Origin: Arthrobacter roseus
GTDB taxonomy: Bacteria; Actinomycetota; Actinomycetes; Actinomycetales; Micrococcaceae
Direction of reading: 5' to 3'
Assembly: GCF_016907875.1 (NCBI RefSeq)
Contig: NZ_JAFBCU010000001.1
Coordinates: 496,001 to 560,000 of the forward strand
Length of the DNA stretch: 64,000 nt
Below, piece after piece: positions 1 to 64,000 of the stretch (the stretch's first letter is position 1; every line of letters starts with the position of its first letter). A program made the translations under genes and the position numbers. A model generated the notes under the pieces. The model did not search any database. It was not told where the DNA came from and saw only the letters and a program-made list of their open reading frames with translations.

Positions 1-152
1 TCAGCCGCGCCAAGAGTGCCCCTGCGGCAACACGGAATCAGGACACGGCAAAAATCCGCGAATGGGCCCGTAAGAACGGGCGCAAGGTTTCCTCACGTGG
101 CCGCATCAGTGCTGACATTGCAGAGGCCTACCGCGCAGCGCAGGGTCACTAG
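1..152 (+). CDS. lsr2: Lsr2 nucleoid protein, C-terminal part (5' end outside window)
   Basis: This is the last ~49 codons of an Lsr2-type histone-like protein, ending with TAG at 150-152. Lsr2 bridges DNA and silences AT-rich genes in actinobacteria. The visible part contains the C-terminal DNA-binding domain: an IREWARKNG segment followed by the RGR motif (in [10 protein letters not shown]) that inserts into the minor groove of AT-rich DNA, then the family's typical IAEAYRAA ending. The N-terminal dimerisation domain lies outside the window. A strong hairpin terminator follows at once and clpC comes next, an arrangement common in Actinobacteria. The identification is firm; only the extent is incomplete. 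Confidence 0.93.
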
Positions 153-178
153 GGCTCTCGTACTGGCATTCAGGTGTA

Positions 179-207
179 AACGGCCGCGGGCCTGACCCGC
201 GGCCGTT
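179..207 (+). terminator. Hairpin terminator after lsr2
   Basis: A perfect 12-bp stem (arms 179-190 and 196-207) encloses a 5-nt loop, CCTGA. It begins 26 nt after the lsr2 stop. There is no long T run, as is usual for high-GC actinobacterial terminators. Its right arm overlaps the left arm of the candidate ClgR operator. Confidence 0.75.
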
Positions 208-222
208 CACCCGATGGCGAAC
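205..222. promoter_or_regulatory. Candidate ClgR-type operator upstream of clpC
   Basis: The interrupted palindrome GTTCACC-CGAT-GGCGAAC has 7-nt arms with one mismatch. Its right half (GCG followed by AA and C) fits the published ClgR box pattern; the left half fits poorly. ClgR is the known activator of clp genes, including clpC, in Corynebacterium, Mycobacterium and Streptomyces. The site sits 64 bp before the clpC start. The assignment is inferred from motif shape and position. Confidence 0.5.
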
Positions 223-285
223 ACGCCCCACGATTGGCTGACGGCCCCGTAGCATCGGAGTACATGTTAGCTAGGAGTGTGCCTC

Positions 286-2781
286 ATGTTTGAGAGATTT
301 ACTGATCGTGCCCGTCGGGTTGTTGTGCTGGCTCAGGAAGAAGCCCGCATGCTCAACCACAACTACATCGGCACCGAGCACATCCTGCTTGGCCTCATCC
401 ATGAGGGCGAAGGTGTCGCTGCCAAAGCTCTGGAGTCCCTGGGTATTTCGCTGGGGGCAGTCCGGGAACAGGTGCAGGAGATCATCGGCCAGGGCCAGCA
501 GGCTCCCTCGGGCCACATCCCCTTTACACCACGCGCCAAGAAGGTCCTGGAACTGTCACTGCGCGAGGCGCTGCAGCTTGGCCACAATTACATCGGTACC
601 GAGCACATCCTGCTGGGCCTCATTCGCGAGGGTGAAGGCGTTGCCGCCCAGGTCCTCGTCAAGCTTGGTGCTGATCTGAATCGGGTTCGCCAGCAGGTTA
701 TCCAGCTCCTGTCCGGGTACCAGGGCAAGGAGCCGGTGTCCTCTGGAAGCCAGCAGGCTGAAGGCACGCCTGCGGGCTCTGTGGTGCTGGACCAGTTTGG
801 TCGCAACCTCACGCAGGCCGCCCGCGAGTCCAAGCTTGATCCAGTCATTGGCCGTGAGCATGAGATGGAACGCGTCATGCAGGTCCTCTCTCGCCGTACC
901 AAGAACAACCCGGTTCTCATCGGTGAGCCCGGTGTCGGGAAGACGGCCGTCGTTGAGGGGCTTGCCCAAGCCATAGTGCGCGGAGACGTGCCGGAGACCA
1001 TCAAGGACAAGCAGGTCTACACCCTTGACCTCGGTTCTCTCGTTGCGGGTTCCCGCTACCGTGGTGATTTTGAGGAGCGATTGAAGAAGGTCCTCAAGGA
1101 GATCCGTACGCGCGGTGACATCATCCTCTTCATCGACGAGATCCACACTCTTGTTGGAGCTGGCGCGGCGGAGGGTGCCATCGACGCGGCGTCAATTCTG
1201 AAGCCGATGCTCGCTCGTGGAGAGCTGCAGACCATTGGTGCAACAACTCTGGACGAGTACCGCAAGCACATTGAAAAGGATGCCGCGCTGGAGCGTCGTT
1301 TCCAGCCCATTCAGGTCAGTGAGCCCACGGTTGCGCTGTCCATCGAGATCTTGAAGGGGTTGCGAGACCGCTATGAGGCGCACCATCGTGTGTCCATCAC
1401 CGATGGCGCGCTGACCGCTGCAGCGACGCTGGCCGAACGCTACATCTCGGATCGGTTCCTGCCAGACAAGGCGATCGATCTCATCGACGAAGCCGGCGCA
1501 CGTCTGCGCATTCGCCGGATGACCGCGCCACCGGAGCTCAAGGAGATCGACGAACGCATTGCCGAAGTGCGGAAAGAAAAAGAATCCGCCATTGACGCCC
1601 AGGACTTCGAGGGTGCAGCGGGCTTGCGGGACAAAGAACAGAAACTGCAAGAAGAGCGCTCCGAGAAGGAGCAACAGTGGAAGTCCGGCGGCCTCGATGA
1701 CATCGCGGAGGTGGATGAGGAACTGATCGCGGAAGTCCTCGCCAACTCCACGGGCATCCCTGTGTTGAAGCTCACCGAGGAAGAGTCCTCGCGTCTGCTC
1801 AACATGGAAGATGAGCTGCACAAGCGGGTAGTCGGCCAGGACGAGGCCATCAAGTCTCTTTCGCAGGCCATCCGCCGCACGCGGGCGGGCTTGAAAGATC
1901 CCAAGCGTCCAGGTGGGTCGTTCATCTTCGCTGGACCCACCGGCGTCGGAAAGACGGAGCTCGCAAAGGCTCTGGCTGAGTTCTTGTTTGGTGAAGAGGA
2001 TGCTCTCATCACTTTGGACATGTCTGAGTATTCGGAGAAGCACACGGTCTCTCGCTTGTTCGGTGCGCCTCCCGGATACGTGGGCTATGAGGAAGGCGGA
2101 CAGCTGACTGAAAAGGTCCGCCGTCGTCCGTTCTCAGTAGTGCTGTTCGACGAAGTTGAGAAGGCTCACGCGGATCTCTTCAACTCGCTGCTGCAGATTC
2201 TGGAAGATGGCCGGCTGACCGACAGCCAGGGCCGGATGGTGGACTTCAAGAACACCGTCATCATCATGACCACCAACCTTGGTACACGCGATATTTCCAA
2301 GGGCGTCATGACCGGCTTCCAATCCGGTACGGACACCAATACCAATTACAACCGCATCAAGGCCAAGGTCCAGGAGGAGCTCAAGCAGCACTTCCGGCCA
2401 GAGTTCCTGAACCGTGTCGACGACGTCGTGGTGTTCCCGCAGCTGACGCAGGAGCAGATCGTACAGATCGTGGATATGTTCCTTGAGCGTTTGAGTGGGC
2501 GTCTGGCGGACAAGGGCATGACCATTGAGGTCACACCGGCCGCCAAGGCGGTCCTCGCGGTTCGTGGTTATGATCCGTCAATGGGTGCACGTCCGCTGCG
2601 TCGTGCCATCCAACGCGAAATCGAGGATCAGCTCTCGGAGAAGATTCTCTTCGGTGAGATCAAGACAGGCGAGCTGATTTCTGTTGATGTCGAGGGTGAG
2701 GGCGACGACGCTCGCTTCACTTTCGAATCGCACGGAGAGACGCCCGCCATCGAGCAGGCTCCGGCGGCCATCGAGTCCTAG
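286..2781 (+). CDS. clpC: ATP-dependent Clp protease ATP-binding subunit ClpC
   Basis: This is the Hsp100 unfoldase that feeds substrates to the ClpP protease and acts in cytosolic protein quality control and regulated proteolysis. The protein is 831 aa. It has a double Clp-N repeat (each copy with the [11 protein letters not shown] motif), a first AAA+ module with Walker A GEPGVGKT (213-220), a middle UVR/coiled-coil segment (~residues 415-455), and a second AAA+ module with Walker A GPTGVGKT (550-557) followed by a ClpB-type D2-small domain. The ATG at 286 is chosen over an in-frame GTG at 277, because AGGAG (273-277) lies 8 nt before the ATG and the homologous start is [11 protein letters not shown]. 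It is a single gene between hairpin terminators and probably under ClgR control. Confidence 0.97.
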
Positions 2782-2799
2782 TGCCGGCTGGCACAAACC

Positions 2800-2836
2800 C
2801 ACGAGGCGCGTTCCCCGAAAGGGAGCGCGCCTCGTG
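2800..2836 (+). terminator. Hairpin terminator after clpC
   Basis: A perfect 11-bp stem (arms 2800-2810 and 2826-2836), extended inward by TCCC/GGGA, begins 19 nt after the clpC stop. No clear T run follows. Confidence 0.75.
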
Positions 2837-2910
2837 GCGTTAACCGTCTCTGGGTCAGCGCCGAGGCGCCCAGTGTGATCGGGGGCACAAATAGTGATAG
2901 AGATATCCGT

Positions 2911-5016
2911 ATGACTTTGGAATACTCCTTGACCAACACGCCCTTTCACGACCTGGACCAGTTCATTGCGCTGCCGAGGCTCGGGGGTTTGGCCATCAGC
3001 CCCGACGGCACGCGGCTGGTGACGTCTGTGGCCACACTCAACGCAAAGAAAACGGCCTACCGAACGGCGCTGTGGGAAATTGATCCCATGAGGGAGGGGC
3101 GGGCGCGCCGCCTGACACGCAGTTCCAAGGGCGAGGCTGCGCCGGTTTTCTCACATAATGGAGACCTCTACTTCACATCGTCCCGGCCTGCGGACGAAGA
3201 TGACGACGAGACCCAGGGTGCTGCCCTCTGGCGCATTCCCGAAGGTGGCGGAGAGGCCGAGCAGGTGTTGTCGCGGGCTGGCGGGGTGTCTGGCCTGATT
3301 GCCGCGAGCAGCGCGGAGACCATGATCGTCACCGCGCCAGTGCTGGCCGGGTCCACCGATGAGGAAGACGACGCAACCCGTCGCACCTTACGCAAAGACA
3401 AAAAGGTCGCAGCCATCCTGCATTCCGGGTATCCGATCCGTGATTGGGACCACGACATCGGCCCCGATGAAGCCCGCTTGTTTGCTCTCGAACAGAAGAA
3501 AACGGATGATGACGGCGGGCATGCCGGCACCTCGGATGCGAATCTGATGGCAACCAACGAGGGCGAACCACCACGTGAATTGCGCAATCTGACGCCGGAT
3601 GCCAGGACTACTCTGGGCAGCGCCGACGTCGTCATTTCGGATGATGGGCGCACCGTGATCAGTTCCTGTCAGCGTTCGCTGGCCAAGGGCGACAGCCGCA
3701 GCTACCTCATTGCTATCGACGTCGAGTCGGGCCGTTCCCGCACGCTCCTCAGTGACGATTCAGCCGACTATTCGCCGGGACCGGTGAGCCCGGATGGGAG
3801 CCAGGTCATTGTGCAGATCAGCACGGTCACGGACGCCACAACGGCGCCGCGCAACAGCCTGGGACTGGTGTCCCTCGACGGCGGTACTCTGGTGACCCTG
3901 GCGGAGAATTGGAACCGCTGGCCCTCCGCAGCCGGGTGGCTACCGGACGGTACCGGCGTCGTTGTGACTGCAGACGACGACGGTGGGTGCCCAGTCTTCC
4001 TCATCGACGTGGGGACCAGCGACGTTCAGCGTCTGACCAAGGATGGGGCGTCATATTCCGACGTCGTCGTCAGTCCTACCGGGGACTGCGTGTATGCCCT
4101 GCGAAGCTCGTATGAGTTCCCTGCGGAGCCCGTGGAGGTGGACCTCTCGACCGGCAACGTGCGGACTCTCTCCTCGCCTGTTGATCGCCCAGCGCTACCG
4201 GGACGGCTGGAGCGGGTTGAAACAAGGGCCGACGACGGCACCCGCATTGCATCCTGGCTGGTGATGCCAGGTGGCGCGGCTGCGGCGGATCCCGCTCCTC
4301 TACTGCTGTGGATTCACGGGGGCCCACTGGGTTCCTGGAATGCGTGGTCCTGGCGGTGGACGCCGTGGAATATGGCTGCTCTTGGGTACGCGGTTCTGCT
4401 GCCGGACCCAGCACTATCCACTGGATATGGACAGGACTTCATTCAGCGCGGTTGGGGTTCGTGGGGCAGGGAGCCGTACACCGACCTCATGGCTGCTCTT
4501 GATGGTGTCCTGGACCGGCCCGACATTGATGAAACCCGCACGGCGGCCATGGGCGGTTCCTTTGGCGGCTACATGGCGAATTGGATTGCCGGGCAGACGG
4601 ATAGGTTTAACTGCATCGTGACGCACGCAAGCCTCTGGGCGTTGGAGCAGTTTGGGCCCACCACGGACTTCTCCACCTATTGGGAGCGCGAGATGACTCC
4701 ACAAATGGTGGAGGAGAATTCGCCGCATCAATCGGTAGCGAAAATTTCAACACCGATGCTCGTCATTCATGGCGACAAGGATTATCGTGTGCCCATTGGC
4801 GAAGGGCTACGCCTCTGGTATGACCTCATGTCGAAGTCGGCACTTCCGGCCGATGAGAAGGGTGAGACGAAGCATCGCTTCCTGTACTTCCCTGATGAGA
4901 ATCACTGGATTCTTCAACCGCAGCATGCCCGTATCTGGTACCTCACGGTGCAGCACTTCCTGGGCCAGCATGGGATGGGGCCCGAGGTTGAACTGCCGAA
5001 AGAACTGGGTAGGTAA
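2911..5016 (+). CDS. S9-family prolyl oligopeptidase-type serine peptidase
   Basis: This is a probable acyl-aminoacyl- or dipeptidyl-type peptidase of ~701 aa, likely cytosolic because no signal peptide is visible. The N-terminal two thirds carries repeated SPDG-type blade motifs (ISPDGTRL, VSPDGSQV, VSPTGD) of a beta-propeller that gates the active site. The C-terminal alpha/beta-hydrolase domain has the oxyanion-region motif HGGP, the nucleophile motif GGSFGGYM (Ser codon at 4558-4560), the acidic residue in HGDKDYRVP, and the catalytic His in DENHW. The start is uncertain: ATG 2911 is used because the conserved text begins there, but an in-frame GTG lies at 2875 and no strong ribosome site marks either. 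Family assignment is secure; the substrate is unknown. Confidence 0.88.
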   Translation: MTLEYSLTNTPFHDLDQFIALPRLGGLAISPDGTRLVTSVATLNAKKTAYRTALWEIDPMREGRARRLTRSSKGEAAPVFSHNGDLYFTSSRPADEDDDETQGAALWRIPEGGGEAEQVLSRAGGVSGLIAASSAETMIVTAPVLAGSTDEEDDATRRTLRKDKKVAAILHSGYPIRDWDHDIGPDEARLFALEQKKTDDDGGHAGTSDANLMATNEGEPPRELRNLTPDARTTLGSADVVISDDGRTVISSCQRSLAKGDSRSYLIAIDVESGRSRTLLSDDSADYSPGPVSPDGSQVIVQISTVTDATTAPRNSLGLVSLDGGTLVTLAENWNRWPSAAGWLPDGTGVVVTADDDGGCPVFLIDVGTSDVQRLTKDGASYSDVVVSPTGDCVYALRSSYEFPAEPVEVDLSTGNVRTLSSPVDRPALPGRLERVETRADDGTRIASWLVMPGGAAAADPAPLLLWIHGGPLGSWNAWSWRWTPWNMAALGYAVLLPDPALSTGYGQDFIQRGWGSWGREPYTDLMAALDGVLDRPDIDETRTAAMGGSFGGYMANWIAGQTDRFNCIVTHASLWALEQFGPTTDFSTYWEREMTPQMVEENSPHQSVAKISTPMLVIHGDKDYRVPIGEGLRLWYDLMSKSALPADEKGETKHRFLYFPDENHWILQPQHARIWYLTVQHFLGQHGMGPEVELPKELGR

Positions 5017-5069
5017 GGGCGCGGGTAACATTTCGGCGGGAGCGACGTCGGCGGACGTAGACTGGCTGG

Positions 5070-5579
5070 GTGGTTTCTGAATTCACTACCCGTCCAGCAC
5101 GGACCGGCGACGTCGCCGCCATCAAGGAGCTCGTCGCTCCTTTCGCCGAAGACCGCGTGCTCATGGCAAAGGAGACCGTCGCTTACTTTGAGGGCGTGCA
5201 GGAGTTTCGGGTTGCCGTCGACGCCGATAAGTGCGTGATCGGATGCGGCGCCCTGCACGTGATGTGGGAAGATCTTGCCGAGGTGCGAACTTTGGCGGCT
5301 GCGCCTGATTGGCTCGGCCGCGGCGTGGGGCATGTGTTGTTGGAGGAGCTGCTGACGGGTGCCCGAGCGTTAGGTGTATCCCGCGTTTTCTGTTTGACGT
5401 TCGAGGTCGATTTCTTCCGCAGGCACGGCTTCGAGGTGATGGAGAATCAGTCGGCAATTGACCCAGTCATTTACTCGGAGCTCCTGCGCTCCCATGACGA
5501 GGGCGTCGCGGAGTTCCTCGATTTGGCCCGCGTGAAACCCAACACTTTAGGTAATACCCGCATGATTTGCACGCTGTAA
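5070..5579 (+). CDS. argA: Amino-acid N-acetyltransferase (N-acetylglutamate synthase-like GNAT)
   Basis: This 169-aa GNAT protein resembles the short stand-alone ArgA of actinobacteria (M. tuberculosis Rv2747 type), which acetylates glutamate or glutamine at the first step of arginine synthesis. Visible features are the N-terminal TRPARTGDVAAIKELV, the acceptor strand ALHVMWEDLAEVRTLAA, the acetyl-CoA loop WLGRGVGHVLLEEL, and FFRRHGFE near the C-terminal strand, ending TRMICTL. The start is GTG 5070 with no clear Shine-Dalgarno, so it may be leaderless. It stands alone, 53 nt after the S9 peptidase. The symbol rests on remembered family resemblance; another amino acid could be the acceptor. 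Confidence 0.75.
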   Translation: MVSEFTTRPARTGDVAAIKELVAPFAEDRVLMAKETVAYFEGVQEFRVAVDADKCVIGCGALHVMWEDLAEVRTLAAAPDWLGRGVGHVLLEELLTGARALGVSRVFCLTFEVDFFRRHGFEVMENQSAIDPVIYSELLRSHDEGVAEFLDLARVKPNTLGNTRMICTL

Positions 5580-5686
5580 TACGCTCTGGACACTTTCGCG
5601 AAGATGTGCAACTGTGAATATGAGGTGCTGCACGCGCCTCTGGTTTGCCTACTGGTGGGCCGGTGTCACGGTGAAAGTGAGGCGTC

Positions 5687-5983
5687 ATGGGACTTAAAGA
5701 CATGGTCAACAAGGCCAAGGATTTCATGGGCAACGAGGAAAACCACGACAAGATCAACGGCTTCGTGGACAACGCCCAGGAGAAGCATGGAGACAAGCTC
5801 GGTGCACACGGTGGCAAAGTCAACGATTTCGTTGACCGTCAGCAGGAGGAGCGTTTTGGTAGCGGCCAAGGGCAAGGTACCGAGGGCCAAGCCAACGAGG
5901 CTCAGGGCACCGAGGGCCAGGGCACCGAGGGCCAGGGCACCGAGGGCAAGGGCCACGAGGGCAAGCGCGACGGCCAGAACTAG
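5687..5983 (+). CDS. Small hydrophilic MT0933-like protein with QGTEG repeats
   Basis: A 98-aa, charged, cysteine-free protein. The N-terminal ~50 residues (MGLKDMVNKAKDFMG, then DNAQEKHGDKLG) resemble the MT0933-type small proteins labelled antitoxins in mycobacteria, although an antitoxin role is not proven for the family and no toxin gene is adjacent. The C-terminal ~40 residues are low-complexity Gly/Glu/Gln/Thr repeats (QGTEG), probably disordered. The next gene encodes a CsbD-like stress protein of similar size and composition, so both may be general-stress hydrophilins. Start ATG 5687 lies 9 nt after a GTGA-rich, weak ribosome site. Confidence 0.6.
   Translation: MGLKDMVNKAKDFMGNEENHDKINGFVDNAQEKHGDKLGAHGGKVNDFVDRQQEERFGSGQGQGTEGQANEAQGTEGQGTEGQGTEGKGHEGKRDGQN
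5903..5947 (+). repeat. Three tandem 15-bp coding repeats (QGTEG)
   Basis: Three exact copies of CAGGGCACCGAGGGC lie at 5903-5917, 5918-5932 and 5933-5947, with degenerate copies on both sides. Each unit is a whole number of codons, so copy-number change keeps the reading frame. Confidence 0.85.
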
Positions 5984-6089
5984 CCAGCTCCCTGCGGGCA
6001 CGATAAACTAAGTAGGCTTCGTACGTTAGTTCGTATTCGTAGCCTTTCCCTCCATGGGAATCGTCGATCGACTGGAAAGAGGTTTAATT

Positions 6090-6272
6090 ATGGGACTCGG
6101 AGACAAGATCTCAAACAAGGCCGAAGAAGTCGGTGGCAAAGCCAAGCAGGGTTTTGGCGACGCTACTGATAACGAAAGCCTCCAGGCCGAAGGCCATGGC
6201 GATCAGGCCAAAGCTGAGACCAAGCAGGCCGGTGAAAAGGTCAAGGACCATTTCAAGGACGACAACAAATAA
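6090..6272 (+). CDS. CsbD-like stress protein
   Basis: A 60-aa hydrophilic protein of the CsbD family, whose members are induced by general stress (sigma-B in Bacillus); the biochemical role is unknown. The sequence shows the family pattern GDKISNKAEEVGGKAKQ, then alternating AEGHGDQAKAE and KVKDHFKD segments, rich in Lys/Glu/Gln/Gly and predicted helical. ATG 6090 is preceded by AAAGAGG at 6077-6083. An upstream in-frame ATG at 6054 would add 12 non-conserved residues. A hairpin terminator follows 8 nt after the stop. Confidence 0.85.
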   Translation: MGLGDKISNKAEEVGGKAKQGFGDATDNESLQAEGHGDQAKAETKQAGEKVKDHFKDDNK

Positions 6273-6279
6273 TTCTTTG

Positions 6280-6341
6280 AGCCCCGATCTGGTTGGGGCT
6301 GACTGGCGGTGGGAGGGACATTGTCCCTCCCACCGTCAGTC
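6280..6341. terminator. Double hairpin between csbD and mutY (convergent)
   Basis: A small hairpin AGCCCC/GGGGCT (6280-6285 and 6295-6300) is followed directly by a long near-perfect hairpin with 18-nt arms (6301-6318 and 6324-6341, one wobble pair). It lies between convergent genes and probably terminates transcription from both sides. Confidence 0.75.
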
Positions 6342-6381
6342 AATCGTACGTTCTGCTCGGCGTATCCGTGAGGAACGATAG

Positions 6382-7352
6382 TCAAAGCGGCAAACCGATA
6401 CCTACGTCCTGCACAGACACCAGACCATCGTTGAGTAGGCCATCCAGCGCACGTTCGAGCTGCGCGGCAGGTGCCTTCAGCGCATGTAGTTTCCCGACGG
6501 CGCCTGAAACAGAAGCGCCTGATCCGGCCAGACAATCTGCGATCGCCAGATCAACGGGTTCGTGGAGCAGGACACCCCGGGAAACGGGGCCAGTAGATGC
6601 GCGGAGGACCGCCATCATTGCGCCGCGCACTTGCCTGTCCGTTCCGGCCCATGATTGGCCCCTGGGGACGCAATCTGGCGCAGGTCGCCCGGCGAGGACC
6701 CACACGCGCACCTATCCAACAACGGACACGCCGTGCACTTAGGCGAGCGTGCCGTACACACAAGCGCTCCGAGCTCCATGACCGAGGCGTTCCACTTCCG
6801 CTGGCCGACCGGTCCTGAATCATCCGGCATCAGCTCTGTGGCCAGCCGTGTCTCCGCGGCAGTTAGTGATTGCGCTGGCAGGGCCTTTCCGGTGACGGCT
6901 CGGGCGTGGACACGACGGATGTTGGTGTCAATCACTGTTGCGGGTAGGTCGAAAGCAAAAGAGGCAATCGCGGCAGCCGTATACGTTCCCACGCCCGGCA
7001 GGCTCACAAGCTTGTCGTAGGAGGCGGGGATGACGCCGTCGTGCTCGTTGACCATGACAACGGCTGCGGCATGCAGCCGCAGCGCACGTCTGGGGTATCC
7101 AAGCTGGCCCCAACGCCGTATGGCTTCACCGGTTGACGACGCGGCAAGATCTGCCGGTGTGGGCCAGAGCCGCATCCACTCTTCCCACACGGGCAGCACG
7201 CGGACCACCGGCGTCTGCTGCAGCATGAATTCACTGACCATGATTCCCCAGGCGGAGCACTCTGGTGAGCGCCACGGCAAGATCCGGGCGTTGGTGTCGA
7301 ACCAGTTCCCCACCAAAGAGTGGAGGGCGTTCTTGGACGTTGATTCAGGCAC
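6382..7352 (-). pseudogene. mutY: A/G-specific adenine glycosylase MutY, split by a frameshift
   Basis: MutY removes adenine mispaired with 8-oxoguanine. The N-terminal part runs from GTG 7352 (AAGGA ribosome site) and includes the catalytic-Glu helix (GIMVSEFMLQQTP), the HhH loop (SLPGVGTYTAAA), the catalytic Asp region (VIDTNIRRVHAR) and the iron-sulfur ligands C-x6-C-x2-C-x5-C (CTARSPKCTACPLLDRC). Just after the last Cys the frame leaves homology and stops at 6615. The expected continuation (WVLAGRPAPDCVPRGQ, then WAGTDRQVRG and a C-terminal domain) is in another frame from about 6706 down to 6382. One extra TG dinucleotide (CA/CA duplicated on the plus strand near 6701-6704) explains the break. 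Either the gene is mutated or the base call is wrong; a protein ending after the FeS domain might keep some activity. Confidence 0.85.
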
Positions 7353-7450
7353 GGAAATCCTTGGCGGGTGGTGATACCGGTTGTGAGGCAATACTCTACT
7401 TCCCGGCGTGGTCACGTCTGTAATCCCGCTGAGGTGCCTAGCCTTTAACC

Positions 7451-8113
7451 ATGGCGGGACAGGAGAGCGGCGCATCGCGCACAACCAACGGGCAACGCAG
7501 GGTGAGCCCGGCGGTTTACCGGCGACGACGGCTCGTGGTGGGCGTCCTGATATTATTGGTTGTCGCCGGGCTTGTTGCTGGGGGAATCGCTCTCGGCAAC
7601 AGGCTGACCGGCGGTTCTGCCGAAGCAGACGGGACGACGGCGGCTCCCGGGCAGACGGCCCAAGCAGGCGGAGGCAAAGACAAAGAAACCGCATCCAACA
7701 CGGCGCCCGCGTCGTCCACGCCGCAAACCGGATGCGATGAATCAAAAGTCGTGGTGGAATCATCCAGCAGCGAAAGCGTGTACCGCGCTGGAATGAACCC
7801 CGAATTAATTCTGTCGGTGACCAACAACGGCGACAAACCATGCCAGATCAACGTGGGAACTTCGCAAATGGAGTTCATCGTCACCAGCGGAGACGACCGC
7901 GTTTTCTCATCCCGTGACTGTCAGGCTGAGGCCTCTGACCTGATGAAGACCATTGAGCCGGGCCAGACTGAAAAGGCCAACTTCACGTGGGAACGCCACC
8001 GTACCTCGCCCGGATGCAAACCGATGGAAACGAGCCCGAAGCCCGGCTACTACGTGCTGATGACCAAGCTCGGTGAACGCGTCAGTGACAAGACATCGTT
8101 CGAACTGGAGTAA
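7451..8113 (+). CDS. Single-pass membrane protein with extracytoplasmic beta-rich domain
   Basis: A 220-aa protein of unknown function. Residues ~1-27 are basic and cytoplasmic, ~28-48 form one hydrophobic anchor (VVGVLILLVVAGLVAGGIAL), a Ser/Thr/Ala/Gln-rich linker follows to ~95, and a C-terminal domain of ~120 aa has alternating beta-strand character (LILSVTNNGDKPCQINVGTS) and four cysteines (CDES, PCQ, DCQ, GCKP) that could form two disulfides outside the cell. The fold type resembles small extracellular immunoglobulin-like domains. It is divergent from mutY and ends 2 nt before the convergent disA stop. ATG 7451 is the only reasonable start. Confidence 0.7.
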   Translation: MAGQESGASRTTNGQRRVSPAVYRRRRLVVGVLILLVVAGLVAGGIALGNRLTGGSAEADGTTAAPGQTAQAGGGKDKETASNTAPASSTPQTGCDESKVVVESSSSESVYRAGMNPELILSVTNNGDKPCQINVGTSQMEFIVTSGDDRVFSSRDCQAEASDLMKTIEPGQTEKANFTWERHRTSPGCKPMETSPKPGYYVLMTKLGERVSDKTSFELE

Positions 8114-8115
8114 CC

Positions 8116-9192
8116 CTACATAAAGCGGTCGAGCAGGCTCGTTTCAGCAATTCGCGATAACCCCTCACGAACGGTTCGGGCACGCTGCTCGCCGATTCCC
8201 TCGACGGCCATCAGATCCTCGATATTGGCCGCCATCAGGTTCTGCAGCCCGTCGAAATGATCGACCAACCGCGTTGCAACTGCCGGAGGTACGGCTTTAA
8301 TACTGGATAGCAGACGGAAACCCTTGGGCTGAACAATGGCTTCAAGGGAATCGGTGCCGGGCTGGAAACCGGCAACACTGGCAATCTTGCCGAGATCAAT
8401 CAACTCTGTGGAGGTGAATCCGTGCAGGGCAGCAATCTGTTCCTCGAGAACCGGCGGCGTCGAGGCAAGGGATGAGTAATCTCGCAGCACCATTTCACTT
8501 CCCGGGCCAAGACCGGCGGTCAGCTCCTCGAGCTGAAGTGACAGCAGCCGTCCGTCCACACCGAGCTCAAGCACATAATGACTGATCTCCTCCGAGATTC
8601 GCCGCACCATTTCCTGGCGCTGCAGCGTGGCCGCGACGTCGCGGACCGTCACCATCGCCTCGATCTCCAGTGCAGAGAGCGAGTTCGTCACTTGGTCCAG
8701 CCGCGAGCGATACCGTTCAAGGGTGGCAAGGGCCTGATTAGCGCGAGCGAGCACAGGTTCGGAGCCTTCAAGCACGTGGCGAAGACCGTCCACGTAGAGT
8801 GCAATGATCTGCATGGACTGACTCACAGAGATGATCGGCAGGCCCGTCTGAATGGCGACACGTTCGGCCGTGCGGTGCCGGGTACCAGACTCCTGCGTTT
8901 CGATTCGTGGGTCCGGCATGAGTTGGACTCCGGCCCGGATGATGTTGCTGGCATCCTTGTCACAAACAATCGCGCCGTCCATTTTTGCCAGTTCCCGGAG
9001 CCGCGTGGGGGAGAACTCGATACCTATGTCGAAGCCGCCAGAGCAGATTGAATCCACTGTTTTATCTAGACCCAACACAATGAGCGCGCCTGTTCGGCCG
9101 CGGAGAATCCTCTCCAAGCCGTCCCGCAGCGCCGTCCCCGGTGCAACTCGGGCGAGTGTGGTCTTCAATGCGTGTTCTGGACTACGTACCAT
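8116..9192 (-). CDS. disA: DNA integrity scanning protein DisA (diadenylate cyclase)
   Basis: DisA makes cyclic di-AMP from two ATP and scans DNA for branched structures. The 358-aa length is normal. The N-terminal DAC domain shows the signature motifs DGA (72-74, in KMDGAIVCD) and GTRHR (103-107). A long helical linker (~150-280) follows, and the C-terminal RuvA-like helix-hairpin-helix region carries AVEGIGEQRARTVREGL. The start ATG 9192 has an AAGGAAG ribosome site. It lies downstream of radA on the same strand with a 132-nt gap; radA-disA linkage is common, and RadA is known to modulate DisA activity in mycobacteria. Confidence 0.96.
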   Translation of the reverse strand: MVRSPEHALKTTLARVAPGTALRDGLERILRGRTGALIVLGLDKTVDSICSGGFDIGIEFSPTRLRELAKMDGAIVCDKDASNIIRAGVQLMPDPRIETQESGTRHRTAERVAIQTGLPIISVSQSMQIIALYVDGLRHVLEGSEPVLARANQALATLERYRSRLDQVTNSLSALEIEAMVTVRDVAATLQRQEMVRRISEEISHYVLELGVDGRLLSLQLEELTAGLGPGSEMVLRDYSSLASTPPVLEEQIAALHGFTSTELIDLGKIASVAGFQPGTDSLEAIVQPKGFRLLSSIKAVPPAVATRLVDHFDGLQNLMAANIEDLMAVEGIGEQRARTVREGLSRIAETSLLDRFM

Positions 9193-9324
9193 TGGCGCTT
9201 CCTTCCTCCCGGGCTACCGACTGTCCGCGGCATATCCATACCCGGTTGGCGCAATGCTAGTCCAATAATAAGGCGAAGGTACTCAAGAACAGCACTTTCA
9301 ATGCGCGCAATTCGATGACGATTA

Positions 9325-10692
9325 TCAGAACAGCATTCCGAGGGCCTCACCCAGAGTTGAGACTTCCCGGACCTTGAAGCCCTGCGGGATCTGTCCCGGA
9401 CCATTGGGACTGGCGGGCACAATCGCGTGAGTGAACCCAAGCCGCGCGGCCTCCTGGATCCGTTGACTGATTCCCGGCACGGCACGGACCTCGCCCGCTA
9501 AGCCCACTTCGCCGAACGCAATCAGCTGCGCTGGCAACGGCTTGTCAGTTTTTGCGCTCGCGATGGCCAGCGCCACCGACAAATCAGTGGCCGGCTCTCC
9601 AAGTTTCACCCCGCCCACCGTAGCCACGTAACTATCATCCTTGGACAGGTTCATTGAGGCACGGCTCTGAAGAACGGCCAGGAGCATGGCCACCCTAGAC
9701 GTATCCAGACCACTCGTTGCACGCCGCGGCTGAGAGTTGGATGTCTCCGCCAGCAGCGCCTGCACCTCTGCGAGGAGCGGGCGCCGTCCCTCAAGCGTCA
9801 CCGTGATGCACGTTCCCGACACCGGGTCCTTCGTACGAGAAACAAAGAGTCCACTGGGATCGGCGAGGCCCTCGATACCCTGTTCCGTCAGGTCGAAACA
9901 GCCGACGTCGTCCGTTGGACCATAACGGTTCTTGACTGCCCGCAGAAGCCGAAGTCGCGAGTGGCGCTCGCCGTCGAACTGGCACACGACGTCCACCAGA
10001 TGCTCCAGCAGTCGTGGCCCGGCGATAGAACCGTCCTTTGTCACGTGGCCGACCAGCAGGGTGCTCATATTGCGGTGCTTTGCGGCGTTGATCAGGGACG
10101 CTGCAACCTCACGCACCTGCGTCACCCCACCGGCGGATCCTTCAACGGAGGCACTGCTCAAGGTCTGAACTGAATCCACAATCAGTAACGCGGGGTCCAG
10201 CTGTTCCACCTGCCCCAGCGCCTGCCCGAGGTCAGTCTCGGCCGTCAGGTACAGGGTCTCTGCTACCGCCCCAATGCGCTCTGCCCGCATCTTGACTTGG
10301 GCCGCGGATTCCTCACCGGTGACGTAAAGAACCTTCCTGCCGCCACCGGCCACCCGCGCGGCCACGTCCAGTAGCAGGGTGGATTTGCCCACACCTGGTT
10401 CACCCGCCAGGAGGATGACCGCTCCCGGTACCAGTCCGCCGCCAAGAACACGGTCCAGTTCGCTTACGCCAGTGGCCTGAAAAGCCGCCGCCGTGGCGTC
10501 GATGTCGGCAATGCGTTGGGCCGGTCTGGCGACGGTCGCTGCAGCGGTGGTCCGTGCAGAAACCTGCCCCGCCTCCTCGATGGAGCCCCACGCCTGGCAT
10601 TCCCCGCACCGGCCAACCCACTTTGCAGTGGTCCATCCACATTCGCCGCAGCGGTAAGCCGGCGCTTTAGTTCGAGCAGTTTTTGTAGCCAT
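9325..10692 (-). CDS. radA: DNA repair protein RadA
   Basis: RadA is a RecA-like ATPase that promotes branch migration during recombinational repair. The 455-aa protein starts with a four-Cys zinc finger (C15, C18, C29, C32 in CGEC-x10-CGEC). The ATPase core has Walker A GEPGVGKS (97-104) and Walker B LLIVDSVQT. The RadA-specific KNRYG motif follows, and a Lon-like C-terminal domain (GVKLGEPATDLSVALAIAS, then FGEVGLAGEVRAV) completes the protein. It is transcribed ahead of disA. Confidence 0.97.
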   Translation of the reverse strand: MATKTARTKAPAYRCGECGWTTAKWVGRCGECQAWGSIEEAGQVSARTTAAATVARPAQRIADIDATAAAFQATGVSELDRVLGGGLVPGAVILLAGEPGVGKSTLLLDVAARVAGGGRKVLYVTGEESAAQVKMRAERIGAVAETLYLTAETDLGQALGQVEQLDPALLIVDSVQTLSSASVEGSAGGVTQVREVAASLINAAKHRNMSTLLVGHVTKDGSIAGPRLLEHLVDVVCQFDGERHSRLRLLRAVKNRYGPTDDVGCFDLTEQGIEGLADPSGLFVSRTKDPVSGTCITVTLEGRRPLLAEVQALLAETSNSQPRRATSGLDTSRVAMLLAVLQSRASMNLSKDDSYVATVGGVKLGEPATDLSVALAIASAKTDKPLPAQLIAFGEVGLAGEVRAVPGISQRIQEAARLGFTHAIVPASPNGPGQIPQGFKVREVSTLGEALGMLF

Positions 10693-10741
10693 GAAACAAG
10701 GCTATCCGTGGGCACCGACAGTTTGCGCCGGCAGCGCGCCG

Positions 10742-11869
10742 TTAGAGCTCGGGCAGGTAGGTGGTGGCCTCTTCGTGTCGCATCCCAGCGGCCTCAAGCA
10801 GGTCCACGATCATGGGCCGCAATAGCAACACCAGGGCCTCGCCCTCAAGCCGGGTGATCGCCAGGTTGCGCGGATGGGCAATAGTAGCTACGGCCGCCAG
10901 GTCGTTCCTCGCCTGTCGAAGATACCGATTCCGGCTCCCTGAAGCCGGGTCGGATAGGGCCTGCGAAAGGATGCCGACGGCGTCGGCCATGTCATACAGC
11001 GCCTCAGCGAGGTGGCTGACTGCGTCCTCCGTAAGGGCCGCGTGGTTAATCACCGAGGTAAGCCTGCGTGCGAAGACGCGGCTGTTCCGCACGGCCAGAT
11101 CCAGAAAATAGATGGTTTCCCGCAGAGACCCCAATTCTCCCCGGTGCCGCCGGTAGGCCGGAGACAGGAGTGTGACCTCCTGCGCTTGACGCATGGAACC
11201 GGAGAGCCCATCCAGCAACGGCTGACAGTTCCGCGCCCGCACCAGCGCGTGCCAGGCCCGGGTGGCATCGGACTCCCGCAACGAATCGGCGCACTCGCGC
11301 AGGACAGCCGAGAGCTCCGACAGGAGCGCACGCACATTGGTCTTGGGCTCTCGCCTCGGATCCCGAGGCACCAGCAACGTGATGACCAAGGCAATGACAC
11401 CACCGACGACGGCGTCGAGACTACGGGTGAACGGCCCACCAATAGGCACCGGCAGCAGCACAACGAGCAGCGACTGCAGACCTAGCTGCGTGGTGAAAAT
11501 ACTGCCACTGTCTAGAAACCGGGCCAACAGGATAGAGAACAACAGGACTCCCGCGGCCACCCAGATCCCCGTGCCAAAGGTGTGTAGGAGCAAATCGCCG
11601 ACGGCGATACCCAGTGTGCAGCCGGCCGCCACCTCGATAACCCGTCGCAGCCGTGGTTCCCTGGTGAATCCCAACGCGATCATGGCGGACGTTGCCGCGA
11701 AAAGCGGGCCTTCATGCCCCAGGACGTACTCGGCGAAAGCGTACGCTCCGACGGCCCCCACGGTCATCTGCAGAGCGGGAGCAAAGGAGCTTCGGGTGCG
11801 GCTCACGCCAACACGGAACCGATTACGCAGAAACAGCCAAGGGCTCCGGTGAGTGGTCCGTCGTGGCAT
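10742..11869 (-). CDS. FUSC-family inner membrane protein
   Basis: A 375-aa membrane protein with about six hydrophobic segments in the first ~170 residues (for example MTVGAVGAYAFAEYVLG, FAATSAMIALGF, AGVLLFSILLARFL, AVVGGVIALVITLLVPRDP) and a long cytoplasmic helical C-terminal half. This layout matches the FUSC/aromatic-acid exporter-like superfamily, implicated in efflux of organic acids, but the substrate here is unknown. It is 50 nt downstream of the radA start on the same strand, so it is a separate unit, divergent from pstS. The upstream start (ATG 11869) is plausible; a start ~28 residues later is possible. Confidence 0.75.
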   Translation of the reverse strand: MPRRTTHRSPWLFLRNRFRVGVSRTRSSFAPALQMTVGAVGAYAFAEYVLGHEGPLFAATSAMIALGFTREPRLRRVIEVAAGCTLGIAVGDLLLHTFGTGIWVAAGVLLFSILLARFLDSGSIFTTQLGLQSLLVVLLPVPIGGPFTRSLDAVVGGVIALVITLLVPRDPRREPKTNVRALLSELSAVLRECADSLRESDATRAWHALVRARNCQPLLDGLSGSMRQAQEVTLLSPAYRRHRGELGSLRETIYFLDLAVRNSRVFARRLTSVINHAALTEDAVSHLAEALYDMADAVGILSQALSDPASGSRNRYLRQARNDLAAVATIAHPRNLAITRLEGEALVLLLRPMIVDLLEAAGMRHEEATTYLPEL

Positions 11870-11913
11870 AGGGCAAGTCTATGGTGCTCGATTTGCGAGT
11901 AGATGACAGGAGT

Positions 11914-11931
11914 GTTCATCTTCCGTTTACT
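11914..11931 (+). promoter_or_regulatory. Candidate Pho box upstream of pstS
   Basis: Two direct 7-nt repeats, GTTCATC (11914-11920) and GTTTACT (11925-11931), have an 11-nt period. This resembles the actinobacterial PhoP operator of GTTCACC repeats every 11 nt. The site is 104 bp upstream of the pstS start. Motif match is partial. Confidence 0.5.
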
Positions 11932-12034
11932 TTGGCAGGCCATGCTCGTCATCTACGGCTTCTACCCTCATAGGGGATCCGGGTATCCGGGCACCGAAGT
12001 GGCAGACGTAAAAAACCTGAAAGAGGCATGTGAA

Positions 12035-13153
12035 GTGAAGGCTCTCCGTTTTTACCGTTCAGCGGCACTGATTTCCGTGGCTGCGCTCGCGCTGACAGCT
12101 TGCGGCTCAGACAATGCAACCCAGACCGACGCCGGCGCTGAGGGCAACACTGCAGCGGCCGCTTCGAGTGTCAGCGGTACGCTGACCGGCATTGGCGCTT
12201 CATCGCAGAAGGCAGCCATGGAAGCCTGGAAGGTCGGCTTTGAGGAGCTGAACCCGGAGTCCAAGGTCCAGTATTCGCCAGACGGCTCAGGCGCGGGCCG
12301 CAAGGCCTTCCTCAGTGGTGGCGCACAGTTCGCTGGCTCCGATGCGTACCTGAAGGACGAGGAAATGGAAGCCGCCAAGGAGGTCTGCGGACCGGATGGC
12401 GCCCTGAACATCCCCGCTTACATCTCCCCGATCGCCGTTGCGTTCAACCTCGGCGACGTCAAAGAACTGAACCTCGACGCCGCCACCATTGCGAAGATCT
12501 TCACCGGGGAGATCAAGAAGTGGAACGACCCGGCCATCGCTGCCCAGAACGAGGGCACCGAACTGCCGGACACAACCATCACCGTGGTGCACCGCTCGGA
12601 TGAGTCCGGAACTACCGAAAACTTTGTGGACTACCTCTCTGCCGCAGCACCGAAAACCTGGACCTATGAAGTCTCCGGCGACTGGCCAACCGACATTCAG
12701 TCCGAGAACGCCAAGGGCACCTCGGGCGTCATCTCTACGACCACCGCTACCGACGGTGCCATCACCTACGCGGATGCTTCAGCGGTAGGAAATCTCGGCC
12801 AGGTCAAGGTCAAAGTCGGCGAAGAGTACGTTGCCCTGAACTCGGAGGCAGCGGCGAAGGCTGTAGAGGTCGCAACGCCAGTCGAAGGACGCTCGGACCT
12901 GGATATGTCACTGGACCTGAAGCGCGACACCACCGAGTCAGGTGCTTACCCCATCGTGCTCATCAGCTACCACCTCTACTGCACACAGTACGAGGACCAG
13001 TCAACAGTGGACCTCGTGAAGGCATTTGGCAGCTACGTCATCAGCGAAGAGGGCCAGGCCGACGCCGCTGATTCAGCCGGCAACGCGCCCATTTCAGATA
13101 GTCTGCGAGAAGATGCCCAGAAGGCTATCGACTCCATCAAGGCGTCCTCTTAA
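12035..13153 (+). CDS. pstS: Phosphate ABC transporter substrate-binding lipoprotein PstS
   Basis: Extracellular high-affinity phosphate-binding protein of the Pst importer, 372 aa. The start is GTG 12035, 8 nt after AGAGG. The N-terminus is a lipoprotein signal (KALRFYRSAALIS, hydrophobic core, lipobox LTAC with Cys as lipid site). Phosphate-contacting motifs are visible: GASSQ, SGAGRK, SDAYL, and HRSDESGTTENF (the anion-binding loop). The longer frame back to 11903 has no signal-like sequence and is rejected. It is first in pstSCAB with 96 nt to pstC, and is probably induced by phosphate starvation through the upstream Pho box. Confidence 0.95.
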   Translation: MKALRFYRSAALISVAALALTACGSDNATQTDAGAEGNTAAAASSVSGTLTGIGASSQKAAMEAWKVGFEELNPESKVQYSPDGSGAGRKAFLSGGAQFAGSDAYLKDEEMEAAKEVCGPDGALNIPAYISPIAVAFNLGDVKELNLDAATIAKIFTGEIKKWNDPAIAAQNEGTELPDTTITVVHRSDESGTTENFVDYLSAAAPKTWTYEVSGDWPTDIQSENAKGTSGVISTTTATDGAITYADASAVGNLGQVKVKVGEEYVALNSEAAAKAVEVATPVEGRSDLDMSLDLKRDTTESGAYPIVLISYHLYCTQYEDQSTVDLVKAFGSYVISEEGQADAADSAGNAPISDSLREDAQKAIDSIKASS

Positions 13154-13249
13154 CAGCACCGCTGGCCGTCATGTTGCCATCGCGGGATCAACCGTGAAAA
13201 CTGGCAACAGAGTCGCATCCGTCAGATCAACCGCCCGAAGGGTCAGTAA

Positions 13250-14182
13250 GTGTCGTCCAACACGTTGAACAGCTCAGGCGGGGGAGGCCGCACTGGAGAT
13301 CGCATATTCTCCGGTGCATCGCTCCTCGCAGGGTGCCTTATCCTCGCTGTGCTGTTCAGTGTGGCGGTCTTTTTGCTCGTTCAGGCGCTACCGACCTTCA
13401 GCGCGGATCCCGAACTGGTGACAGGTGGCGAGGGGTTCTTCAACTACATCTTCCCCATTGTCATCGGAACGGTAATCGCCGCCGGGATCGCGATCCTGCT
13501 GGCAACACCGGTGGGTATTGGAGTGGCATTGTTCATCTCCCACTACGCTCCGCGCAGACTGTCTCAGGGCCTTGGCTACGTCATCGACCTGCTTGCAGCC
13601 ATCCCATCCGTTGTCTATGGGGCGTGGGGCTACGCGGTGCTAGCGCCTGAACTGGCGAAAATCTATGACACCCTGGCGCGTACAGCGGGTTGGATCCCCA
13701 TCTTTGAAGGACCCGCAAGCCAAACGGGGAAAACCATGCTGACCGCAGGGATAGTCCTCGCAGTCATGGTTCTGCCCATCATCACTTCCCTGAGCAGAGA
13801 GATCTTTCTGCAGGCACCCAAACTTCATGAAGAGGCGGCGCTGGCGCTCGGAGCCACCCGGTGGGAAACCATCCGGATGGCTGTTATACCGTTTGCGCGT
13901 CCCGGAATCATCAGTGCCGTCATGCTGGGCCTTGGACGCGCGCTCGGTGAAACCATGGCCGTGGCTCTGGTCCTGTCCTCGGGCCCGTTGATGGCATCCC
14001 TCATCAAATCCGGCAACCAGACCATCGCTGCGGAAATCGCCCTCAACTTTCCCGAGGCCTTTGGACTGCGGCTCAGTGAGCTCATTGCCGCGGGCCTGGT
14101 CCTGTTTGTCATCACCCTTGCGGTCAACATGGTGGCCCGCTGGGTCATCAGCCGCCACAAAGAATTCTCGGGAGCCAACTGA
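13250..14182 (+). CDS. pstC: Phosphate ABC transporter permease PstC
   Basis: Inner-membrane permease subunit of the Pst importer, 310 aa with six transmembrane segments. The cytoplasmic EAA loop, which contacts PstB, is visible as HEEAALALGATRWETIRMAVIPFARPGI (begins ~residue 193). GRALGETMAVALVLS is the family's conserved segment near TM5. The start GTG 13250 follows a weak GAAGGG. The stop overlaps the pstA start by one base (TGATG), implying translational coupling. Confidence 0.95.
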   Translation: MSSNTLNSSGGGGRTGDRIFSGASLLAGCLILAVLFSVAVFLLVQALPTFSADPELVTGGEGFFNYIFPIVIGTVIAAGIAILLATPVGIGVALFISHYAPRRLSQGLGYVIDLLAAIPSVVYGAWGYAVLAPELAKIYDTLARTAGWIPIFEGPASQTGKTMLTAGIVLAVMVLPIITSLSREIFLQAPKLHEEAALALGATRWETIRMAVIPFARPGIISAVMLGLGRALGETMAVALVLSSGPLMASLIKSGNQTIAAEIALNFPEAFGLRLSELIAAGLVLFVITLAVNMVARWVISRHKEFSGAN

Positions 14183-15285
14183 TGAGCACCCCCACCCTCA
14201 GCCGGACCAAGTCATCCCTCACCAAGAATCAGCTTCCGGGTTACGCCATCTGGGCTATCCTGGCGGGCGCCGTCGTACTGGGCGCCGCGGCCTCCAGCGC
14301 CCTCGGATTCTCCATAGCTACCTTCGCAGTATTCACCGCGGTGTTCTTCGTCGTTGGCGGATGGTCGGTCACATCAGTGGTGGAGGGCCCCCGTAAGGGC
14401 CGCGACAGACTAGCCACCTACCTGATGTACGGGGCGTTTCTGCTGGCGCTGCTGCCCCTATTATCAGTGCTCTGGACGGTCCTGGAAAAAGGTCTCCCTG
14501 GCATGACCTACAACTTCCTCTTCACTTCCATGAACGGCATGACCGGCGCTGTGGACAACGAGTCAGTCCAGAACGGCACCCCTGTGCTCGGCGGGGCGTA
14601 CCACGCCGTCATCGGCACCCTGCTGATCACGTTCTGGACCACGTTGATCTCGGTTCCCGTGGGCCTACTGGCCGCTGTCTACCTCGTGGAATACGGAGAC
14701 GGTAAAGTGCTCTCGCGTGCCATCACGTTCTTTGTTGACGTCATGACCGGCATTCCCTCCATCGTGGCCGGCCTGTTCGCTGCGGCACTGTTTGGCATGA
14801 TCTTTGGACCCGGGACCCGAACAGGATTCGTGGCCGCCGTCGCATTGTCCGTCTTGATGGTGCCCGTCGTCGTGCGTTCCACGGAAGAAATGCTCCGCAT
14901 TGTGCCCAATGAACTCCGCGAAGCGTCCTACGCGCTGGGCGTGCGTAAATGGCGCACCATTGTGAAGGTCGTTATTCCGACGGCGATCTCCGGTATCGCG
15001 TCGGGAGTTACCCTCGCTATCGCCCGCGTCATCGGCGAAACCGCGCCCATACTCGTAACTGCGGGCTTTGCCAGCGCCATCAACTGGAACGTTTTTTCCG
15101 GCTGGATGTCCACCCTGCCCACCTATATCTACTACCAGATCCTCACGCCGACATCGCCAACAAACGTGGACCCCAGTATCCAGCGGGCGTGGGCCGCTGC
15201 ACTTCTGCTGATCATCATGGTCATGCTGCTGAACCTCCTCGCAAGGCTCGTTGCCCGGATGTTCGCCCCAAAGACTGGCCGCTGA
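14182..15285 (+). CDS. pstA: Phosphate ABC transporter permease PstA
   Basis: Second permease subunit of the Pst importer, 367 aa. It has two extra N-terminal hydrophobic segments before the core six, typical of actinobacterial PstA. The EAA loop reads [19 protein letters not shown], followed by the conserved [15 protein letters not shown]. The start ATG overlaps the pstC stop. pstB begins 38 nt after the stop. Confidence 0.95.
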
Positions 15286-15323
15286 GACAGCGGCCAAAAT
15301 TTCATCGTCAGAGAAGGAAGCAA

Positions 15324-16103
15324 ATGTCCAAGCGAATCGACGTCAAGGACCTCAACGTGTACTACGGCAACTTCATGGCCGTTGAAGGCGTGAATATCCA
15401 CATCGAACCACGTTCGGTGACAGCATTTATCGGCCCCTCGGGGTGTGGCAAGTCGACCTTCCTGCGCACCCTGAACCGCATGCACGAAGTACTACCCGGC
15501 GCACGCGTTGAAGGCGAGGTGCTGCTGGACGGCGAAGATCTCTACGGTGCCGGGGTGGACCCAGTTGCTGTCAGGACGCAGATCGGCATGGTCTTTCAGC
15601 GGCCAAACCCGTTCCCCACTATGTCGATCCGCGACAACGTTCTGGCGGGCGTGAAGCTGAACAACAGACGGATCAACCGGTCCGACGCGGATGCGCTCGT
15701 GGAGCGTTCACTGACCGGGGCCAACCTGTGGATCGAGGTCAAGGACAGGCTGGATAAGCCCGGATCCGGGCTATCCGGTGGGCAGCAGCAGCGCCTGTGC
15801 ATCGCGCGGGCCATCGCCGTTTCTCCGCAGGTCATCCTCATGGACGAGCCCTGCTCCGCACTGGATCCGATCTCAACCCTTGCGATCGAGGATCTGATTG
15901 AGGAGCTCAAGAGCAACTACACCGTGGTGATCGTGACGCACAACATGCAGCAGGCAGCCCGTGTTTCGGACAAAACCGCGTTCTTCAACATTGCTGGGAC
16001 GGGAAAGCCCGGCAAGCTGATCGAGTACTCAGAAACAGCTCAGATCTTCAGCAACCCAGCCGAAAAGGCCACTGAGGACTACGTCTCGGGCAGGTTCGGC
16101 TAG
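15324..16103 (+). CDS. pstB: Phosphate ABC transporter ATP-binding protein PstB
   Basis: Cytoplasmic ATPase that powers the Pst importer, 259 aa. Motifs: Walker [11 protein letters not shown]-loop [12 protein letters not shown], signature LSGGQQQR, Walker [13 protein letters not shown], and switch His in [13 protein letters not shown]. The start ATG 15324 is preceded by GAAGGAAG. A much longer in-frame extension upstream is overlap with pstA in another frame and is rejected. It is the last gene of pstSCAB; no phoU follows, but a DUF47/PhoU-like gene lies nearby on the other strand. Confidence 0.97.
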
Positions 16104-16138
16104 TCCTACCCGGCAATGCAGTGGTCTTTGGTCTTGTG

Positions 16139-17146
16139 CTACAGCAGGGGACTGATGGCGAGGAAGAAAACTGCGCCCATGACCGCCGTCGCGCCTGCCG
16201 TAGCCAGCCAGGTGAGCAGGATCCGGCGCACCATAGTCAGCCGGATCGTGGCAAATCGCTGATTGGCGCCTGCGCCAACGATTGCGGAGGCAACGGTGTG
16301 GGTGCTCGAAAGCGGCATGTGCAGGGCCACTGCTCCGAAGAACAACATCGCCGAACTGACACCTTGGGCGGTCATTCCGCGCAACGGGTCCACGCGGACC
16401 AGCTTCTCGGCCAGTGTGTGGCTGATACGCCAGCCACCGAAGAGGGACCCGCCAGCCAGCAATACCGCGGCGAACACTTGCACCCACAACGGCATGCTGC
16501 TGCCGGTTGCGTAACCGGCAGCGACCAACCCCAGCAGGATCACCGCCATCGTTCTCTGCCCATCCTGCAGGCCGTGCCCCAGGGCGAAAGCGCCCGTCAA
16601 GACCGCCTGCGCCATTCGACTACCGGTATTGGCCTGCCTAGGCGAGGAATAGCGCATGAGCCACATGGCCGGATAAACCATCACATAGGACAGCACAAAG
16701 GCCACCACGGGGGAGAGCAGCAGAGGCAGGATGATCTGCCAGATGGCGCTGTTGGCATCAGCGATGTCGTGACCGCCCAGATAGGCTGCTGCCAGCCCGG
16801 ACCCTATGAGGCCGCCCAGGAGGGCATGCGTGGACGACGACGGCATGCGCCACAACCAGGTGAGGATGCCCCAGACGATGGCGCTCACCAGCCCGGCCAG
16901 GAGGATGCCGAGGCCAACCGTACCGCTGGGCAGAGACACCCATTCGTCCGTGAAGAGCACAACAATGCCGGTGCCCATCAGTGCACCGGCCACATTGAAG
17001 ACAGCAACGAGCAGGACAGCGATTGTTGGCGTGAGGGCGCGGGTCCTGACGGCCGTTGCCGCGGAGTTTGAGACGTCGTGAAAACCGTTAACGAAAGCGA
17101 AGGCTCCGGCCAGGACCACGGTCATGACCAGAAAAAACAATTCCAC
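16139..17146 (-). CDS. PitA-type low-affinity inorganic phosphate transporter
   Basis: An integral membrane phosphate (metal-phosphate symport) permease of the Pit family, 335 aa with about ten transmembrane segments. The duplicated signature is visible: GFHDVSNSAATAVRTRAL near the N-terminus and FALGHGLQDGQRTMAVILLGL in the second half (variants of GxNDxxN), plus SSSTHALLGGLIG and PLSSTHTVASAIVG. The GTG start (17146) immediately follows the TGA of the DUF47 gene, so the two are cotranscribed. The side-by-side Pst and Pit systems suggest a phosphate locus covering both starvation and sufficiency. Confidence 0.9.
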   Translation of the reverse strand: MELFFLVMTVVLAGAFAFVNGFHDVSNSAATAVRTRALTPTIAVLLVAVFNVAGALMGTGIVVLFTDEWVSLPSGTVGLGILLAGLVSAIVWGILTWLWRMPSSSTHALLGGLIGSGLAAAYLGGHDIADANSAIWQIILPLLLSPVVAFVLSYVMVYPAMWLMRYSSPRQANTGSRMAQAVLTGAFALGHGLQDGQRTMAVILLGLVAAGYATGSSMPLWVQVFAAVLLAGGSLFGGWRISHTLAEKLVRVDPLRGMTAQGVSSAMLFFGAVALHMPLSSTHTVASAIVGAGANQRFATIRLTMVRRILLTWLATAGATAVMGAVFFLAISPLL

Positions 17147-17764
17147 TCAGGATTCCTTGACCAAAATACTGCCCACGTGGGTGGCGAGTCGACGGAGATC
17201 GTTGACGACATCCATCAGCTGGTTCGCAACATCCCGATGGCGAGCGTACGCCACGGCCTTGTGATCACGCTGAAGTTCGCTGACCCAGATTCTGTGGGTC
17301 CGCGCCGCCCGCCGGGACAGGCGCAGCATCTCGATCCAGTACTCCTCGAGGTCCTCCAACGAACTGAGGCGCGTCATCGCGTCAACGGACAGCAGCGCTT
17401 GGCGGTTGATGACTTCCAGCTGTTCAGTGGCCCGCTTGGACAGGTGAGCCAACTTATGGAGGGCTATGAGTTCAGCGGCACCATCCAGTTTTTCCACCGC
17501 CTCACCCAGGAGGCGGGAGAGTGCATAGAGGTCCTCGCGGGGTAGCGGATTGATGAAGCTGGTTCGCATCTGCGTCATCAGAGCGAAGTGTAAATTCGCC
17601 GCCTTCTCGTCCCCGTCATGAAGCTGGGACGCCAGGTCCTTATAGTCCTCAACCGGCGCGCCCAGAAGCTGCGACATCACGTCGGTCCCGTGAACAAGCT
17701 CCGCTGCCATCTTGGACAGCAGCTCGAGCCCGGCGTTCTCTTGCGGGAAAAGACGTAGTTTCAC
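17147..17764 (-). CDS. DUF47 (PhoU-like) partner of the Pit transporter
   Basis: A 205-aa all-helical cytoplasmic protein with the DUF47 pattern: MKLRLFPQENAGLELLSKMAAELVHG, then a central FINPLPREDLYALSRLL segment with the acidic metal-site character seen in PhoU-like bundles. DUF47 proteins typically sit next to Pit permeases and are thought to modulate phosphate transport. The start codon is GTG 17764. The gene abuts the pit gene (TGA then GTG), a clear two-gene operon. Confidence 0.9.
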   Translation of the reverse strand: MKLRLFPQENAGLELLSKMAAELVHGTDVMSQLLGAPVEDYKDLASQLHDGDEKAANLHFALMTQMRTSFINPLPREDLYALSRLLGEAVEKLDGAAELIALHKLAHLSKRATEQLEVINRQALLSVDAMTRLSSLEDLEEYWIEMLRLSRRAARTHRIWVSELQRDHKAVAYARHRDVANQLMDVVNDLRRLATHVGSILVKES

Positions 17765-17957
17765 CGGCTGGTCTGTCCTTCCGGGATCAGTGGGTCCACC
17801 GCGGACATAGTAATGGTGCCGAACCGGGAGCGCCTCTCGGCGAAAGGCCGCTCGAAGCGGCTATCAGTTGAAGCCCGGGGGTTCCGCGGTCCGACACCAC
17901 CTTCAGTTTTCTCTCTCGAGCCGGTTGTTGTCAACACATCCCCGATTGCAAAAGCAC

Positions 17958-18605
17958 TTAATCAAGATCGCCGCGGCGCCACGCTGCCGCCGCATGCTCA
18001 AGGTCCTCTGCCGTTTTGATCAGCTGCTGAGAGTTGCGCGTCAGGAACGCGGCGTTTGTCTCCCCAGAATGCTCCGCAGCATCGGCATGATTGGCCTGGC
18101 CGAGCGCAAGAACGCGGCAGAAAGCCGCGAAACGTTCCAGTGCGACGTCGAAATCCCCCTCAAAAGCACCGGACAGAATGGTGTTGGCCATGTCCTGGAC
18201 TTCCTTCTCTCCAGGGGGTTCTGCTACGCCGGCTACGACGTTGGAAACCTGAGCGGTTTCTTTTCCGGCCTTGAAATACGCAGCTATCCGCTCAGGATTA
18301 CGCTGGGTTGCCGCGCGAAGAGCGTACAGCCGCCAGAGAGCCCCGGGAAGTGAGCGTGCGGGACTTTCAGCCCAGAGTTCAGCAACAGCTTCGAGCCCTT
18401 GCACGTCAGCAAGTTCCACCAACCGCTGTGTAACCTCCGGGTCGTCGCTCTGCCGGCCGCGGTGCACCAAAGCCTGAGCGGCCAGATGCGCCGCTTCGGA
18501 TACCCGGGCCGGGTCCGCGCCGCCTGAAAAAACCTCGAAATCCGCGGGAGCGAACGGCTTCGGTTTGTGATGTCTTGGACCTTCGCCGTACTGGTTGCCA
18601 CTCAT
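17958..18605 (-). CDS. Conserved actinobacterial hypothetical protein
   Basis: A 215-aa soluble protein of unknown function. The N-terminus is basic and Pro-rich (HHKPKPFAPADFEVFSGGADP). The rest is helical and Ala/Leu-rich, with repeat-like helices (AAHLAAQALVHRGR, LYALRAATQRNPERIAAYF, DVALERFAAFCRVL). No catalytic or binding motif is recognised. ATG 18605 is the start; a TGA stop at 17958 leaves a 193-nt gap before the DUF47 gene on the same strand. Codon use is ordinary, so it is probably a core gene. Confidence 0.7.
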   Translation of the reverse strand: MSGNQYGEGPRHHKPKPFAPADFEVFSGGADPARVSEAAHLAAQALVHRGRQSDDPEVTQRLVELADVQGLEAVAELWAESPARSLPGALWRLYALRAATQRNPERIAAYFKAGKETAQVSNVVAGVAEPPGEKEVQDMANTILSGAFEGDFDVALERFAAFCRVLALGQANHADAAEHSGETNAAFLTRNSQQLIKTAEDLEHAAAAWRRGDLD

Positions 18606-18896
18606 GCTCTGAGGATACTCCTGCGCTCACAACGGGTCGAGGGAGCCCGGCCCTGAAAGACTATGAACCTGCTCAGTGGCGATGATCACGGTATGGACAT
18701 AAATCGGTCGTACAAGACAACTTGCCATAACATGTGTACTATTTTGACCAGTTACATTTTGCGCGGGGGATCAAAATAACGTCGGTCCAAGGACCAGCGG
18801 GGGCTGGGGCTTCCCGAATCAACTGAGGCTTGAAACAAACGCGCACAAATGGTTCCAGGGGACAACGTCATCCATCGCATTCAGGAAGAAAAACAC

Positions 18897-20504
18897 ATGG
18901 GCCGTCATCAAACCAAGTCCAGACGTCCGCTTCGTTTCTGGGCAATCGTCATGGGTGTCGCGGGAGTTGCGACGCTCACTGGGGGAATGCTCTCTACTGG
19001 GTTCCTCGGCAGTTTTGGCTCGTGTGAGGAACCAGAACTGTTCACGATCGCTACCGAAAATGACATGGCGTCAGTCCTGCATGAAGTAACGTCCGCGCAG
19101 TCCGCCAGCGAATGCACTCAGTTCACCGTCATTGCAGCTGGACATGAGGCCACGGCAGCCAAGGTTACCGAGGGCAAGGAAACTCCGGATCTGTGGCTGG
19201 CGGACAGCTCCACTCGTGTTCGCCATGTCTCGAGCAAAACCGAACCTGTGCAGATTGCCAACGACTTTGCCGCAACGCCAGCCGTCATCGTGGGCAAGAA
19301 GGGGTCCCTTGCGGAGCCCGCTTCTTGGCTGACCATTCTGCAGGACGACGACGTCCTGCTCGGAAGCCCGGCAAAAACTTCCAGTGGTGAGCTGGCGCTG
19401 CTGAATCTCCTCGGAGAAGCCGCAGCGGGAACCGTGGACCCGGCAACCGTTCAAAGCCTGCTCCCGCTGCTGGCTCAACGCGGTGCAGCATCACCGCCGG
19501 ATGATGTGCAACTCATGCGTGAGGTCGCCGATGAAGGCGGCGCCGCCGTCGTGACGGAACAGAGCTGGACTCGGTTCAGCGATGATGCAGCAGCAAGTGA
19601 CCTCGCGCCCGTGGTTCCAGCCACGGGTAGCGCGTTCCTCGACTACCCGCTCGTTGCCACTGCCGGGTCCGAAGACCGCCGTGCCAGTGCCGTTGAAGCT
19701 GGGAAGAAACTGACTGAGTGGCTCAAGGAAGACCGGGGCCAGAGTAGCCTCAGCACCGCTGGCTTCCGACCCGCCAAGGATGAATCGCTTTCGAACGATC
19801 GGGGTGTGGGAGCTGTTGCTGCACTCAAGGAGCCGGCGGCGAAGAACGTAGACGAGGCACTTCAAGCGCTTGGTCGAGCAGCAATGCCCTACCGTAGTCT
19901 CGTAGTCATAGACGTCTCCGGATCCATGGGCACCAAGGCCGGGCCCGCCACCCGAATGCAGCTGACGGAGAAGGCTGCAGCCATAGGCAGTTCGCTGTTC
20001 CCGGACAATACGTCCATGGGCCTCTGGGCGTTCTCCACCAACCGCGGCCCGAATGGCGAGGATTATAAGGAGCTTCTGCCCATTCGCCCGCTGAGCACAA
20101 AGGTAGACAGTCTGACGCAGCGTGAATTGCTCGTCGATGGAGTGGACAATCTCAGCAGCTTGGTTGGCGGTTTCACGGGTCTATATGACACCACGCTCGC
20201 GGCGTTCCGCACTGTGCAGGCTGGGTATGACCCTCAGTCCGTCAACAGCGTCATTATTTTGACCGACGGCGCTAATCAGGACGATAACTCCATTGACCTG
20301 GCACAACTGCTCGAGGCGCTGAAGACGGAGCAGGACCCCACTCGTCCCGTAATTGTCGTGACGCTTGGTATCACCGAGGACGCCGACGCGGAAACGCTTA
20401 AGCAAATCTCAGCAGTGACCGGTGGCAGCAGCTATACAGCTGTCGAGCCCGACAAAATTCCGACGGTGTTCGTTGACGCACTGCGGGCACGAACGGCTAA
20501 GTAG
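18897..20504 (+). CDS. Membrane-anchored solute-binding-like / von Willebrand factor A protein
   Basis: A 535-aa exported protein with an unusual two-domain make-up. Residues ~12-40 form a signal anchor. Residues ~50-300 resemble a periplasmic-binding-protein fold (FTIATENDMASVL, then TPDLWLADSSTRVRHV and DDVLLGSPAKTSSGELALL). Residues ~340-530 form a vWA domain with a complete metal-ion adhesion site: DVSGSMG, a Thr loop, and ILTDGANQDD. Such proteins probably act outside the cell in metal-dependent protein contacts. ATG 18897 is preceded by AGGAAG; an in-frame start at 18849 would precede this site. It stands alone, with an AT-rich leader of ~290 nt after the 17958-18605 gene. Confidence 0.8.
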   Translation: MGRHQTKSRRPLRFWAIVMGVAGVATLTGGMLSTGFLGSFGSCEEPELFTIATENDMASVLHEVTSAQSASECTQFTVIAAGHEATAAKVTEGKETPDLWLADSSTRVRHVSSKTEPVQIANDFAATPAVIVGKKGSLAEPASWLTILQDDDVLLGSPAKTSSGELALLNLLGEAAAGTVDPATVQSLLPLLAQRGAASPPDDVQLMREVADEGGAAVVTEQSWTRFSDDAAASDLAPVVPATGSAFLDYPLVATAGSEDRRASAVEAGKKLTEWLKEDRGQSSLSTAGFRPAKDESLSNDRGVGAVAALKEPAAKNVDEALQALGRAAMPYRSLVVIDVSGSMGTKAGPATRMQLTEKAAAIGSSLFPDNTSMGLWAFSTNRGPNGEDYKELLPIRPLSTKVDSLTQRELLVDGVDNLSSLVGGFTGLYDTTLAAFRTVQAGYDPQSVNSVIILTDGANQDDNSIDLAQLLEALKTEQDPTRPVIVVTLGITEDADAETLKQISAVTGGSSYTAVEPDKIPTVFVDALRARTAK

Positions 20505-20592
20505 TCACTTGAGTTGCTGTCAGGCCAACAAGGTGCGCTAAAGTTGGGGATGGTCAATTTGGACTCGGCAATAGCCGCCCGGATTGACTGGA

Positions 20593-20665
20593 GGGCCTTT
20601 AGCTCAGTTGGTAGAGCATCGGACTTTTAATCCGTGGGTCGCGGGTTCGAGCCCCGCAGGGCCCA
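20593..20665 (+). tRNA. tRNA-Lys (anticodon TTT)
   Basis: A 73-nt cloverleaf with acceptor GGGCCTT paired to AGGGCCC, D-arm GCTCAGTTGGTAGAGC, anticodon loop CTTTTAA (anticodon TTT) and T-arm GCGGGTTCGAGCCCCGC. The CCA end is not encoded. A long hairpin terminator follows 12 nt downstream. Confidence 0.95.
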
Positions 20666-20676
20666 CCCTCCTCGCG

Positions 20677-20725
20677 AAGAGACAGACCCCGGAACACGTG
20701 AATCGTGTTCCGGGGTCTGTCTCTT
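20677..20725 (+). terminator. 22-bp perfect hairpin after tRNA-Lys
   Basis: Two 22-nt arms (20677-20698 and 20704-20725) pair perfectly around the 5-nt loop TGAAT. TAAAT follows. It lies between the tRNA and the convergent ZIP gene and could serve both. Confidence 0.85.
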
Positions 20726-20781
20726 TAAATGCCACGCCCGCGCCTCCTACGCGCGGAGCGGTAGGAACGGCAGGACAGGGG

Positions 20782-21546
20782 CTAACTTGCTGTGATCCCC
20801 TGAAGAATGAACGAGGCAAGAAAGCCCAGGGCCGCAATGAGCCCGGTGAGCATGTGCTGTTTCTCGAATGCCTCTGGGATCATGGTGTCCGCGACCATGG
20901 CGAGGATTGCACCGGCGGCTGTCGCAGTGATGAAGGCAAGAGTAGGCCCGCTGGCGTTATCGAGCAGAGCGAAACCGAGCAGGGCCGAGGCGCCGCACGC
21001 CATCGCAATTCCGCTCCACAGGAAGAAAACATACTTAGCACTACGACCAGCCTTCTTCATCCCAGCGGTGCTTGACAGTCCTTCGGGGATGTTGGATATG
21101 AAAATCGCTGCCAAGACCGCCGGGTTCACCGCACCGGTCGTCACCAATCCGACGCCGAGGACCACGGACTCAGGTATCCCGTCGAGGAGAGCGCCAAGAG
21201 CGATCGCATTACCGCTGCCGCCTTGGTCCTGCTCCGACGGTTGCTGAGTGCCGGAACGCTTTCGATGTTTGGCTCCCCGACGCGCCAGAATCGTGTTGGC
21301 CCCAACATAGACGATCGCTCCCATGAGAAAACCGAGTGCGGTGGGCCATAAGCCACCGGTCTCGCGAGCCTCAGCGACGAGTTCGAAGGATAGCGCTGAG
21401 ATGAGTACGCCTGCGCCAAACGCCATGACCAGGGCCACTACCTTGTCCGGCACCGTCCATTTCCAGGCAATCGCGCAACCTAGAACGAGCGCTGCGCCCG
21501 CGACGGTCCCCCACGCGAGGGCCTGGAACCAGCCTGGAATACTCAT
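20782..21546 (-). CDS. ZIP-family metal transporter
   Basis: A 254-aa membrane protein with eight hydrophobic segments, the length and layout of the ZIP/GufA zinc (or iron) uptake family. Family hallmarks are GAGVLISALSFELVAEA in TM2-3, GALLDGIPESVVLG (the metal-binding DGxPE in TM4) and FISNIPEGLSSTAGM (TM5 NxPEG). The loop between TM3 and TM4 is basic and Gln/Ser-rich rather than His-rich. ATG 21546 is the start. It is divergent from the NADH dehydrogenase gene across a region with a 15-bp inverted repeat. Confidence 0.9.
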   Translation of the reverse strand: MSIPGWFQALAWGTVAGAALVLGCAIAWKWTVPDKVVALVMAFGAGVLISALSFELVAEARETGGLWPTALGFLMGAIVYVGANTILARRGAKHRKRSGTQQPSEQDQGGSGNAIALGALLDGIPESVVLGVGLVTTGAVNPAVLAAIFISNIPEGLSSTAGMKKAGRSAKYVFFLWSGIAMACGASALLGFALLDNASGPTLAFITATAAGAILAMVADTMIPEAFEKQHMLTGLIAALGFLASFILQGITAS

Positions 21547-21585
21547 GGTCAGACTCTAGTCACGACATTCGTGCGACAAAAGCGC

Positions 21586-21635
21586 GGCGGAGGTGCAGAC
21601 ACGTTGTTTCGGGACCACGCGTCTGCACCTCCGCC
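21586..21635. repeat. 15-bp inverted repeat in the zip/ndh divergent promoter region
   Basis: Arms 21586-21600 and 21621-21635 (GGCGGAGGTGCAGAC and its complement) are perfect and 20 nt apart. The position between divergent starts suggests an operator or a mobile palindrome rather than a terminator. Confidence 0.6.
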
Positions 21636-21800
21636 ACGCATTGGCGCGAGGGCGTCCGCCGGAAAGCACCCGTGCAGTAGTAAGGGTGCTGCCCTTGTTC
21701 TTAGCGGCCAGAATGGGCAGACTGGGTTTAAGAACCGGCATGGACGGATCGAGCACCGATTCGTTGGCCGATCAGCAGTGGGTGGAAGGAAGGCGGACAC

Positions 21801-23177
21801 ATGACTTCATCCGGGAAGACCCGAGTTCTCATTCTGGGCGGCGGATACGTGGGCTTGTACACAGCGTGGGGCCTCCAGAAGCAACTGGGCAATGTGCCGC
21901 TGGATATCACGGTGCTCGAGCCAAACCCTTACATGACGTATCAGCCGCTGCTGCCCGAGGTGGCTGGCGGCCACGTCCTTTCGAGCGACGTCGCGGTCAA
22001 CCTCCGCCGGACGTTGAAGAAGTGCCACGTCCTGCGGGGCGAACTCGCCAGTCTGGACTGCGAGGCCCGTACGGCTGAGGCTCTGCTGATGGGCGGCAAG
22101 CGCGAAACGTTGACCTATGACCACGTTGTTTTTGCTCTGGGCGCCATCACCCGTGTGTTTCCCACCCCGGGTCTTGAGGAGCACGCCGTCGGCTTCAAGA
22201 CCATTGAGGAGGCGGACTATGTCCGCAACACCATGCTGAACAACGTTGCTTTGGCGGCAGCTACATCGGACCCGGAAGTACGACGGCGGGCGCTGACCTT
22301 CGTTTTCATTGGCGGCGGGTATACGGGAGTGGAGGCCATGGCCGAGCTGCACGACCTATCCAAGACGGCCATCAAGGACTACCCGGAGTTGGAGGAGAAG
22401 GACCTCACCTGGGTACTTGTCGAGGCATTGGACCGGGTTGCGCAGGAAGTTGGCCCGGAGCTCTCGGAATGGACTCTTCAGCGGCTGCGTGAGCGCGGCA
22501 TCGATGTTCGGTTGAAGACCACCATGAAATCCTGCGAGGACTCGGTGGTGGAACTCAGCGACGGTGATAAGTTGCCGTCCGGGTTAATTGTCTGGACCGC
22601 CGGTGTCACACCGAACCCGGTGCTCGACAAGACCAATGTTCCTCGTGGTCCCAAGGGGCACGTCAACGCGAACACCAGAATGCAGGTGATCCGCGAGGAC
22701 GAATCCGTGGTGGAAGGCACCTGGGCTGCCGGCGATAATGCCCAGATTCCCAATCTCACCGAGGAGAAGCAGCCCGCCTATTATCCACCGAATGCGCAGA
22801 ACGCTGTCCGGCAGGCGAAGCTGCTTGCCCGAAACATTGCTGCGGCTGTGCGCGGCGAAGAGATTCGGGAGTATCGGCACAAGTCGCTCGGTGCTCTGGC
22901 CGAGTTCGGCGTGGGAAAAGGCGCTGCGAACATTCGTGGTCTGAAGCTCCGCGGGCTGCCGGCCTGGCTGGCACACCGGGCCTATCACGGCATGGCCCTG
23001 CCCACGTTCAACCGCAAATGGCGGGTCATCACTCGGTGGTTGACGGACGCCGTCGCCAAACCGAATGTCTCATCGTTGGCCGCGGTCGAGAATCCTCGTC
23101 GGGATTTCGTGGAAGGATTGCGGGAGCAGCGGGAACAACGGGAACGCCAGGATCGTGAGAAGAAGCAGGACGGTTGA
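21801..23177 (+). CDS. ndh: Type II NADH:quinone dehydrogenase (NDH-2)
   Basis: A single-subunit, non-proton-pumping respiratory enzyme that passes electrons from NADH through FAD to menaquinone at the membrane surface; 458 aa. The N-terminal FAD fold is LILGGGYVGLYTAWGL, with PYMTYQPLLPEVAGG typical of NDH-2. The NADH fold is FVFIGGGYTGVEAMAEL. The conserved C-terminal FAD contact is AAGDNAQIPN, and YYPPNAQNAVRQA matches the quinone-site segment. A basic tail follows (REQREQRERQDREKKQDG). ATG 21801 follows GGAAGG. Confidence 0.93.
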   Translation: MTSSGKTRVLILGGGYVGLYTAWGLQKQLGNVPLDITVLEPNPYMTYQPLLPEVAGGHVLSSDVAVNLRRTLKKCHVLRGELASLDCEARTAEALLMGGKRETLTYDHVVFALGAITRVFPTPGLEEHAVGFKTIEEADYVRNTMLNNVALAAATSDPEVRRRALTFVFIGGGYTGVEAMAELHDLSKTAIKDYPELEEKDLTWVLVEALDRVAQEVGPELSEWTLQRLRERGIDVRLKTTMKSCEDSVVELSDGDKLPSGLIVWTAGVTPNPVLDKTNVPRGPKGHVNANTRMQVIREDESVVEGTWAAGDNAQIPNLTEEKQPAYYPPNAQNAVRQAKLLARNIAAAVRGEEIREYRHKSLGALAEFGVGKGAANIRGLKLRGLPAWLAHRAYHGMALPTFNRKWRVITRWLTDAVAKPNVSSLAAVENPRRDFVEGLREQREQRERQDREKKQDG

Positions 23178-23207
23178 CGTACAACTGTTGACGCAAGAGG
23201 AAGGACC

Positions 23208-23762
23208 GTGGACATGCTGGTTTTGTTGATAGCTGGCATTGCCATTGCGTTGACGGCAATTGGTACAGCTGTTGCGGTTAACGCCGCTGCCTCGCGGCAG
23301 CATGGTGGGGACGCGATTTTTTGGTACGGGTTTGTCGGCGTCACGGCGCTGATCGCTGAAGTGGTGTGGCTTGCGGTCGCTGAGCCGTCGTTGGCTGCCT
23401 TAGGCGTCGTTTTTGCTGCTGCCTGGACAGGAGCAGCGAGCTGGTGGCTCGCAAGGACTTACCGGCGACGCCGGGTGGACCTACGTCAGTCACTGACCGA
23501 TGCGCGTTGGCGAGAATTGGAAAAACGGCACGACGTCGTCGTTTCGCGATGGGCTGCCTACGAACTGGATCCGGCGTTGGCTATTGCCCACCCGGAGCTG
23601 ACGGACGCGCGGGTACCGGAGGTCGCGGCTGTGATCCGGGCTCTCAAGCGGGCCACGCGGGCGCGGAACCGCCTGGCTGACCGCGGCGCGTACGCGCGGT
23701 CGGTGGAGGATCTCGAGGTCGCGTTCGACACTGCGGAGGGCGGGATCAGTCTCGGGTCCTGA
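23208..23762 (+). CDS. Hypothetical membrane protein
   Basis: A 184-aa protein with three hydrophobic segments in the first ~85 residues (MLVLLIAGIAIALTAIG, WYGFVGVTALIAEVVWLAV, LAALGVVFAAAWTGAASWWL). A basic stretch (RTYRRRRVDLRQ) and an Arg/Ala-rich cytoplasmic helical tail follow. No family is recognised. It starts 30 nt after ndh and may be its operon partner. Its end overlaps the 3' end of the convergent glutaminase gene by 17 nt. Confidence 0.65.
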   Translation: MDMLVLLIAGIAIALTAIGTAVAVNAAASRQHGGDAIFWYGFVGVTALIAEVVWLAVAEPSLAALGVVFAAAWTGAASWWLARTYRRRRVDLRQSLTDARWRELEKRHDVVVSRWAAYELDPALAIAHPELTDARVPEVAAVIRALKRATRARNRLADRGAYARSVEDLEVAFDTAEGGISLGS

Positions 23763-25572
23763 CGGCCATTTCCCGCAGTTGCTGATCAACCCTGACGTAG
23801 GCGTCTCTGGTGAGTGCCTTCCAGAGGGCGACGGATAACCGAGGGTTCTCTTCTTCCAGCGTGTCGATCGTTGCGGCTTCGAGTAGCTTGATCGATACCT
23901 TGCCGACAGCCTTCACCGTAGTCTCTTGACGGTCCTCGCTGCCCAGCGCCAGCTCACCGAACGTCATGCCGGCGGAAAGCTTGGCTGTCTGTACCCGGTC
24001 CCCTGAGGTGTCTCTGAGAAAACCGGCCACGGTCCCGGACTCAATGAAGTGGACGCCGCCAAACTTTTGTCCCACACGTCGAATGATGTCGCCGGCGTCG
24101 TAGGTGCGTTCCACCATGAGTTCCTGAAGGGCATTGGCGTCGGCATCGCTCATGGTTCCCAGTGCGGGACTGTTGCGGGCTTCTACCTTCGAGGGTAGGC
24201 AGAGTTCATTTCCGTAGCGGCGAATCAGTGTGGATTCACACCATTCGACGGCTCCTGAGCGAGTGTCGAAGACGGGTACCGGCGATTTTTCGTGTTCCGG
24301 TGTCGACTCGAGGTAGGAGGCTACTTTGGACTCGGGGTCAACTAGGAGGAGCGTGCGGTTCTCATTTTTTAGTTCCTGCCAGGCAGATACGAGCATGCGG
24401 AGACTGATTTCGGCTACTTCGTCTACCCGACGGATGTCGAGGACCACGTGTTCCACGTCGGCGGGTAATTCGGTAATGGCCCGTACCATTGCTTCCGCTC
24501 CCGCGAAGAGTAGGTCACCCTGGAGTTCGAGCACTCTGGCGCGGTATCCGTGCTCCTCGAGAACTTCTGCGGATTCGTCGTTGCGCCGAATGCCGGAGGG
24601 CGCGTTGGTGATGGGGTAGCTGCTGCGAACTGTCGATCGACCGGTCCTGCCAGCACGGACAAAGTGAAGTTCCAGTTCACGCGAGATGCGTTCGCACGCC
24701 GCCATGCCGCGTACGCTGTGGCCGAACGCGTCCAGTGGTGGTGCGAAGACAGCTAGCCCCACCTGGCCGGGGAGGACCGCAATGATGCCGCCGCCAACGC
24801 CGGATTTGGCTGGCATCCCAACGCTCGTCACCCATTCGCCGGCGGCGTCGTACATGCCGCAGGTGGTCATGACACTGAGTACGCGCTCGACGACGTCCAC
24901 TTCCATGACGCGCTGTCCAATGAAAGGATTCACGCCGTTATTGGCCAGAGTTGCGGCCATCACTGCGAGGTCCCGGCAGTCCACCTGTACGGAGCACTGC
25001 ATGAAGTAGTCCTTCAGGACCGGGTTGGGGTCCGTCTCGAGAATGCCGAAGTTCCGCAGCATGTGACCGATGGCGCGGTTGCGGTGGCCGTTGACGAGCT
25101 CGGAGGTGAAGACGTCGTCGTCGATGTCAAGATCCCGGCCCGCGTAGGAGGAGTAGGCGTTCAGGATGCGGGTTGGTCGCGATCCGTTGGTGCCCCCGCG
25201 TACCAGCGAGACGGCTGCTATGGCGCCCGCGTTGATCATCGGGTTCATGGGCCGGCCGGTGCCGGGTTCTAGAGAGATCTCGTTGAATGAGTCTCCGGAG
25301 GGTTCCACGTCGATCTTTTCATCCACGGCCTCAAACCCGATGTCCTCCAGCGCCAATGCGTAGGTGAAGGGCTTCGAGATGGACTGGATGCTGAAATTTG
25401 TCCGCGTGTCTCCGGTCTCGTAGACGTAGCCGTCCACGGTTGCCAAAGTGATGCCAAAAAGGTCCGGATTCACGGTTGCCAGTTCCGGTATGTACGACGC
25501 CGGTTCTCCACCGTTTATTTTCAGGGTTTCGTGATGGACGTCCTCAAGGAACTTCTCGATTGGCGACTTCAT
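23746..25572 (-). CDS. glsA: Glutaminase with C-terminal STAS and cyclic-nucleotide-binding domains
   Basis: Glutaminase hydrolyses glutamine to glutamate and ammonia. The 608-aa protein is twice the usual ~310 aa. Residues ~1-310 are a complete glutaminase: FSIQSISKPFTYALAL (the Ser-x-x-Lys catalytic pair), NPMINAGAIA, and GVGGGIIAVLPGQVGLAV. Residues ~340-450 form a STAS domain (EHVVLDIRRVDEVAEISLRML) of the anti-sigma-antagonist type. Residues ~475-600 form a cNMP-binding/FNR-like beta-roll (AGDIIRRVGQKFGGVHFIESG, GMTFGELALGSED). The fusion implies allosteric control by a ligand or partner. ATG 25572 is the start. It is a single gene, convergent with the preceding gene. Confidence 0.92.
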   Translation of the reverse strand: MKSPIEKFLEDVHHETLKINGGEPASYIPELATVNPDLFGITLATVDGYVYETGDTRTNFSIQSISKPFTYALALEDIGFEAVDEKIDVEPSGDSFNEISLEPGTGRPMNPMINAGAIAAVSLVRGGTNGSRPTRILNAYSSYAGRDLDIDDDVFTSELVNGHRNRAIGHMLRNFGILETDPNPVLKDYFMQCSVQVDCRDLAVMAATLANNGVNPFIGQRVMEVDVVERVLSVMTTCGMYDAAGEWVTSVGMPAKSGVGGGIIAVLPGQVGLAVFAPPLDAFGHSVRGMAACERISRELELHFVRAGRTGRSTVRSSYPITNAPSGIRRNDESAEVLEEHGYRARVLELQGDLLFAGAEAMVRAITELPADVEHVVLDIRRVDEVAEISLRMLVSAWQELKNENRTLLLVDPESKVASYLESTPEHEKSPVPVFDTRSGAVEWCESTLIRRYGNELCLPSKVEARNSPALGTMSDADANALQELMVERTYDAGDIIRRVGQKFGGVHFIESGTVAGFLRDTSGDRVQTAKLSAGMTFGELALGSEDRQETTVKAVGKVSIKLLEAATIDTLEEENPRLSVALWKALTRDAYVRVDQQLREMAVRTRD

Positions 25573-25662
25573 TCCATAAGGCTAGCCGGGCCCGCGCCCG
25601 GTGCGGTACCACGTGAACGCGGCGATCTTGTCACGGACGCGCACAAGTGGGACGCTCGCAGT

Positions 25663-25950
25663 ATGAACGAGGACAACACAGTAATCAGGAACGAAGAGCG
25701 GAACCGCTATGAGATCACCGTGGATGGGGACGTGGCCGGGTTCATCGATTTCCGTGAGGGCGAGGGGTACATGGATTTTGTGCACACAGAGGTCAAGGAG
25801 AACTTTTCCGGTCAGGGATTGGCAGGCCAGTTGACCAAGGGGGCGGTTTCTGACGCCGTCTCGACGGGTGCCATGGTGAAGCCGACGTGTACCTACGTGG
25901 CTAAGTGGTTTCAGAAGCATCCAGAGTTCCGGGAGTACGTAGCCGATTAG
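25663..25950 (+). CDS. Small GNAT-type N-acetyltransferase (YjdJ/NATD1-like)
   Basis: A 95-aa minimal acetyltransferase. The core shows GFIDFREGEGYMDFVHTEV, the acetyl-CoA loop FSGQGLAGQLTKGAVSDA, and the family ending PTCTYVAKWFQKHPEFREY. The acceptor is unknown. ATG 25663 fits the family length; the upstream in-frame ATG at 25531 would extend into the glutaminase promoter and is rejected. It is divergent from the glutaminase gene, with 90 nt between them. Confidence 0.85.
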   Translation: MNEDNTVIRNEERNRYEITVDGDVAGFIDFREGEGYMDFVHTEVKENFSGQGLAGQLTKGAVSDAVSTGAMVKPTCTYVAKWFQKHPEFREYVAD

Positions 25951-25963
25951 GTCCGGGCACAAG

Positions 25964-26010
25964 CTGACCCCGCCTTCTACGTATGGGGGGACAGCAGAAA
26001 GCGGGGCCAG
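25964..26010 (+). terminator. Hairpin terminator after the small acetyltransferase
   Basis: 15-nt arms (25964-25978 and 25996-26010), with two mismatches, enclose a 17-nt loop. It is located 13 nt after the stop. Confidence 0.65.
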
Positions 26011-26061
26011 TGAAACCAGTATAGTTGCATGCTGGTAGTCCACGTCCAATCGGAAGGTTTC

Positions 26062-26790
26062 ATGACTGTTCCGGCCAAGTCTTTTCAACGATGGCGACTC
26101 GACGTTGCGCCCGAAACCACCCTGGCTGAGCTTTGCCGGCAGGCTGGTCTCAAGAGGACCACCCTCGCCCAGCAACTGGTGCGCGGAAAGGTAAGTGTTT
26201 CCGCGGTCGTAGCGATTTCCCGGGGCATCGGACTGTATCCCGTGAACGAGTTGTCGTTCTTCGACCGGTTCAGTGATGTGGCTGCGGGGGTTCGTGCGCC
26301 GACAATGGTGGAGTTGCTGAGCCAAGTCTCACACCTGGATGTCATGGCGTACCTTGTTCAGCGGAGCCGGGCCAGCAGTGGGGGATCTCCGGAGCCCCAG
26401 CTCGGAGCCTTTCCGCATGCAGCTTCGGTGCGGATGTGGCTTGAGGCCATAGATCGCGGAGATCTTCGGCAGGCCGTGGCGAATGTGAGCGGTGTTGCGC
26501 CACAGAACATTTCGGCAGCAGTCAGCGTAAACCGGCTGAGTCCTCATTTGGCTGTTGTCTCAGCGCGCCTAGCCGAAGTGTCGTTGACCAGCGGCCTTGT
26601 TGTCACTGGCGTCCTCACGCCAGAAGAGGGCGGTTGGGCTAGTGGTGGCCGCAGTGCTGCGCTTAAGCAGATGAGTGATGGCGAACTCGTGGCACTGACA
26701 CAGGGAAGACTTGAGGAAATGGCCAAGGCCGTCAGGAAGCATGAGCGGGATGAAGAACGCAGCCGTGAAGTCTGCGAGACACTGGGATGA
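26062..26790 (+). CDS. Uncharacterised protein with N-terminal HTH-like region
   Basis: A 242-aa soluble protein of unknown family. Residues ~15-55 look like a Cro/XRE-type helix-turn-helix (TLAELCRQAGLKRTTLAQQLVRG, then VSVSAVVAISRGIGL). Residues ~70-180 are mixed alpha/beta (VELLSQVSHLDVMAYLVQR, RMWLEAIDRGDLRQAVANV). The C-terminus is a charged helix (KAVRKHERDEERSREVCETLG). ATG 26062 follows GGAAGG. The stop overlaps the next start (ATGA), so it is translated with the following membrane protein. A transcriptional regulator is possible but not established. Confidence 0.65.
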   Translation: MTVPAKSFQRWRLDVAPETTLAELCRQAGLKRTTLAQQLVRGKVSVSAVVAISRGIGLYPVNELSFFDRFSDVAAGVRAPTMVELLSQVSHLDVMAYLVQRSRASSGGSPEPQLGAFPHAASVRMWLEAIDRGDLRQAVANVSGVAPQNISAAVSVNRLSPHLAVVSARLAEVSLTSGLVVTGVLTPEEGGWASGGRSAALKQMSDGELVALTQGRLEEMAKAVRKHERDEERSREVCETLG

Positions 26791-27512
26791 ACGCTGATGT
26801 CATCAAATATGTGGTGCTCGCAGTGGTCTTCGTTGGACTGCTGATGCGGTTGAAACCGACTATCGAGGGTAGGAACAACAGCATTTTCATTGCTCTTGCC
26901 CTCATGTTTCTCGGGATCGCGTTGAGTATCGAATCTATTTACCTGGTCGTGGATGGCACCCTTGGCGGGCACAATTACGCCAACCTCGTGATCCGCTTTG
27001 TGGTGTTCATTGCTTTCCTCATTTTCGGCGTCAAGATGGCAAAGGCCTTCAGTGCCCCATGGGCTGGCTGGTTGATCGTTGGTCCTGTTGGCCTTGTTGT
27101 ACTCGGTGCGTGTGCGGTGCTGGCCATCGTGTTCTTCGTCATGAGCGACCTGCCTCAGTCGTCGGTGGGTCTTCACGACTATGGCAACCAAGAACTGGTC
27201 CAGTGGTACGGCAGAGTCGGCAGGATTTACCCCGCGTATGTGGCAGCCTGCTTGATAGTGCCTGCGGCCACGTGCGCGTTGTCCAGCAGTGCTGCGGCGT
27301 TCACTCGGACCGCTGCGGCTTTTTTGGCAGCGGCCTTTTCCATCATGACGTGCTATGAAATTGGTCGGGAGCTCTGGTTGGTTCATGGCATCTGGGATGT
27401 CATCCTTCCCTTCGGCGCGGCGTTCTTATTGGCAGTCGGCCTGATCCTTTTCGTCGTTGCGCGCTATAGCGCGCAACGGACCAAGCGACCCAAAGCGTTA
27501 CCCGACTGTTAG
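26787..27512 (+). CDS. Uncharacterised polytopic membrane protein coupled to the HTH gene
   Basis: A 241-aa protein with about seven hydrophobic segments (for example YVVLAVVFVGLLMRL, IFIALALMFLGIALSI, LVIRFVVFIAFLIFGV, LIVGPVGLVVLGACAVLAIVFFVM, AAFLAAAFSIMTCYEI, LPFGAAFLLAVGLILFVVA). Loops are short and no enzymatic motif is seen. The start overlaps the upstream stop by 4 nt (ATGA). The strict two-gene coupling suggests the soluble HTH protein and this membrane protein function together. An AT-rich segment follows the stop. Confidence 0.65.
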   Translation: MNADVIKYVVLAVVFVGLLMRLKPTIEGRNNSIFIALALMFLGIALSIESIYLVVDGTLGGHNYANLVIRFVVFIAFLIFGVKMAKAFSAPWAGWLIVGPVGLVVLGACAVLAIVFFVMSDLPQSSVGLHDYGNQELVQWYGRVGRIYPAYVAACLIVPAATCALSSSAAAFTRTAAAFLAAAFSIMTCYEIGRELWLVHGIWDVILPFGAAFLLAVGLILFVVARYSAQRTKRPKALPDC

Positions 27513-27521
27513 GTGGATCTG

Positions 27522-27550
27522 TTACAAATTCATACTAGAAGCTGTAGATT
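27522..27550 (+). promoter_or_regulatory. Candidate promoter in an AT-rich inverted repeat
   Basis: TTACAA (27522-27527) and TAGATT (27545-27550) are 17 nt apart, resembling -35 and -10 boxes. The site lies in a 13-nt imperfect inverted repeat (27521-27533 and 27551-27563, 11 of 13 pairs), so a regulator could bind here. No annotated plus-strand gene lies downstream; the nearest candidate product is a small RNA. Confidence 0.4.
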
Positions 27551-27556
27551 ATGGAT

Positions 27557-27720
27557 ATGTAACGTCCGCGAACCATTGAAGGCAATGGGGGGTCGAGGGA
27601 TTACAGCGGGGGAGCGTGCTGGTGGCTGGTGGGTGCCGCCATCACGCGATTTCACCGAGGAAAGCCCGCTTGGGCACAGGCCGGGGACCAGTCACAACGA
27701 ACGGGTGACTGGTCCCCTTC
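27557..27720 (+). ncRNA. Possible small RNA (candidate only)
   Basis: A ~160-nt stretch begins just after the promoter-like sequence and ends with a strong 13-bp hairpin (27683-27717) followed by TTC. No convincing ORF or codon bias is seen in this orientation. It overlaps the 3' end of the opposite-strand enzyme-I-like gene, so an antisense role is possible. It could also be plain intergenic sequence with a terminator for the minus-strand gene. Confidence 0.3.
27683..27717. terminator. 13-bp hairpin at the end of the enzyme-I-like gene
   Basis: Perfect arms 27683-27695 and 27705-27717 flank a 9-nt loop. The hairpin covers the last codons and stop of the minus-strand gene. Confidence 0.65.
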
Positions 27721-28450
27721 CGTGTCCGGCCCAGAGCGAGGCGGCCATGCGCTCGGACTCACCGGGCTCCCGGATGACGTCGCCAGAGGTCCCGTCCAGG
27801 TAAACCGTGGCACCATCGCCCAGCGACTCGGTGCCACGGACTCCAACAACGGTGGGAATGCCAAAATTTCTGGCTAGCACAGCGGTCTCAGACTGTGGCC
27901 CACCGGACGTTGTGACAATGCCGATAACGATGGCGGGATCAAGGGTGGCAGCATCAGCCGGAGCCAGATAGGTGGCAGCAAGGATGAACGGCACGCCTGG
28001 GGAGGGCACTGCCGCGGCCGGTTGGCCACGCAACTCCGCCACAATGCGCGACCGTACGTCCAGGACATCCGGCATGCGTCGAGCCATGTAGCCACCCAGC
28101 CCCTTGAGCATCTCAGCGACTTGACCGCCGGCCTCCCAGATGGACCGCTCCGCGCTGACCCCAGCGACAATTTCAGCGTTGGCTGACTGCAACAGCATGG
28201 GATCAGCGGCCATGAGCGCTGTCGTTTCAAGCAGGGCTTTCGCATCACCACCTGCTGTATCCGCACGAGAATGCAGTTCGGCCTGAACCGCTCGGGCTGC
28301 GTCCGTCAGTCTGGCCAACTCCGCTTCTACGCTTGTCCCAGAACGGTCCCAAGTTTCACCCTCATCGGGAGCCTCGACGGCAGGGGCCATGCGGTAGACG
28401 GGGCCGACTACTCGGCCGGGGCAGATGCCCGTTCCCGCAAACTTCTCCAT
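27692..28450 (-). CDS. Truncated PTS enzyme I-like protein without the active-site His
   Basis: A 252-aa protein matching only the N-terminal half of PEP-protein phosphotransferase (enzyme I, ~560 aa). The start GTGICPGRVVGPVYRM, the HPr-binding helical region (LLETTALMAADPMLLQSA, GYMARRMPDVLDVRSRIVAEL) and the PEP-utiliser swivel domain are present. The site normally read GGxxSHTA, whose His carries the phosphate, is GGPQSETAV here, with Glu at residue 188. The whole PEP-binding barrel is absent; the protein ends in a short tail. It therefore cannot do normal phosphotransfer; it may be a degenerate gene or a binding/regulatory paralogue. ATG 28450 has the ribosome site GAAGGACGAG. No HPr or enzyme II gene is nearby. 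Confidence 0.82.
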   Translation of the reverse strand: MEKFAGTGICPGRVVGPVYRMAPAVEAPDEGETWDRSGTSVEAELARLTDAARAVQAELHSRADTAGGDAKALLETTALMAADPMLLQSANAEIVAGVSAERSIWEAGGQVAEMLKGLGGYMARRMPDVLDVRSRIVAELRGQPAAAVPSPGVPFILAATYLAPADAATLDPAIVIGIVTTSGGPQSETAVLARNFGIPTVVGVRGTESLGDGATVYLDGTSGDVIREPGESERMAASLWAGHGRGPVTRSL

Positions 28451-28507
28451 CTCGTCCTTCCGAACGGGATTTCCGTCCCGCGTTGTTGAGATCGTCAGGT
28501 GCGTTGT

Positions 28508-28759
28508 CTAGATGTCGTCGCGGGTTTCGTGCCGGGTGACGCGCTCGCCGGTGCCAGGGTCCTGAACGGTACGAGACTCAGTGGTTCGGCGCTGGCGGCG
28601 GGGTGCGCTCATCAACAGGGAGATGATGAGGCCAAGGACACCTACACCCATGAGGATGTATCCAACGAGTGTGAGGTCGATGAAGCTGATTATGTCTGCA
28701 ACCGCGAATGCGAGAATTGCGCCGAGCGCAATCAAGACAATGGAAGTACCGATTCTCAT
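28508..28759 (-). CDS. Small two-span membrane protein (DUF6458-like)
   Basis: An 83-aa protein with two hydrophobic helices (IGTSIVLIALGAILAFAVAD and LVGYILMGVGVLGLIISLLM) and a basic, charged cytoplasmic tail (RRQRRTTESRTV). It resembles the DUF6458 family of actinobacterial small membrane proteins of unknown function. ATG 28759 follows AGGGAG; a longer frame to 28813 lacks a ribosome site. Confidence 0.75.
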   Translation of the reverse strand: MRIGTSIVLIALGAILAFAVADIISFIDLTLVGYILMGVGVLGLIISLLMSAPRRQRRTTESRTVQDPGTGERVTRHETRDDI

Positions 28760-28952
28760 GTTGTGCTCCCTGATTCTAGTGACTACTGGGGTATGACGTG
28801 CACTCCACAGCATACTGTTGGTTGTGATGGAAGTGGCCTAGCATCGTGAGCATTTTGCCATATCCACAAGTATGCTTATAGAGTGATACGTCGCTTCACC
28901 TTCTGCCCATCTGGGCGGGAAATGTTTTGTCATCACAAGTAGAGGAGTAGTC

Positions 28953-29210
28953 ATGGTTGATTTTCTGGTCTTTCTTCTGTTGGGGTTGGTGGCCGGTGCC
29001 ATCGCCAAGTTGATCCTTCCCGGGAAACAGGGCGGCGGATGGATCGCAACTCTGATCCTCGGCGTCATCGGTGCTCTCCTGGGAGGATTCATCGGCGGCA
29101 TGTTTGGCTCAGGCACAGAAGGCTTCAATTTCATGTCGATCCTGTGGGCCGTTATCGGCGCACTCATCGTTCTGGTTGTTTGGGGTTTCATCTCCAAGCG
29201 CCGCGCCTAA
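28953..29210 (+). CDS. GlsB/YeaQ/YmgE-family small stress membrane protein
   Basis: An 85-aa Gly-rich membrane protein with three hydrophobic segments. The family pattern is clear: LLLGLVAGAIAKLILPGKQGGG, then ILGVIGALLGGFIGGMFG and a final IGALIVLVVWGFI-SKRR. Members are called transglycosylase-associated or GlsB proteins and are linked to general stress; their function is not defined. ATG 28953 follows AGAGGAG. A strong hairpin terminator follows at 29253. In other genomes GlsB sits beside Asp23/Gls24 genes; here such genes lie ~32 kb away. Confidence 0.88.
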   Translation: MVDFLVFLLLGLVAGAIAKLILPGKQGGGWIATLILGVIGALLGGFIGGMFGSGTEGFNFMSILWAVIGALIVLVVWGFISKRRA

Positions 29211-29252
29211 GACCTCGACATCGTATAGTCAGCTGACGTAAATACGTCGATG

Positions 29253-29284
29253 CGAAGGCCGGAAGCCCATGCTTCCGGCCTTCG
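29253..29284 (+). terminator. Hairpin terminator after the GlsB-like gene
   Basis: 14-bp perfect stem (29253-29266 and 29271-29284) with the 4-nt loop CCAT, followed by TTGTTT. One of the clearest intrinsic terminators in the window. Confidence 0.88.
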
Positions 29285-29322
29285 TTGTTTCTCTACAGGA
29301 GCTCAAGCCACCAGGAGGATCC

Positions 29323-30093
29323 ATGTCCAGGGAGAAGAAACCCACCGCCGCCGAGAAGGCAGCACGCAGCGCCATCTTCGACAACGAGGGCAAGCCCAAA
29401 CCCGGCGTCCAGCGCGTCCTGGAGCGGGCAGTTGATGTGCAGCGCCCCGCAGTTCTGTCGAATATCCGCCGCCTGCGCAAAAAGCATCCGGACGCCAGCG
29501 CTGCCGAACTGTCCAAAAAACTTGAACGCAGCTATCTCGCCGCCGTCACCACCAGCGGTGCAGCGGTTGGGGCGACGGCGGCGGTCCCCGCTGTCGGCAC
29601 GGTCGCTGCGCTCGGGCTGTCCGGCGTCGCCGTCGTCGGCTTCCTTGAGGCCACCGCCCTTTACGCGCAGTCCATCGCCGAACTCCATGGAGTGCAGACA
29701 GCGGATCCGGAGCGGGCCAAAACGCTGGTCATGGCGGTATTGCTCGGGGAAGAGGGCAGCGCGCTCATGCAGACCCTTTCCGGATCATCCGGCCATGCCA
29801 CGCAGCACTGGGGGAATGTGCTCGGAAGCAGTATGCCCAGCGGCATGATGGGCGGCATCGGGCGACAGATCCGCAGCCGGTTCCTGAAGAAGTTCCTCGC
29901 CAAGCAAGGCACCGCCATGCTGGGACGCGTCATCCCCTTCGGCATCGGTGCAGCCGTGGGCGGCGCTGGCAATCACCTCATGGGCAAGGCCGTCATCAGG
30001 TCCACCCGGGAAGCGTTCGGGCCAGCTCCGGAAACCATCCCGGGCGAACTTCTCCACGATCTCAATGCCCCCATCGAGAGGTTCAGGGAGTAG
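29323..30093 (+). CDS. Hypothetical protein with glycine-rich amphipathic segments
   Basis: A 256-aa protein of uncertain family. The N-terminal ~75 residues are basic and helical (RVLERAVDVQRPAVLSNIRRL). Residues ~75-125 contain a Gly/Ala/Val-rich hydrophobic hairpin (VGATAAVPAVGTVAALGLSG and VVGFLEATALYAQSIAEL). Another apolar segment (FGIGAAVGGAGNHLMG) lies near residue 225. The pattern is reminiscent of EcsC/DUF697-type membrane-associated proteins, but I cannot assign it. ATG 29323 follows an ideal AGGAGG. It is convergent with the DUF445 gene, with 15 nt between stops. Confidence 0.65.
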   Translation: MSREKKPTAAEKAARSAIFDNEGKPKPGVQRVLERAVDVQRPAVLSNIRRLRKKHPDASAAELSKKLERSYLAAVTTSGAAVGATAAVPAVGTVAALGLSGVAVVGFLEATALYAQSIAELHGVQTADPERAKTLVMAVLLGEEGSALMQTLSGSSGHATQHWGNVLGSSMPSGMMGGIGRQIRSRFLKKFLAKQGTAMLGRVIPFGIGAAVGGAGNHLMGKAVIRSTREAFGPAPETIPGELLHDLNAPIERFRE

Positions 30094-30108
30094 GCAGACA
30101 CCGCACAA

Positions 30109-31368
30109 CTACCCGAAGACCGCGTGCGCCAGTGAGAAGATGGCGAGCCCCGCTATGGCACCAACTACCGTGCCGTTGATGCGGATGAACTGCAGGTCAC
30201 GGCCCACCTGAAGCTCGATCTTCCTAGACGTTTCAACGCCGTCCCATCTCCCCACAGTTTCCGAGATGACGCCGGCGATATCGCTCCGGTAGGTGCGCAC
30301 CAGGTAGCCGGCGCCGTCGGAAACCCAGCTGTTGACCTTCGTCGCGAGCGGACGGTCCGTCGTGAGGCGCTGACCAAAGTCTCGGACGGCGGCCGTGAAG
30401 TTTCGGGTGAGATCGGTGTCGGGGTCGCTGACGGACTCGAGTAGCGACTCCTTGATAGTGGTCCAGATGCGGGCCATCAGCTCTGACACGCGAGGATCGT
30501 TGGCCAACTGCTCCTTGATGTCCTCAGCCTTCGCGATCACCGAAGGATCGTGTTGAAGATCGTGCGCCAGCGTCTTGAGCCAGGTGTCGAGCGAGCACCG
30601 TACCTGGTGGTCTGGATTCTGCTGGACAGCCCGTACGAATTTACTCAACTCGTTGTAGATGCGCTCACCCACCAGGCCGTCCACGAATCCCGGCACCCAA
30701 TGGGGTTTCCGCTCCGCGACCAGTTCGGTGACGGCGTCGTGATTTGCGGCCATCCACTCCTGGGCGCGGTCCACGAGCAGATCCACCAGCCGGTGATGAT
30801 GGCCGTCATCGAAAACACGTTCGGCAAGACGGCCCACAGGAGGTCCCCACCGTGGACTGAGAACGTGCTTCCGGAACATCGATTCCAGAACATCCTGAAC
30901 AGCCTGGTCATCCAGGACAGCGAACGCGGCGCGAATGGCGGCCGCGCCCTCACGGGCCACGCGTTCAGCGTTTACGGGACGGGCGAACCAAGTCCCGGAT
31001 GCCTCCGCAATCTTCAGAGATCGGACTTTTTCCTCGACCACCGCCTCGGACAGAAAGTTCTCCTCGACGAAGCTGCCCAGAGATGCCCCGATCTGGTCTT
31101 TGCGTCGCGGAATGATCGCCGTATGTGGGATCTTGAGGCCCATGGGGTGACGGAACAACGCCGTCACCGCAAACCAGTCCGCCAGAGCACCCACCATTCC
31201 ACCCTCGGCAGCAGCCCGGACGTAGACCAGCCACGGATACGTGTCTTCCAGCGCGAACGCGACGACGAAAATTACCGCCATCCCTGCCAACAGCGAAGTG
31301 GCCACGAACTTCATACGACCAAGGGCAGCAGCGCGGACGGCGTCCGCAGTGGACAAGGGCGCGCTCAC
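30109..31368 (-). CDS. DUF445 family membrane protein
   Basis: A 419-aa protein with one or two N-terminal transmembrane segments (FVATSLLAGMAVIFVVAFALE and VGALADWFAVTALF), a long amphipathic helical middle, and a C-terminal hydrophobic segment (GAIAGLAIFSLAHAVFG). GALADWFAVTALFRHPMG and IPHTAIIPRRKDQIGASLG are hallmarks of DUF445 (YjiN/YheB type), an envelope family of unknown function. ATG 31368 fits; it is divergent from the GDPD gene with 104 nt between. Confidence 0.9.
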   Translation of the reverse strand: MSAPLSTADAVRAAALGRMKFVATSLLAGMAVIFVVAFALEDTYPWLVYVRAAAEGGMVGALADWFAVTALFRHPMGLKIPHTAIIPRRKDQIGASLGSFVEENFLSEAVVEEKVRSLKIAEASGTWFARPVNAERVAREGAAAIRAAFAVLDDQAVQDVLESMFRKHVLSPRWGPPVGRLAERVFDDGHHHRLVDLLVDRAQEWMAANHDAVTELVAERKPHWVPGFVDGLVGERIYNELSKFVRAVQQNPDHQVRCSLDTWLKTLAHDLQHDPSVIAKAEDIKEQLANDPRVSELMARIWTTIKESLLESVSDPDTDLTRNFTAAVRDFGQRLTTDRPLATKVNSWVSDGAGYLVRTYRSDIAGVISETVGRWDGVETSRKIELQVGRDLQFIRINGTVVGAIAGLAIFSLAHAVFG

Positions 31369-31472
31369 AACCCCTCCTGTGCCGGTACGGTTTCAGACAT
31401 GGTCCAAGTTAACCACTTCCCACTGACAGTCAACGCGGTATGGCGCAGATCCCGTGGCGTACGTTTAACTCC

Positions 31473-32384
31473 ATGAAGCCGACGATCTTTGCTCACCGCG
31501 GCGCCAGCGGTGAGTACGCGGAACACACCCGCGCCGCCTACGTGCAGGCGCTCGCCGAAGGGGCGGACGGTCTTGAATGTGACGTCCACCTGACCGGCGA
31601 CGAAGTTCTGGTCTGTATCCATGACAACACCCTTGACCGCACGTCCAATGGGACGGGCGACGTGGAGGACCAAACGCTCGATGAGCTGCGCTCACTGGAC
31701 TTCAGCTCGTGGAAAGGTGCCTACATCCCGCCCGAGTTGGGTGCGCCGTCGGAACAGTTGCTCACACTGGAAGAGTTGCTGGATCTTGCCCGTCAGGCCG
31801 GACATCCGCTGGAGCTCGCCATTGAACTCAAGCATCCAAGCCCCTTCGGGATGCGTCTGGAGGAGGAAGTCCTTGGGTTCCTGACGCGTCAGGGGTGGAA
31901 CGCGGAAACATCCGTTGTGGACAACATCACCGTCCACTTCATGGGCTTCAACCCTGATGCCGCCAAGCATTTGCTGGAATACGGAGTTCCACCGCGTTTT
32001 CTGTGTCAGCTCGTCGCGGATGTGAAGCCGGAGGAGGTCAAGGACGAAATTCGCTTTGACCTCATTACCGCGGGCGCCGTCATGACGCTCTTGCGCCGTG
32101 CGCTGAAAGAGGGTGAGAACATGATCCGGGATGGAGCCGTCGGCGTTGCGGGACCCGGCGTGGACTACGTGCGGGATCATCCAGACCGTGTTCGGGAATG
32201 GATCACCAGCGGCAGGATTGTGCGCGTGTGGACTGTGAACGAACCGGCCGACGTCCAGCTGATGCACGACGTCGGCGTTCAGGAAATCACCACGGACTAC
32301 CCAGCCAGAGTGCGGTCGCAACTGGATGAGTTGTCACGCCGCCCAGACCGTCAGGATGAGCGCGCTGGATCACCCCTGATGTGA
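31473..32384 (+). CDS. Glycerophosphodiester phosphodiesterase
   Basis: Hydrolyses glycerophosphodiesters from phospholipid turnover to glycerol-3-phosphate and an alcohol. 303 aa, cytosolic because no signal is seen. The N-terminal catalytic motif is HRGASGEYAEHT (catalytic His and metal Glu; the usual PENT is AEHT here), followed by ECDVHLTGDEVLVCIHDNTLDRTSNG, which has the second His and the metal-binding acids, and LAIELKHP. The C-terminal VWTVNEPADVQLMHDVGVQEITTD is typical. ATG 31473 is chosen over 31440 because homology begins there. The next gene begins 6 nt after the stop, so the two are probably cotranscribed. Confidence 0.92.
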   Translation: MKPTIFAHRGASGEYAEHTRAAYVQALAEGADGLECDVHLTGDEVLVCIHDNTLDRTSNGTGDVEDQTLDELRSLDFSSWKGAYIPPELGAPSEQLLTLEELLDLARQAGHPLELAIELKHPSPFGMRLEEEVLGFLTRQGWNAETSVVDNITVHFMGFNPDAAKHLLEYGVPPRFLCQLVADVKPEEVKDEIRFDLITAGAVMTLLRRALKEGENMIRDGAVGVAGPGVDYVRDHPDRVREWITSGRIVRVWTVNEPADVQLMHDVGVQEITTDYPARVRSQLDELSRRPDRQDERAGSPLM

Positions 32385-32390
32385 TTGAGT

Positions 32391-34217
32391 ATGTTCATGG
32401 CATCTCCAATCGAGGACTACGCGCTCATTTCGGACCTGCACACCGGTGCACTGTTGTCGCGGGACGGAAGTATGGACTGGTTGTGCTTCCCGCGGTATGA
32501 CTCGGGATCCTCTTTCGCTGCTCTTCTAGGCACCAAAGACCACGGTCGATGGCTCCTGGCGCCGTCGTCGTCGCCGTCGTCGTCGTCGTCGGAAAACGGT
32601 GCATCCGTCGTCAGCCGCACCTACATCCAAGGTACGTTCGTCCTCCAGACGCAGTGGCGGACGGACAGTGGCGAAGTGCTCGTCACCGAGTTCATGCCGG
32701 TGGGGGACCGACGCGCATCAGTGATCCGCCGCGTCGAGGGCATCAGCGGACGCGTCACGATGGGCCACGAACTTGAAATCCGCTTCGGTTACGGAAGCAT
32801 CCTGCCGTGGGTGAGTAAAGCACACGACGACGACGGCAAACTCCTGCTCGCCATCGCAGGCCCTGACGCGCTGGTGCTAAGGGCCCCGGATTTGCCCAAG
32901 GCATCAGGGCACAGTCACATCGGTGAGTTCACTGTGGAGCAGGGCCAGAGCTATGACATGGAGCTGGTCTGGTACCCGTCTCACCGTGAGCCTCCTCGAA
33001 TGATCGACGTCGACCAGATGCTGAAGGACACCGTCAGTTATTGGCAGGGGTGGAGTGCCAGCTGTGTGGAGCGTGGTCGGTTCGATGCGATCGTGCAACG
33101 TTCCTTACTGGTCCTGCGCGCTCTGACGCATGAGGATACGGGCGGCATCGTTGCCGCGGCGACCACCTCTTTGCCGGAGACCTTCGGCGGAGAGCGCAAT
33201 TGGGACTACCGTTACTGCTGGTTGCGCGATGCCGCGCTGACGCTCACGGCCATGATGACCCATGGGTTGCAGGAAGAGGCCCTGCAATGGCGGAATTGGC
33301 TGTTGCGCGCCATCGCGGGGGATCCTGCCGATCTGCAGATCATGTACGGAGTCGCGGGGGAAAGGCGTCTGCCGGAACTCGAACTCAAGCACCTGCCCGG
33401 CTACGCCGACTCCACGCCAGTACGGATTGGAAACGGTGCGGTCACTCAGTACCAGGCCGACGTCGTGGGCGAAGTCATGGTGGCGCTGGAGAAGCTGCGT
33501 GAACTGGGCGTCAAGGAGGATCATTTCTCCTGGCCGCTCCAGCGAGCTCTCCTGACCTATGTGGAGGAAAACTACGCCGAGAAAGACCACGGTATCTGGG
33601 AGATGCGGGGCGAAAAGCAGTACTTCACGCATTCACGGGTGATGATGTGGGCTGCACTGAACAGTGGCGTTCGCGCAGTTCTCGACCACGGGCTGAAAGG
33701 GCCCGTCGAAAAATGGAAGAAGCTCCAGGACACGCTGCACGAAGAAATCATGGAGCACGGCTATAACCGTGAGATCGGTTCCTTCACCCAAACGTACGGC
33801 TCCACTCATGTGGACGCTTCGTTGCTGCAGCTGCCCCAGGTGGGCTTCATCGATTACGACGACGAGCTGATGCTTTCCACCGTCGAGCGGCTGGAGAAGG
33901 ACCTGGTGTTCGATAGCGGTCTGATTTTGCGCTACCGCACGGACAGCGGCATGGACGGATTGTCCGGGCAGGAATACCCGTTCCTTGCATGTTCTTTTTG
34001 GCTCGTGGAGCAGTACGCCCGGTCTAACCGCTATGACGAGGCAGACGGGCTCATGAACAAACTCGTTGGATACTGCAACGAACTGGGCCTGATGAGCGAA
34101 GAGTACGACACCGAAGAGATGCGGATGGCGGGCAATTTTCCGCAGGCCTTCTCCCACCTGGCGCTTGTGCGGGCAGCTGATGCCATGCATGGCATCAAGC
34201 AGGACCCCAAAGACTGA
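32391..34217 (+). CDS. Glycoside hydrolase family 15 protein (glucoamylase/trehalase-like)
   Basis: A ~608-aa cytosolic GH15 enzyme of the actinobacterial group that includes trehalases and glucoamylase-like proteins. The N-terminal beta-sandwich has ALISDLHTGALLSRDGSMDWLCFPRYDS. The (alpha/alpha)6 catalytic barrel has RNWDYRYCWLRDAALTL, and near the C-terminus SGLILRYRT and FLACSFWLVEQYAR. The acids in these segments are the likely catalytic pair. The start is ATG 32391; ATG 32397 (MASPIEDYALISD) is equally likely. A polyserine stretch near residues 58-68 is encoded by a TCG-repeat. It follows the GDPD gene closely. Confidence 0.9.
   Translation: MFMASPIEDYALISDLHTGALLSRDGSMDWLCFPRYDSGSSFAALLGTKDHGRWLLAPSSSPSSSSSENGASVVSRTYIQGTFVLQTQWRTDSGEVLVTEFMPVGDRRASVIRRVEGISGRVTMGHELEIRFGYGSILPWVSKAHDDDGKLLLAIAGPDALVLRAPDLPKASGHSHIGEFTVEQGQSYDMELVWYPSHREPPRMIDVDQMLKDTVSYWQGWSASCVERGRFDAIVQRSLLVLRALTHEDTGGIVAAATTSLPETFGGERNWDYRYCWLRDAALTLTAMMTHGLQEEALQWRNWLLRAIAGDPADLQIMYGVAGERRLPELELKHLPGYADSTPVRIGNGAVTQYQADVVGEVMVALEKLRELGVKEDHFSWPLQRALLTYVEENYAEKDHGIWEMRGEKQYFTHSRVMMWAALNSGVRAVLDHGLKGPVEKWKKLQDTLHEEIMEHGYNREIGSFTQTYGSTHVDASLLQLPQVGFIDYDDELMLSTVERLEKDLVFDSGLILRYRTDSGMDGLSGQEYPFLACSFWLVEQYARSNRYDEADGLMNKLVGYCNELGLMSEEYDTEEMRMAGNFPQAFSHLALVRAADAMHGIKQDPKD
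32562..32592 (+). repeat. CGT/TCG trinucleotide microsatellite inside the GH15 gene
   Basis: About nine near-perfect GTC/TCG triplets, interrupted by CCG, encode Ser-rich APSSSPSSSSSE. Slippage would change length by whole codons. Confidence 0.8.
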
Positions 34218-34246
34218 CCAGCCCCTTACCCACTGAAAGAGCCACC

Positions 34247-34651
34247 ATGAACCGCCAAACCCTGTCTGCTGCGGGACTCGCCGCACTCCTCGCAGTCTCA
34301 GCGGTCAGTCATCGGCTCCAGCCCACGTTCTACTACTCGGTGGTGCCGCGCAGCCTCTGCACCGACAAGGACGGCCGGTTCGGCGTCATGACTCGTGAAC
34401 AGTGGATCGCTGTTTCGGCCGTTCCGGAGGTCGCGGCGGCCGTCGGACTGTTGATCCCGGCCACACGTACGACGGCGGCAGTCGCCACGGCGGTGATGTT
34501 CACCGGTTTTACTGCTGCTCACCTCAGCGGATTGCGCCGTGCTTTCGGTCCACGCGGTTCCCGCAGGGATCGTGTGATCAATGCAGTGCGTCTGCCGCTT
34601 CAAGCGCCGCTTATCGCGTGGGCCTGGAGTCTTCGCCGCGGGTCGGCGTGA
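34247..34651 (+). CDS. DoxX-like small membrane protein
   Basis: A 134-aa membrane protein with four hydrophobic segments (LSAAGLAALLAVSAVSH, WIAVSAVPEVAAAVGLLIPAT, TAAVATAVMFTGFTAAHLSGL, LPLQAPLIAWAWSL). Length and topology match DoxX-like/DUF4267-type families, which are poorly characterised. The 3' end overlaps the end of the convergent pyridoxamine-oxidase-like gene by 41 nt. Confidence 0.6.
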   Translation: MNRQTLSAAGLAALLAVSAVSHRLQPTFYYSVVPRSLCTDKDGRFGVMTREQWIAVSAVPEVAAAVGLLIPATRTTAAVATAVMFTGFTAAHLSGLRRAFGPRGSRRDRVINAVRLPLQAPLIAWAWSLRRGSA

Positions 34652-35081
34652 ACGCTCGACCACTGATTGTTTCTGGGACGAGGCGCATAAACCGGTCCTT
34701 CCGCCCGCTTTCCCAAGGGTGTAGCGGCAAACGCACACTGGCTATGAGCTCTGAGGTCACGGCAATCGTTGCGGCGCTACCTTTGACCACAACGCTCCAG
34801 ACAGTTTCTTGATGCGGTCCCTCTTCCTCAACGCTTCCTGGGGTGCCACCTGCAATCAGTCCGTCTGCTTCCAGGGCTGCTGGTGATTTCTCCGCCGCGT
34901 GTGATTTGGTGCCCTCGGATGTTCTGTAAACGATAGTTCCATGGTCAACGACGAAGTTGATGGGGAAAATCTCCGGTTGGCCATCGATGCAGAGCGCAAG
35001 ACGTCCTACTGGTGCGTCACGCAGGAATGCCCAGCACTCGTTGTCGGTAAGGATCCTTGCAGGTGTGGGTTCAGCTTCCAT
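34611..35081 (-). CDS. Pyridoxamine 5'-phosphate oxidase-like flavin-binding protein
   Basis: A 156-aa split-barrel protein with the pattern GRLALCIDGQPEIFPINFVVDHGTIVYRTSEGTK, typical of the FMN/F420-binding PNPOx-like families. Mycobacterial dormancy (DosR) regulons contain related proteins. The substrate is unknown. ATG 35081 is the start. The 26-bp palindrome at 35111-35136 lies 30 bp upstream, in the promoter shared with the divergent kinase gene, which suggests control by the local two-component system. Confidence 0.82.
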   Translation of the reverse strand: MEAEPTPARILTDNECWAFLRDAPVGRLALCIDGQPEIFPINFVVDHGTIVYRTSEGTKSHAAEKSPAALEADGLIAGGTPGSVEEEGPHQETVWSVVVKGSAATIAVTSELIASVRLPLHPWESGRKDRFMRLVPETISGRAFTPTRGEDSRPTR

Positions 35082-35110
35082 ACTGTGACACTATGAAAGC
35101 TCTGTCACAG

Positions 35111-35136
35111 CCAATAGGGCCGTTCGGCCCTATTGG
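35111..35136. promoter_or_regulatory. Perfect 26-bp palindrome, proposed DosR-like operator (box 1)
   Basis: Two 12-nt arms (35111-35122 and 35125-35136) pair perfectly around TT; the core is GGGCCG-TT-CGGCCC. It is located between the divergent PNPOx-like and histidine kinase genes. The half CGGCCCTAT recurs exactly in box 2. It could in principle fold as an RNA hairpin, but its position before two starts favours an operator. Confidence 0.65.
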
Positions 35137-35205
35137 TGACGTACTAGTCAGGCATGACAGCAGGGAGCTTCGAGTGCGGACACCATTGAGCAAGCATTCC
35201 CGACC

Positions 35206-36834
35206 ATGAACGATTACTCTCTTGCTTCCGGAACACCTGCTGGTATAGGTGATTTGCTCGCGGCGTTCGCTGCCATGGCCGACGACATCGATCTGGACAC
35301 AGTCCTCGAGCGTGTCATCTCCGCGGCATGCCAGTTGGTCGATGCCCGTTTCGGAGCCTTGGGCGTCATTGGACCGGATCGCATGCTCAGCCACTTCATT
35401 ACCGTCGGACTCCGGGATGACGAGGTCCAGAGGATCGGTGCTCTTCCCACAGGGCACGGTGTTCTTGGGTTGCTCATGAGTGAACCCCACCCTGTGAGGC
35501 TCAGCGATCTGCGTCAGCACCTTCGTGCCACAGGTTTCCCCGCCAATCATCCCCAAATGTCGTCATTCCTGGGTGTACCGATCCGTATTCATGGGACAGT
35601 TTTCGGCAACCTTTACCTCACTGAGAAGAACGGAGGAGCTGACTTCTCGGTGACGGATGAGCAACTTGTTGTCGCTCTAGCGGCGGCCGCTGGCGTCGCA
35701 ATCGAAAATTCGCGACTATTTGACGAGGCTACGCGCAGGACGCGGTGGCTCGAAGGCGGTCTCAACGCTGCGCATGAACTCCTCGAGCAGACGGATGATG
35801 CCCGCAATGACCTCGAACTTATCGTTCATCACGCCCTTTACGCATCCCACAGTGCTATCACCATGATCCTTCGCGATTTCGGCGCTAACGGCGACATCAT
35901 TTGTGAAGCTGCGGATGGGATGAAAGCCGGTCAATTTGTTGGACGATCAAGTGCTGACAGCACAGTGCTCGACGGCATGACGGCTGCGTCAAATCCGCTT
36001 CGACTGACGTTAGAGGACCTTGATCTTCTACTTCCGGAGATCTCGCAGGGAACGATCGAGACGGCTCTGTGCACGAGACTTGCAGGGACAGAGCAGCGAC
36101 AGTTTCTCCTCATCGCTCGGGCGAACGGATCCCCCGAGTTCGCTGCCGTCGACCACGAGATGATGCGGTCCTTCACCTCCCACGTGTCCCTGGCCCTTGA
36201 ATTACTCCGCGTTCACCGGGAGCGCGAACAGGAAGCGGTCTTTGGCGACCGTGATCGTATCGCACGAGACCTGCATGATGTGGTGATACAGCGTCTATTT
36301 GCAGCAGGACTCAGCATCCAGAGCCTGCGTAAATTCCTTCCCGACCGGGAGCCTCTGGAGCGGATCACAGCGGTAACTGCCGAACTAGACGCAACAATCA
36401 GGGAGCTGCGCGACACCATCTACTCGTTGCGCTCGATTCCGCAAATCACCCCAACCTTCACCTCAAGTATCTTTGCCCTCGTCGCGGATGCCTTCGATGG
36501 ACACGAACTGGAACCAGTTGTCCATCTCTCGGGCCCGCTCGACGCTGCCATCGATCCGGAGCGAGCTGACCACGTGCGGGCAGTTGTTCTCGAGGCACTA
36601 TCCAATGCACTCCGTCACGCCTCCGCGCGCGCCATCACCATTATGCTCAAGGCCCTCCCGGATCGGCTCGAGCTGAAAATCACCGACGACGGGCGCGGCT
36701 TCAGTCAGATCAGTTCCACAAGCGGCCTATCGAATATGCGGCGCCGCGCTGAACTCTGCGGGGGCACCCTGTCCATCTCAAGCTCCGTCGGGAACGGAAC
36801 GGTAGTCCTTCTGAAGGTGCCCCTGACCATTTAA
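35206..36834 (+). CDS. GAF-GAF sensor histidine kinase, DosS/DevS-like
   Basis: A 542-aa soluble sensor kinase. GAF-A (~15-165) includes GFPANHPQMSSFLGVPIRIHG followed by VFGNLYLTEK, closely like the haem-binding GAF-A of mycobacterial DosS/DosT; His115 falls in the region carrying the haem ligand. GAF-B spans ~185-335. The HisKA_3 dimerisation region has the phospho-acceptor His357 (DRIARDLHDVVIQRLFAAG). The HATPase domain ends the protein (VVLEALSNALRHA, ITDDGRGF, GLSNMRRRAELCGGTL). It probably senses oxygen, NO or redox state and phosphorylates the adjacent regulator. The gene is convergent with that regulator; their stops overlap by 4 nt. Confidence 0.88.
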   Translation: MNDYSLASGTPAGIGDLLAAFAAMADDIDLDTVLERVISAACQLVDARFGALGVIGPDRMLSHFITVGLRDDEVQRIGALPTGHGVLGLLMSEPHPVRLSDLRQHLRATGFPANHPQMSSFLGVPIRIHGTVFGNLYLTEKNGGADFSVTDEQLVVALAAAAGVAIENSRLFDEATRRTRWLEGGLNAAHELLEQTDDARNDLELIVHHALYASHSAITMILRDFGANGDIICEAADGMKAGQFVGRSSADSTVLDGMTAASNPLRLTLEDLDLLLPEISQGTIETALCTRLAGTEQRQFLLIARANGSPEFAAVDHEMMRSFTSHVSLALELLRVHREREQEAVFGDRDRIARDLHDVVIQRLFAAGLSIQSLRKFLPDREPLERITAVTAELDATIRELRDTIYSLRSIPQITPTFTSSIFALVADAFDGHELEPVVHLSGPLDAAIDPERADHVRAVVLEALSNALRHASARAITIMLKALPDRLELKITDDGRGFSQISSTSGLSNMRRRAELCGGTLSISSSVGNGTVVLLKVPLTI

Positions 36835-37472
36835 CGCGGTGGATCTGCTGGCCTTGAAATGAAGACCGCGGCTTGGGTACGACGCTGGAAGCCAAGCTTC
36901 GCCAGAAGCGAGGACACATAGTTCTTGACTGTCTTCTCCGCCAGAAACAACTCGGTGCCGATCTCCCGGTTTGTCAGACCTCCTCCGATCAACGCGAGCA
37001 CCTTCTTCTCCTGCGTTGTCAGGCCCGCCAAGCGCGAATCTTCCTCAGGTGCGTCGCGCAGTCCAGCGATGATGCGATCCTTCATCCCTGGTTCGAACAG
37101 AGACTCGCCTGCAGCAGCCCGGCGAACTTTCCCTACGAGGTCTGATCCGAGGATTTCCTTGAGAATGTAGCCGGCTGCGCCAGCAAGCACCGCACCCCGA
37201 AGCGCCTGATCGTCGTCGTAGCTGGTCAGGATGACGCACTTGAGGGACGAATCAACCGAGCGCACATCCCGACACACCTCGATGCCGCTCCCGTCCGGCA
37301 GTCTCGCATCCAAGATCGAGACATCCGGTGATAGTGCAGGAATCCGTCGGGTTGCTTCCTTGGCAGAGCCAGACTCTCCTACAACCACAAAGCCCTCACC
37401 TTCTAACAACTCCCGCAGCCCCAACCGAACCAACTCGTGGTCATCGAGTAGGAACACGGTTACGGCCTTCAT
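36831..37472 (-). CDS. NarL/LuxR-type response regulator, DosR/DevR-like
   Basis: A 213-aa regulator. The receiver domain has acidic D10-D11, phospho-acceptor Asp55 ([12 protein letters not shown]) and switch Thr/Lys ([15 protein letters not shown]). The C-terminal HTH reads [36 protein letters not shown]. The recognition helix (EKTVKNYVS) is the one used by mycobacterial DosR to read its 20-bp palindrome. ATG 37472 is chosen over 37505 because the fold begins at [13 protein letters not shown]. It is divergent from the universal stress protein gene, with box 2 between them. Confidence 0.9.
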   Translation of the reverse strand: [213 protein letters not shown]

Positions 37473-37593
37473 GCGTTGATTATCCACTCTGCCGGTATTT
37501 TGCACTTTTACCTCTCCACCTGACGTTCATTCTCAACCGTCATCAGCATGACGCGGTCTGCTCACGTAGGGCAGAGCCAAAGGTCCCAACCCA

Positions 37594-37619
37594 GCAGAGG
37601 GGCCCTTCGGCCCTATCCG
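37594..37619. promoter_or_regulatory. Palindromic operator candidate (box 2)
   Basis: GGGGCCC-TTCGGCCCTAT, centred on 37606-37607, shares the right half TTCGGCCCTAT exactly with box 1; the left arm matches with one central change. It lies between the divergent response regulator and universal stress protein genes, ~120-130 bp from each start. Confidence 0.6.
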
Positions 37620-37751
37620 CCCTCATCGGAACGAGCAACGATCGAAGGAGTACTCTCCCTCCCAGCCTAGAACCAACGAGAACGCAGGTTAGTGCAAGGC
37701 TCGGTTGCCGAGAGTCCAGCCCCGGTATTGCCAGCTATGAGGAGCGTCAGC

Positions 37752-38591
37752 ATGGACACGATCAACGGTCAGTCAAAACCAATCGTCGTTGGATACGACG
37801 GATCGGATGGCTCACGACGCGCCATGCTCTGGGCTGTTCGACATGCGGTAGCTTCAGGTTTGCCTCTCGTTGTCGTCCACTGTTGGGTGTGGCCGTACTT
37901 CACCCAGAACCTTGGACCAGTAACGGGCGTCGAGGACAGTGGTTTGCGACGGGAAGCGGAAAAGATCGCTGACGAAGGCCTTGAGCTGGCACGGAAAACT
38001 GAGCCGAATGTTGACGTGAGCGCAAGCCTCATCGTTGGTTTTCCCTCCGAAGTGCTGACAAGGATCTCAGTGGAAGCATCCTTACTTGTCACCGGTACCC
38101 GCGGTCTCGGAGGGTTTGCTGGATTGCTCATTGGATCGGTGAGTCTCCACCTCGCGGCCAGCGCCTCGTGTCCCATTGTGGTTGTCCGCGACGACCAACC
38201 GGAGGGTGACGTCTTGGTCGCCGTCGATGGGTCACCCGAAAGCGACCGATCCGTTACTACCGCTGCCCAGTTGGCTAAGATACTGCTCGTTCCCCTCCGC
38301 ATCATCCATGTTGCGCCGTACAGCTGGCACGCAGCTGACCGGCGCGGCGATGCCGCGAACGATCCCGTGATGCAACAAGCGGTGAACCTGTTGCCCAGCG
38401 ATACTGATCTTGCAGTGAGTCAGGACTTGTTCTTAGAGCCGTCAGTGCCTGGCGTCATTGTTCATCAGGCAAAGACTGCCGCCTGCGTGGTTCTTGGGGC
38501 CAAAGGACGCAACACGCTGGGTGCCCGGCTCGGATCAACCGTCCACGCAGTCCTGCACCACGCTCAAGGAAACGTCATCGTCGTCCGCTGA
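37752..38591 (+). CDS. Tandem-domain universal stress protein
   Basis: A 279-aa protein with two UspA domains. Domain 1 begins IVVGYDGSDGSRRAMLWAVRHA and has the ATP-site motif GTRGLGGFAGLLIGSVS. Domain 2 begins VLVAVDGSPESDRSV and has LGAKGRNTLGARLGSTVHAVLHHA. Both keep the G-x2-G-x9-G(S) pattern of ATP-binding Usp. Tandem Usp proteins of this type are prominent in mycobacterial dormancy regulons. ATG 37752 follows GAGGAGCG. Its promoter region contains box 2. Confidence 0.92.
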   Translation: MDTINGQSKPIVVGYDGSDGSRRAMLWAVRHAVASGLPLVVVHCWVWPYFTQNLGPVTGVEDSGLRREAEKIADEGLELARKTEPNVDVSASLIVGFPSEVLTRISVEASLLVTGTRGLGGFAGLLIGSVSLHLAASASCPIVVVRDDQPEGDVLVAVDGSPESDRSVTTAAQLAKILLVPLRIIHVAPYSWHAADRRGDAANDPVMQQAVNLLPSDTDLAVSQDLFLEPSVPGVIVHQAKTAACVVLGAKGRNTLGARLGSTVHAVLHHAQGNVIVVR

Positions 38592-38647
38592 CCCGGGCCG
38601 ATAAATCAACCGGTCTCCGGACGGTTCGAAGGAGCTTCACAAGTGGC

Positions 38648-39829
38648 TCAACGGTTGGGCTCCAGTACAACCTTGATGCAGCCGTCTTGCTTCTTCTGAA
38701 ACGTCTCGTACATGGCCGGCGCTTCGTCAATGCCTACACGGTGCGTCACCAGGTCCGCCGTTCCCAGTGGATCAGCAGGGTCCTCGACCAGCGGCAGGAC
38801 GTCGTCGATCCAGTTCTTCACGTTGCACTGACCCATCCGAACACTCAGTTGCTTGTCGAACATGGTGAGCATCGGCATGGGGCTGGTCTGCCCACCGTAA
38901 ACGCCGCTGAGGGAGAGTGTTCCGCCGCGACGTACTGCATCGATAGCACCATGCAGCGCGGCGAGCCTGTCTGATCCCATCGTCGACATGGCCTTCTGCG
39001 CGATCTTGTCCGGCAGCAACCCGACGGCGGCCTGGGCAGCGGCTGCCACAGGGGACCCGTGCGCTTCCATCCCGACGGCGTCAACCACCGAGTCCGGTCC
39101 GCGGCCATCAGTCATCTCTCGAAGTTCGTCTCCGGTGTGCTTGGTGAAATCCAATGTTTCCACGCCGTGCCGCTCTGCCATGGTGCGGCGTTCGGGGACT
39201 AGGTCGACGCCGATGACCCGGTAACCGAGGTGCGTTCCGATTCGAGCCGCGAACTGCCCCACCGGACCGAGTCCGTAGACGGCGAGCGTGCCGCCGTCGG
39301 GCACGTTGGCGTACTTCACTCCCTGCCAGGCGGTGGGAATGATGTCCGAGAGGAAGAGGTAGCGGTCATCGGGAAGTTCGCTGCCTACCTTGATGGGGCC
39401 GTAATCCGCGTGAGGTACGCGCAGGTACTGCGCCTGCCCGCCGGGGACCGCGCCGTAGAGCTGCGAGTAGCCGAACATCGCGGCGCCGCTACCCTGATTA
39501 CGGACCTGCGTGGTCTCGCACTGGGACTGGAGGCCTCGGCGGCACATCCAGCAGGTGCCGCAGGCAATGTTGAAGGGGATGACCACGCGGTCACCGACGA
39601 CGAGGTTGTTTACGCCCGGGCCCACTTCTTCCACGGTTCCCATGGACTCGTGACCGATGATGTCGCCGGGGGTCATGAAGGGGGTGAGCACTTCATAGAG
39701 GTGGAGGTCGGAGCCGCAGATCGCGGTTGAACTGATCTTGATAATGACGTCGGTGGGTTCCAGGATTTTCGGGTCCGGTACCTCTTCGACGCTCACGGAC
39801 CGGCGTGCCTGCCACGTGACTGCCTTCAT
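38648..39829 (-). CDS. Zinc-dependent alcohol dehydrogenase (MDR family)
   Basis: A 393-aa medium-chain dehydrogenase. Catalytic zinc ligands are in CGSDLHLY and GHESMGTVEEVG. The structural zinc cysteines are in CGTCWMCRRGLQSQC. The NAD(P) site is VYGLGPVGQFAARIG. The size and long insertions are like glutathione-independent formaldehyde dehydrogenase-type enzymes, so the substrate could be an aldehyde or alcohol. ATG 39829 has an AGGAGCGACC ribosome site. It lies downstream of pta-ackA on the same strand, with a 79-nt gap, and fits a fermentative role under low oxygen. Confidence 0.88.
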   Translation of the reverse strand: MKAVTWQARRSVSVEEVPDPKILEPTDVIIKISSTAICGSDLHLYEVLTPFMTPGDIIGHESMGTVEEVGPGVNNLVVGDRVVIPFNIACGTCWMCRRGLQSQCETTQVRNQGSGAAMFGYSQLYGAVPGGQAQYLRVPHADYGPIKVGSELPDDRYLFLSDIIPTAWQGVKYANVPDGGTLAVYGLGPVGQFAARIGTHLGYRVIGVDLVPERRTMAERHGVETLDFTKHTGDELREMTDGRGPDSVVDAVGMEAHGSPVAAAAQAAVGLLPDKIAQKAMSTMGSDRLAALHGAIDAVRRGGTLSLSGVYGGQTSPMPMLTMFDKQLSVRMGQCNVKNWIDDVLPLVEDPADPLGTADLVTHRVGIDEAPAMYETFQKKQDGCIKVVLEPNR

Positions 39830-39908
39830 GGTCGCTCCTTCTCCTGTGGTTGTGTGCGTTTTCCCAAACTAACTGCTCAGGATGGCCGCCGCCAGAGACT
39901 TAGCAAGA

Positions 39909-41045
39909 TCACTGATTATTTTGTTCACCGATGACGGCGGCAGTCGCCTCCGCGATGGCGGCCTCCTCATCGGTCGGGATCACCAGGACGGGGAACGCGG
40001 ATTCCTCGGTGCTGATTTCGCGTGGTTCGTTGCTCTTTTTACGGTTGGCTGCGTCGTCGAGGCTGATTCCCAGGGCGCCGAGACGCTCGACGACCGACTG
40101 TCTGAACTGCCACGAGTTCTCACCGATGCCAGCGGTGAAAACGAGAGCTTGCGCTCCGCCGACGGCCACGTGGTACGCCCCGATGTACTTTGCCAGCCGG
40201 TACGAGGCCACTGCCAACGCGATCGCGGCCTGCTCGTCGCCGTCGGCTGCCGCTTCTTCGGTGCTGCGCATGTCGTTGTTGCCAGCCATACCCTTGAGGC
40301 CGGAGTCCCGGTTCAGCAGCTGATCCAGATCATCGGTGGAATACCCTTCGCGGGCCAGGAAGATCAGGATCGACGGGTCAATATCGCCAGACCGCGTACC
40401 CATGACCAGGCCCTCGAGCGGCGTGAAGCCCATGGACGTGTCGATGCTCTTGCCACCGGAGACTGCCGTGATCGACGCGCCGTTGCCCAGATGCGCCACT
40501 ATGCCATTGAAGTCCGAGGCACCCACGCCCAGCAGCTTCGCCGCATGCCGAGACACGAATTCGTGCGACGTTCCATGAAAACCGTAGCGGCGGATACCGT
40601 ACGTTCGGTACAGCTGGTCGGGAATGGCGTAGCGCCAGGCATGCTCGGGCATGGTTTTGTGGAACGCTGTGTCGAATACCGCCACTTGCGGTAACTTGGG
40701 CCATTTCTTGGTGATGGCCCTGATTCCCAGGACGTTCGCGGGATTGTGCAGAGGCGCCAGCGGGTTGAGGCGCTCGATGGCTCGCGTGATCTCGTTATTG
40801 ATCAGTACCGGTTCGCCGAACCGCTCACCGCCGTGCACCACGCGGTGGCCGACGGCGTCGAGAGCACGCTCACCGAGAACCCGCGTTAGCTTCTGATCCA
40901 CCTGATCGAGTGCCTGGGCGTGGTCTGTCACCTCGGACTCGCCGATCCGTTCAATGAGGCCTTCGGTCAAAACGGAATCATCATTGGTGTCCCTGACCTG
41001 ATATTTGAGGGATGAGGAACCGGAATTGATGATGAGAATCAGCAT
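39909..41045 (-). CDS. ackA: Acetate kinase
   Basis: Converts acetyl phosphate and ADP to acetate and ATP (reversibly). 378 aa. Signatures: LIINSGSSSLKYQV at the N-terminus, VFDTAFHKTMPEHAWRYAIP, AHLGNGASITAVSGGKSIDTSMGFTPLEGL, and FTAGIGENS. ATG 41045 (preceded by GGGAGAG) overlaps the 3' end of pta by 7 nt; a longer reading to 41120 is rejected. The pta-ackA pair gives substrate-level ATP when respiration is limited. Confidence 0.97.
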   Translation of the reverse strand: MLILIINSGSSSLKYQVRDTNDDSVLTEGLIERIGESEVTDHAQALDQVDQKLTRVLGERALDAVGHRVVHGGERFGEPVLINNEITRAIERLNPLAPLHNPANVLGIRAITKKWPKLPQVAVFDTAFHKTMPEHAWRYAIPDQLYRTYGIRRYGFHGTSHEFVSRHAAKLLGVGASDFNGIVAHLGNGASITAVSGGKSIDTSMGFTPLEGLVMGTRSGDIDPSILIFLAREGYSTDDLDQLLNRDSGLKGMAGNNDMRSTEEAAADGDEQAAIALAVASYRLAKYIGAYHVAVGGAQALVFTAGIGENSWQFRQSVVERLGALGISLDDAANRKKSNEPREISTEESAFPVLVIPTDEEAAIAEATAAVIGEQNNQ

Positions 41046-43129
41046 GTACTCTCCCTTGAGTTTTCTTGTGCCTGAATAGCCGTGATGGCCACAGTGTTGA
41101 CGATGTCCTCCACCGTGCATCCCCGCGACAGATCGTTGACGGGTTTCCGTAGCCCCTGCAGGACGGGACCGACGGCGACGGCGCCCGCTGATTGCTGGAC
41201 CGCTTTGTACGTGTTGTTGCCCGTGTTCAGGTCAGGGAAGATGAAAACGGTGGCTTGTCCGGCCACTTCGGAGTCCGGCATTTTGGAGGCTGCGATGGAA
41301 ACGTCCACGGCGGCGTCGTACTGAATTGGCCCTTCAACAGCCAAGTCCGGACGCGATTCCCGCACGATTTCCGTGGCCCGCCGAACCTTTTCGACGGCTC
41401 CGCCCGAACCCGATGCCCCCGTGGAGTAGGACAACATCGCTATGCGGGGATCCACACCAAACTGTGCGGCAGTCTCAGCCGAGGCGATCGCGATGTCGGC
41501 GAGCTGCTCGCTGCTGGGATCCGGGTTCACGGCACAGTCCCCGTAAACCAGGACGCGATCTTGAAGGAGCATCAGGAACACGGAGGAAACGATCTTCACG
41601 CCCTCACGCGTGCGGACGAACTCCAATGACGGCCGGATGGTGTTGGCCGTGGTGTTCGCGGCCCCGGAGACCATCCCGTCCACTTCGCCAAGCTGCACCA
41701 TCATGGTGCCGAAGTAGGCGCCGTCGAGCATGCGCTCACGGGCCTCGTCGAGCGTGACACCCTTGTGCGAGCGCAGCCGCGCGTACTCCAGTGCATACTT
41801 TTCCCGGAGCTCAGATGTGGCCTGATTAACCAGGGTCAGCCCGGAAATGTCTATGCCCTGGCTAGCTGCCAACTCGCGGATCTGCCCTTCGGGGCCGAGG
41901 ATCACGAGGTCACAGACGTCGCGCCGTTGCAGGATTTCCGCGGCCCTGAGGATGCGGGGGTCCAGACCCTCCGGTAAGACGATGGTCCGGCGATGAGACC
42001 TGGCGCGCTCGATCAGCTCATGCAGGAAGCGCAGCGGAGTCATCTTCATGGGGCGGGGAAGTTCCAACCGCTCCAGCATTTCCACTTGGTCCACGCCGCG
42101 GGACCAGATGCCGAGGGCCGCGGCAGACTTCCTTGGCATGCCCGTGGCGATCTCGCCGCGTACGTCGCTGATCTTGCGGGCGGCCGTGTAGGTGTCGTCG
42201 TCAACGGAGAGGACGGGGAACGGTGCTTGCGCGAGCATGGGCAGCAGTTGCGGATCCGGTGTTAGCCCACCGGTCAACAGCAGGGCGGCCGGGACGGGGG
42301 CATCAGAGGAGAGCGATGAGGCCAGAGTTGCCAGCATGATGTCAGCGCGGTCCCCGGGGGTGATGACCAGCGAACCGTCGTCCAGGGCGGCAAGGAAATT
42401 ACTCGCGCTCATGGCGGCCACCTTAATGGAGACGACGTCGCGTTCAAGGGTGGGGCTTCCGGCCAGGTGCCGGGCGTTCAGGGCCGAGACGACCTCAGCG
42501 ACAGTGGGACGCGAAATTTCCTCAAGTTCAGGCAGCACATAGACGGGCCGCCGGGAGGCTCCGGGTCGAACAGCGGCCCGGATGGCTTCGACGTCGTCCT
42601 CCTGGGCGCGATTGACCATCATGGCCAGCAGTGACGCCTTCATTGCGACGAGTTCCTTACGGGCGACGTCGACGGCGTCGGCAGCCTCAGCGACCGTCAT
42701 GGCCCTGGCATTGACGACGGCGAGGACCATGGCGCCGAGATTGTTCGCGAGACGTGCGTTGAGGTCGAATTCCACGGCGGAATCGTGCCCGGTGAGGTCT
42801 GTTCCCTCAATGATGATGACGTCGCACTCGCTGCTCATCTCGCTGTAAACGGCCACGCAGCGGGTGTCGATCTCTTCGCGTTGCCCTGCCACCAGCAGCG
42901 CCCGGGCTTCAGCTCGGGTGAGGCCTCCGCGCGACGCCGAGGGGGCCAGGTTGAAGCTGCGCTGCATCAGCTGAACCATCGGGTCCGAGGTGACGTCGTC
43001 GCCTTCAACAATGGGGCGGAAGAAACCGATCCTGTCCGCGTGCCGGTGAAGCGTATCAGCTAGGCCCAGACTGATCAGGGACTTGCCTGAACCTGCGGTC
43101 ATGGCACTTACATAGATTCCTCGGGTCAT
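41039..43129 (-). CDS. pta: Phosphate acetyltransferase (long form)
   Basis: Makes acetyl phosphate from acetyl-CoA and phosphate. 696 aa, the long form. It has an N-terminal BioD-like P-loop region (GIYVSAMTAGSGKSLISLGLAD), a central DRTGG domain (ASNFLAALDDGSLVITPGDRADIM) and the C-terminal PTA_PTB catalytic domain (RTIVLPEGLDPRILRAAEI, SYSTGASGSG, GPIQYDAAVD). ATG 43129 is the family start (MTRGIYV); an extension to 43177 is not conserved. It is coupled to ackA by a 7-nt overlap. Confidence 0.96.
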   Translation of the reverse strand: MTRGIYVSAMTAGSGKSLISLGLADTLHRHADRIGFFRPIVEGDDVTSDPMVQLMQRSFNLAPSASRGGLTRAEARALLVAGQREEIDTRCVAVYSEMSSECDVIIIEGTDLTGHDSAVEFDLNARLANNLGAMVLAVVNARAMTVAEAADAVDVARKELVAMKASLLAMMVNRAQEDDVEAIRAAVRPGASRRPVYVLPELEEISRPTVAEVVSALNARHLAGSPTLERDVVSIKVAAMSASNFLAALDDGSLVITPGDRADIMLATLASSLSSDAPVPAALLLTGGLTPDPQLLPMLAQAPFPVLSVDDDTYTAARKISDVRGEIATGMPRKSAAALGIWSRGVDQVEMLERLELPRPMKMTPLRFLHELIERARSHRRTIVLPEGLDPRILRAAEILQRRDVCDLVILGPEGQIRELAASQGIDISGLTLVNQATSELREKYALEYARLRSHKGVTLDEARERMLDGAYFGTMMVQLGEVDGMVSGAANTTANTIRPSLEFVRTREGVKIVSSVFLMLLQDRVLVYGDCAVNPDPSSEQLADIAIASAETAAQFGVDPRIAMLSYSTGASGSGGAVEKVRRATEIVRESRPDLAVEGPIQYDAAVDVSIAASKMPDSEVAGQATVFIFPDLNTGNNTYKAVQQSAGAVAVGPVLQGLRKPVNDLSRGCTVEDIVNTVAITAIQAQENSRESTC

Positions 43130-43249
43130 GTCCTCATCTTGCCAAACGTGCGCCGCGCTGGCCATGATCCGCCGCACACATCACCAAACGGTAGTGAGCG
43201 GCTGGAAGTTCTGCATCGCTGCGTCCGCTGTGATCACCGGTGCGCACGA

Positions 43250-43408
43250 TGGTGCACGGTCGGTGATCGCCCATCGCCTTTTGCATCTCGCGTTTGGAGA
43301 CGAACGCTTGGACCGCGCCGGAGAGTGTAAATCCCAACACCAGCGCCACAGCGTCCCCCAGAACATGAAGAACGCTTCGAGCAAGCTTTGCCCCGCGATT
43401 GAGAGCAC
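43250..43408 (-). pseudogene. Remnant of a YraQ/ArsP-type permease
   Basis: From GTG 43408 the minus strand reads LSIAGQSLLEAFFMFWGTLW, then, after a -1 G frameshift near 43345-43347, ALVLGFTLSGAVQAFVSKREM and GDHRP, which is the N-terminus of a predicted permease of the DUF318/ArsP class. The match stops near 43255; the ~300 remaining residues are missing. A palindromic box lies ~88 bp upstream. The fragment plus ~120 nt of featureless sequence fill the gap up to pta. Confidence 0.65.
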
Positions 43409-43484
43409 TGTTACGACGCCTTCCGTTCACTTCTGCGCGCGCGGTGCCGAGATATTGCTTGGGAAATCTCACGGATAACAAACA

Positions 43485-43508
43485 CGTTCCGACCCTTCGG
43501 CCCGGTAG
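43485..43508. promoter_or_regulatory. Weak palindromic operator candidate (box 3)
   Basis: GACCCTTCGGCCC, centred on 43496-43497, matches box 2 in the central CCCTTCGGCCC, but the outer left arm is degenerate. It is upstream of the permease remnant and, beyond it, the pta-ackA genes. Confidence 0.4.
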
Positions 43509-43639
43509 AACATGTTGGTATCCGCTCTTCGGCAGGACATCGTTTTTGAATCGGGTTCATCATCGGTCCTCCTTGGCAGCGTGTTTCCAGCGGGACTGCG
43601 CTGGCGTGGCCAAGTTACAACCTTGCCGCTAGGACAACG

Positions 43640-44413
43640 TCAAGCCGGAAAGGCTTCTCCATGTAGTTCGCGCCTGGTGTGGCGGATCTGTCTCAGCACG
43701 ATCCTCAGGCCGATGATGACTTGTAGTGTTGCGGCCGGACGAATCCGGCGGGACCGTGGCATGTCCTTCATCGCACCTCCGGCAAAACTTGCCACGGTGA
43801 CGGCGACAACGCTCGCCCCCCATGCCGCGAACGTCGCCGTGCGCAGCCACCCGTTCGGCTCGTGCCGGAGGGTGAACCAGGTCCACAGTGCGGTATCGGC
43901 CAGAAAGTCCGCTTGCCGCCCGAACCGGGTCTCAGTACCGGTCTCACGGGAAATCCGCCCATCGAGCCAATCAGTGGTCAGCGCCAGAATCGGCACCGCA
44001 TTTCCCAGGCGATTCTCCAGTGCTGGAAGGTTCGCACGAATCAGCGTGAGGGTGTTGGCGACCCCAAGTGTGCGCCGGTTCTCCAACATTCCCAAGTGAC
44101 TGATTGTGAGAAGCCAGCTCGCTGCCACCCAGGTGCGGTGACGCGGATCCGCAAGTGCGGCCAGTCCGGCATGCAGCACGGTCGATTCGAGCAGGGCCCG
44201 ACGATGATGGAGGGCCTGCCGAACGGAGCGCCTGGTTGCCCGGGCAAGAAATCGTGACCACGCGGTCGGGGTATAGCGACTGGTACGAAGCGTGGACAGG
44301 AGCTCATCGGTTGCGGCACGGCTATCTGGTTCGTCCAGGACGCCATCCCTGACAGTCCCTGCCGTGACACCTGCCGGGAACGCATCCAATCTGTCCCCTT
44401 CCGAAACGGTCAT
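43640..44413 (-). CDS. CDP-alcohol phosphatidyltransferase family protein
   Basis: A 257-aa membrane enzyme. Its catalytic motif is D-x2-D-G-x2-(S)R-x8-G-x3-D-x3-D, visible as TDWLDGRISRE, then RFGRQADFLAD, where the acids bind the metal and CDP-lipid. Transmembrane segments surround it (VAASWLLTISHLGML, ATFAAWGASVVAVTVASF, LQVIIGLRIVLRQI). The head-group acceptor is unknown. An unusually long, Arg-rich N-terminal region (~100 aa) precedes the domain. ATG 44413 overlaps the upstream stop (ATGA), so it is translationally coupled to the 44410-44781 gene. Confidence 0.82.
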   Translation of the reverse strand: MTVSEGDRLDAFPAGVTAGTVRDGVLDEPDSRAATDELLSTLRTSRYTPTAWSRFLARATRRSVRQALHHRRALLESTVLHAGLAALADPRHRTWVAASWLLTISHLGMLENRRTLGVANTLTLIRANLPALENRLGNAVPILALTTDWLDGRISRETGTETRFGRQADFLADTALWTWFTLRHEPNGWLRTATFAAWGASVVAVTVASFAGGAMKDMPRSRRIRPAATLQVIIGLRIVLRQIRHTRRELHGEAFPA

Positions 44414-44781
44414 GGCCCTGGCGGTCCGGCGTTTACTGCGCACTGTGGGTCCGCCGGATGAGGGTGGACACCACGACCACGCAGTGCGCCGGCACTGTCA
44501 AGCAGCAGGGTTGCCGCCAAGGCCAAACCTGCAACGATCCCGCTGCCGACCAGCACCATCCGCCACGGGGACGCCGCGAGTCGAGGCCGCAGGAGCGCGA
44601 ACGGGGCGACCACGACCAGGAACGGGTCGAAATGGTAGGTGGTCGTGGGGTGGGTCACCGCAAGCAGGAACCGTCCAGCGGCGACCGCCAGAGCAACCAC
44701 CGAACCCAGCCACAATTGCACTGCGATCGAGAGGGTGGGAGTCATTGTCGTTTCGACCGGTGCTGATGCTGAATCGGTCAT
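44410..44781 (-). CDS. Small membrane protein of unknown function
   Basis: A 123-aa protein with three hydrophobic segments (LSIAVQLWLGSVVALAVAAGRFLLA, FLVVVAPFALL, MVLVGSGIVAGLALAATLLLD). The motif THPTTTYHFDPF lies between the first two. It is coupled on both sides: its ATG overlaps the stop of the broken DUF427 gene by one base, and its TGA overlaps the start of the phosphatidyltransferase gene. No family is recognised. Confidence 0.6.
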   Translation of the reverse strand: MTDSASAPVETTMTPTLSIAVQLWLGSVVALAVAAGRFLLAVTHPTTTYHFDPFLVVVAPFALLRPRLAASPWRMVLVGSGIVAGLALAATLLLDSAGALRGRGVHPHPADPQCAVNAGPPGP

Positions 44782-45055
44782 CACCGTCCGGTCAGCTTCG
44801 ACCACCAGGAAGCTCCAGATCGGTTCGGTTCCAAGTCCGCGGCCGGGACCTTCGCAACCTTTACTCCGTTCCAAAACGCGACGTGTCCTCGGATGTTTTT
44901 TGCCGCTTGCAAGGGTTGCGGGTAATACCAGGCGGCGTCCGGATTGGCGGTCTCGCCGACTGTGAGTGTGTAATATTTGGACTGCCCTCAACCCGGATCG
45001 TGTGCTCTGATTCGGCGAGGACTACACCGTTCCAGCTTGCTTGATAGGTGGGCAT
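44781..45055 (-). pseudogene. DUF427 protein gene with internal deletion and frameshift
   Basis: The minus strand starts as a DUF427 protein (MPTYQASWNGVVLAESEHTI, VEG), then near 44972 jumps, in another frame, to YYTLTVGETANPDAAWYYP, QAAKNIRGHVAFWNGVKV and a normal C-terminal tail ending at TGA 44781-44783. The middle block of the family (the FPPxS...CPWKG part, ~25 residues, present in the intact copy at 47141-47440) is missing. The stop still overlaps the next start, so the operon organisation is preserved. A genuine deletion is most likely. Confidence 0.75.
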
Positions 45056-45126
45056 GATGGCTCCGTTTCGTTCCGGCTTGTCCCCTCTACGTTACGGTGA
45101 TGCCGGCGGCGGTTCAGCAATGTCGA

Positions 45127-45673
45127 TCACACAAAGGTCCGGCCTTGAATGTCGCTCTTGCCTGGCGTTTCGTCGAGAACGGACTCGTTTCGCTGTAAAT
45201 GCACTGTTGATGCCAGATCGGACGGGGCGGCCGTTGGTGTGCGCGCAGTCCCGCCAGCCTCGGCGCGGTCGTAGCCCTCCCCTCCCGTCCTCGGGGTTGA
45301 TGCGGTGGTGGCGGGAAGGTTGCGCTCGGCCCACGCGGCTATCACGGTGGCGACGTAGCGGGCGTCATTTTCCTTTGAGCAGGGCGTCCCCTTGTTCGAG
45401 GTCGTCGAGGAAGAACCTGCCGATGGTGAACGTCCGGCCCGCGATGGTGACCGGCGCAGATCTGTCATGGCGGAGGGTGTCCAAGTCGCCGTCGAGGAGG
45501 AGGAGCACATGCGCGGGATCCGCCGGCGCGCCGATGGTCGCCACGGCGCGGACATTGGGCAGGGAAGGCGCGGCGCTGATCACGGCCGCACCACCCAGCG
45601 AGTGCCCCACCAGAAGGGATGGGGCAACCACCGTTTCGGTAAGATACCGGGCGGCCGCCCGGAGATCAGCCAC
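45127..45673 (-). pseudogene. Alpha/beta-hydrolase remnant
   Basis: From GTG 45673 the minus strand encodes the middle of an alpha/beta hydrolase: APSLLVGHSLGGAAVISAA (nucleophile elbow GHSLGG), VRAVATIGAPADPAHV and GRTFTIGRFFLDDL. This is the type often fused to OsmC. The N-terminal quarter is missing (an in-frame TGA lies just upstream near 45690) and the region holding the catalytic Asp is deleted. After ~45372 a different frame gives the terminal NDARYVATVIAAWAERNL and then a non-homologous tail. It is not expected to be active. Confidence 0.65.
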
Positions 45674-45840
45674 GTCGTCCAGACCTCAGCCCGGGCCGGG
45701 CACCTCTAGATTCGGGCCGGAAAAGCCGTACCGTCCCGAACCCGGTGAACCGCAACAGCGTAGGCCACAGGGCCGGCATGCGAAAAACGAAAAACGAATA
45801 AGCCGGCGGCAGTGGCTTGTTGTGTACTCCAGATTACGGA

Positions 45841-45862
45841 AGAGGGGCCCGGGCCGGTCATA
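45841..45862. promoter_or_regulatory. Degenerate palindromic box (box 4) upstream of the crp operon
   Basis: AGAGGGGCCC (45841-45850) is identical to the left half of box 2; the right half (GGGCCGGTCATA) is only partly similar. It is 45-66 bp upstream of the membrane-protein start at 45907. Confidence 0.35.
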
Positions 45863-45906
45863 AGTTGAAGGGTTCAGCACAACCACTTCGACGAAAGACC
45901 GCCGCC

Positions 45907-46359
45907 ATGGCTTCTGCACCAGCTCTTACACACTCTTCGATTTCTTCCGGTCTTGGCAAGCGGGTTCTCGCCGGGGCCGCTGGCGGGCTTGCCGGTGGCA
46001 TTGTGTTCGGCATGTTGATGGCGATGATGGGCATGCTGGCCATGATCGCCTCCATGGTCGGCTCCTCGTCGGCCGTGGTCGGATTCGGTGTCCACCTGAT
46101 GATTTCGGTGCTGATCGGGCTGGGCCTGACGGTACTGTTCGGCAACAGGCTCCTGACCGGCTATCGCCGCGGCGCGCTCGTCGGGCTCGGCTACGGGATC
46201 ATCTGATGGGTCCTGGGTCCGCTAGTGATCATGCCCGCCATGTTGGGCATGCCCCTTTTCGCCTTCAGCCTGACTGCTGTGCTGAGCCTGATGGGGCACA
46301 TGATCTTTGGGGCTATTCTGGGGTTGGTGGCCGTACGGATCATCGCGGGCTGGCCATGA
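45907..46359 (+). pseudogene. Small membrane protein gene interrupted by one in-frame TGA
   Basis: The first 99 codons encode hydrophobic segments (LAGAAGGLAGGIVFGMLMAMMG, VHLMISVLIGLGLTVLFG) ending YGII. TGA follows at 46204-46206, then 50 more codons in the same frame continue as WVLGPLVIMPAMLGMPLFAF and HMIFGAILGLVAVRIIAGWP to TGA 46357-46359. The continuation has the same membrane character, and the final stop overlaps the crp start (ATGA). This shows that the full gene was once ~150 codons and that TGG became TGA. Reading as a shorter two-helix protein or low-level readthrough is possible. Confidence 0.8.
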
Positions 46360-47144
46360 GGGATGAATGCCAAAGTGAGCTGGCCGCCGTCGTCCCCGGG
46401 GACCTCAGACCGTGGACCCCGAGCCTACGAGAGGCAGAACCGTTGATAAGTGGACCACTTGACCCGTTCAGCTGCTTGACCGAAGTCGAGCTGTTCGCCT
46501 ACCTGAGCGCCCAAGAAATCGCGGCCATGGACAAGGTGGCCCCAGCCCGCCTATTCCGCCGCGGTGAACTGCTCTTTAGCCAGTCCGAACCAGTTACCGC
46601 CTTGTTCATCCTCAAATCCGGCCGTGTCCGGGTCTTCCGAGTTGCCGAAGACGGGAAGGCTCTGACCATGGCCATCCTTGAACCCGGTGCGGTCTTCGGG
46701 GAAATGATGCTGGTCGGCCAGCGCATGTATGACAACTATGCTGAGGCCATAGAGGACGCCACAATCTGCCAACTCAGCGTTGAGGAGGTTGAACGGTTCC
46801 TACTTGCGGATCCGCGCATCGCCATTCGCATCTCGCGCCTGCTCGGCGAGCAGGTCGCCCGGCTTGAGGAACGCCTCACCGACCTTGCGTTGAAGCCGCT
46901 TTCGGCCCAGGTCGCCTCGACCCTGCTAAAACTCTCGGAGAACATAACACCGCACCGTTTCAACCAGGGACCCACCATCCACCTCACCCACGAACAACTC
47001 GCCGGGCTACTAGGCGCCTCCCGGGAGGCCACCAGCAAAGTCATGGGCGAACTCACCGGCACAAATGCTGTCCGGCAAGGCCGCGGACGCATTATCGTCA
47101 CGGACCGGGACATCCTGCATAAGCTGGCTAGGAGCTCCTCATGA
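46356..47144 (+). CDS. Crp/Fnr-family transcriptional regulator
   Basis: A 262-aa regulator. The cNMP-type beta-roll (~35-150) reads RLFRRGELLFSQSEPVTALFILKSGRVRVF and GAVFGEMMLVGQ. The C-terminal winged HTH (~180-245) reads IHLTHEQLAGLLGASREATSKVMGEL. No N-terminal FNR cysteine cluster is seen, so a [4Fe-4S] oxygen sensor is unlikely; the effector is unknown. ATG 46356 overlaps the stop of the interrupted membrane gene, and the stop overlaps the next start (ATGATG). An upstream extension to 46206 is the readthrough segment in another frame and is rejected. Confidence 0.9.
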   Translation: MRDECQSELAAVVPGDLRPWTPSLREAEPLISGPLDPFSCLTEVELFAYLSAQEIAAMDKVAPARLFRRGELLFSQSEPVTALFILKSGRVRVFRVAEDGKALTMAILEPGAVFGEMMLVGQRMYDNYAEAIEDATICQLSVEEVERFLLADPRIAIRISRLLGEQVARLEERLTDLALKPLSAQVASTLLKLSENITPHRFNQGPTIHLTHEQLAGLLGASREATSKVMGELTGTNAVRQGRGRIIVTDRDILHKLARSSS

Positions 47145-47440
47145 TGACAGCCACGTTTCACGGCCAGGTAGTCGCCCGTGCGGAGCAGACGCTCTATCTG
47201 GAGGGAAACCACTACTTTCCGCCCAGCTCCGTCGAACCTGCTGTCTTGGCGAAGAGCTGGCTGCGCACCCTGTGCGTTTGGAAGGGTATCGCCCGCTACC
47301 ATCATGTCAGCGCCGGTGGGTTCCGCGCTTCCAACGCCGCCTGGTCCTACCCCCTGCCCACACCGCTTGCCTGGAAGATCAAGTGCCACATCGCTTTCGA
47401 CCCCGCCAGCGGCGTAGTCATTAGCGACGATGAACACTGA
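47141..47440 (+). CDS. DUF427 domain protein (intact copy)
   Basis: A 99-aa single-domain DUF427 protein: LEGNHYFPPSSV, TLCVWKGIARYHHVSAGG, NAAWSYPLPTPLAWKIKCHIAF. The family forms a compact beta fold of unknown function, often found next to stress and redox genes. ATG 47141 or 47144 overlaps the crp stop, so it is the third gene of the membrane-crp-DUF427 operon. A deleted second copy lies at 44781-45055. Confidence 0.85.
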   Translation: MMTATFHGQVVARAEQTLYLEGNHYFPPSSVEPAVLAKSWLRTLCVWKGIARYHHVSAGGFRASNAAWSYPLPTPLAWKIKCHIAFDPASGVVISDDEH

Positions 47441-47522
47441 GCAGTCACTCTCTCGGCACCCTGGTTGACCCCTGCATCACCCTGCTTGAGCCCTATATTA
47501 GGAAAGACTGGAGATCATCCCC

Positions 47523-48071
47523 ATGCCACGCATTCCCACTCACACCGTTGCCACCGCACCCGAAGCGTCCCAAGAGACCGCCCGGAAACTCGAACAGAAA
47601 ATGGGCAAACTGCTGAACATCCACGCCGGAATGGCACACTCACCGGCCGTGCTCGCCTCCTACACAGGGATGAACGCAGCCATCGCCGAACACGGCACCT
47701 TCAACGCCCGCACCCGTGAGGCGATCGCCCTGGCCGTGGGCAACCAGAACGGCTGCGACTACTGCCAGGCCGCACACACCCTCTCGGCCCGGCGGGCCGG
47801 CCTAGACGACCAGCAGATCGTTGGCATCCGCTCCGGGGAAGTGGACTTCGACGACAAGATCGACACCATCACCGCCGTCGCCCGCGAGGCCGCGGCCAAT
47901 ACCGGAAACGTCTCGGAAGCCACCTGGCAGGCGGCACTGGCCACCGGCTGGAGTTCCGATAAACTCGCAGAGACCTTTGCCCACATTGCCGCGAACCTGT
48001 TCACCAACTACTTCAACCACTACGCCGGGACCGAGCTGGACCTCCCCCCGGCACCGGAAATGCACGCTTAA
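47523..48071 (+). CDS. Carboxymuconolactone decarboxylase/AhpD-like protein
   Basis: A 182-aa all-helical protein. The redox-type active site is NGCDYCQAAHTLSARRAG, with the CxxC pair Cys78-Cys81 and His85, matching alkylhydroperoxidase AhpD-like proteins rather than true decarboxylases. ATG 47523 has GACTGGAG upstream, and a TATATT -10-like sequence lies at 47494-47499. A radical SAM gene follows after 61 nt, probably in the same operon. A role in peroxide or redox defence is inferred. Confidence 0.88.
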   Translation: MPRIPTHTVATAPEASQETARKLEQKMGKLLNIHAGMAHSPAVLASYTGMNAAIAEHGTFNARTREAIALAVGNQNGCDYCQAAHTLSARRAGLDDQQIVGIRSGEVDFDDKIDTITAVAREAAANTGNVSEATWQAALATGWSSDKLAETFAHIAANLFTNYFNHYAGTELDLPPAPEMHA

Positions 48072-48132
48072 AAAGGAACCTGACTTTAACCCTCCTCCAG
48101 CCCGTATCCGCCGCATGACCTAGAGGATCACT

Positions 48133-49623
48133 ATGAATATGGCAGCCCTCCTCCGAGGCGTTGAACTCGCCACCAGGCCGATCCAGCCCGAGAGTAAGGC
48201 TGCGTTGGAGCGACGCTGGGCCCAGCTGCCCGACCACGTCAAAACTCCGGGCCAGCTGCTGGGGCGGGCCGCTGTCGGATGTGAAGGCACGCACGGAGTC
48301 TTCCCCAAATGCAACCTCACCTGCTCGCCCTGCTATCACTCGGCCGAGGCTAACAAGGTCAGGATCGACGGGGCCCACACCCTCAAAGGGGTCACTGAAC
48401 AGATGGAGTACCTGCGCAGAGTTCGTGGCCCCCGCGCCCATGCGCAGTTGATAGGTGGGGAAGTTAGCCTGCTCCCCGCCGAGGACCACGCAGCGGCGCT
48501 GCTGGCTATGCGAGCCAACGGCCGGGAACCCATGTCCATGACCCATGGTGACTTCGATTACCAATACCTGCTCGACGTCGTACTGGGCACGGATGGCACG
48601 CCCCGCTTTGACAGGGTCTCTTTCGCGGCCCACTTTGATTCGCTGATGCGCGGACGCCGGGGAGCTGTGCGCCCCCACAACGAGGCCGAGCTCAACCCGT
48701 TCCGGGCACGGTTCGCGGAAATGTTTACCACCCTTAAACGTGAACATGGCGTCCGTTCTTACCTCGCACACAACATGACCGTCACACCGACCAACCTCGA
48801 TCAAGTCGCTGAGGTAGCCAAGGATGTGTTGAAGATGCCCTATGACATGCTCTCCTTCCAGCCCGCGGCCTACATCGGGGATGACCGCAGGTGGTCCGGA
48901 GGATTCGACGCCGTCTCCATCGACGCAGTGTGGTCTCGGATCGAGGCCGGGGCCGGACATGCCATCCCCTGGCAGGGTACCCAGTTCGGGGACCTACGCT
49001 GCAATAGGACCGCTATCACTGTCACTGCAGGGACCCGCAGCGCTGCCTTGCTGGACCCGGAGGACCCCAGAGACCTGGAGGCCCGCGATAAGGTCTTAGC
49101 GCACTTTGGCGGCATGATTTTTGGCGGTACCCCCACCTGGATTGTGGGCGCGAAAATCCTGCGGGCGCTCCTGACCCACCCGGGCGACGTTCCCCACCTC
49201 CTCTCTTTCGCTCTGCGTCTCATGCGCCGGGCAGGTGGGCTGCGGGCCGTAGCCTCTGCAGCCTTCAAACGCCGCCTGTCTTTTAGGACGTTCGTTGTGC
49301 ACAACTTCATGGATGCTGCCGACGTCGCTCCGGCCTGGGCACTGATGGAGCAAGGCGTAGCCAGCGATGACCCGAAACTCAAGGCAACCCAAGAACGACT
49401 CGGCGCCTGCATGTACACCATGAGCCACCCGGAGACCGGGGCGCTGGTGCCCGCCTGCGTCCAGCACTCAGCCCTGGACGCCGGCGAAAACATCAGATTG
49501 CGCAAAATGCTCCCGATCAGGCCGCTCACACACCCTTCGGTGGATGCGGAGTCCACCTCAGTGGTTCCGACCACCTTGGATTCGGCCACCGGCCCGGTCG
49601 GCGCGCGGACAAGGAAAGGCTGA
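48133..49623 (+). CDS. Radical SAM protein of unknown function
   Basis: A 496-aa radical S-adenosylmethionine enzyme. The iron-sulfur motif CNLTCSPC (Cys60, 64, 67) is followed by GGEVSLLP, the SAM-binding GGE segment. The middle has YLAHNMTVTPTNLDQV and MLSFQPAAYIGDDRRW, consistent with the TIM barrel. A C-terminal extension has two more conserved-looking cysteines, Cys426 (ERLGACMYTM) and Cys442 (LVPACVQHSALD), possibly for an auxiliary cluster or substrate contact. No peptide or cofactor partner is adjacent. ATG 48133 follows AGAGG. Neighbours are AhpD-like and lipoprotein genes. Confidence 0.85.
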   Translation: MNMAALLRGVELATRPIQPESKAALERRWAQLPDHVKTPGQLLGRAAVGCEGTHGVFPKCNLTCSPCYHSAEANKVRIDGAHTLKGVTEQMEYLRRVRGPRAHAQLIGGEVSLLPAEDHAAALLAMRANGREPMSMTHGDFDYQYLLDVVLGTDGTPRFDRVSFAAHFDSLMRGRRGAVRPHNEAELNPFRARFAEMFTTLKREHGVRSYLAHNMTVTPTNLDQVAEVAKDVLKMPYDMLSFQPAAYIGDDRRWSGGFDAVSIDAVWSRIEAGAGHAIPWQGTQFGDLRCNRTAITVTAGTRSAALLDPEDPRDLEARDKVLAHFGGMIFGGTPTWIVGAKILRALLTHPGDVPHLLSFALRLMRRAGGLRAVASAAFKRRLSFRTFVVHNFMDAADVAPAWALMEQGVASDDPKLKATQERLGACMYTMSHPETGALVPACVQHSALDAGENIRLRKMLPIRPLTHPSVDAESTSVVPTTLDSATGPVGARTRKG

Positions 49624-49624
49624 T

Positions 49625-49747
49625 ATGCGAAGATTTGGCAACCATCGCACAGGCCGCCCACGGTTCGGCGCGCTCATAGCGGGTGCCGGCGCTGCCTTGC
49701 TGGCCCTGAGCGCCTGCAGCGCTCCGGCCTCGGCGTCGAAGGGCTGA
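49625..49747 (+). pseudogene. Truncated lipoprotein (signal peptide only)
   Basis: A 40-aa reading frame begins one base after the radical SAM stop. It has a Tat-like basic start (MRRFGNHRTGRPR), a hydrophobic core and lipobox LSAC, then only nine residues to TGA. A mature domain is missing. It overlaps the end of the opposite-strand antitoxin-like gene, so a deletion probably fused the two fragments tail to tail. Confidence 0.55.
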
Positions 49748-49952
49748 CCCGTGGTCCGTGTCCGTGCCCCACTGCACCCAGTCGCTCGGAAGGTCCGAGA
49801 AAACCCAGCGGGCGCTTGGCCGGCAACTCGATTGGCACGAGTTTCGCCACAGGTCTCCCACTGCGCGCGATGACAACTTCGTCGCCGCGTTCCACAAGAT
49901 GAAGCAACTCAGAGAGTCGAGTTTTGGCGTCTTGAACGTTGTACTGTCCCAT
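49674..49952 (-). CDS. Phd/YefM-type antitoxin, orphan, with aberrant C-terminus
   Basis: A 92-aa protein. Residues 1-55 match prevent-host-death antitoxins: YNVQDAKTRLSELLHLVERGDEVVIARSGRPVAKLVPI, the DNA-binding dimerisation part. The tail from ~residue 60 (SERLGAVGHGHGPRVSP) is low-complexity and does not look like a toxin-neutralising C-terminus. No VapC/RelE-type toxin gene follows; the strand continues across the lipoprotein fragment. ATG 49952 is the start. It is probably a remnant that may still bind DNA. Confidence 0.65.
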   Translation of the reverse strand: MGQYNVQDAKTRLSELLHLVERGDEVVIARSGRPVAKLVPIELPAKRPLGFLGPSERLGAVGHGHGPRVSPSTPRPERCRRSGPARQRRHPL

Positions 49953-50034
49953 GTTGACGAACTCTAGTTGGTCAAGTTCGTAAGAGTGAGGGCTCACCGT
50001 TCCCAATGTCAGTCCGCCATGGCAGACTTGCCGC

Positions 50035-50364
50035 ATGTTGGTTGCCTTCTCAGTTGCCCCGTCCGGATCCAGTGAAATCCGGCGCGAAAACGAAGACGCG
50101 TCAGTGCATGACGCCGTCGCTGCCGCAGTTCGCGTGGTGAGAGATTCCGGTTTGCCCCACCAGACGGATTCGATGTTCACCACCATTGAGGGTGAATGGG
50201 ACGAGGTCATGGCGGTCATCAAAGCCGCCACAGACACTGCCGGAAAATACGGCAGCCGGGTGTCGCTGGTGTTGAAAGCGGACATACGCCCTGGACATTC
50301 CGGTGAACTCACAGGCAAAGTCGAACGTCTAAACCGGGCACTGGAATCGCCGGAACGCTCATGA
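50035..50364 (+). CDS. MTH1187-family thiamine-binding-type protein
   Basis: A 109-aa ferredoxin-like alpha/beta protein. LVAFSVAPSG, HDAVAAAVRVVRDSGLPHQTDSMFTTIEGEWDEVMAV and VSLVLKADIRPG are typical of the MTH1187/YkoF-like family, which binds thiamine or related molecules; its role is uncertain. ATG 50035 follows GCCGC without a strong ribosome site. The stop overlaps the O-methyltransferase start (ATGA). Confidence 0.85.
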   Translation: MLVAFSVAPSGSSEIRRENEDASVHDAVAAAVRVVRDSGLPHQTDSMFTTIEGEWDEVMAVIKAATDTAGKYGSRVSLVLKADIRPGHSGELTGKVERLNRALESPERS

Positions 50365-51008
50365 ACCGATGGCACGAAGTGGACCACTACCTGACCGAAA
50401 CAGTGGTCCGGCCGGATGATGCGGTTCGCAACGCGGTTTCAGCAACGCACGACGCCGGGATGCCGGCCATCGAGGTAACGGCAGGTCAGGGCAAGTTCCT
50501 GATGCTGCTCGCCCGCATGTCCGGTGCGCGCAGGATCTTGGAAATCGGGACTCTGGGTGGGTTCAGCACCATCTGGCTGGCACGCGGAATCCCGGAGGAT
50601 GGCACCGTCGACACCTGCGAGTTCGAACTCGCCCACGCCGAAGTGGCACGCCGCAATCTGGACAGCGCTGGCGTCGGGCATAAGGTCACTATTCACGTTG
50701 GCGCTGCCCTGGATACCCTGCTCGCGCTGTCCGGGCCCTACGACCTCTTCTTCATCGACGCGGACAAGGTCAATAATCCGCAATATCTGGAAGCGGCGCT
50801 GAGACTGTCCAGGCTCGGAAGCGTCATAGTCCTCGACAACGTGGTCAGGGGCGGAAACGTACTCAACGCGGACGGCGATGAATCAACCCTAGGCACTCGG
50901 CGAGCACTCGAAATCATGGGAAGTCACCCGCGTCTTGAATCGACAGCGTTACAGACCGTCGGCGCGAAGGACTGGGACGGTTTCGCGCTCGCAGTGGTGC
51001 GCTCCTGA
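50361..51008 (+). CDS. SAM-dependent O-methyltransferase (COMT-like)
   Basis: A 215-aa class I methyltransferase of the bacterial catechol/caffeoyl-CoA O-methyltransferase group. SAM motif I is ILEIGTLGGFSTIWLARG, motif II DTCEFELAHAEVAR, and the metal and substrate segments are YDLFFIDADKVNNPQYLEAAL and VIVLDNVVRGG. ATG 50361 overlaps the preceding stop by 4 nt. The substrate is not predictable from sequence. Confidence 0.9.
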   Translation: MNRWHEVDHYLTETVVRPDDAVRNAVSATHDAGMPAIEVTAGQGKFLMLLARMSGARRILEIGTLGGFSTIWLARGIPEDGTVDTCEFELAHAEVARRNLDSAGVGHKVTIHVGAALDTLLALSGPYDLFFIDADKVNNPQYLEAALRLSRLGSVIVLDNVVRGGNVLNADGDESTLGTRRALEIMGSHPRLESTALQTVGAKDWDGFALAVVRS

Positions 51009-51025
51009 CCGCATAGGCTTGGGAC

Positions 51026-51535
51026 ATGCAGTTCACCCTTCGTCGTCCTTGCCCCGCTGATGCGTCGGCACTCGTTGATATGAAAGCTAAAGCGTGGCGG
51101 CAGACCTACACGGGGGTCGTGCGCCAGTCTGTCATTGATGCACTCGATGAGAACCGTGAGCGGCGGCTCGGCGGCATGACTCAGTTGATCGGCGCAGATA
51201 ACGGCCCATTTTTTATGGCAACAGACGAAGCAGGCAGGGTCATGGGCGTGGCAGCCTGCGGCCCTGGTCGGGATGAGAATCCGCCTCCGGGCATTGAACT
51301 GGAAATGATCTACGTTCTGGCCGAGGCCTATGGTTCCGGTCTCGGCACTCAACTTGCGGACGCCGTGCTCGGCAACAGAACCGCCTACCTCTGGGTTGTC
51401 GAGGGAAACGGCCGCGCTGAAGCGTTCTATCGAAAGATAGGCTTCTTACCTGACGGTTCCCGCAAGTACGACGACGGCCTGGACGCCCACGAGATCCGCA
51501 TGGTCCGCGACGCGGAATGGCCCGCCCGTGGGTAG
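51026..51535 (+). CDS. GNAT-family N-acetyltransferase
   Basis: A 169-aa GCN5-type acetyltransferase: FTLRRPCPADASALVDMKAKAWRQTYTG, the strand ELEMIYVLAEAYGSGLGTQLADAV with the acetyl-CoA loop, and the C-terminal EAFYRKIGFLPDGSRKYD. The acceptor is unknown; similar proteins acetylate small amines or ribosomal proteins. It begins 18 nt after the methyltransferase and overlaps the next gene by 8 nt. Confidence 0.88.
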   Translation: MQFTLRRPCPADASALVDMKAKAWRQTYTGVVRQSVIDALDENRERRLGGMTQLIGADNGPFFMATDEAGRVMGVAACGPGRDENPPPGIELEMIYVLAEAYGSGLGTQLADAVLGNRTAYLWVVEGNGRAEAFYRKIGFLPDGSRKYDDGLDAHEIRMVRDAEWPARG

Positions 51536-52373
51536 GCAGCGCGCTAACAGAACCACGGCGCCGGCCGAATCCGACGGTAAGGGTCCGGTTGCCGGCGTCT
51601 ATTCCATAGACACCGGAACGTGCGAACTTCAGCCAGACGGGTACAGGCCCAACGGGTGGCTGATCCGTATCAACGACGTTCAGAGTTCGCACGTGGATCT
51701 GGACGATCCCGCCTACCTTGAATTTGAGTACATGCGTTGGATCGCTGGCCTCGTCGATGCTCACTGGAGTCAGGATGCACGGCTTCGGGCGCTGCACCTA
51801 GGCGCTGGGGCATGCTCGCTGGCTCGCCATTTTGCCGCTACGCACCCAAACGCGCGGCAGGTCGCCGTCGAACTGGATGGGAAGCTGGCCGAACGCGTGC
51901 GCGATTGGTTCGACCTTCCGAGGGCACCGCTGCTGCGTATTCGGGTGGGCGAAGCTAGGGAGGTGACGGAGTCCCTGACTGAGGACAGCCGGGATCTGAT
52001 CATTCGGGACGTTTTCTCTGGAAGCAAGACACCGCAGCCGCTGACAACCACCGAGTTCACGGCTCACGTGCGGAGGGTGCTCGCACCTGGCGGGATCTAC
52101 GCCGTCAATTGTGGCGACGGCCCGGGTCTTACCGCCGCCAGGCGGGAAGCTGCGACCATCACAGCGGCGTTTCCCCATACGGTCATCGTTGCGGATCCGG
52201 CGATGCTGAAGGGACGGCGCTACGGAAACATGGTGATCGCCGGCAGCGATGCCTCCATGGGGGATGACCCAGGGTTCATTCGCGGATTGCTGACGGGCGG
52301 ACTCCCAGCGCACGTTTGGAATGATACCCAGGTTCGCCGATTTGGCAATACTTCATCACCGTTTACGGACTGA
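51528..52373 (+). CDS. Spermidine synthase-like methyltransferase-fold protein
   Basis: A 281-aa protein related to spermidine synthases: LHLGAGACSLARHFA (SAM/dcSAM motif I), VAVELDGKL, and DLIIRDVFSGSKTPQPLTT (the usual DxxxD region). Actinobacteria carry several such proteins whose polyamine activity is unproven. GTG 51528 overlaps the acetyltransferase stop by 8 nt; the first ~25 residues are poorly conserved, so the true start may be later. It is the last gene of the 50035-52373 unit. Confidence 0.8.
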   Translation: MGRQRANRTTAPAESDGKGPVAGVYSIDTGTCELQPDGYRPNGWLIRINDVQSSHVDLDDPAYLEFEYMRWIAGLVDAHWSQDARLRALHLGAGACSLARHFAATHPNARQVAVELDGKLAERVRDWFDLPRAPLLRIRVGEAREVTESLTEDSRDLIIRDVFSGSKTPQPLTTTEFTAHVRRVLAPGGIYAVNCGDGPGLTAARREAATITAAFPHTVIVADPAMLKGRRYGNMVIAGSDASMGDDPGFIRGLLTGGLPAHVWNDTQVRRFGNTSSPFTD

Positions 52374-52475
52374 TTTGGTCAAGATGGACCTTTCCACTGA
52401 CGCCTCCGGAGGGGAGCGGTAGTGTCTAGTTACGAAGGGTGACCCCAACACCCTGGGTGATTGATTGTTCACCAG

Positions 52476-52532
52476 GTTCAGCCCAAACCGGTTACAGCGC
52501 AGTGGATGGCGCTCCAACCGCTTTGGCTGAAC
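52476..52532. promoter_or_regulatory. Imperfect inverted repeat upstream of the catalase gene
   Basis: GTTCAGCCCAAA (52476-52487) and TTTGGCTGAAC (52522-52532) are complementary with one bulge, 34 nt apart. It lies 95-150 nt before the catalase start and could be an operator pair or an mRNA hairpin. The remaining intergenic sequence (52374-52626) shows nothing else clear. Confidence 0.3.
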
Positions 52533-52626
52533 ACGTTGGTTACGGCCAACTTGCCGGCCGTCGGATCCGCCCCCGCTTCTGACGGCCGGCCCTCACTTTT
52601 CCACGACAACACGTCGGAGGTCCGTG

Positions 52627-54831
52627 ATGAATAAATCCAACGCAGGCAAGCAGATTCCCGGAGCGCCGGGGTCTGAGCCACCCACGGTGGCTGAACCTAC
52701 TGAACCCCGAGAACCGCTACCGCCAAAGCCGGACCAGAGGAGGCCTAAAACGGTGTCACCAACCGGTGTACCCACCGGCGCCCCACAGCATACGAAGGCC
52801 CAGAGCGGACGGTTCCTTACCACCGCGCAGGGCGTCCGGGTCAATGACACAGACCACTCGCTCAAAGCGGGAAATCGCGGCCCCACCCTCCTGCAGGATC
52901 ATCATCTGCGCGAAAAGATCATGCATTTCGATCATGAGCGGATCCCCGAACGAGTCGTCCATGCTCGCGGGGCTGCGGCCCACGGCGTATTTCGAGCCAA
53001 CGGTGCTGCTGAAAACATCACTAGTGCGGGCTTTCTCGCCAAGGGTGCGGAAACGCCCGTGTTCGTCCGGTTCTCCAACGTTGTCGGTTCCCGCGGTTCG
53101 GCCGACGTCGTGCGTGACACCAGAGGCTTCGCCACCAAGTTCTACACGGACGAAGGTGTGTATGACCTCGTGGGCAACAACATGCCCGTGTTCTTCATTC
53201 AGGACGCCATCAAATTCCCGGATCTGGTTCACGCCGCCAAGCCCCATCCGGACCGTGAGATACCACAAGCACAGAGTGCGCATGATACGTTCTGGGACTT
53301 TGTGTCCCTCCATACTGAGGCGCAGGCCCACTTGATGTGGCAGATGTCTGACCGGGGTATTCCGCGGTCAAACCGCATGATGGAAGGCTTTGGCGTCCAT
53401 ACCTTCCGTCTGATCAATCACGAGGGCGACACCACTTTGGTGAAGTTCCATTGGAAGCCGCGCGCTGGCGTTCACTCGGTGATCTGGGAAGAAGCGCAGT
53501 TGATCAACGGAATGGACCCCGATTTCCACCGTCGGGACCTTGCCGACGCCATTGAGGCCGGGGCTTTCCCCGAGTGGGATTTAGGCGTCCAGACATTCCC
53601 GGACACCGACGACGAGACGTTTGAGGGGATCGACCTTCTCGATCCCACCAAGTTGATCCCCGAGGAACTGGCTCCAGTCCAGCTCATCGGGACCATGACC
53701 CTGAGTGCGAATCCCACCAACTACTTCGCGGAGACGGAACAGGTTGCGTTCCATCCTGGGCATCTGGTTCCCGGCATCGACGTCACCAATGACCCGCTGC
53801 TGCAGGGGCGGCTGTTTTCCTATCTTGACACTCAGATCAGCCGGCTCGGCGGTCCCAATTTTGCCCAACTGCCCATCAATCGTCCGCATGCCCCGGTCAA
53901 TGACATGCTCCGCGATGGCATGCATCAGACGGCGGTCCATTCCGGTGTGGCGCCTTACAAGCCAAACTCGCTCGACGGCGGGTGCCCCTTCATGGCGGGG
54001 GCAGATGCGGGCGCGTTCATCGATGTTCCGGAACGTATCCCTGAATCCATGAAACTGCGGGAAAACCCGGCCTCTTTTGAGGACCACCTGAGCCAGGCTC
54101 GGCTGTTCTTCCGGAGCCTGACCAGTACAGAGCAGGATCATACGATCCAGGCCTTCTCATTTGAGTTGGGCAAATGTTATGAGCAGGCGATCCGAGAACG
54201 TCAGGTACAGATTCTGGTCAATATTGATGAGCGGCTCGGCGCGGAGGTGGCCACATCCCTTGGTCTGAGTGCACCGAAGCGGACAGAGGACGTTCCGGAC
54301 CGGGCAACGAGCCCGGCGCTGTCACAGGTGGGCCGGAAGTGGCCAGTGGCTAGCCGCCTCGTAGGAATCGTGGTCGGATCTGAACCAGATGTGCAGGACG
54401 TTGAGGCTGCGAAGGCGGCCGTTGAAAAGGCCGGGATGTTGCCGCTCATCATCGCGCCTACCGCCGGAAAGCTCGACGGTGGCAAAGGGCCCGTAGTGCA
54501 ACGGTCCTACCTGACTGCGCGGTCCATCGAGTTCGACGCCGTCGTGATCGCAGGTGCTCCGACGCCGGCGCCGGATGCCGTGCTGGATCGTGACGCAAAA
54601 GCAGGCGATCCCATGGCAGTCATGCAGATTGACCCACGGGTGACGCTTCTCATCTCCGAGTCCTACCGTCATGCCAAACCGCTGGGCGGTTGGGGCGAAG
54701 CGGCCTCCGCGCTTCAAGCCGCCGGAGTGCCCTCGTCGGCGCCTGGTGTGGTTCTGGACCAGAGCGCCACGAAGGTCATTGACGACGTCGCCGAGCTGTT
54801 GGCCACGCACCGCGTGTGGGAGCGGTCATAA
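52627..54831 (+). CDS. katE: Large-subunit haem catalase (KatE/HPII type)
   Basis: Breaks down hydrogen peroxide. 734 aa, the large clade 2 form. It has an extended N-terminal arm (~85 aa, Pro-rich), catalytic His in RIPERVVHARGAAAHG, catalytic Asn region DLVGNNMPVFFIQDAIKFPD, and proximal haem Tyr in GRLFSYLDTQISRLG. It ends in a flavodoxin/DJ-1-like C-terminal domain (~590-734: LVGIVVGSEPDVQDV, FDAVVIAGAPTP). ATG 52627 follows GGAGG at 52615-52619. It is convergent with the purine permease gene, with only 4 nt between stops. Confidence 0.95.
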   Translation: MNKSNAGKQIPGAPGSEPPTVAEPTEPREPLPPKPDQRRPKTVSPTGVPTGAPQHTKAQSGRFLTTAQGVRVNDTDHSLKAGNRGPTLLQDHHLREKIMHFDHERIPERVVHARGAAAHGVFRANGAAENITSAGFLAKGAETPVFVRFSNVVGSRGSADVVRDTRGFATKFYTDEGVYDLVGNNMPVFFIQDAIKFPDLVHAAKPHPDREIPQAQSAHDTFWDFVSLHTEAQAHLMWQMSDRGIPRSNRMMEGFGVHTFRLINHEGDTTLVKFHWKPRAGVHSVIWEEAQLINGMDPDFHRRDLADAIEAGAFPEWDLGVQTFPDTDDETFEGIDLLDPTKLIPEELAPVQLIGTMTLSANPTNYFAETEQVAFHPGHLVPGIDVTNDPLLQGRLFSYLDTQISRLGGPNFAQLPINRPHAPVNDMLRDGMHQTAVHSGVAPYKPNSLDGGCPFMAGADAGAFIDVPERIPESMKLRENPASFEDHLSQARLFFRSLTSTEQDHTIQAFSFELGKCYEQAIRERQVQILVNIDERLGAEVATSLGLSAPKRTEDVPDRATSPALSQVGRKWPVASRLVGIVVGSEPDVQDVEAAKAAVEKAGMLPLIIAPTAGKLDGGKGPVVQRSYLTARSIEFDAVVIAGAPTPAPDAVLDRDAKAGDPMAVMQIDPRVTLLISESYRHAKPLGGWGEAASALQAAGVPSSAPGVVLDQSATKVIDDVAELLATHRVWERS

Positions 54832-54835
54832 ATTA

Positions 54836-56269
54836 CTAGCTGACGCCGAGGATCGCTTGAATGGGGCCGATTCCGAAGAAGATCACGAACGCTCCGGCCA
54901 CAGCCCACATGAGCGGATGGACTTCGCGTGCTTTGCCCTGGAAGAGGCGGATCAAGACGAAGCTCACGAATCCGGCGCCCAGCCCGTTGGCGATTGAATA
55001 GGTGAACGGCATGAGGACGAAGGTAAGGAAAGAGGGAATGGCGAGTCCCCAGTCGGTCCAGTCAATCTGACCAACCTGCGACACCATCATGAAGCCGACG
55101 ACGACGAGGGCTGGCGCAACGGCCTCAAAGGGGACGAGGTGGATCAGGGGGGTGAGGAACATGGCCAGCAGGAGCAGCAACCCGGTGATGATCGAGGCGA
55201 AGCCGGTCCTGGCACCTTCGCCGATCCCTGCTCCGGATTCGACGTAGATCTGGCTTGATGAAGTGGAGGAGCCGCCACCGGCGATCGCGCCGAAGGCGTC
55301 CACCAGTAGCACGCGGTCAACGTTGGGGATATTCCCGTCCTTGTCCACATTGCCGGCCTCGTTGGCCAGGCCCACCATGGTGCCCATGGCGTCGAAGAAG
55401 ATGCTCAGCAGGATCACGAATGCCAACAGGGTTGCAGCCGTGAAGCCCAGGTGGTTGTACGCGCCGAAGAGATTGACCTGGCCAATGAGGCTGAGATCGG
55501 GTGCTTCCCAGTCGGGGAGGCTGGGCGTCACCAGCGACCAACCGGTAGGAACGCCGTCGCCCTGCGCACCTGGGTGGGCCACGAGTTCCACAATGCCAGC
55601 GAAAATAGTGGCGGCGATGATGCCTATGAGGATCCCGCCCTTGACCTTGCGCACCACCAGGATGATGGTGAGGATCAAGCCGAAGACGAAGACCAGTGTG
55701 GGCCAGCCCATGAGTTCACCATTGAATCCAAGCCCCACCGGAACTGTGGTTCCGGCGACATCGGGGATTCGCCGGACAAAGCCGGAATTGACGAGTCCAA
55801 TAAGCGCGATGAACATGCCGATCCCCACCACGATGGCGGTTTTCAAGCTGGGTGGGACCGCACGGAAGACCGCCGTTCTGAATCCAGTGAGGACCAGGAT
55901 CAGCATGGTGATACCGGAGAGAACCACCAACCCCATCATGTCCGGCCAGGTTAGTCCTGGGTTTGTTGCCACCGTGATGGCAACGTAGGCGTTGACCCCG
56001 AGTCCCGTCGCCAACGCGAACGGATGTTTGGCCCACGCTCCCATGATGATCGTCAAGACGCCAGCGACAAGTGCCGTTGCAGCGGCTACGCGGGCGTTGC
56101 CCAATTGCGCTCCGGCGGCGTCTGCCCCGGAGAGAATCAGCGGGTTCAACACCACGATGTAGCTCATGGCGAAGAATGTTGCGATGCCTCCCCGAATCTC
56201 ACGGGAGAAGTTTGACCCTCTCTTGGTGATCTCGAAGTAGCGGTCTAGGGCGGAACCCAGTTTGCGCAT
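54836..56269 (-). CDS. AzgA-type purine (hypoxanthine/guanine/adenine) permease
   Basis: A 477-aa proton-coupled purine permease of the NCS2/AzgA family with ~13 hydrophobic segments. Hallmarks are TKRGSNFSREIRGGIATFFAMSYIVVLNP at the N-terminus, ATGLGVNAYVA, and GTMVGLANEAG-NVDKDG followed by ASSTSSSQ-type SSTSSSQIYVESGAGIGEGARTG. Substrate within the purine bases cannot be fixed. ATG 56269 is preceded by AGGAAAAACC. It is divergent from the CopC-like gene. Confidence 0.92.
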   Translation of the reverse strand: MRKLGSALDRYFEITKRGSNFSREIRGGIATFFAMSYIVVLNPLILSGADAAGAQLGNARVAAATALVAGVLTIIMGAWAKHPFALATGLGVNAYVAITVATNPGLTWPDMMGLVVLSGITMLILVLTGFRTAVFRAVPPSLKTAIVVGIGMFIALIGLVNSGFVRRIPDVAGTTVPVGLGFNGELMGWPTLVFVFGLILTIILVVRKVKGGILIGIIAATIFAGIVELVAHPGAQGDGVPTGWSLVTPSLPDWEAPDLSLIGQVNLFGAYNHLGFTAATLLAFVILLSIFFDAMGTMVGLANEAGNVDKDGNIPNVDRVLLVDAFGAIAGGGSSTSSSQIYVESGAGIGEGARTGFASIITGLLLLLAMFLTPLIHLVPFEAVAPALVVVGFMMVSQVGQIDWTDWGLAIPSFLTFVLMPFTYSIANGLGAGFVSFVLIRLFQGKAREVHPLMWAVAGAFVIFFGIGPIQAILGVS

Positions 56270-56343
56270 GGTTTTTCCTAGAAGTGGGAAGGGGTAGGCC
56301 GCAATGATCTTATCGTGCCCGGTCCACGCGTAGGGTGGTTCAG

Positions 56344-56922
56344 GTGAAAGCCAAAGTTGTTCTTACGTCGCTGACCGCCGTAGTCGTGGCCCTGCTGCTG
56401 GCCTTTGCCGGGCTGCTGCCCGCCTCTGGTCCGGCAGCCGCGCACGACCAAATAAGTGGTACCGATCCGGCGGACGGAGCTACCGTGGCCCAGGCTCCCG
56501 AGGAGGTTGCCCTCACATTCACGGGTAACCCGCAGGGCATTGGTTCCGAAGTTCAGGTGATGGATACTGAGGGAACCGACTGGGCTACCGGTGAGGTCAA
56601 GATCGTTGACAATCAGGCCATTCAGTTGCTGAAGCCCGGTGCGCCAGCGGGGGATTACACGGTGAACTGGCGGGTTGTTTCTGCTGACGCCCATCCTATT
56701 GAGGGTAGTTTCACGTTTACGGCCACCGGTGGATCAGTGGCATCCGCGGTGCCATCCCAGCCCATTGAGGAAGTCGCTCCCGCACCAGCGGAAAACGTCA
56801 GCGATGGCGGGTTCCCTTGGGGAATTACGGCGATGATAGTAGTTCTCATCGGGCTAGTGGTCGCTATTGCCGTCACGGCTCGCAAGCGGCTTGGTTCCAC
56901 CCGGGACGACGACGTCGTCTGA
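56344..56922 (+). CDS. CopC-like copper resistance protein with C-terminal membrane anchor
   Basis: A 192-aa exported protein. The signal peptide (VVLTSLTAVVVALLLAFAGLLPA) should be cleaved near AAA-HDQ, leaving His as the first mature residue, as in copper-binding CopC domains. A second conserved His is in SADAHPIEGSFTF. After the ~95-aa CopC domain, a Ser/Pro-rich linker and one transmembrane helix (GITAMIVVLIGLVVAIAVTA) tether it to the membrane. GTG 56344 is preferred over GTG 56335 by ribosome-site spacing. No CopD gene is adjacent. Confidence 0.9.
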   Translation: MKAKVVLTSLTAVVVALLLAFAGLLPASGPAAAHDQISGTDPADGATVAQAPEEVALTFTGNPQGIGSEVQVMDTEGTDWATGEVKIVDNQAIQLLKPGAPAGDYTVNWRVVSADAHPIEGSFTFTATGGSVASAVPSQPIEEVAPAPAENVSDGGFPWGITAMIVVLIGLVVAIAVTARKRLGSTRDDDVV

Positions 56923-56952
56923 CCAGGTGGTTGCCGATCCGGCAGACGCCGA

Positions 56953-57540
56953 TCAGGCGGTGAGAGGTATGGTTGCGCTTTTTGGGAACGTGATGGCGTT
57001 ACACGCTCCTTTGGCCTGACGGACAATTTCGCGGGTTGTCGGGCTGATCGATTCGCCCACACCAACCAGGTAAATGCCCAGAGTCTGCAGGACCGCTTTC
57101 AGGTTGCTGGTGACGGCGATGCCAAGGGAGCGCAGGAAGCTGCGGAAATGATTCTGGGCCACGCGGGTCAGGACAACCGTGTCAGCGAGGACGGTGCCAC
57201 TGGATGTTTGGATGACCCATTTTCCGTTGTGTCGGACCGGTAGGTCATGGTCTTCGGCAGTCGATTGGTTGAGGCTCTGAACCAGACTTCGCGGCCTGAC
57301 GTCCAGTTGGTGGCTCCTGGCGTAGGAGCGCAACAGGCGAAGTAGCTCGGTACGTTCGGCGGCTGACCGGAAGTCCCCTGAATGCGGGTTGCAGCCCGCG
57401 CCACCGCAGTCCATGCCACCCAGAACTATGGCGTCGACTCCCTTGCGCTGTAATTCTGTTGCTATGGCCAGCCCGGCCAGTCCTGAGCCGATAACGACGG
57501 CCGGTGTGAATTCGACGGATTCAGCGAGCGCAGGGCACAT
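56953..57540 (-). CDS. Short FAD-dependent (Rossmann) oxidoreductase-like protein
   Basis: A 195-aa protein that starts with a dinucleotide-binding fold, AVVIGSGLAGLAIATELQRKGVDAIVLGG, then CGGAGCNPHSGDFRSAAERTELLRLL. It has a middle beta region (GKWVIQTSSGTVLADTVVLTRVAQNHF) and ends GIYLVGVGESISPTTREIVRQAKGACNAI, the usual final FAD-contact segment. It is shorter than most flavoprotein oxidases, so the substrate domain is reduced. ATG 57540 follows GGAGG; a longer reading to 57786 has no support. A hairpin lies in its 5' leader. Confidence 0.7.
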   Translation of the reverse strand: MCPALAESVEFTPAVVIGSGLAGLAIATELQRKGVDAIVLGGMDCGGAGCNPHSGDFRSAAERTELLRLLRSYARSHQLDVRPRSLVQSLNQSTAEDHDLPVRHNGKWVIQTSSGTVLADTVVLTRVAQNHFRSFLRSLGIAVTSNLKAVLQTLGIYLVGVGESISPTTREIVRQAKGACNAITFPKSATIPLTA

Positions 57541-57567
57541 GGGGCCTCCGGAACCGTAGGAGTGGTT

Positions 57568-57601
57568 CCGCACAGTCCGGCGCCTCTTCCGGACTGTGCG
57601 G
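57568..57601. promoter_or_regulatory. 13-bp perfect inverted repeat in the leader of the FAD gene
   Basis: Arms 57568-57580 and 57589-57601 (CCGCACAGTCCGG and its complement) are separated by 8 nt. It is 28 nt upstream of the minus-strand start at 57540. It could be an operator, an attenuator hairpin, or a terminator for the region between the divergent genes. Confidence 0.5.
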
Positions 57602-57806
57602 ACACCCGGAAGTGAACGGTCAACCGGGCGCACCTCGAAACCAAATAGCCGCTGCCCGGACAGCTTTTTGGTTCCACCGGGTTGCATCCATTCGGTATCG
57701 AATGATCGAAGCTTACAAAACTTCCGGGCCCATGGGTAGTCCCAGTCGGAGGGTAGTCTTGAATCATGAAATGTAACCGGGGTCATATACGCGGGGAGGG
57801 TCTGTC

Positions 57807-58832
57807 GTGATGAGAAATGCGGATGAGCGACGGTCGGAATCTGTTAACGGCGCGATTATCGCCGGCGTCGACGGCTCCGATCAGGGAATGGGCGCTGTCG
57901 TGTGGGCGGCGAGGGAAGCAGAACGGCGCAAGCTCCCGCTACACCTGGTGACCGCCTATACAGTGCCGGTTTTTGCGGCCTCAAGTCTTGATGCCGGTTA
58001 CGCCACAGTTGATGATTCGGTCATTCGAGAGGGTGCTGAGGCCGTCCTGAAGCAGGCCATCACCAAGGCCTCCACCTACGATGTGGACCTCCACGCCCGG
58101 ATAGAGACGGGCGACGCCTCGGGGGTATTGCTGGAACTGTCCGCAGAGGCGGCGATGATGGTCGTGGGTTCGCGGGGCAAGGGAGGCTTCGTTGGCCGCC
58201 TACTCGGTTCGGTCAGCAGCGCCTTGCCCGCGCACGCCAAATGCCCCACCGTCGTCGTTCCGCTGTGCGCAGCTTCACGCCTGCCTGACGCAGACGTCGA
58301 CGTACCGAACGGTCACGATAACGATGGCCCCGATCAGTCTCCGGTCCGCCCCGTCGTCACCGTCGGAGTGGATGGCTCAGAGCACGCGCGCATGGCATCG
58401 CTGGAGGCCGCTGAGCTCGCCACTCGCAGGGGGCTGCCCCTTGAAGTTCTATGCACCCTGCCGCCATTCACGGGTTCCCTGGCCTGGGTCCCTGCACCCT
58501 TGGACCGCGAGGCTCTGCATGAGGATCTGCTGGAGCAGCTGGAAGCCGGGAAACAGTGGTTGAGCAGTCATTTCCCGGACCTCGAGATTTCGCTGAAGCT
58601 TCTCGACGGACCGCCGGTCGAATTGCTCATCGAGGAATCGCGCACAGTGGAAATTTTGGTCCTGGGCACCAGGGGGAGAGGCGGCTTCGCGGGGATGCTG
58701 CTCGGTTCCACCAGCCAGGGCGTTCTACACCATGCAAAGGGACCGGTCATGATTGTGCCGGACAAGGAGGACCCGAGGCTCGCGGACCGTGATAAATTCG
58801 GTCCCATGGTCTCAGACGACTTCGGCGGCTGA
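57807..58832 (+). CDS. Tandem-domain universal stress protein (second copy)
   Basis: A 341-aa protein with two UspA domains joined by an acidic linker of ~30 aa. Domain 1: AIIAGVDGSDQGMGAVVWAAREAERRKLPL and VGSRGKGGFVGRLLGSVS. Domain 2: VTVGVDGSEHARMASLEAAEL and LGTRGRGGFAGMLLGSTSQGVLHHA. Both keep the ATP-binding G-x2-G-x9-G motif. Start GTG 57807 or ATG 57810 follows GGGGAGGG. It is a relative of the 37752-38591 protein but outside the dormancy-like island. Confidence 0.92.
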   Translation: MMRNADERRSESVNGAIIAGVDGSDQGMGAVVWAAREAERRKLPLHLVTAYTVPVFAASSLDAGYATVDDSVIREGAEAVLKQAITKASTYDVDLHARIETGDASGVLLELSAEAAMMVVGSRGKGGFVGRLLGSVSSALPAHAKCPTVVVPLCAASRLPDADVDVPNGHDNDGPDQSPVRPVVTVGVDGSEHARMASLEAAELATRRGLPLEVLCTLPPFTGSLAWVPAPLDREALHEDLLEQLEAGKQWLSSHFPDLEISLKLLDGPPVELLIEESRTVEILVLGTRGRGGFAGMLLGSTSQGVLHHAKGPVMIVPDKEDPRLADRDKFGPMVSDDFGG

Positions 58833-58840
58833 TTTGCCGT

Positions 58841-59770
58841 TCAGGCGTGTTGCTCGCCTTCATGGCGGGCGTGACTGAGCGGCTCCAGCTGGAAGGTGCA
58901 GTGTTCGGTGTCGAAGTGGGTGCTAAGGCAGTGGATAAGCCTGTCCAAGACAACGTCCATGCCCTCCGCGGTAAGCGTTGCGTCCTCAACCACTACGTGA
59001 GCTGAGAACACCGGCACACCGGAGGTGATGGTCCACACATGAATGTCGTGTGCGTCCACCACTCCGTCTACGTCCATGATGTGGGTCCGGAGCTTATCCA
59101 GATCAATGTCCTTTGGCGTCGCCTCCAGTAGAACGTCGATGACTTCGCGCAGAAGGCTCCATGCCCGCGGGATGATCATGAGGGCTATCAGGATGGACGC
59201 GAGCGGATCGGCGTTGCGGTAGCCCGTAGTTGCGATCACGATGGCCGCGACCACGACGGCGGCGGATCCCAAGAGATCTCCGAGAACTTCCAGATAGGCG
59301 CCGCGGAGGTTGAGGCTTTCCTTCTGCCCGCTGCGCAGGATCAGTAAACACACCAGGTTCGCTGCACCGCCGGCAAGGGCCGCTCCGAGCATCAGCCCGG
59401 TGTGTATCTCGCCGACGTCGCCAAAGCGCTTCACTGCTTCAATGAAAACGACGACGGCGATCACCATCAGTGCCACACCGTTTGCAAGAGCGGCGAGGAC
59501 CTCCGCGCGTTGCATGCCGAAGGTGCGTTTCGCCGTCGCTGGCCGGGTGGCAAACCAAGAGGCTAGCAGCGCCAGGGAGACTCCGGCGGCATCGGAAAGC
59601 ATGTGGCCGGCGTCCGCCAGAAGCGCGAGCGAACCCGAGAGCACGGCTCCAATGACCTGAATGACGACGACGGCGGCGGTGATCGCCACGACGATGACGA
59701 GCTTTTTGCGATGACGGCCAGTGGCTGTTCCCGGGATGCCATGGCTGTGACCGCCGTGTTGATGTCCCAT
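58841..59770 (-). CDS. Cation diffusion facilitator (zinc/cobalt exporter)
   Basis: A 309-aa CDF-family metal/proton antiporter with six transmembrane segments. A His-rich N-terminus (GHQHGGHSHG) precedes them. TM2 has LLADAGHMLSDAAGVSLALLASW (metal-site Asp/His) and TM5 has GSAAVVVAAIVIATTGYRNADP (metal-site Asp region). The C-terminal cytoplasmic domain includes DAHDIHVWTITSGVPVFSAHVVV. ATG 59770 is used instead of 59782; it lies 2 nt beyond the stop of the upstream zincin gene, so the two are cotranscribed. Confidence 0.93.
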   Translation of the reverse strand: MGHQHGGHSHGIPGTATGRHRKKLVIVVAITAAVVVIQVIGAVLSGSLALLADAGHMLSDAAGVSLALLASWFATRPATAKRTFGMQRAEVLAALANGVALMVIAVVVFIEAVKRFGDVGEIHTGLMLGAALAGGAANLVCLLILRSGQKESLNLRGAYLEVLGDLLGSAAVVVAAIVIATTGYRNADPLASILIALMIIPRAWSLLREVIDVLLEATPKDIDLDKLRTHIMDVDGVVDAHDIHVWTITSGVPVFSAHVVVEDATLTAEGMDVVLDRLIHCLSTHFDTEHCTFQLEPLSHARHEGEQHA

Positions 59771-59772
59771 GA

Positions 59773-60144
59773 TCAGCCCCAACCCAGCTCGTGGAGGCGT
59801 TCGTCGCTGATGCCGAAGTGGTGAGCGACTTCGTGAATCACCGTGATGATCACTTCGTCGATTACTTCTTCGCGTGATTCACACATGGTCAGAATGGATT
59901 CGCGGAAAATGACAATTCTGTCTGGGAGCGATCCGGCGTCCCACCAGGAGTCCCTCTCCGTCAGCGGAGTGCCTTCGTAGACGCCAAGGAGCTCAGTCTC
60001 CGGGTCCTCACCGGGCTGCGGAATGTAACGGTCCTCGATAAAAATTGCCACGTTGGACATGGAGTTCGCGAGGTCCTCCGGAATGCGGTCAATGGCGTCA
60101 TCCACCGCGGACTCAAAGTCCTCTTCACTCATGTCGATGGCCAT
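59773..60144 (-). CDS. Minimal zincin metallopeptidase family protein
   Basis: A 123-aa protein of the PF06262-type minimal zincins: SDEDFE-like N-terminus (AIDMSEEDFESAVDDAIDRIP), VAIFIEDRY, LLGVYEGTPLTERDSWW, PDRIVIFRESIL, and the zinc motif HEVAHHFGISDERLHELGW. No proteolytic activity has been shown for the family in general. ATG 60144 is preferred over 60213 by family length. It is directly upstream of the CDF exporter gene. Confidence 0.88.
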   Translation of the reverse strand: MAIDMSEEDFESAVDDAIDRIPEDLANSMSNVAIFIEDRYIPQPGEDPETELLGVYEGTPLTERDSWWDAGSLPDRIVIFRESILTMCESREEVIDEVIITVIHEVAHHFGISDERLHELGWG

Positions 60145-60219
60145 GACTTCAACCCTACCGAAGGACGCTGCTGACCGCGGATTCCGGTGGTGCGGGGTAT
60201 TTTGGCAATTCACGGGATA

Positions 60220-60241
60220 GGACCTATAGTTTTATAGGTCC
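60220..60241. promoter_or_regulatory. 9-bp AT-rich inverted repeat before the tRNA cluster
   Basis: GGACCTATA (60220-60228) and its complement (60233-60241) are separated by GTTT. The repeat lies 66 nt upstream of tRNA-Glu and 76 nt upstream of the zincin start, so it may be part of either promoter. Confidence 0.4.
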
Positions 60242-60306
60242 ACAGCGGGAGCTGCGAGATCCATATGCCGATTGGTTTCTGGAACTCACCTGTGTTGGAT
60301 ACTTAG

Positions 60307-60379
60307 GCCCCCATCGTCTAGCGGCCTAGGACACCGCCCTTTCACGGCGGCGGCACGGGTTCGAATCCCGTTGGGGGTA
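60307..60379 (+). tRNA. tRNA-Glu (anticodon TTC)
   Basis: 73-nt cloverleaf: acceptor GCCCCCA paired with TGGGGGT, anticodon stem-loop CCGCCCTTTCACGGCGG with anticodon TTC, and T-arm CACGGGTTCGAATCCCGTT. CCA is not encoded. It is the first tRNA of a Glu-Asp-Phe cluster. Confidence 0.95.
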
Positions 60380-60440
60380 CTTGCAGGATTGGTTCGGGCA
60401 GTCGTAAAGAACTGCTACGATTTAGATCTTGTAAAAGCAA

Positions 60441-60514
60441 GGCCCTGTAGCGCAGTTGGTTAGCGCGCCGCCCTGTCACGGCGGAGGTCGCGGGTTCGAG
60501 TCCCGTCAGGGTCG
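60441..60514 (+). tRNA. tRNA-Asp (anticodon GTC)
   Basis: 74-nt cloverleaf: acceptor GGCCCTG paired with CAGGGTC, anticodon loop CTGTCAC with anticodon GTC, and T-arm CGGGTTCGAGTCCCG. CCA is not encoded. Confidence 0.95.
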
Positions 60515-60572
60515 CTTAGATTTTTTGGAGAAATTCAGAAGATCGAAGGTGACCATCGAGAGATGTTACCAA

Positions 60573-60648
60573 GGCTCTGTAGCTCAGTTGGTAGAGCGTT
60601 CGACTGAAAATCGAAAGGTCACCGGATCGACGCCGGTCGGAGCCACCA
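60573..60648 (+). tRNA. tRNA-Phe (anticodon GAA)
   Basis: 76-nt cloverleaf including an encoded CCA: acceptor GGCTCTG paired with CGGAGCC, anticodon loop CTGAAAA with anticodon GAA. The T loop reads ATCGACG instead of the usual TTC-initiated loop. It is the only tRNA of the cluster with an encoded CCA. Confidence 0.95.
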
Positions 60649-60649
60649 C

Positions 60650-60680
60650 AAACCCCGCGATGCTTGGCTTCGCGGGGTTT
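60650..60680 (+). terminator. Hairpin terminator after tRNA-Phe
   Basis: 11-bp stem (60650-60660 and 60670-60680) with a 9-nt loop and trailing TTCTGTTT: a typical intrinsic terminator ending the tRNA cluster. Confidence 0.88.
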
Positions 60681-60912
60681 TTCTGTTTCCCCTCAGTCCC
60701 TGCTCCCTGCTCCCGCCTCTCCGCCCCGAGGTCACCCCGGGGCGCCGCTGGCAGGGGTTGTGCGGGGTGATCTCGAGAAGAGACCCCGACCTCGGCCTGG
60801 TTTGCCCTCTCGTGCCGCGCGGGGAGCAAACCGAGCCCGCCGGTCGTTAAGCACTGTGCACGGATGCCCGACTGGCCATCTGGCAATGCGGCCCCATGGA
60901 AAGGGACAGGTC

Positions 60913-61410
60913 ATGAAGCGGATGACGACGGCGGTTCTCGCCTCGATCACCTGTATCTTGCTGTCAGCCTGCTCACCGGGAGGCGGTGCTGGATCAGACG
61001 GCTCCGCGGCCTCCGAAAGCCAAACGCCGACGCCGGTACTGACACTGCCGCCGTCGGCTCCGGTTGATGGCTCCACAATGTCCTTGAAAGCCCAACCAGC
61101 CAAGCCCATGACGGAAGATGAAGCACGCGAGCACTCACGTGACTGCGTTATGGCCGCCGCCGGCTTGGCCTCCATAGCGCTTGCGCCGTCGGCCTTCATT
61201 TACGGAACGGACGCGAAAGAACTCGCAGAACTCGAGTCGCAGTTGAAAGACATGGAATCTCAGGTGCCCGCAGAGTTGAAACCGCACATCACCGAACTCG
61301 AATCGGTAGTCAGTAAAAACCTTGCCGAGCCTGAACATTTCCACGCCGAAGAATTCCGGCAGGCCTCCCGTCCCATTGAGCTGTGGCTTAGTCGCCACTG
61401 CCAGGGCTAA
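60913..61410 (+). CDS. Hypothetical lipoprotein
   Basis: A 165-aa exported protein. The signal MKRMTTAVLASITCILLSAC ends in a lipobox (LSAC), followed by a Gly/Ser/Thr/Pro-rich spacer. A helical C-terminal domain of ~100 aa (KELAELESQLKDMESQVPAELKPHITELE) has coiled-coil character and ends LWLSRHCQG. Two further cysteines (DCVMAAAG and HC) could pair outside the cell. ATG 60913 follows AAAGGGACAGG. No family is recognised. Confidence 0.75.
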   Translation: MKRMTTAVLASITCILLSACSPGGGAGSDGSAASESQTPTPVLTLPPSAPVDGSTMSLKAQPAKPMTEDEAREHSRDCVMAAAGLASIALAPSAFIYGTDAKELAELESQLKDMESQVPAELKPHITELESVVSKNLAEPEHFHAEEFRQASRPIELWLSRHCQG

Positions 61411-61474
61411 AGCCATCCCGATTGTCCGCCCGAAAGGATAGGCTGGGGCCAATCCAATCGGAAAGGGACGATCA

Positions 61475-61951
61475 ATGACTAACAGCGTCAATCCCGCTTC
61501 CTCGCGCCCGGAGCCAATGGTTTCCGGCGCGCCCAGCGGCCGGACCGTGATCGCGGACCCGGCGGTCGCGAAGGTCGCTGCCATTGCGGCGCGTGAAGTT
61601 TCAGGAGTCTTCACGCTCGGTTCCGGCGGAGGCCGCGCTCTCGGGGCACTCAGGGATGCGGTTGGTGGAGGGGACAGCACTCAGGGCGTGCAGGTTGAGG
61701 TGGGCGAAGTTCAGGCCGCCGTCGACATCACCCTGGTGGCAGTCTATGGAACGCCACTTCTACAGGTTGCGGATCAGGTTCGCGCCGCCGTCTATCAGGC
61801 GGTGCAGGCCCTCACCGGTTTGGAAGTCATTGAGGTCAACGTAGAAATCAATGACGTTCACGTGCCAGGCTTGAATGATGCCCGCAACATCGAAAAACCG
61901 CGGAGCGCTCCCGCGGGTAGGTCCGGAACCGAAAGTCAGGTCGTCTCGTGA
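61475..61951 (+). CDS. Asp23/Gls24-family envelope stress protein
   Basis: A 158-aa alkaline-shock-type protein: GRTVIADPAVAKVAAIAAREVSGVFTLG, then VQVEVGEVQAAVDITLVAVYGTPLLQVADQVRAAVYQAVQALTGLEVIEVNVEINDV, typical of Asp23 (PF03780). In Staphylococcus, Asp23 binds the membrane anchor AmaP and relates to cell-envelope stress. ATG 61475 follows GAAAGGGACG. The stop overlaps the next start (GTGA), opening a tightly coupled five-gene operon. Confidence 0.92.
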   Translation: MTNSVNPASSRPEPMVSGAPSGRTVIADPAVAKVAAIAAREVSGVFTLGSGGGRALGALRDAVGGGDSTQGVQVEVGEVQAAVDITLVAVYGTPLLQVADQVRAAVYQAVQALTGLEVIEVNVEINDVHVPGLNDARNIEKPRSAPAGRSGTESQVVS

Positions 61952-62139
61952 ATTACACGGTCTTTGGAATCATCATCGGCGCGATCCTTGCCTTTTCGGC
62001 CCTGCTCTTCGACTTCTGGGGCTTCCTGCTCATGGCCGTCTTCATGCTCGTCGGAGCCCTGCTGGGTCGTGCTGCGGACGGCAAACTGGACTGGCGCAGT
62101 CTCCGTGATGGCCTCAGCGGCCGCCGTTCATCGTCGTGA
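61948..62139 (+). CDS. Small DUF2273-like membrane protein
   Basis: A 63-aa protein with two hydrophobic helices (YTVFGIIIGAILAFSALLF and GFLLMAVFMLVGALLGRAADG) and a short basic tail. This is the DUF2273 layout, commonly encoded with Asp23/AmaP. GTG 61948 overlaps the Asp23 stop by 4 nt; the stop overlaps the next GTG by 4 nt. Confidence 0.82.
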   Translation: MNYTVFGIIIGAILAFSALLFDFWGFLLMAVFMLVGALLGRAADGKLDWRSLRDGLSGRRSSS

Positions 62140-62504
62140 CGGTGGCCGGAATGAAAACGTTTTCCGGACACAATCGCATCAGCACGCAGGCGTTGACCAG
62201 CACCGCTAAAGCCGTCGCCGCGAACACCTTCGATATCCCGCCGCGGAGCATCCGTGCTGACTGGACAGACGACGCCGGTCTGCTCGCCCTATCTCTCGCC
62301 CTGCCCGTGGCCATTCCAGCGTTGGATAGGGTCAACAGGGACCCTGGTGTAGTGGACGGGTTCGGAGGAAGCGTCTGGGACCGGGCGGGAATAGCGAAAT
62401 CGTTGATTTTGGAAAGAGTGATCCAGCTGACCGGGTCCCGGCTTAGCCGCGTGGACATCCGCTTCACGGGGATTGTCGTCACCGGCGGAGGGCGGGTTTC
62501 GTGA
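62136..62504 (+). CDS. Hypothetical soluble protein of the Asp23 operon
   Basis: A 122-aa protein with no clear family match. The C-terminal half (IAKSLILERVIQLTGSRLSRVDIRFTGIVV) has an Asp23-like alternation of helix and beta strand, while the middle is Ala/Leu-rich (AGLLALSLALPVAIPALD) but not a transmembrane helix of normal length. GTG 62136 overlaps the preceding stop, and its stop overlaps the next start. It is probably a structural or regulatory partner of the envelope proteins. Confidence 0.65.
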   Translation: MTVAGMKTFSGHNRISTQALTSTAKAVAANTFDIPPRSIRADWTDDAGLLALSLALPVAIPALDRVNRDPGVVDGFGGSVWDRAGIAKSLILERVIQLTGSRLSRVDIRFTGIVVTGGGRVS

Positions 62505-63112
62505 GTTCCTCAGCCAACACTGCCAGCAGTGGACGGCAGAAGTCAGTGATTGCGCAGATTATCCGCCGTGAAATGCACTCATCACGTGCTCTTCCTGCGG
62601 TCATTGCAGCGACGCTGATTGGCCTGACGTGCCTCTACGTTCTACTCGAAACCACGCTGAAGGCAATGGGACAGGATCCGTGGCTGGTCAGTCCAGAAGC
62701 GACCGGACAATGGTTGGCGGACCTTCCAGGTGTCATGGGCTCACTCATGCTCGGGGCGGCAAGTACGTTAATGTTTTTTGCCGGAATTGTCTTCCTCATG
62801 CTCGCCGTTGTTCCTGGACGCAGGGCCCGCCACTCCATCCCTAACAACCGTGCCGCTGTGGTCGTGGATGCCGAGGTCATAGCATCATCGTTGGCCCGCA
62901 GCGCACGCACAGCAGCAGGTGTCACCCCGGAACAGACTCGAGTCACCGTGGGCAGGAACCTCGTGGAAGTACAGTTGCGGCCCACGTCCGGAACGCCGGT
63001 GGACCGGGGAGCGATCCGGTCCATGGTGGAAGAAGAGCTCCGCCGGACGTCCATGACGCCGATTCCCGAAGTGCGGATCCACGTTTCGTCGTCAGGGGTG
63101 ATCGGCCAATGA
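62501..63112 (+). CDS. DUF6286-type two-span membrane protein
   Basis: A 203-aa protein with an N-terminal cytoplasmic segment, two transmembrane helices (LPAVIAATLIGLTCLYVLLE and LMLGAASTLMFFAGIVFLMLAVV), and a C-terminal domain (AAVVVDAEVIASSLARSA, VRIHVSSSGV) with an Asp23-like alpha/beta pattern. This layout matches the DUF6286 family found in actinobacterial Asp23 operons. GTG 62501 and the stop at 63112 both overlap neighbours (GTGA and ATGA). Confidence 0.8.
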   Translation: MSSSANTASSGRQKSVIAQIIRREMHSSRALPAVIAATLIGLTCLYVLLETTLKAMGQDPWLVSPEATGQWLADLPGVMGSLMLGAASTLMFFAGIVFLMLAVVPGRRARHSIPNNRAAVVVDAEVIASSLARSARTAAGVTPEQTRVTVGRNLVEVQLRPTSGTPVDRGAIRSMVEEELRRTSMTPIPEVRIHVSSSGVIGQ

Positions 63113-63720
63113 ATCAGACTCCGCGGATACTCAACCGGATTGTCATTGGGGTGTTAGGCGCTGTACTTGCGCTCGTTGGTGGAACCGGTTTATTGCTGGC
63201 CCTAGTGCCTTCGCTGAGCGGTTGGTGGGCAGGATTCAGCGCTGACACACGCCAGGTACTTGATCAGGTCTTCGCATCAACCACCGTTGCGGGTCAACGA
63301 GACTCATGGTTGTGGATCGCCATTGCCTTATCCATGATTGTCCTGACGGCGTTGATGATCGCCTGGGTCACAGCCCAGGGGAAGGGACGCGTTGGTACCC
63401 TCGCCTCAGATTATTCCGAAGATCCAGCGCCTGGCCGGATCACCTTGAGCGCCGCTGTCGCCGAACAGGCGATGAAGACGGCGCTGCTGGACCGGCGGGA
63501 CATCGTCAACGTCACGGTCAGTACGTGGGAGTTCAAAGGCAGGCCCGCCCTGAAAATCCGAGTTCACCCGCGGCAGGGGGTTGGCCCATACGCGGTTGCG
63601 GAGGAGGTAGCGGACCTCGTGAGGGCCTTGGATCTGACTCTGGGCCATCAGCCGCCGGTCCTCATCAGTATCGGTGCCGGGGCGAGGAGTCACTTCTCCC
63701 GGCCAGAGCGCGTTCGCTGA
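63109..63720 (+). CDS. AmaP-like alkaline-shock membrane anchor
   Basis: A 203-aa protein with two transmembrane helices (IVIGVLGAVLALVGGTGLLLALV and WLWIAIALSMIVLTALMIAWV) around an extracytoplasmic loop, then a C-terminal cytoplasmic domain (ALLDRRDIVNVTVSTWEFKGRPALKIRVHPRQG). The architecture matches AmaP, the membrane anchor of Asp23. ATG 63109 overlaps the preceding stop (ATGA). It is the last gene of the operon; the stop lies 12 nt before the convergent LysR gene end. Confidence 0.82.
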   Translation: MNQTPRILNRIVIGVLGAVLALVGGTGLLLALVPSLSGWWAGFSADTRQVLDQVFASTTVAGQRDSWLWIAIALSMIVLTALMIAWVTAQGKGRVGTLASDYSEDPAPGRITLSAAVAEQAMKTALLDRRDIVNVTVSTWEFKGRPALKIRVHPRQGVGPYAVAEEVADLVRALDLTLGHQPPVLISIGAGARSHFSRPERVR

Positions 63721-63731
63721 TGCGCTGCGCC

Positions 63732-64000
63732 TCACTCCTCTAGCGCTTTGTGGTCTGCGGGCGCGGGTTCGGACCCAGATCCGCCATTGTACCCGTGCCT
63801 TACGCCAGCCTGGTGGCGAATGGCGGCGCGGATGATCTCCACGTGCTCCAGATGGGCAATTTCCCTGCGGACAAGGAGCACTACCCGCCGCAGGGGCTTG
63901 GGGTCGACCAGCGGCCGGGCAGTCAGACCTCCGGGCAGGTCTCCAATGGCCAATCGCGGCAGTACCGTGACTCCGATCCCCGCGGCAACCATGGCCAGAA
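63732..64000 (-). CDS. LysR-type regulator, C-terminal part (5' end outside window)
   Basis: The last ~89 codons of a LysR substrate-binding domain: LAMVAAGIGVTVLPRLAIGDLPGG, RPLVDPKPLRRVVLLVRRE, HLEHVEIIRAAIRHQAG, then a low-complexity tail. The GxGVxxLP segment followed by a REIA helix is typical of the LTTR effector domain. The HTH part is beyond the right edge. The target is unknown. Confidence 0.85.
   Translation of the reverse strand, partial: LAMVAAGIGVTVLPRLAIGDLPGGLTARPLVDPKPLRRVVLLVRREIAHLEHVEIIRAAIRHQAGVRHGYNGGSGSEPAPADHKALEE

Follow-up and report, generated by a model that had tools for sequence, protein, structure and literature searches.

A predicted DosR/OsdR-type switch in Arthrobacter roseus, with three promoter boxes at one fixed distance from -10-like hexamers

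Two related palindromes lie on either side of a histidine kinase and response regulator pair in Arthrobacter roseus, which raises the question whether they are operators of that regulator and, if so, which genes they serve. The genome is a single contig of 3.08 Mb, and the window, meaning the whole 64,000-nucleotide stretch analysed, covers its bases 496001-560000; all positions below are those of the window. The genes are ordered PNPOx-like (minus strand), kinase (plus), regulator (minus) and universal stress protein (plus). Box 1 occupies the PNPOx-kinase spacer and box 2 the regulator-universal stress spacer, and the kinase and regulator genes meet tail to tail with a 4-nt overlap at 36831-36834. 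The answer reached is that this is a system of known kind with an unusually readable promoter layout. Its features are as follows.

34611..35081, minus strand: PNPOx-like gene, 156 aa (Pfam PF12900, 84 bits), box 1 target with a predicted leaderless mRNA
35088..35093, minus strand: TAGTGT, -10-like hexamer assigned to PNPOx, separated by 22 bp from the core of box 1
35111..35136, no strand: box 1, predicted operator, CCAATAGGGCCGTTCGGCCCTATTGG; 16-bp core 35116-35131, AGGGCCGTTCGGCCCT; score 22.7 of a maximum of 23.2
35206..36834, plus strand: sensor histidine kinase; heme GAF domain of DosT/DevS type (His115, Tyr137, Gly53), HisKA_3 (His357) and HATPase
36831..37472, minus strand: DevR/OsdR-type response regulator, 213 aa, Asp55, receiver and GerE domain
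37545..37550, minus strand: CATGCT, -10-like hexamer assigned to the regulator gene, separated by 22 bp from box 2a
37573..37588, no strand: box 2a, weak regulator-proximal predicted operator, minus-strand sequence TGGGACCTTTGGCTCT; score 3.9 alone
37594-37619, core 37599..37614, no strand: box 2, predicted operator of the universal stress gene, core GGGGCCCTTCGGCCCT; score 18.2
37637..37642, plus strand: AACGAT, -10-like hexamer assigned to the universal stress gene, separated by 22 bp from the core of box 2
37752..38591, plus strand: universal stress protein, 279 aa from the ATG at 37752, two Usp stretches (Pfam PF00582, 134.7 bits)

Among proteins of solved structure, DevR is nearest to the regulator (216 bits), followed by VraR (121) and NarL (100), and the NCBIfam model of MadR gave 141 bits where its cut-off is 300. 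VraR, NarL and MadR resemble the regulator in combining a receiver with a GerE domain but score lower than DevR. Identity to DevR extends over 111 of 204 residues (54%) and over 39 of 58 in the DNA-binding domain, and the phospho-acceptor is Asp55. The stretch EKTVKNYV at the recognition helix is unchanged from DevR, as expected from the initial annotation, which had likened it to that of DosR. Lys179, Lys182 and Asn183 of DevR have known roles, and K182 of DevR and base C8 of the box are reportedly needed for binding, as the title of one study has it.

For the first GAF domain of the kinase, the five best PDB matches were chain 2vzw, which we take to be DosT, and after it four DevS GAF-A domains. 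In alignments counted by hand, His115 and Tyr137 coincide with DosS His149 and Tyr171, and Gly53 stands at the position of DosS Glu87 and aligns with DosT Gly85. A review (PMC4082495) gives His149 of DosS as the proximal heme ligand and Tyr171 as the distal residue, and reports the proposal, about which it voices doubts, that the glycine of DosT allows stable oxygen binding. Two features of DosR/OsdR systems are present here, namely a NarL-type regulator with DevR as nearest relative and with the DevR helix, and a kinase whose GAF-A domain carries the proximal His of the heme and the distal Tyr. The earlier proposal of a DosR-like two-component system is supported, together with matching operators by the PNPOx, regulator and universal stress genes.

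The Streptomyces counterpart of DosR/DevR is OsdR, which bound all seven of the regions examined by gel shift (PMC5069765). The 26 predicted OsdR sites printed in Table 1 of that report were symmetrised into a weight matrix that is independent of the window's genome. Box 1 departs from the published OsdR consensus AGGGCCGATCGGCCCT in one central base of 16 (PMC5069765), and the suggestion that the locus uses a shifted operator sequence is thereby contradicted. The operator is already known, being of the OsdR type; what is new is the 22-bp spacing from box to hexamer.

After boxes 1 and 2 the next-best site in the 64-kb window scored 10.1 with the OsdR matrix, and a 3-Mb Markov sequence held one site scoring at least 18. 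An exact match to AGGGCCGWWCGGCCCT was found in the genome at box 1 alone; with two mismatches there were six places including box 2, the other five scoring 13.6-15.7, below box 2. As had been noted, box 2 is present at 37594-37619 and shares TTCGGCCCTAT with box 1. This string occurs at three places in the 3.08-Mb genome; at the third, with a score of 2.9, a 466-codon frame runs over it. Box 1 had been described as a perfect 26-bp palindrome, and its two 12-bp arms are indeed perfect, but the central TT is not palindromic. Inverted repeats with arms of at least 12 and loops of at most 4 were absent from 20 first-order random versions of the window, and the real window holds three perfect ones besides box 1, so that a palindrome by itself is not special. 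These three (arms 12-14 bp, loops 0-4) are at 6307-6335, 27455-27478 and 29253-29284; the last is terminator-like, and that at 27455-27478, CGTTGCGCGCTATAGCGCGCAACG, is loop-free and without explanation. The inverted repeat CTGTGACA...TGTCACAG at 35083-35110, inspected by eye, is not conserved in relatives except for the part at the -10 position.

As a GC-rich perfect dyad with a short loop, box 1 might be read as an RNA hairpin, and the palindromes in general as terminators or 5' UTR structures and not as protein sites. We give this reading almost no credence, considering that both boxes lie between divergent genes, where no transcript end is expected, and upstream of the starts in the proposed promoters. 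Moreover, 17 of 34 relatives' boxes scoring at least 9 are non-complementary at positions 5 and 12, which weakens a stem but is seen among the predicted OsdR sites as well. An Rfam search of the window returned four tRNAs and nothing else.

Box 2a lies 26 bp from box 2, centre to centre. It is decayed in the window, and with its score of 3.9 it escaped the initial annotation for that reason. Boxes 2 and 2a resemble the pair at the divergent tgs1-Rv3131 promoters of Mycobacterium tuberculosis, where sites P and S are described and the secondary site is filled cooperatively (PMC3029386).

The hexamer NANNNT was counted at each distance from every site scoring at least 3, giving 48 boxes at 24 loci including the window. 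It stood exactly 22 bp from a box at 19 of the 24 loci toward the regulator and at 17 of 24 toward the universal stress gene, the loci being related and several from one genome, so that these are not independent events. At the other offsets from 10 to 35 at most 8 (regulator-ward, reached at offset 25) and 3 (universal stress-ward) of the 48 boxes had such a hexamer. The reversed matrix found 14 boxes against 48 for the true one, and in neither direction did any of the 14 have a hexamer at offset 22. Among distant loci offset 22 was again the highest (8/33), as counted by an automatic one-box rule that mispicked the universal stress box in the window and at some loci, where the 24-locus count takes every box. 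Toward PNPOx the hexamer was 22 bp from the box at 14 of 15 loci, L217 being entered as a miss as the rule picked the wrong site; offset 20 also occurred there in 9 of 14 by the one-box rule, from an overlapping CATAGT. Toward the kinase none of the 14 loci with a readable hexamer had one 22 bp from box 1, spacing 22 alone being examined in that direction. Since the 22-bp spacing is seen toward PNPOx and not toward the kinase, PNPOx seems to be the gene that box 1 serves as operator, and the feedback loop may leave out the kinase gene. The initial annotation had placed the boxes in both divergent promoters, which agrees with the layout at the PNPOx, regulator and universal stress genes but not on the kinase side of box 1.

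In the window and in 14 of 14 relatives the PNPOx ATG is preceded by a TAnnnT hexamer whose end lies 6 nt from it, so that the PNPOx mRNA is probably leaderless. In loci L153, L155, L163, L167, L168, L171 and L187, of the Micromonosporaceae, TAGAAA or a hexamer like it abuts the aligned regulator start at 22-23 bases from a box, which suggests a leaderless regulator mRNA there. The -10 hexamers of the regulator and universal stress promoters are without the usual first T. If the -10 hexamer begins at -12, the box centre falls at -42.5, and a box centred near -42.5 is in the usual position for a class II activator.

Activation is not the only way to read this layout. The regulator might mainly repress through the boxes, or answer to a signal other than oxygen or NO, such as redox, and for DosS itself a role as gas or redox sensor has been debated (PMC4082495). 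We consider this rather unlikely here, in view of the class II position of the box centre, of the heme ligand residues kept in the kinase, and of the -35 overlap shown by DevR targets (PMC3029386). According to the same source, these targets carry close-packed boxes of which the start-proximal one overlaps the -35 element. The corresponding feature, a promoter-proximal box overlapping -35 and often paired, is predicted in the window from the hexamers 22 bp away, and pairs occur in relatives.

Conservation of the boxes is strongest near to home. In the 250 bp upstream of the regulator gene, the top-scoring site reached at least 10 at 19 of 23 fetched same-family loci (three of them from genome G031 and two each from G366 and G299), and at 1 of 23 with the reversed matrix. 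Over 128 loci, 44 had an upstream site of at least 10 (reversed matrix, 6), or 42 of 125 distinct upstream sequences (reversed, 6). Sorted by regulator identity, such a site was found in 18 of 19 distinct upstream regions at 81% or more (reversed, 1), in 4 of 28 at 68.5-81% (reversed, 0) and in 20 of 78 below 68.5% (reversed, 5). Judged by the OsdR matrix, good conservation of the box on the regulator side is confined to close relatives, and some distant ones match. A GGGnC-N4-GnCCC box next to the genes of the regulator and a universal stress protein, another feature of DosR/OsdR systems, is found in the window and its close relatives; the low count at 68.5-81% identity means that the box is changed or absent in many Arthrobacter-like relatives.

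On the kinase/PNPOx side of the 23 relatives, sites scored at least 8 in 8, at least 10 in 4 and at least 12 in 1, the reversed matrix giving 1 at each threshold. By eye, an AGGG...CCCT-like dyad, usually weaker than box 1, keeps a constant place near PNPOx in 14 of 14 intergenic sequences, in which the PNPOx-kinase spacer varies from 120 to 265 bases. In the regulator-universal stress spacers two boxes were seen by eye in many loci, one by each gene, and a counterpart of box 2a stands at a like place in relatives. A universal stress homologue of at least 57% identity adjoins the regulator in 17 of the 23 relatives.

Counting the regulator itself, 16 proteins of the genome match it at E<=0.001, and the boxes could in principle be operators of another NarL/LuxR-type protein among these. 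This is very unlikely, since the next best match is only 37% identical, the boxes accompany the adjacent DevR-like orthologues in close relatives, and they match OsdR sites. The neighbouring regulator is preferred as the protein that would bind them.

Of 395 genomes sampled from the family, taken to be Micrococcaceae, 151 encode a protein related to the regulator at E<=1e-70, and none was found at that threshold in the one other sampled genome of the same genus; its distribution in the family is patchy. The regulator of Arthrobacter bussei is 87% identical, and Arthrobacter sp. U41 has a 71% identical one on a 166-kb plasmid (NZ_CP015734.1, 109307-109915). Genome G031 has three copies of the regulator-kinase pair (L069, L070, L071), all with boxes, and regulator copies with single in-frame stops were seen in some relatives, G137 and G363 among them. 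The kinase and regulator genes converge in the window and at 38 of 39 same-family loci, representing 37 distinct regulator genes, with two places counted twice and L077, on a 3-kb contig, omitted. Another 70 named loci were examined, and 48 of them had a kinase no more than 4 kb away, of which 29 were convergent, 15 codirectional and 4 divergent. A family-specific convergent layout was therefore rejected, 29 of 48 other named Actinomycetota loci being convergent as well, and the operon arrangement is treated as variable and not defining.

How far the regulon may reach was addressed at several scales. The weaker copies proposed at 43485-43508 (score 5.4) and 45841-45862 (0.7) are at chance level on the OsdR matrix, as is the half-site at 47485 before the AhpD-like gene (-11.6). 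The extension of the regulon to sites near the Pta, CRP-like and AhpD-like genes is not supported: these scores are chance-like, and the genome shows no excess of the motif over the reversed control. Past the universal stress gene, the minus strand at 38648-43177 encodes a Zn-dependent dehydrogenase, acetate kinase and Pta, resembling a fermentative gene set; the OsdR matrix found no site above 8.8 there. Genome pattern searches gave 55 hits against 78 for the reversed pattern, 5 against 6, 73 against 105 and 441 against 589, so that no wider regulon was detected, in searches that are blind to sites as weak as box 2a. Regulons of known DosR/OsdR systems run to dozens of genes. The places inspected beyond the window (19 rows, two listed twice, and four further loci) yielded no convincing target promoter; a reading-frame test on them was non-discriminating, boxes 1 and 2 also lying under chance frames. 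Within one genus, genomes with the regulator averaged 11.4 sites (n=26) and those without it 7.8 (n=12, P=0.02), and the reversed control differed likewise (26.0 and 19.9, P=0.04). The regulon may consist of only these genes; weak boxes elsewhere would escape the pattern searches.

Comparison with OsdK/OsdR (SCO0203/SCO0204) of Streptomyces coelicolor brings out both likeness and difference. Besides the near-identity of box 1 to its 16-bp consensus, the PNPOx (SCO0214) and universal stress (SCO0200) genes are predicted OsdR targets too, and predicted OsdR boxes cluster around the regulator gene (PMC5069765). In contrast, osdR and osdK form an operon where the genes here are convergent, and 43 sites are predicted there, with nitrate reductase genes among the targets (PMC5069765), where three promoters are proposed here. 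The likeness to DosS-DosT/DosR (DevS/DosT/DevR) of Mycobacterium tuberculosis lies in the 54% identical regulator and the heme GAF kinase. In that species devR and devS form an operon, and the mycobacterial DosR consensus half-site is GGGAC, whereas the half-site here is GGGCC. The present locus differs further in that the neighbouring kinase has the DosT-type Gly, the genes are convergent and the reach is small. Joint location of kinase and regulator in one operon, as in the known systems, is not found here.

From the gene content, the match of the boxes, their conservation in close relatives and the fixed spacing, we infer that a compact DosR/OsdR-type switch for oxygen, NO or redox, with three promoters under class II boxes, is highly probable. 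The kinase (35206-36834) would probably bind heme in its first GAF domain. Loss of oxygen from the heme, or binding of NO or CO, would make it autophosphorylate at His357, and the phosphate would pass to Asp55 of the regulator. A phosphorylated regulator dimer would then bind the GGGnC-N4-GnCCC boxes, centred at about -42.5 and overlapping -35, and recruit RNA polymerase as a class II activator. In this way it would induce three promoters: that of PNPOx through box 1, its own through box 2a and that of the universal stress gene through box 2. The last two boxes make up a strong and weak pair that is likely filled cooperatively. The kinase may be made independently, without such a promoter. More tentatively, and less likely than not, the locus could be a minimal, separately wired switch, in which fixed-spacing class II boxes control the regulator gene and two effector genes, the lone neighbouring DosT-like kinase stays outside the positive feedback, and tail-to-tail read-through could damp the partner gene.

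In a literature search by title and abstract that covered few subscription journals, no paper on a DosR-type system of Arthrobacter or Micrococcus was found. The present findings place a well-studied dormancy control system in an Arthrobacter-like family. They also suggest that a rule of box, 22 bp and -10 hexamer may pick out target promoters even where the box is weak, and they offer a small system in a non-pathogen for measuring sensing and class II activation at three promoters.
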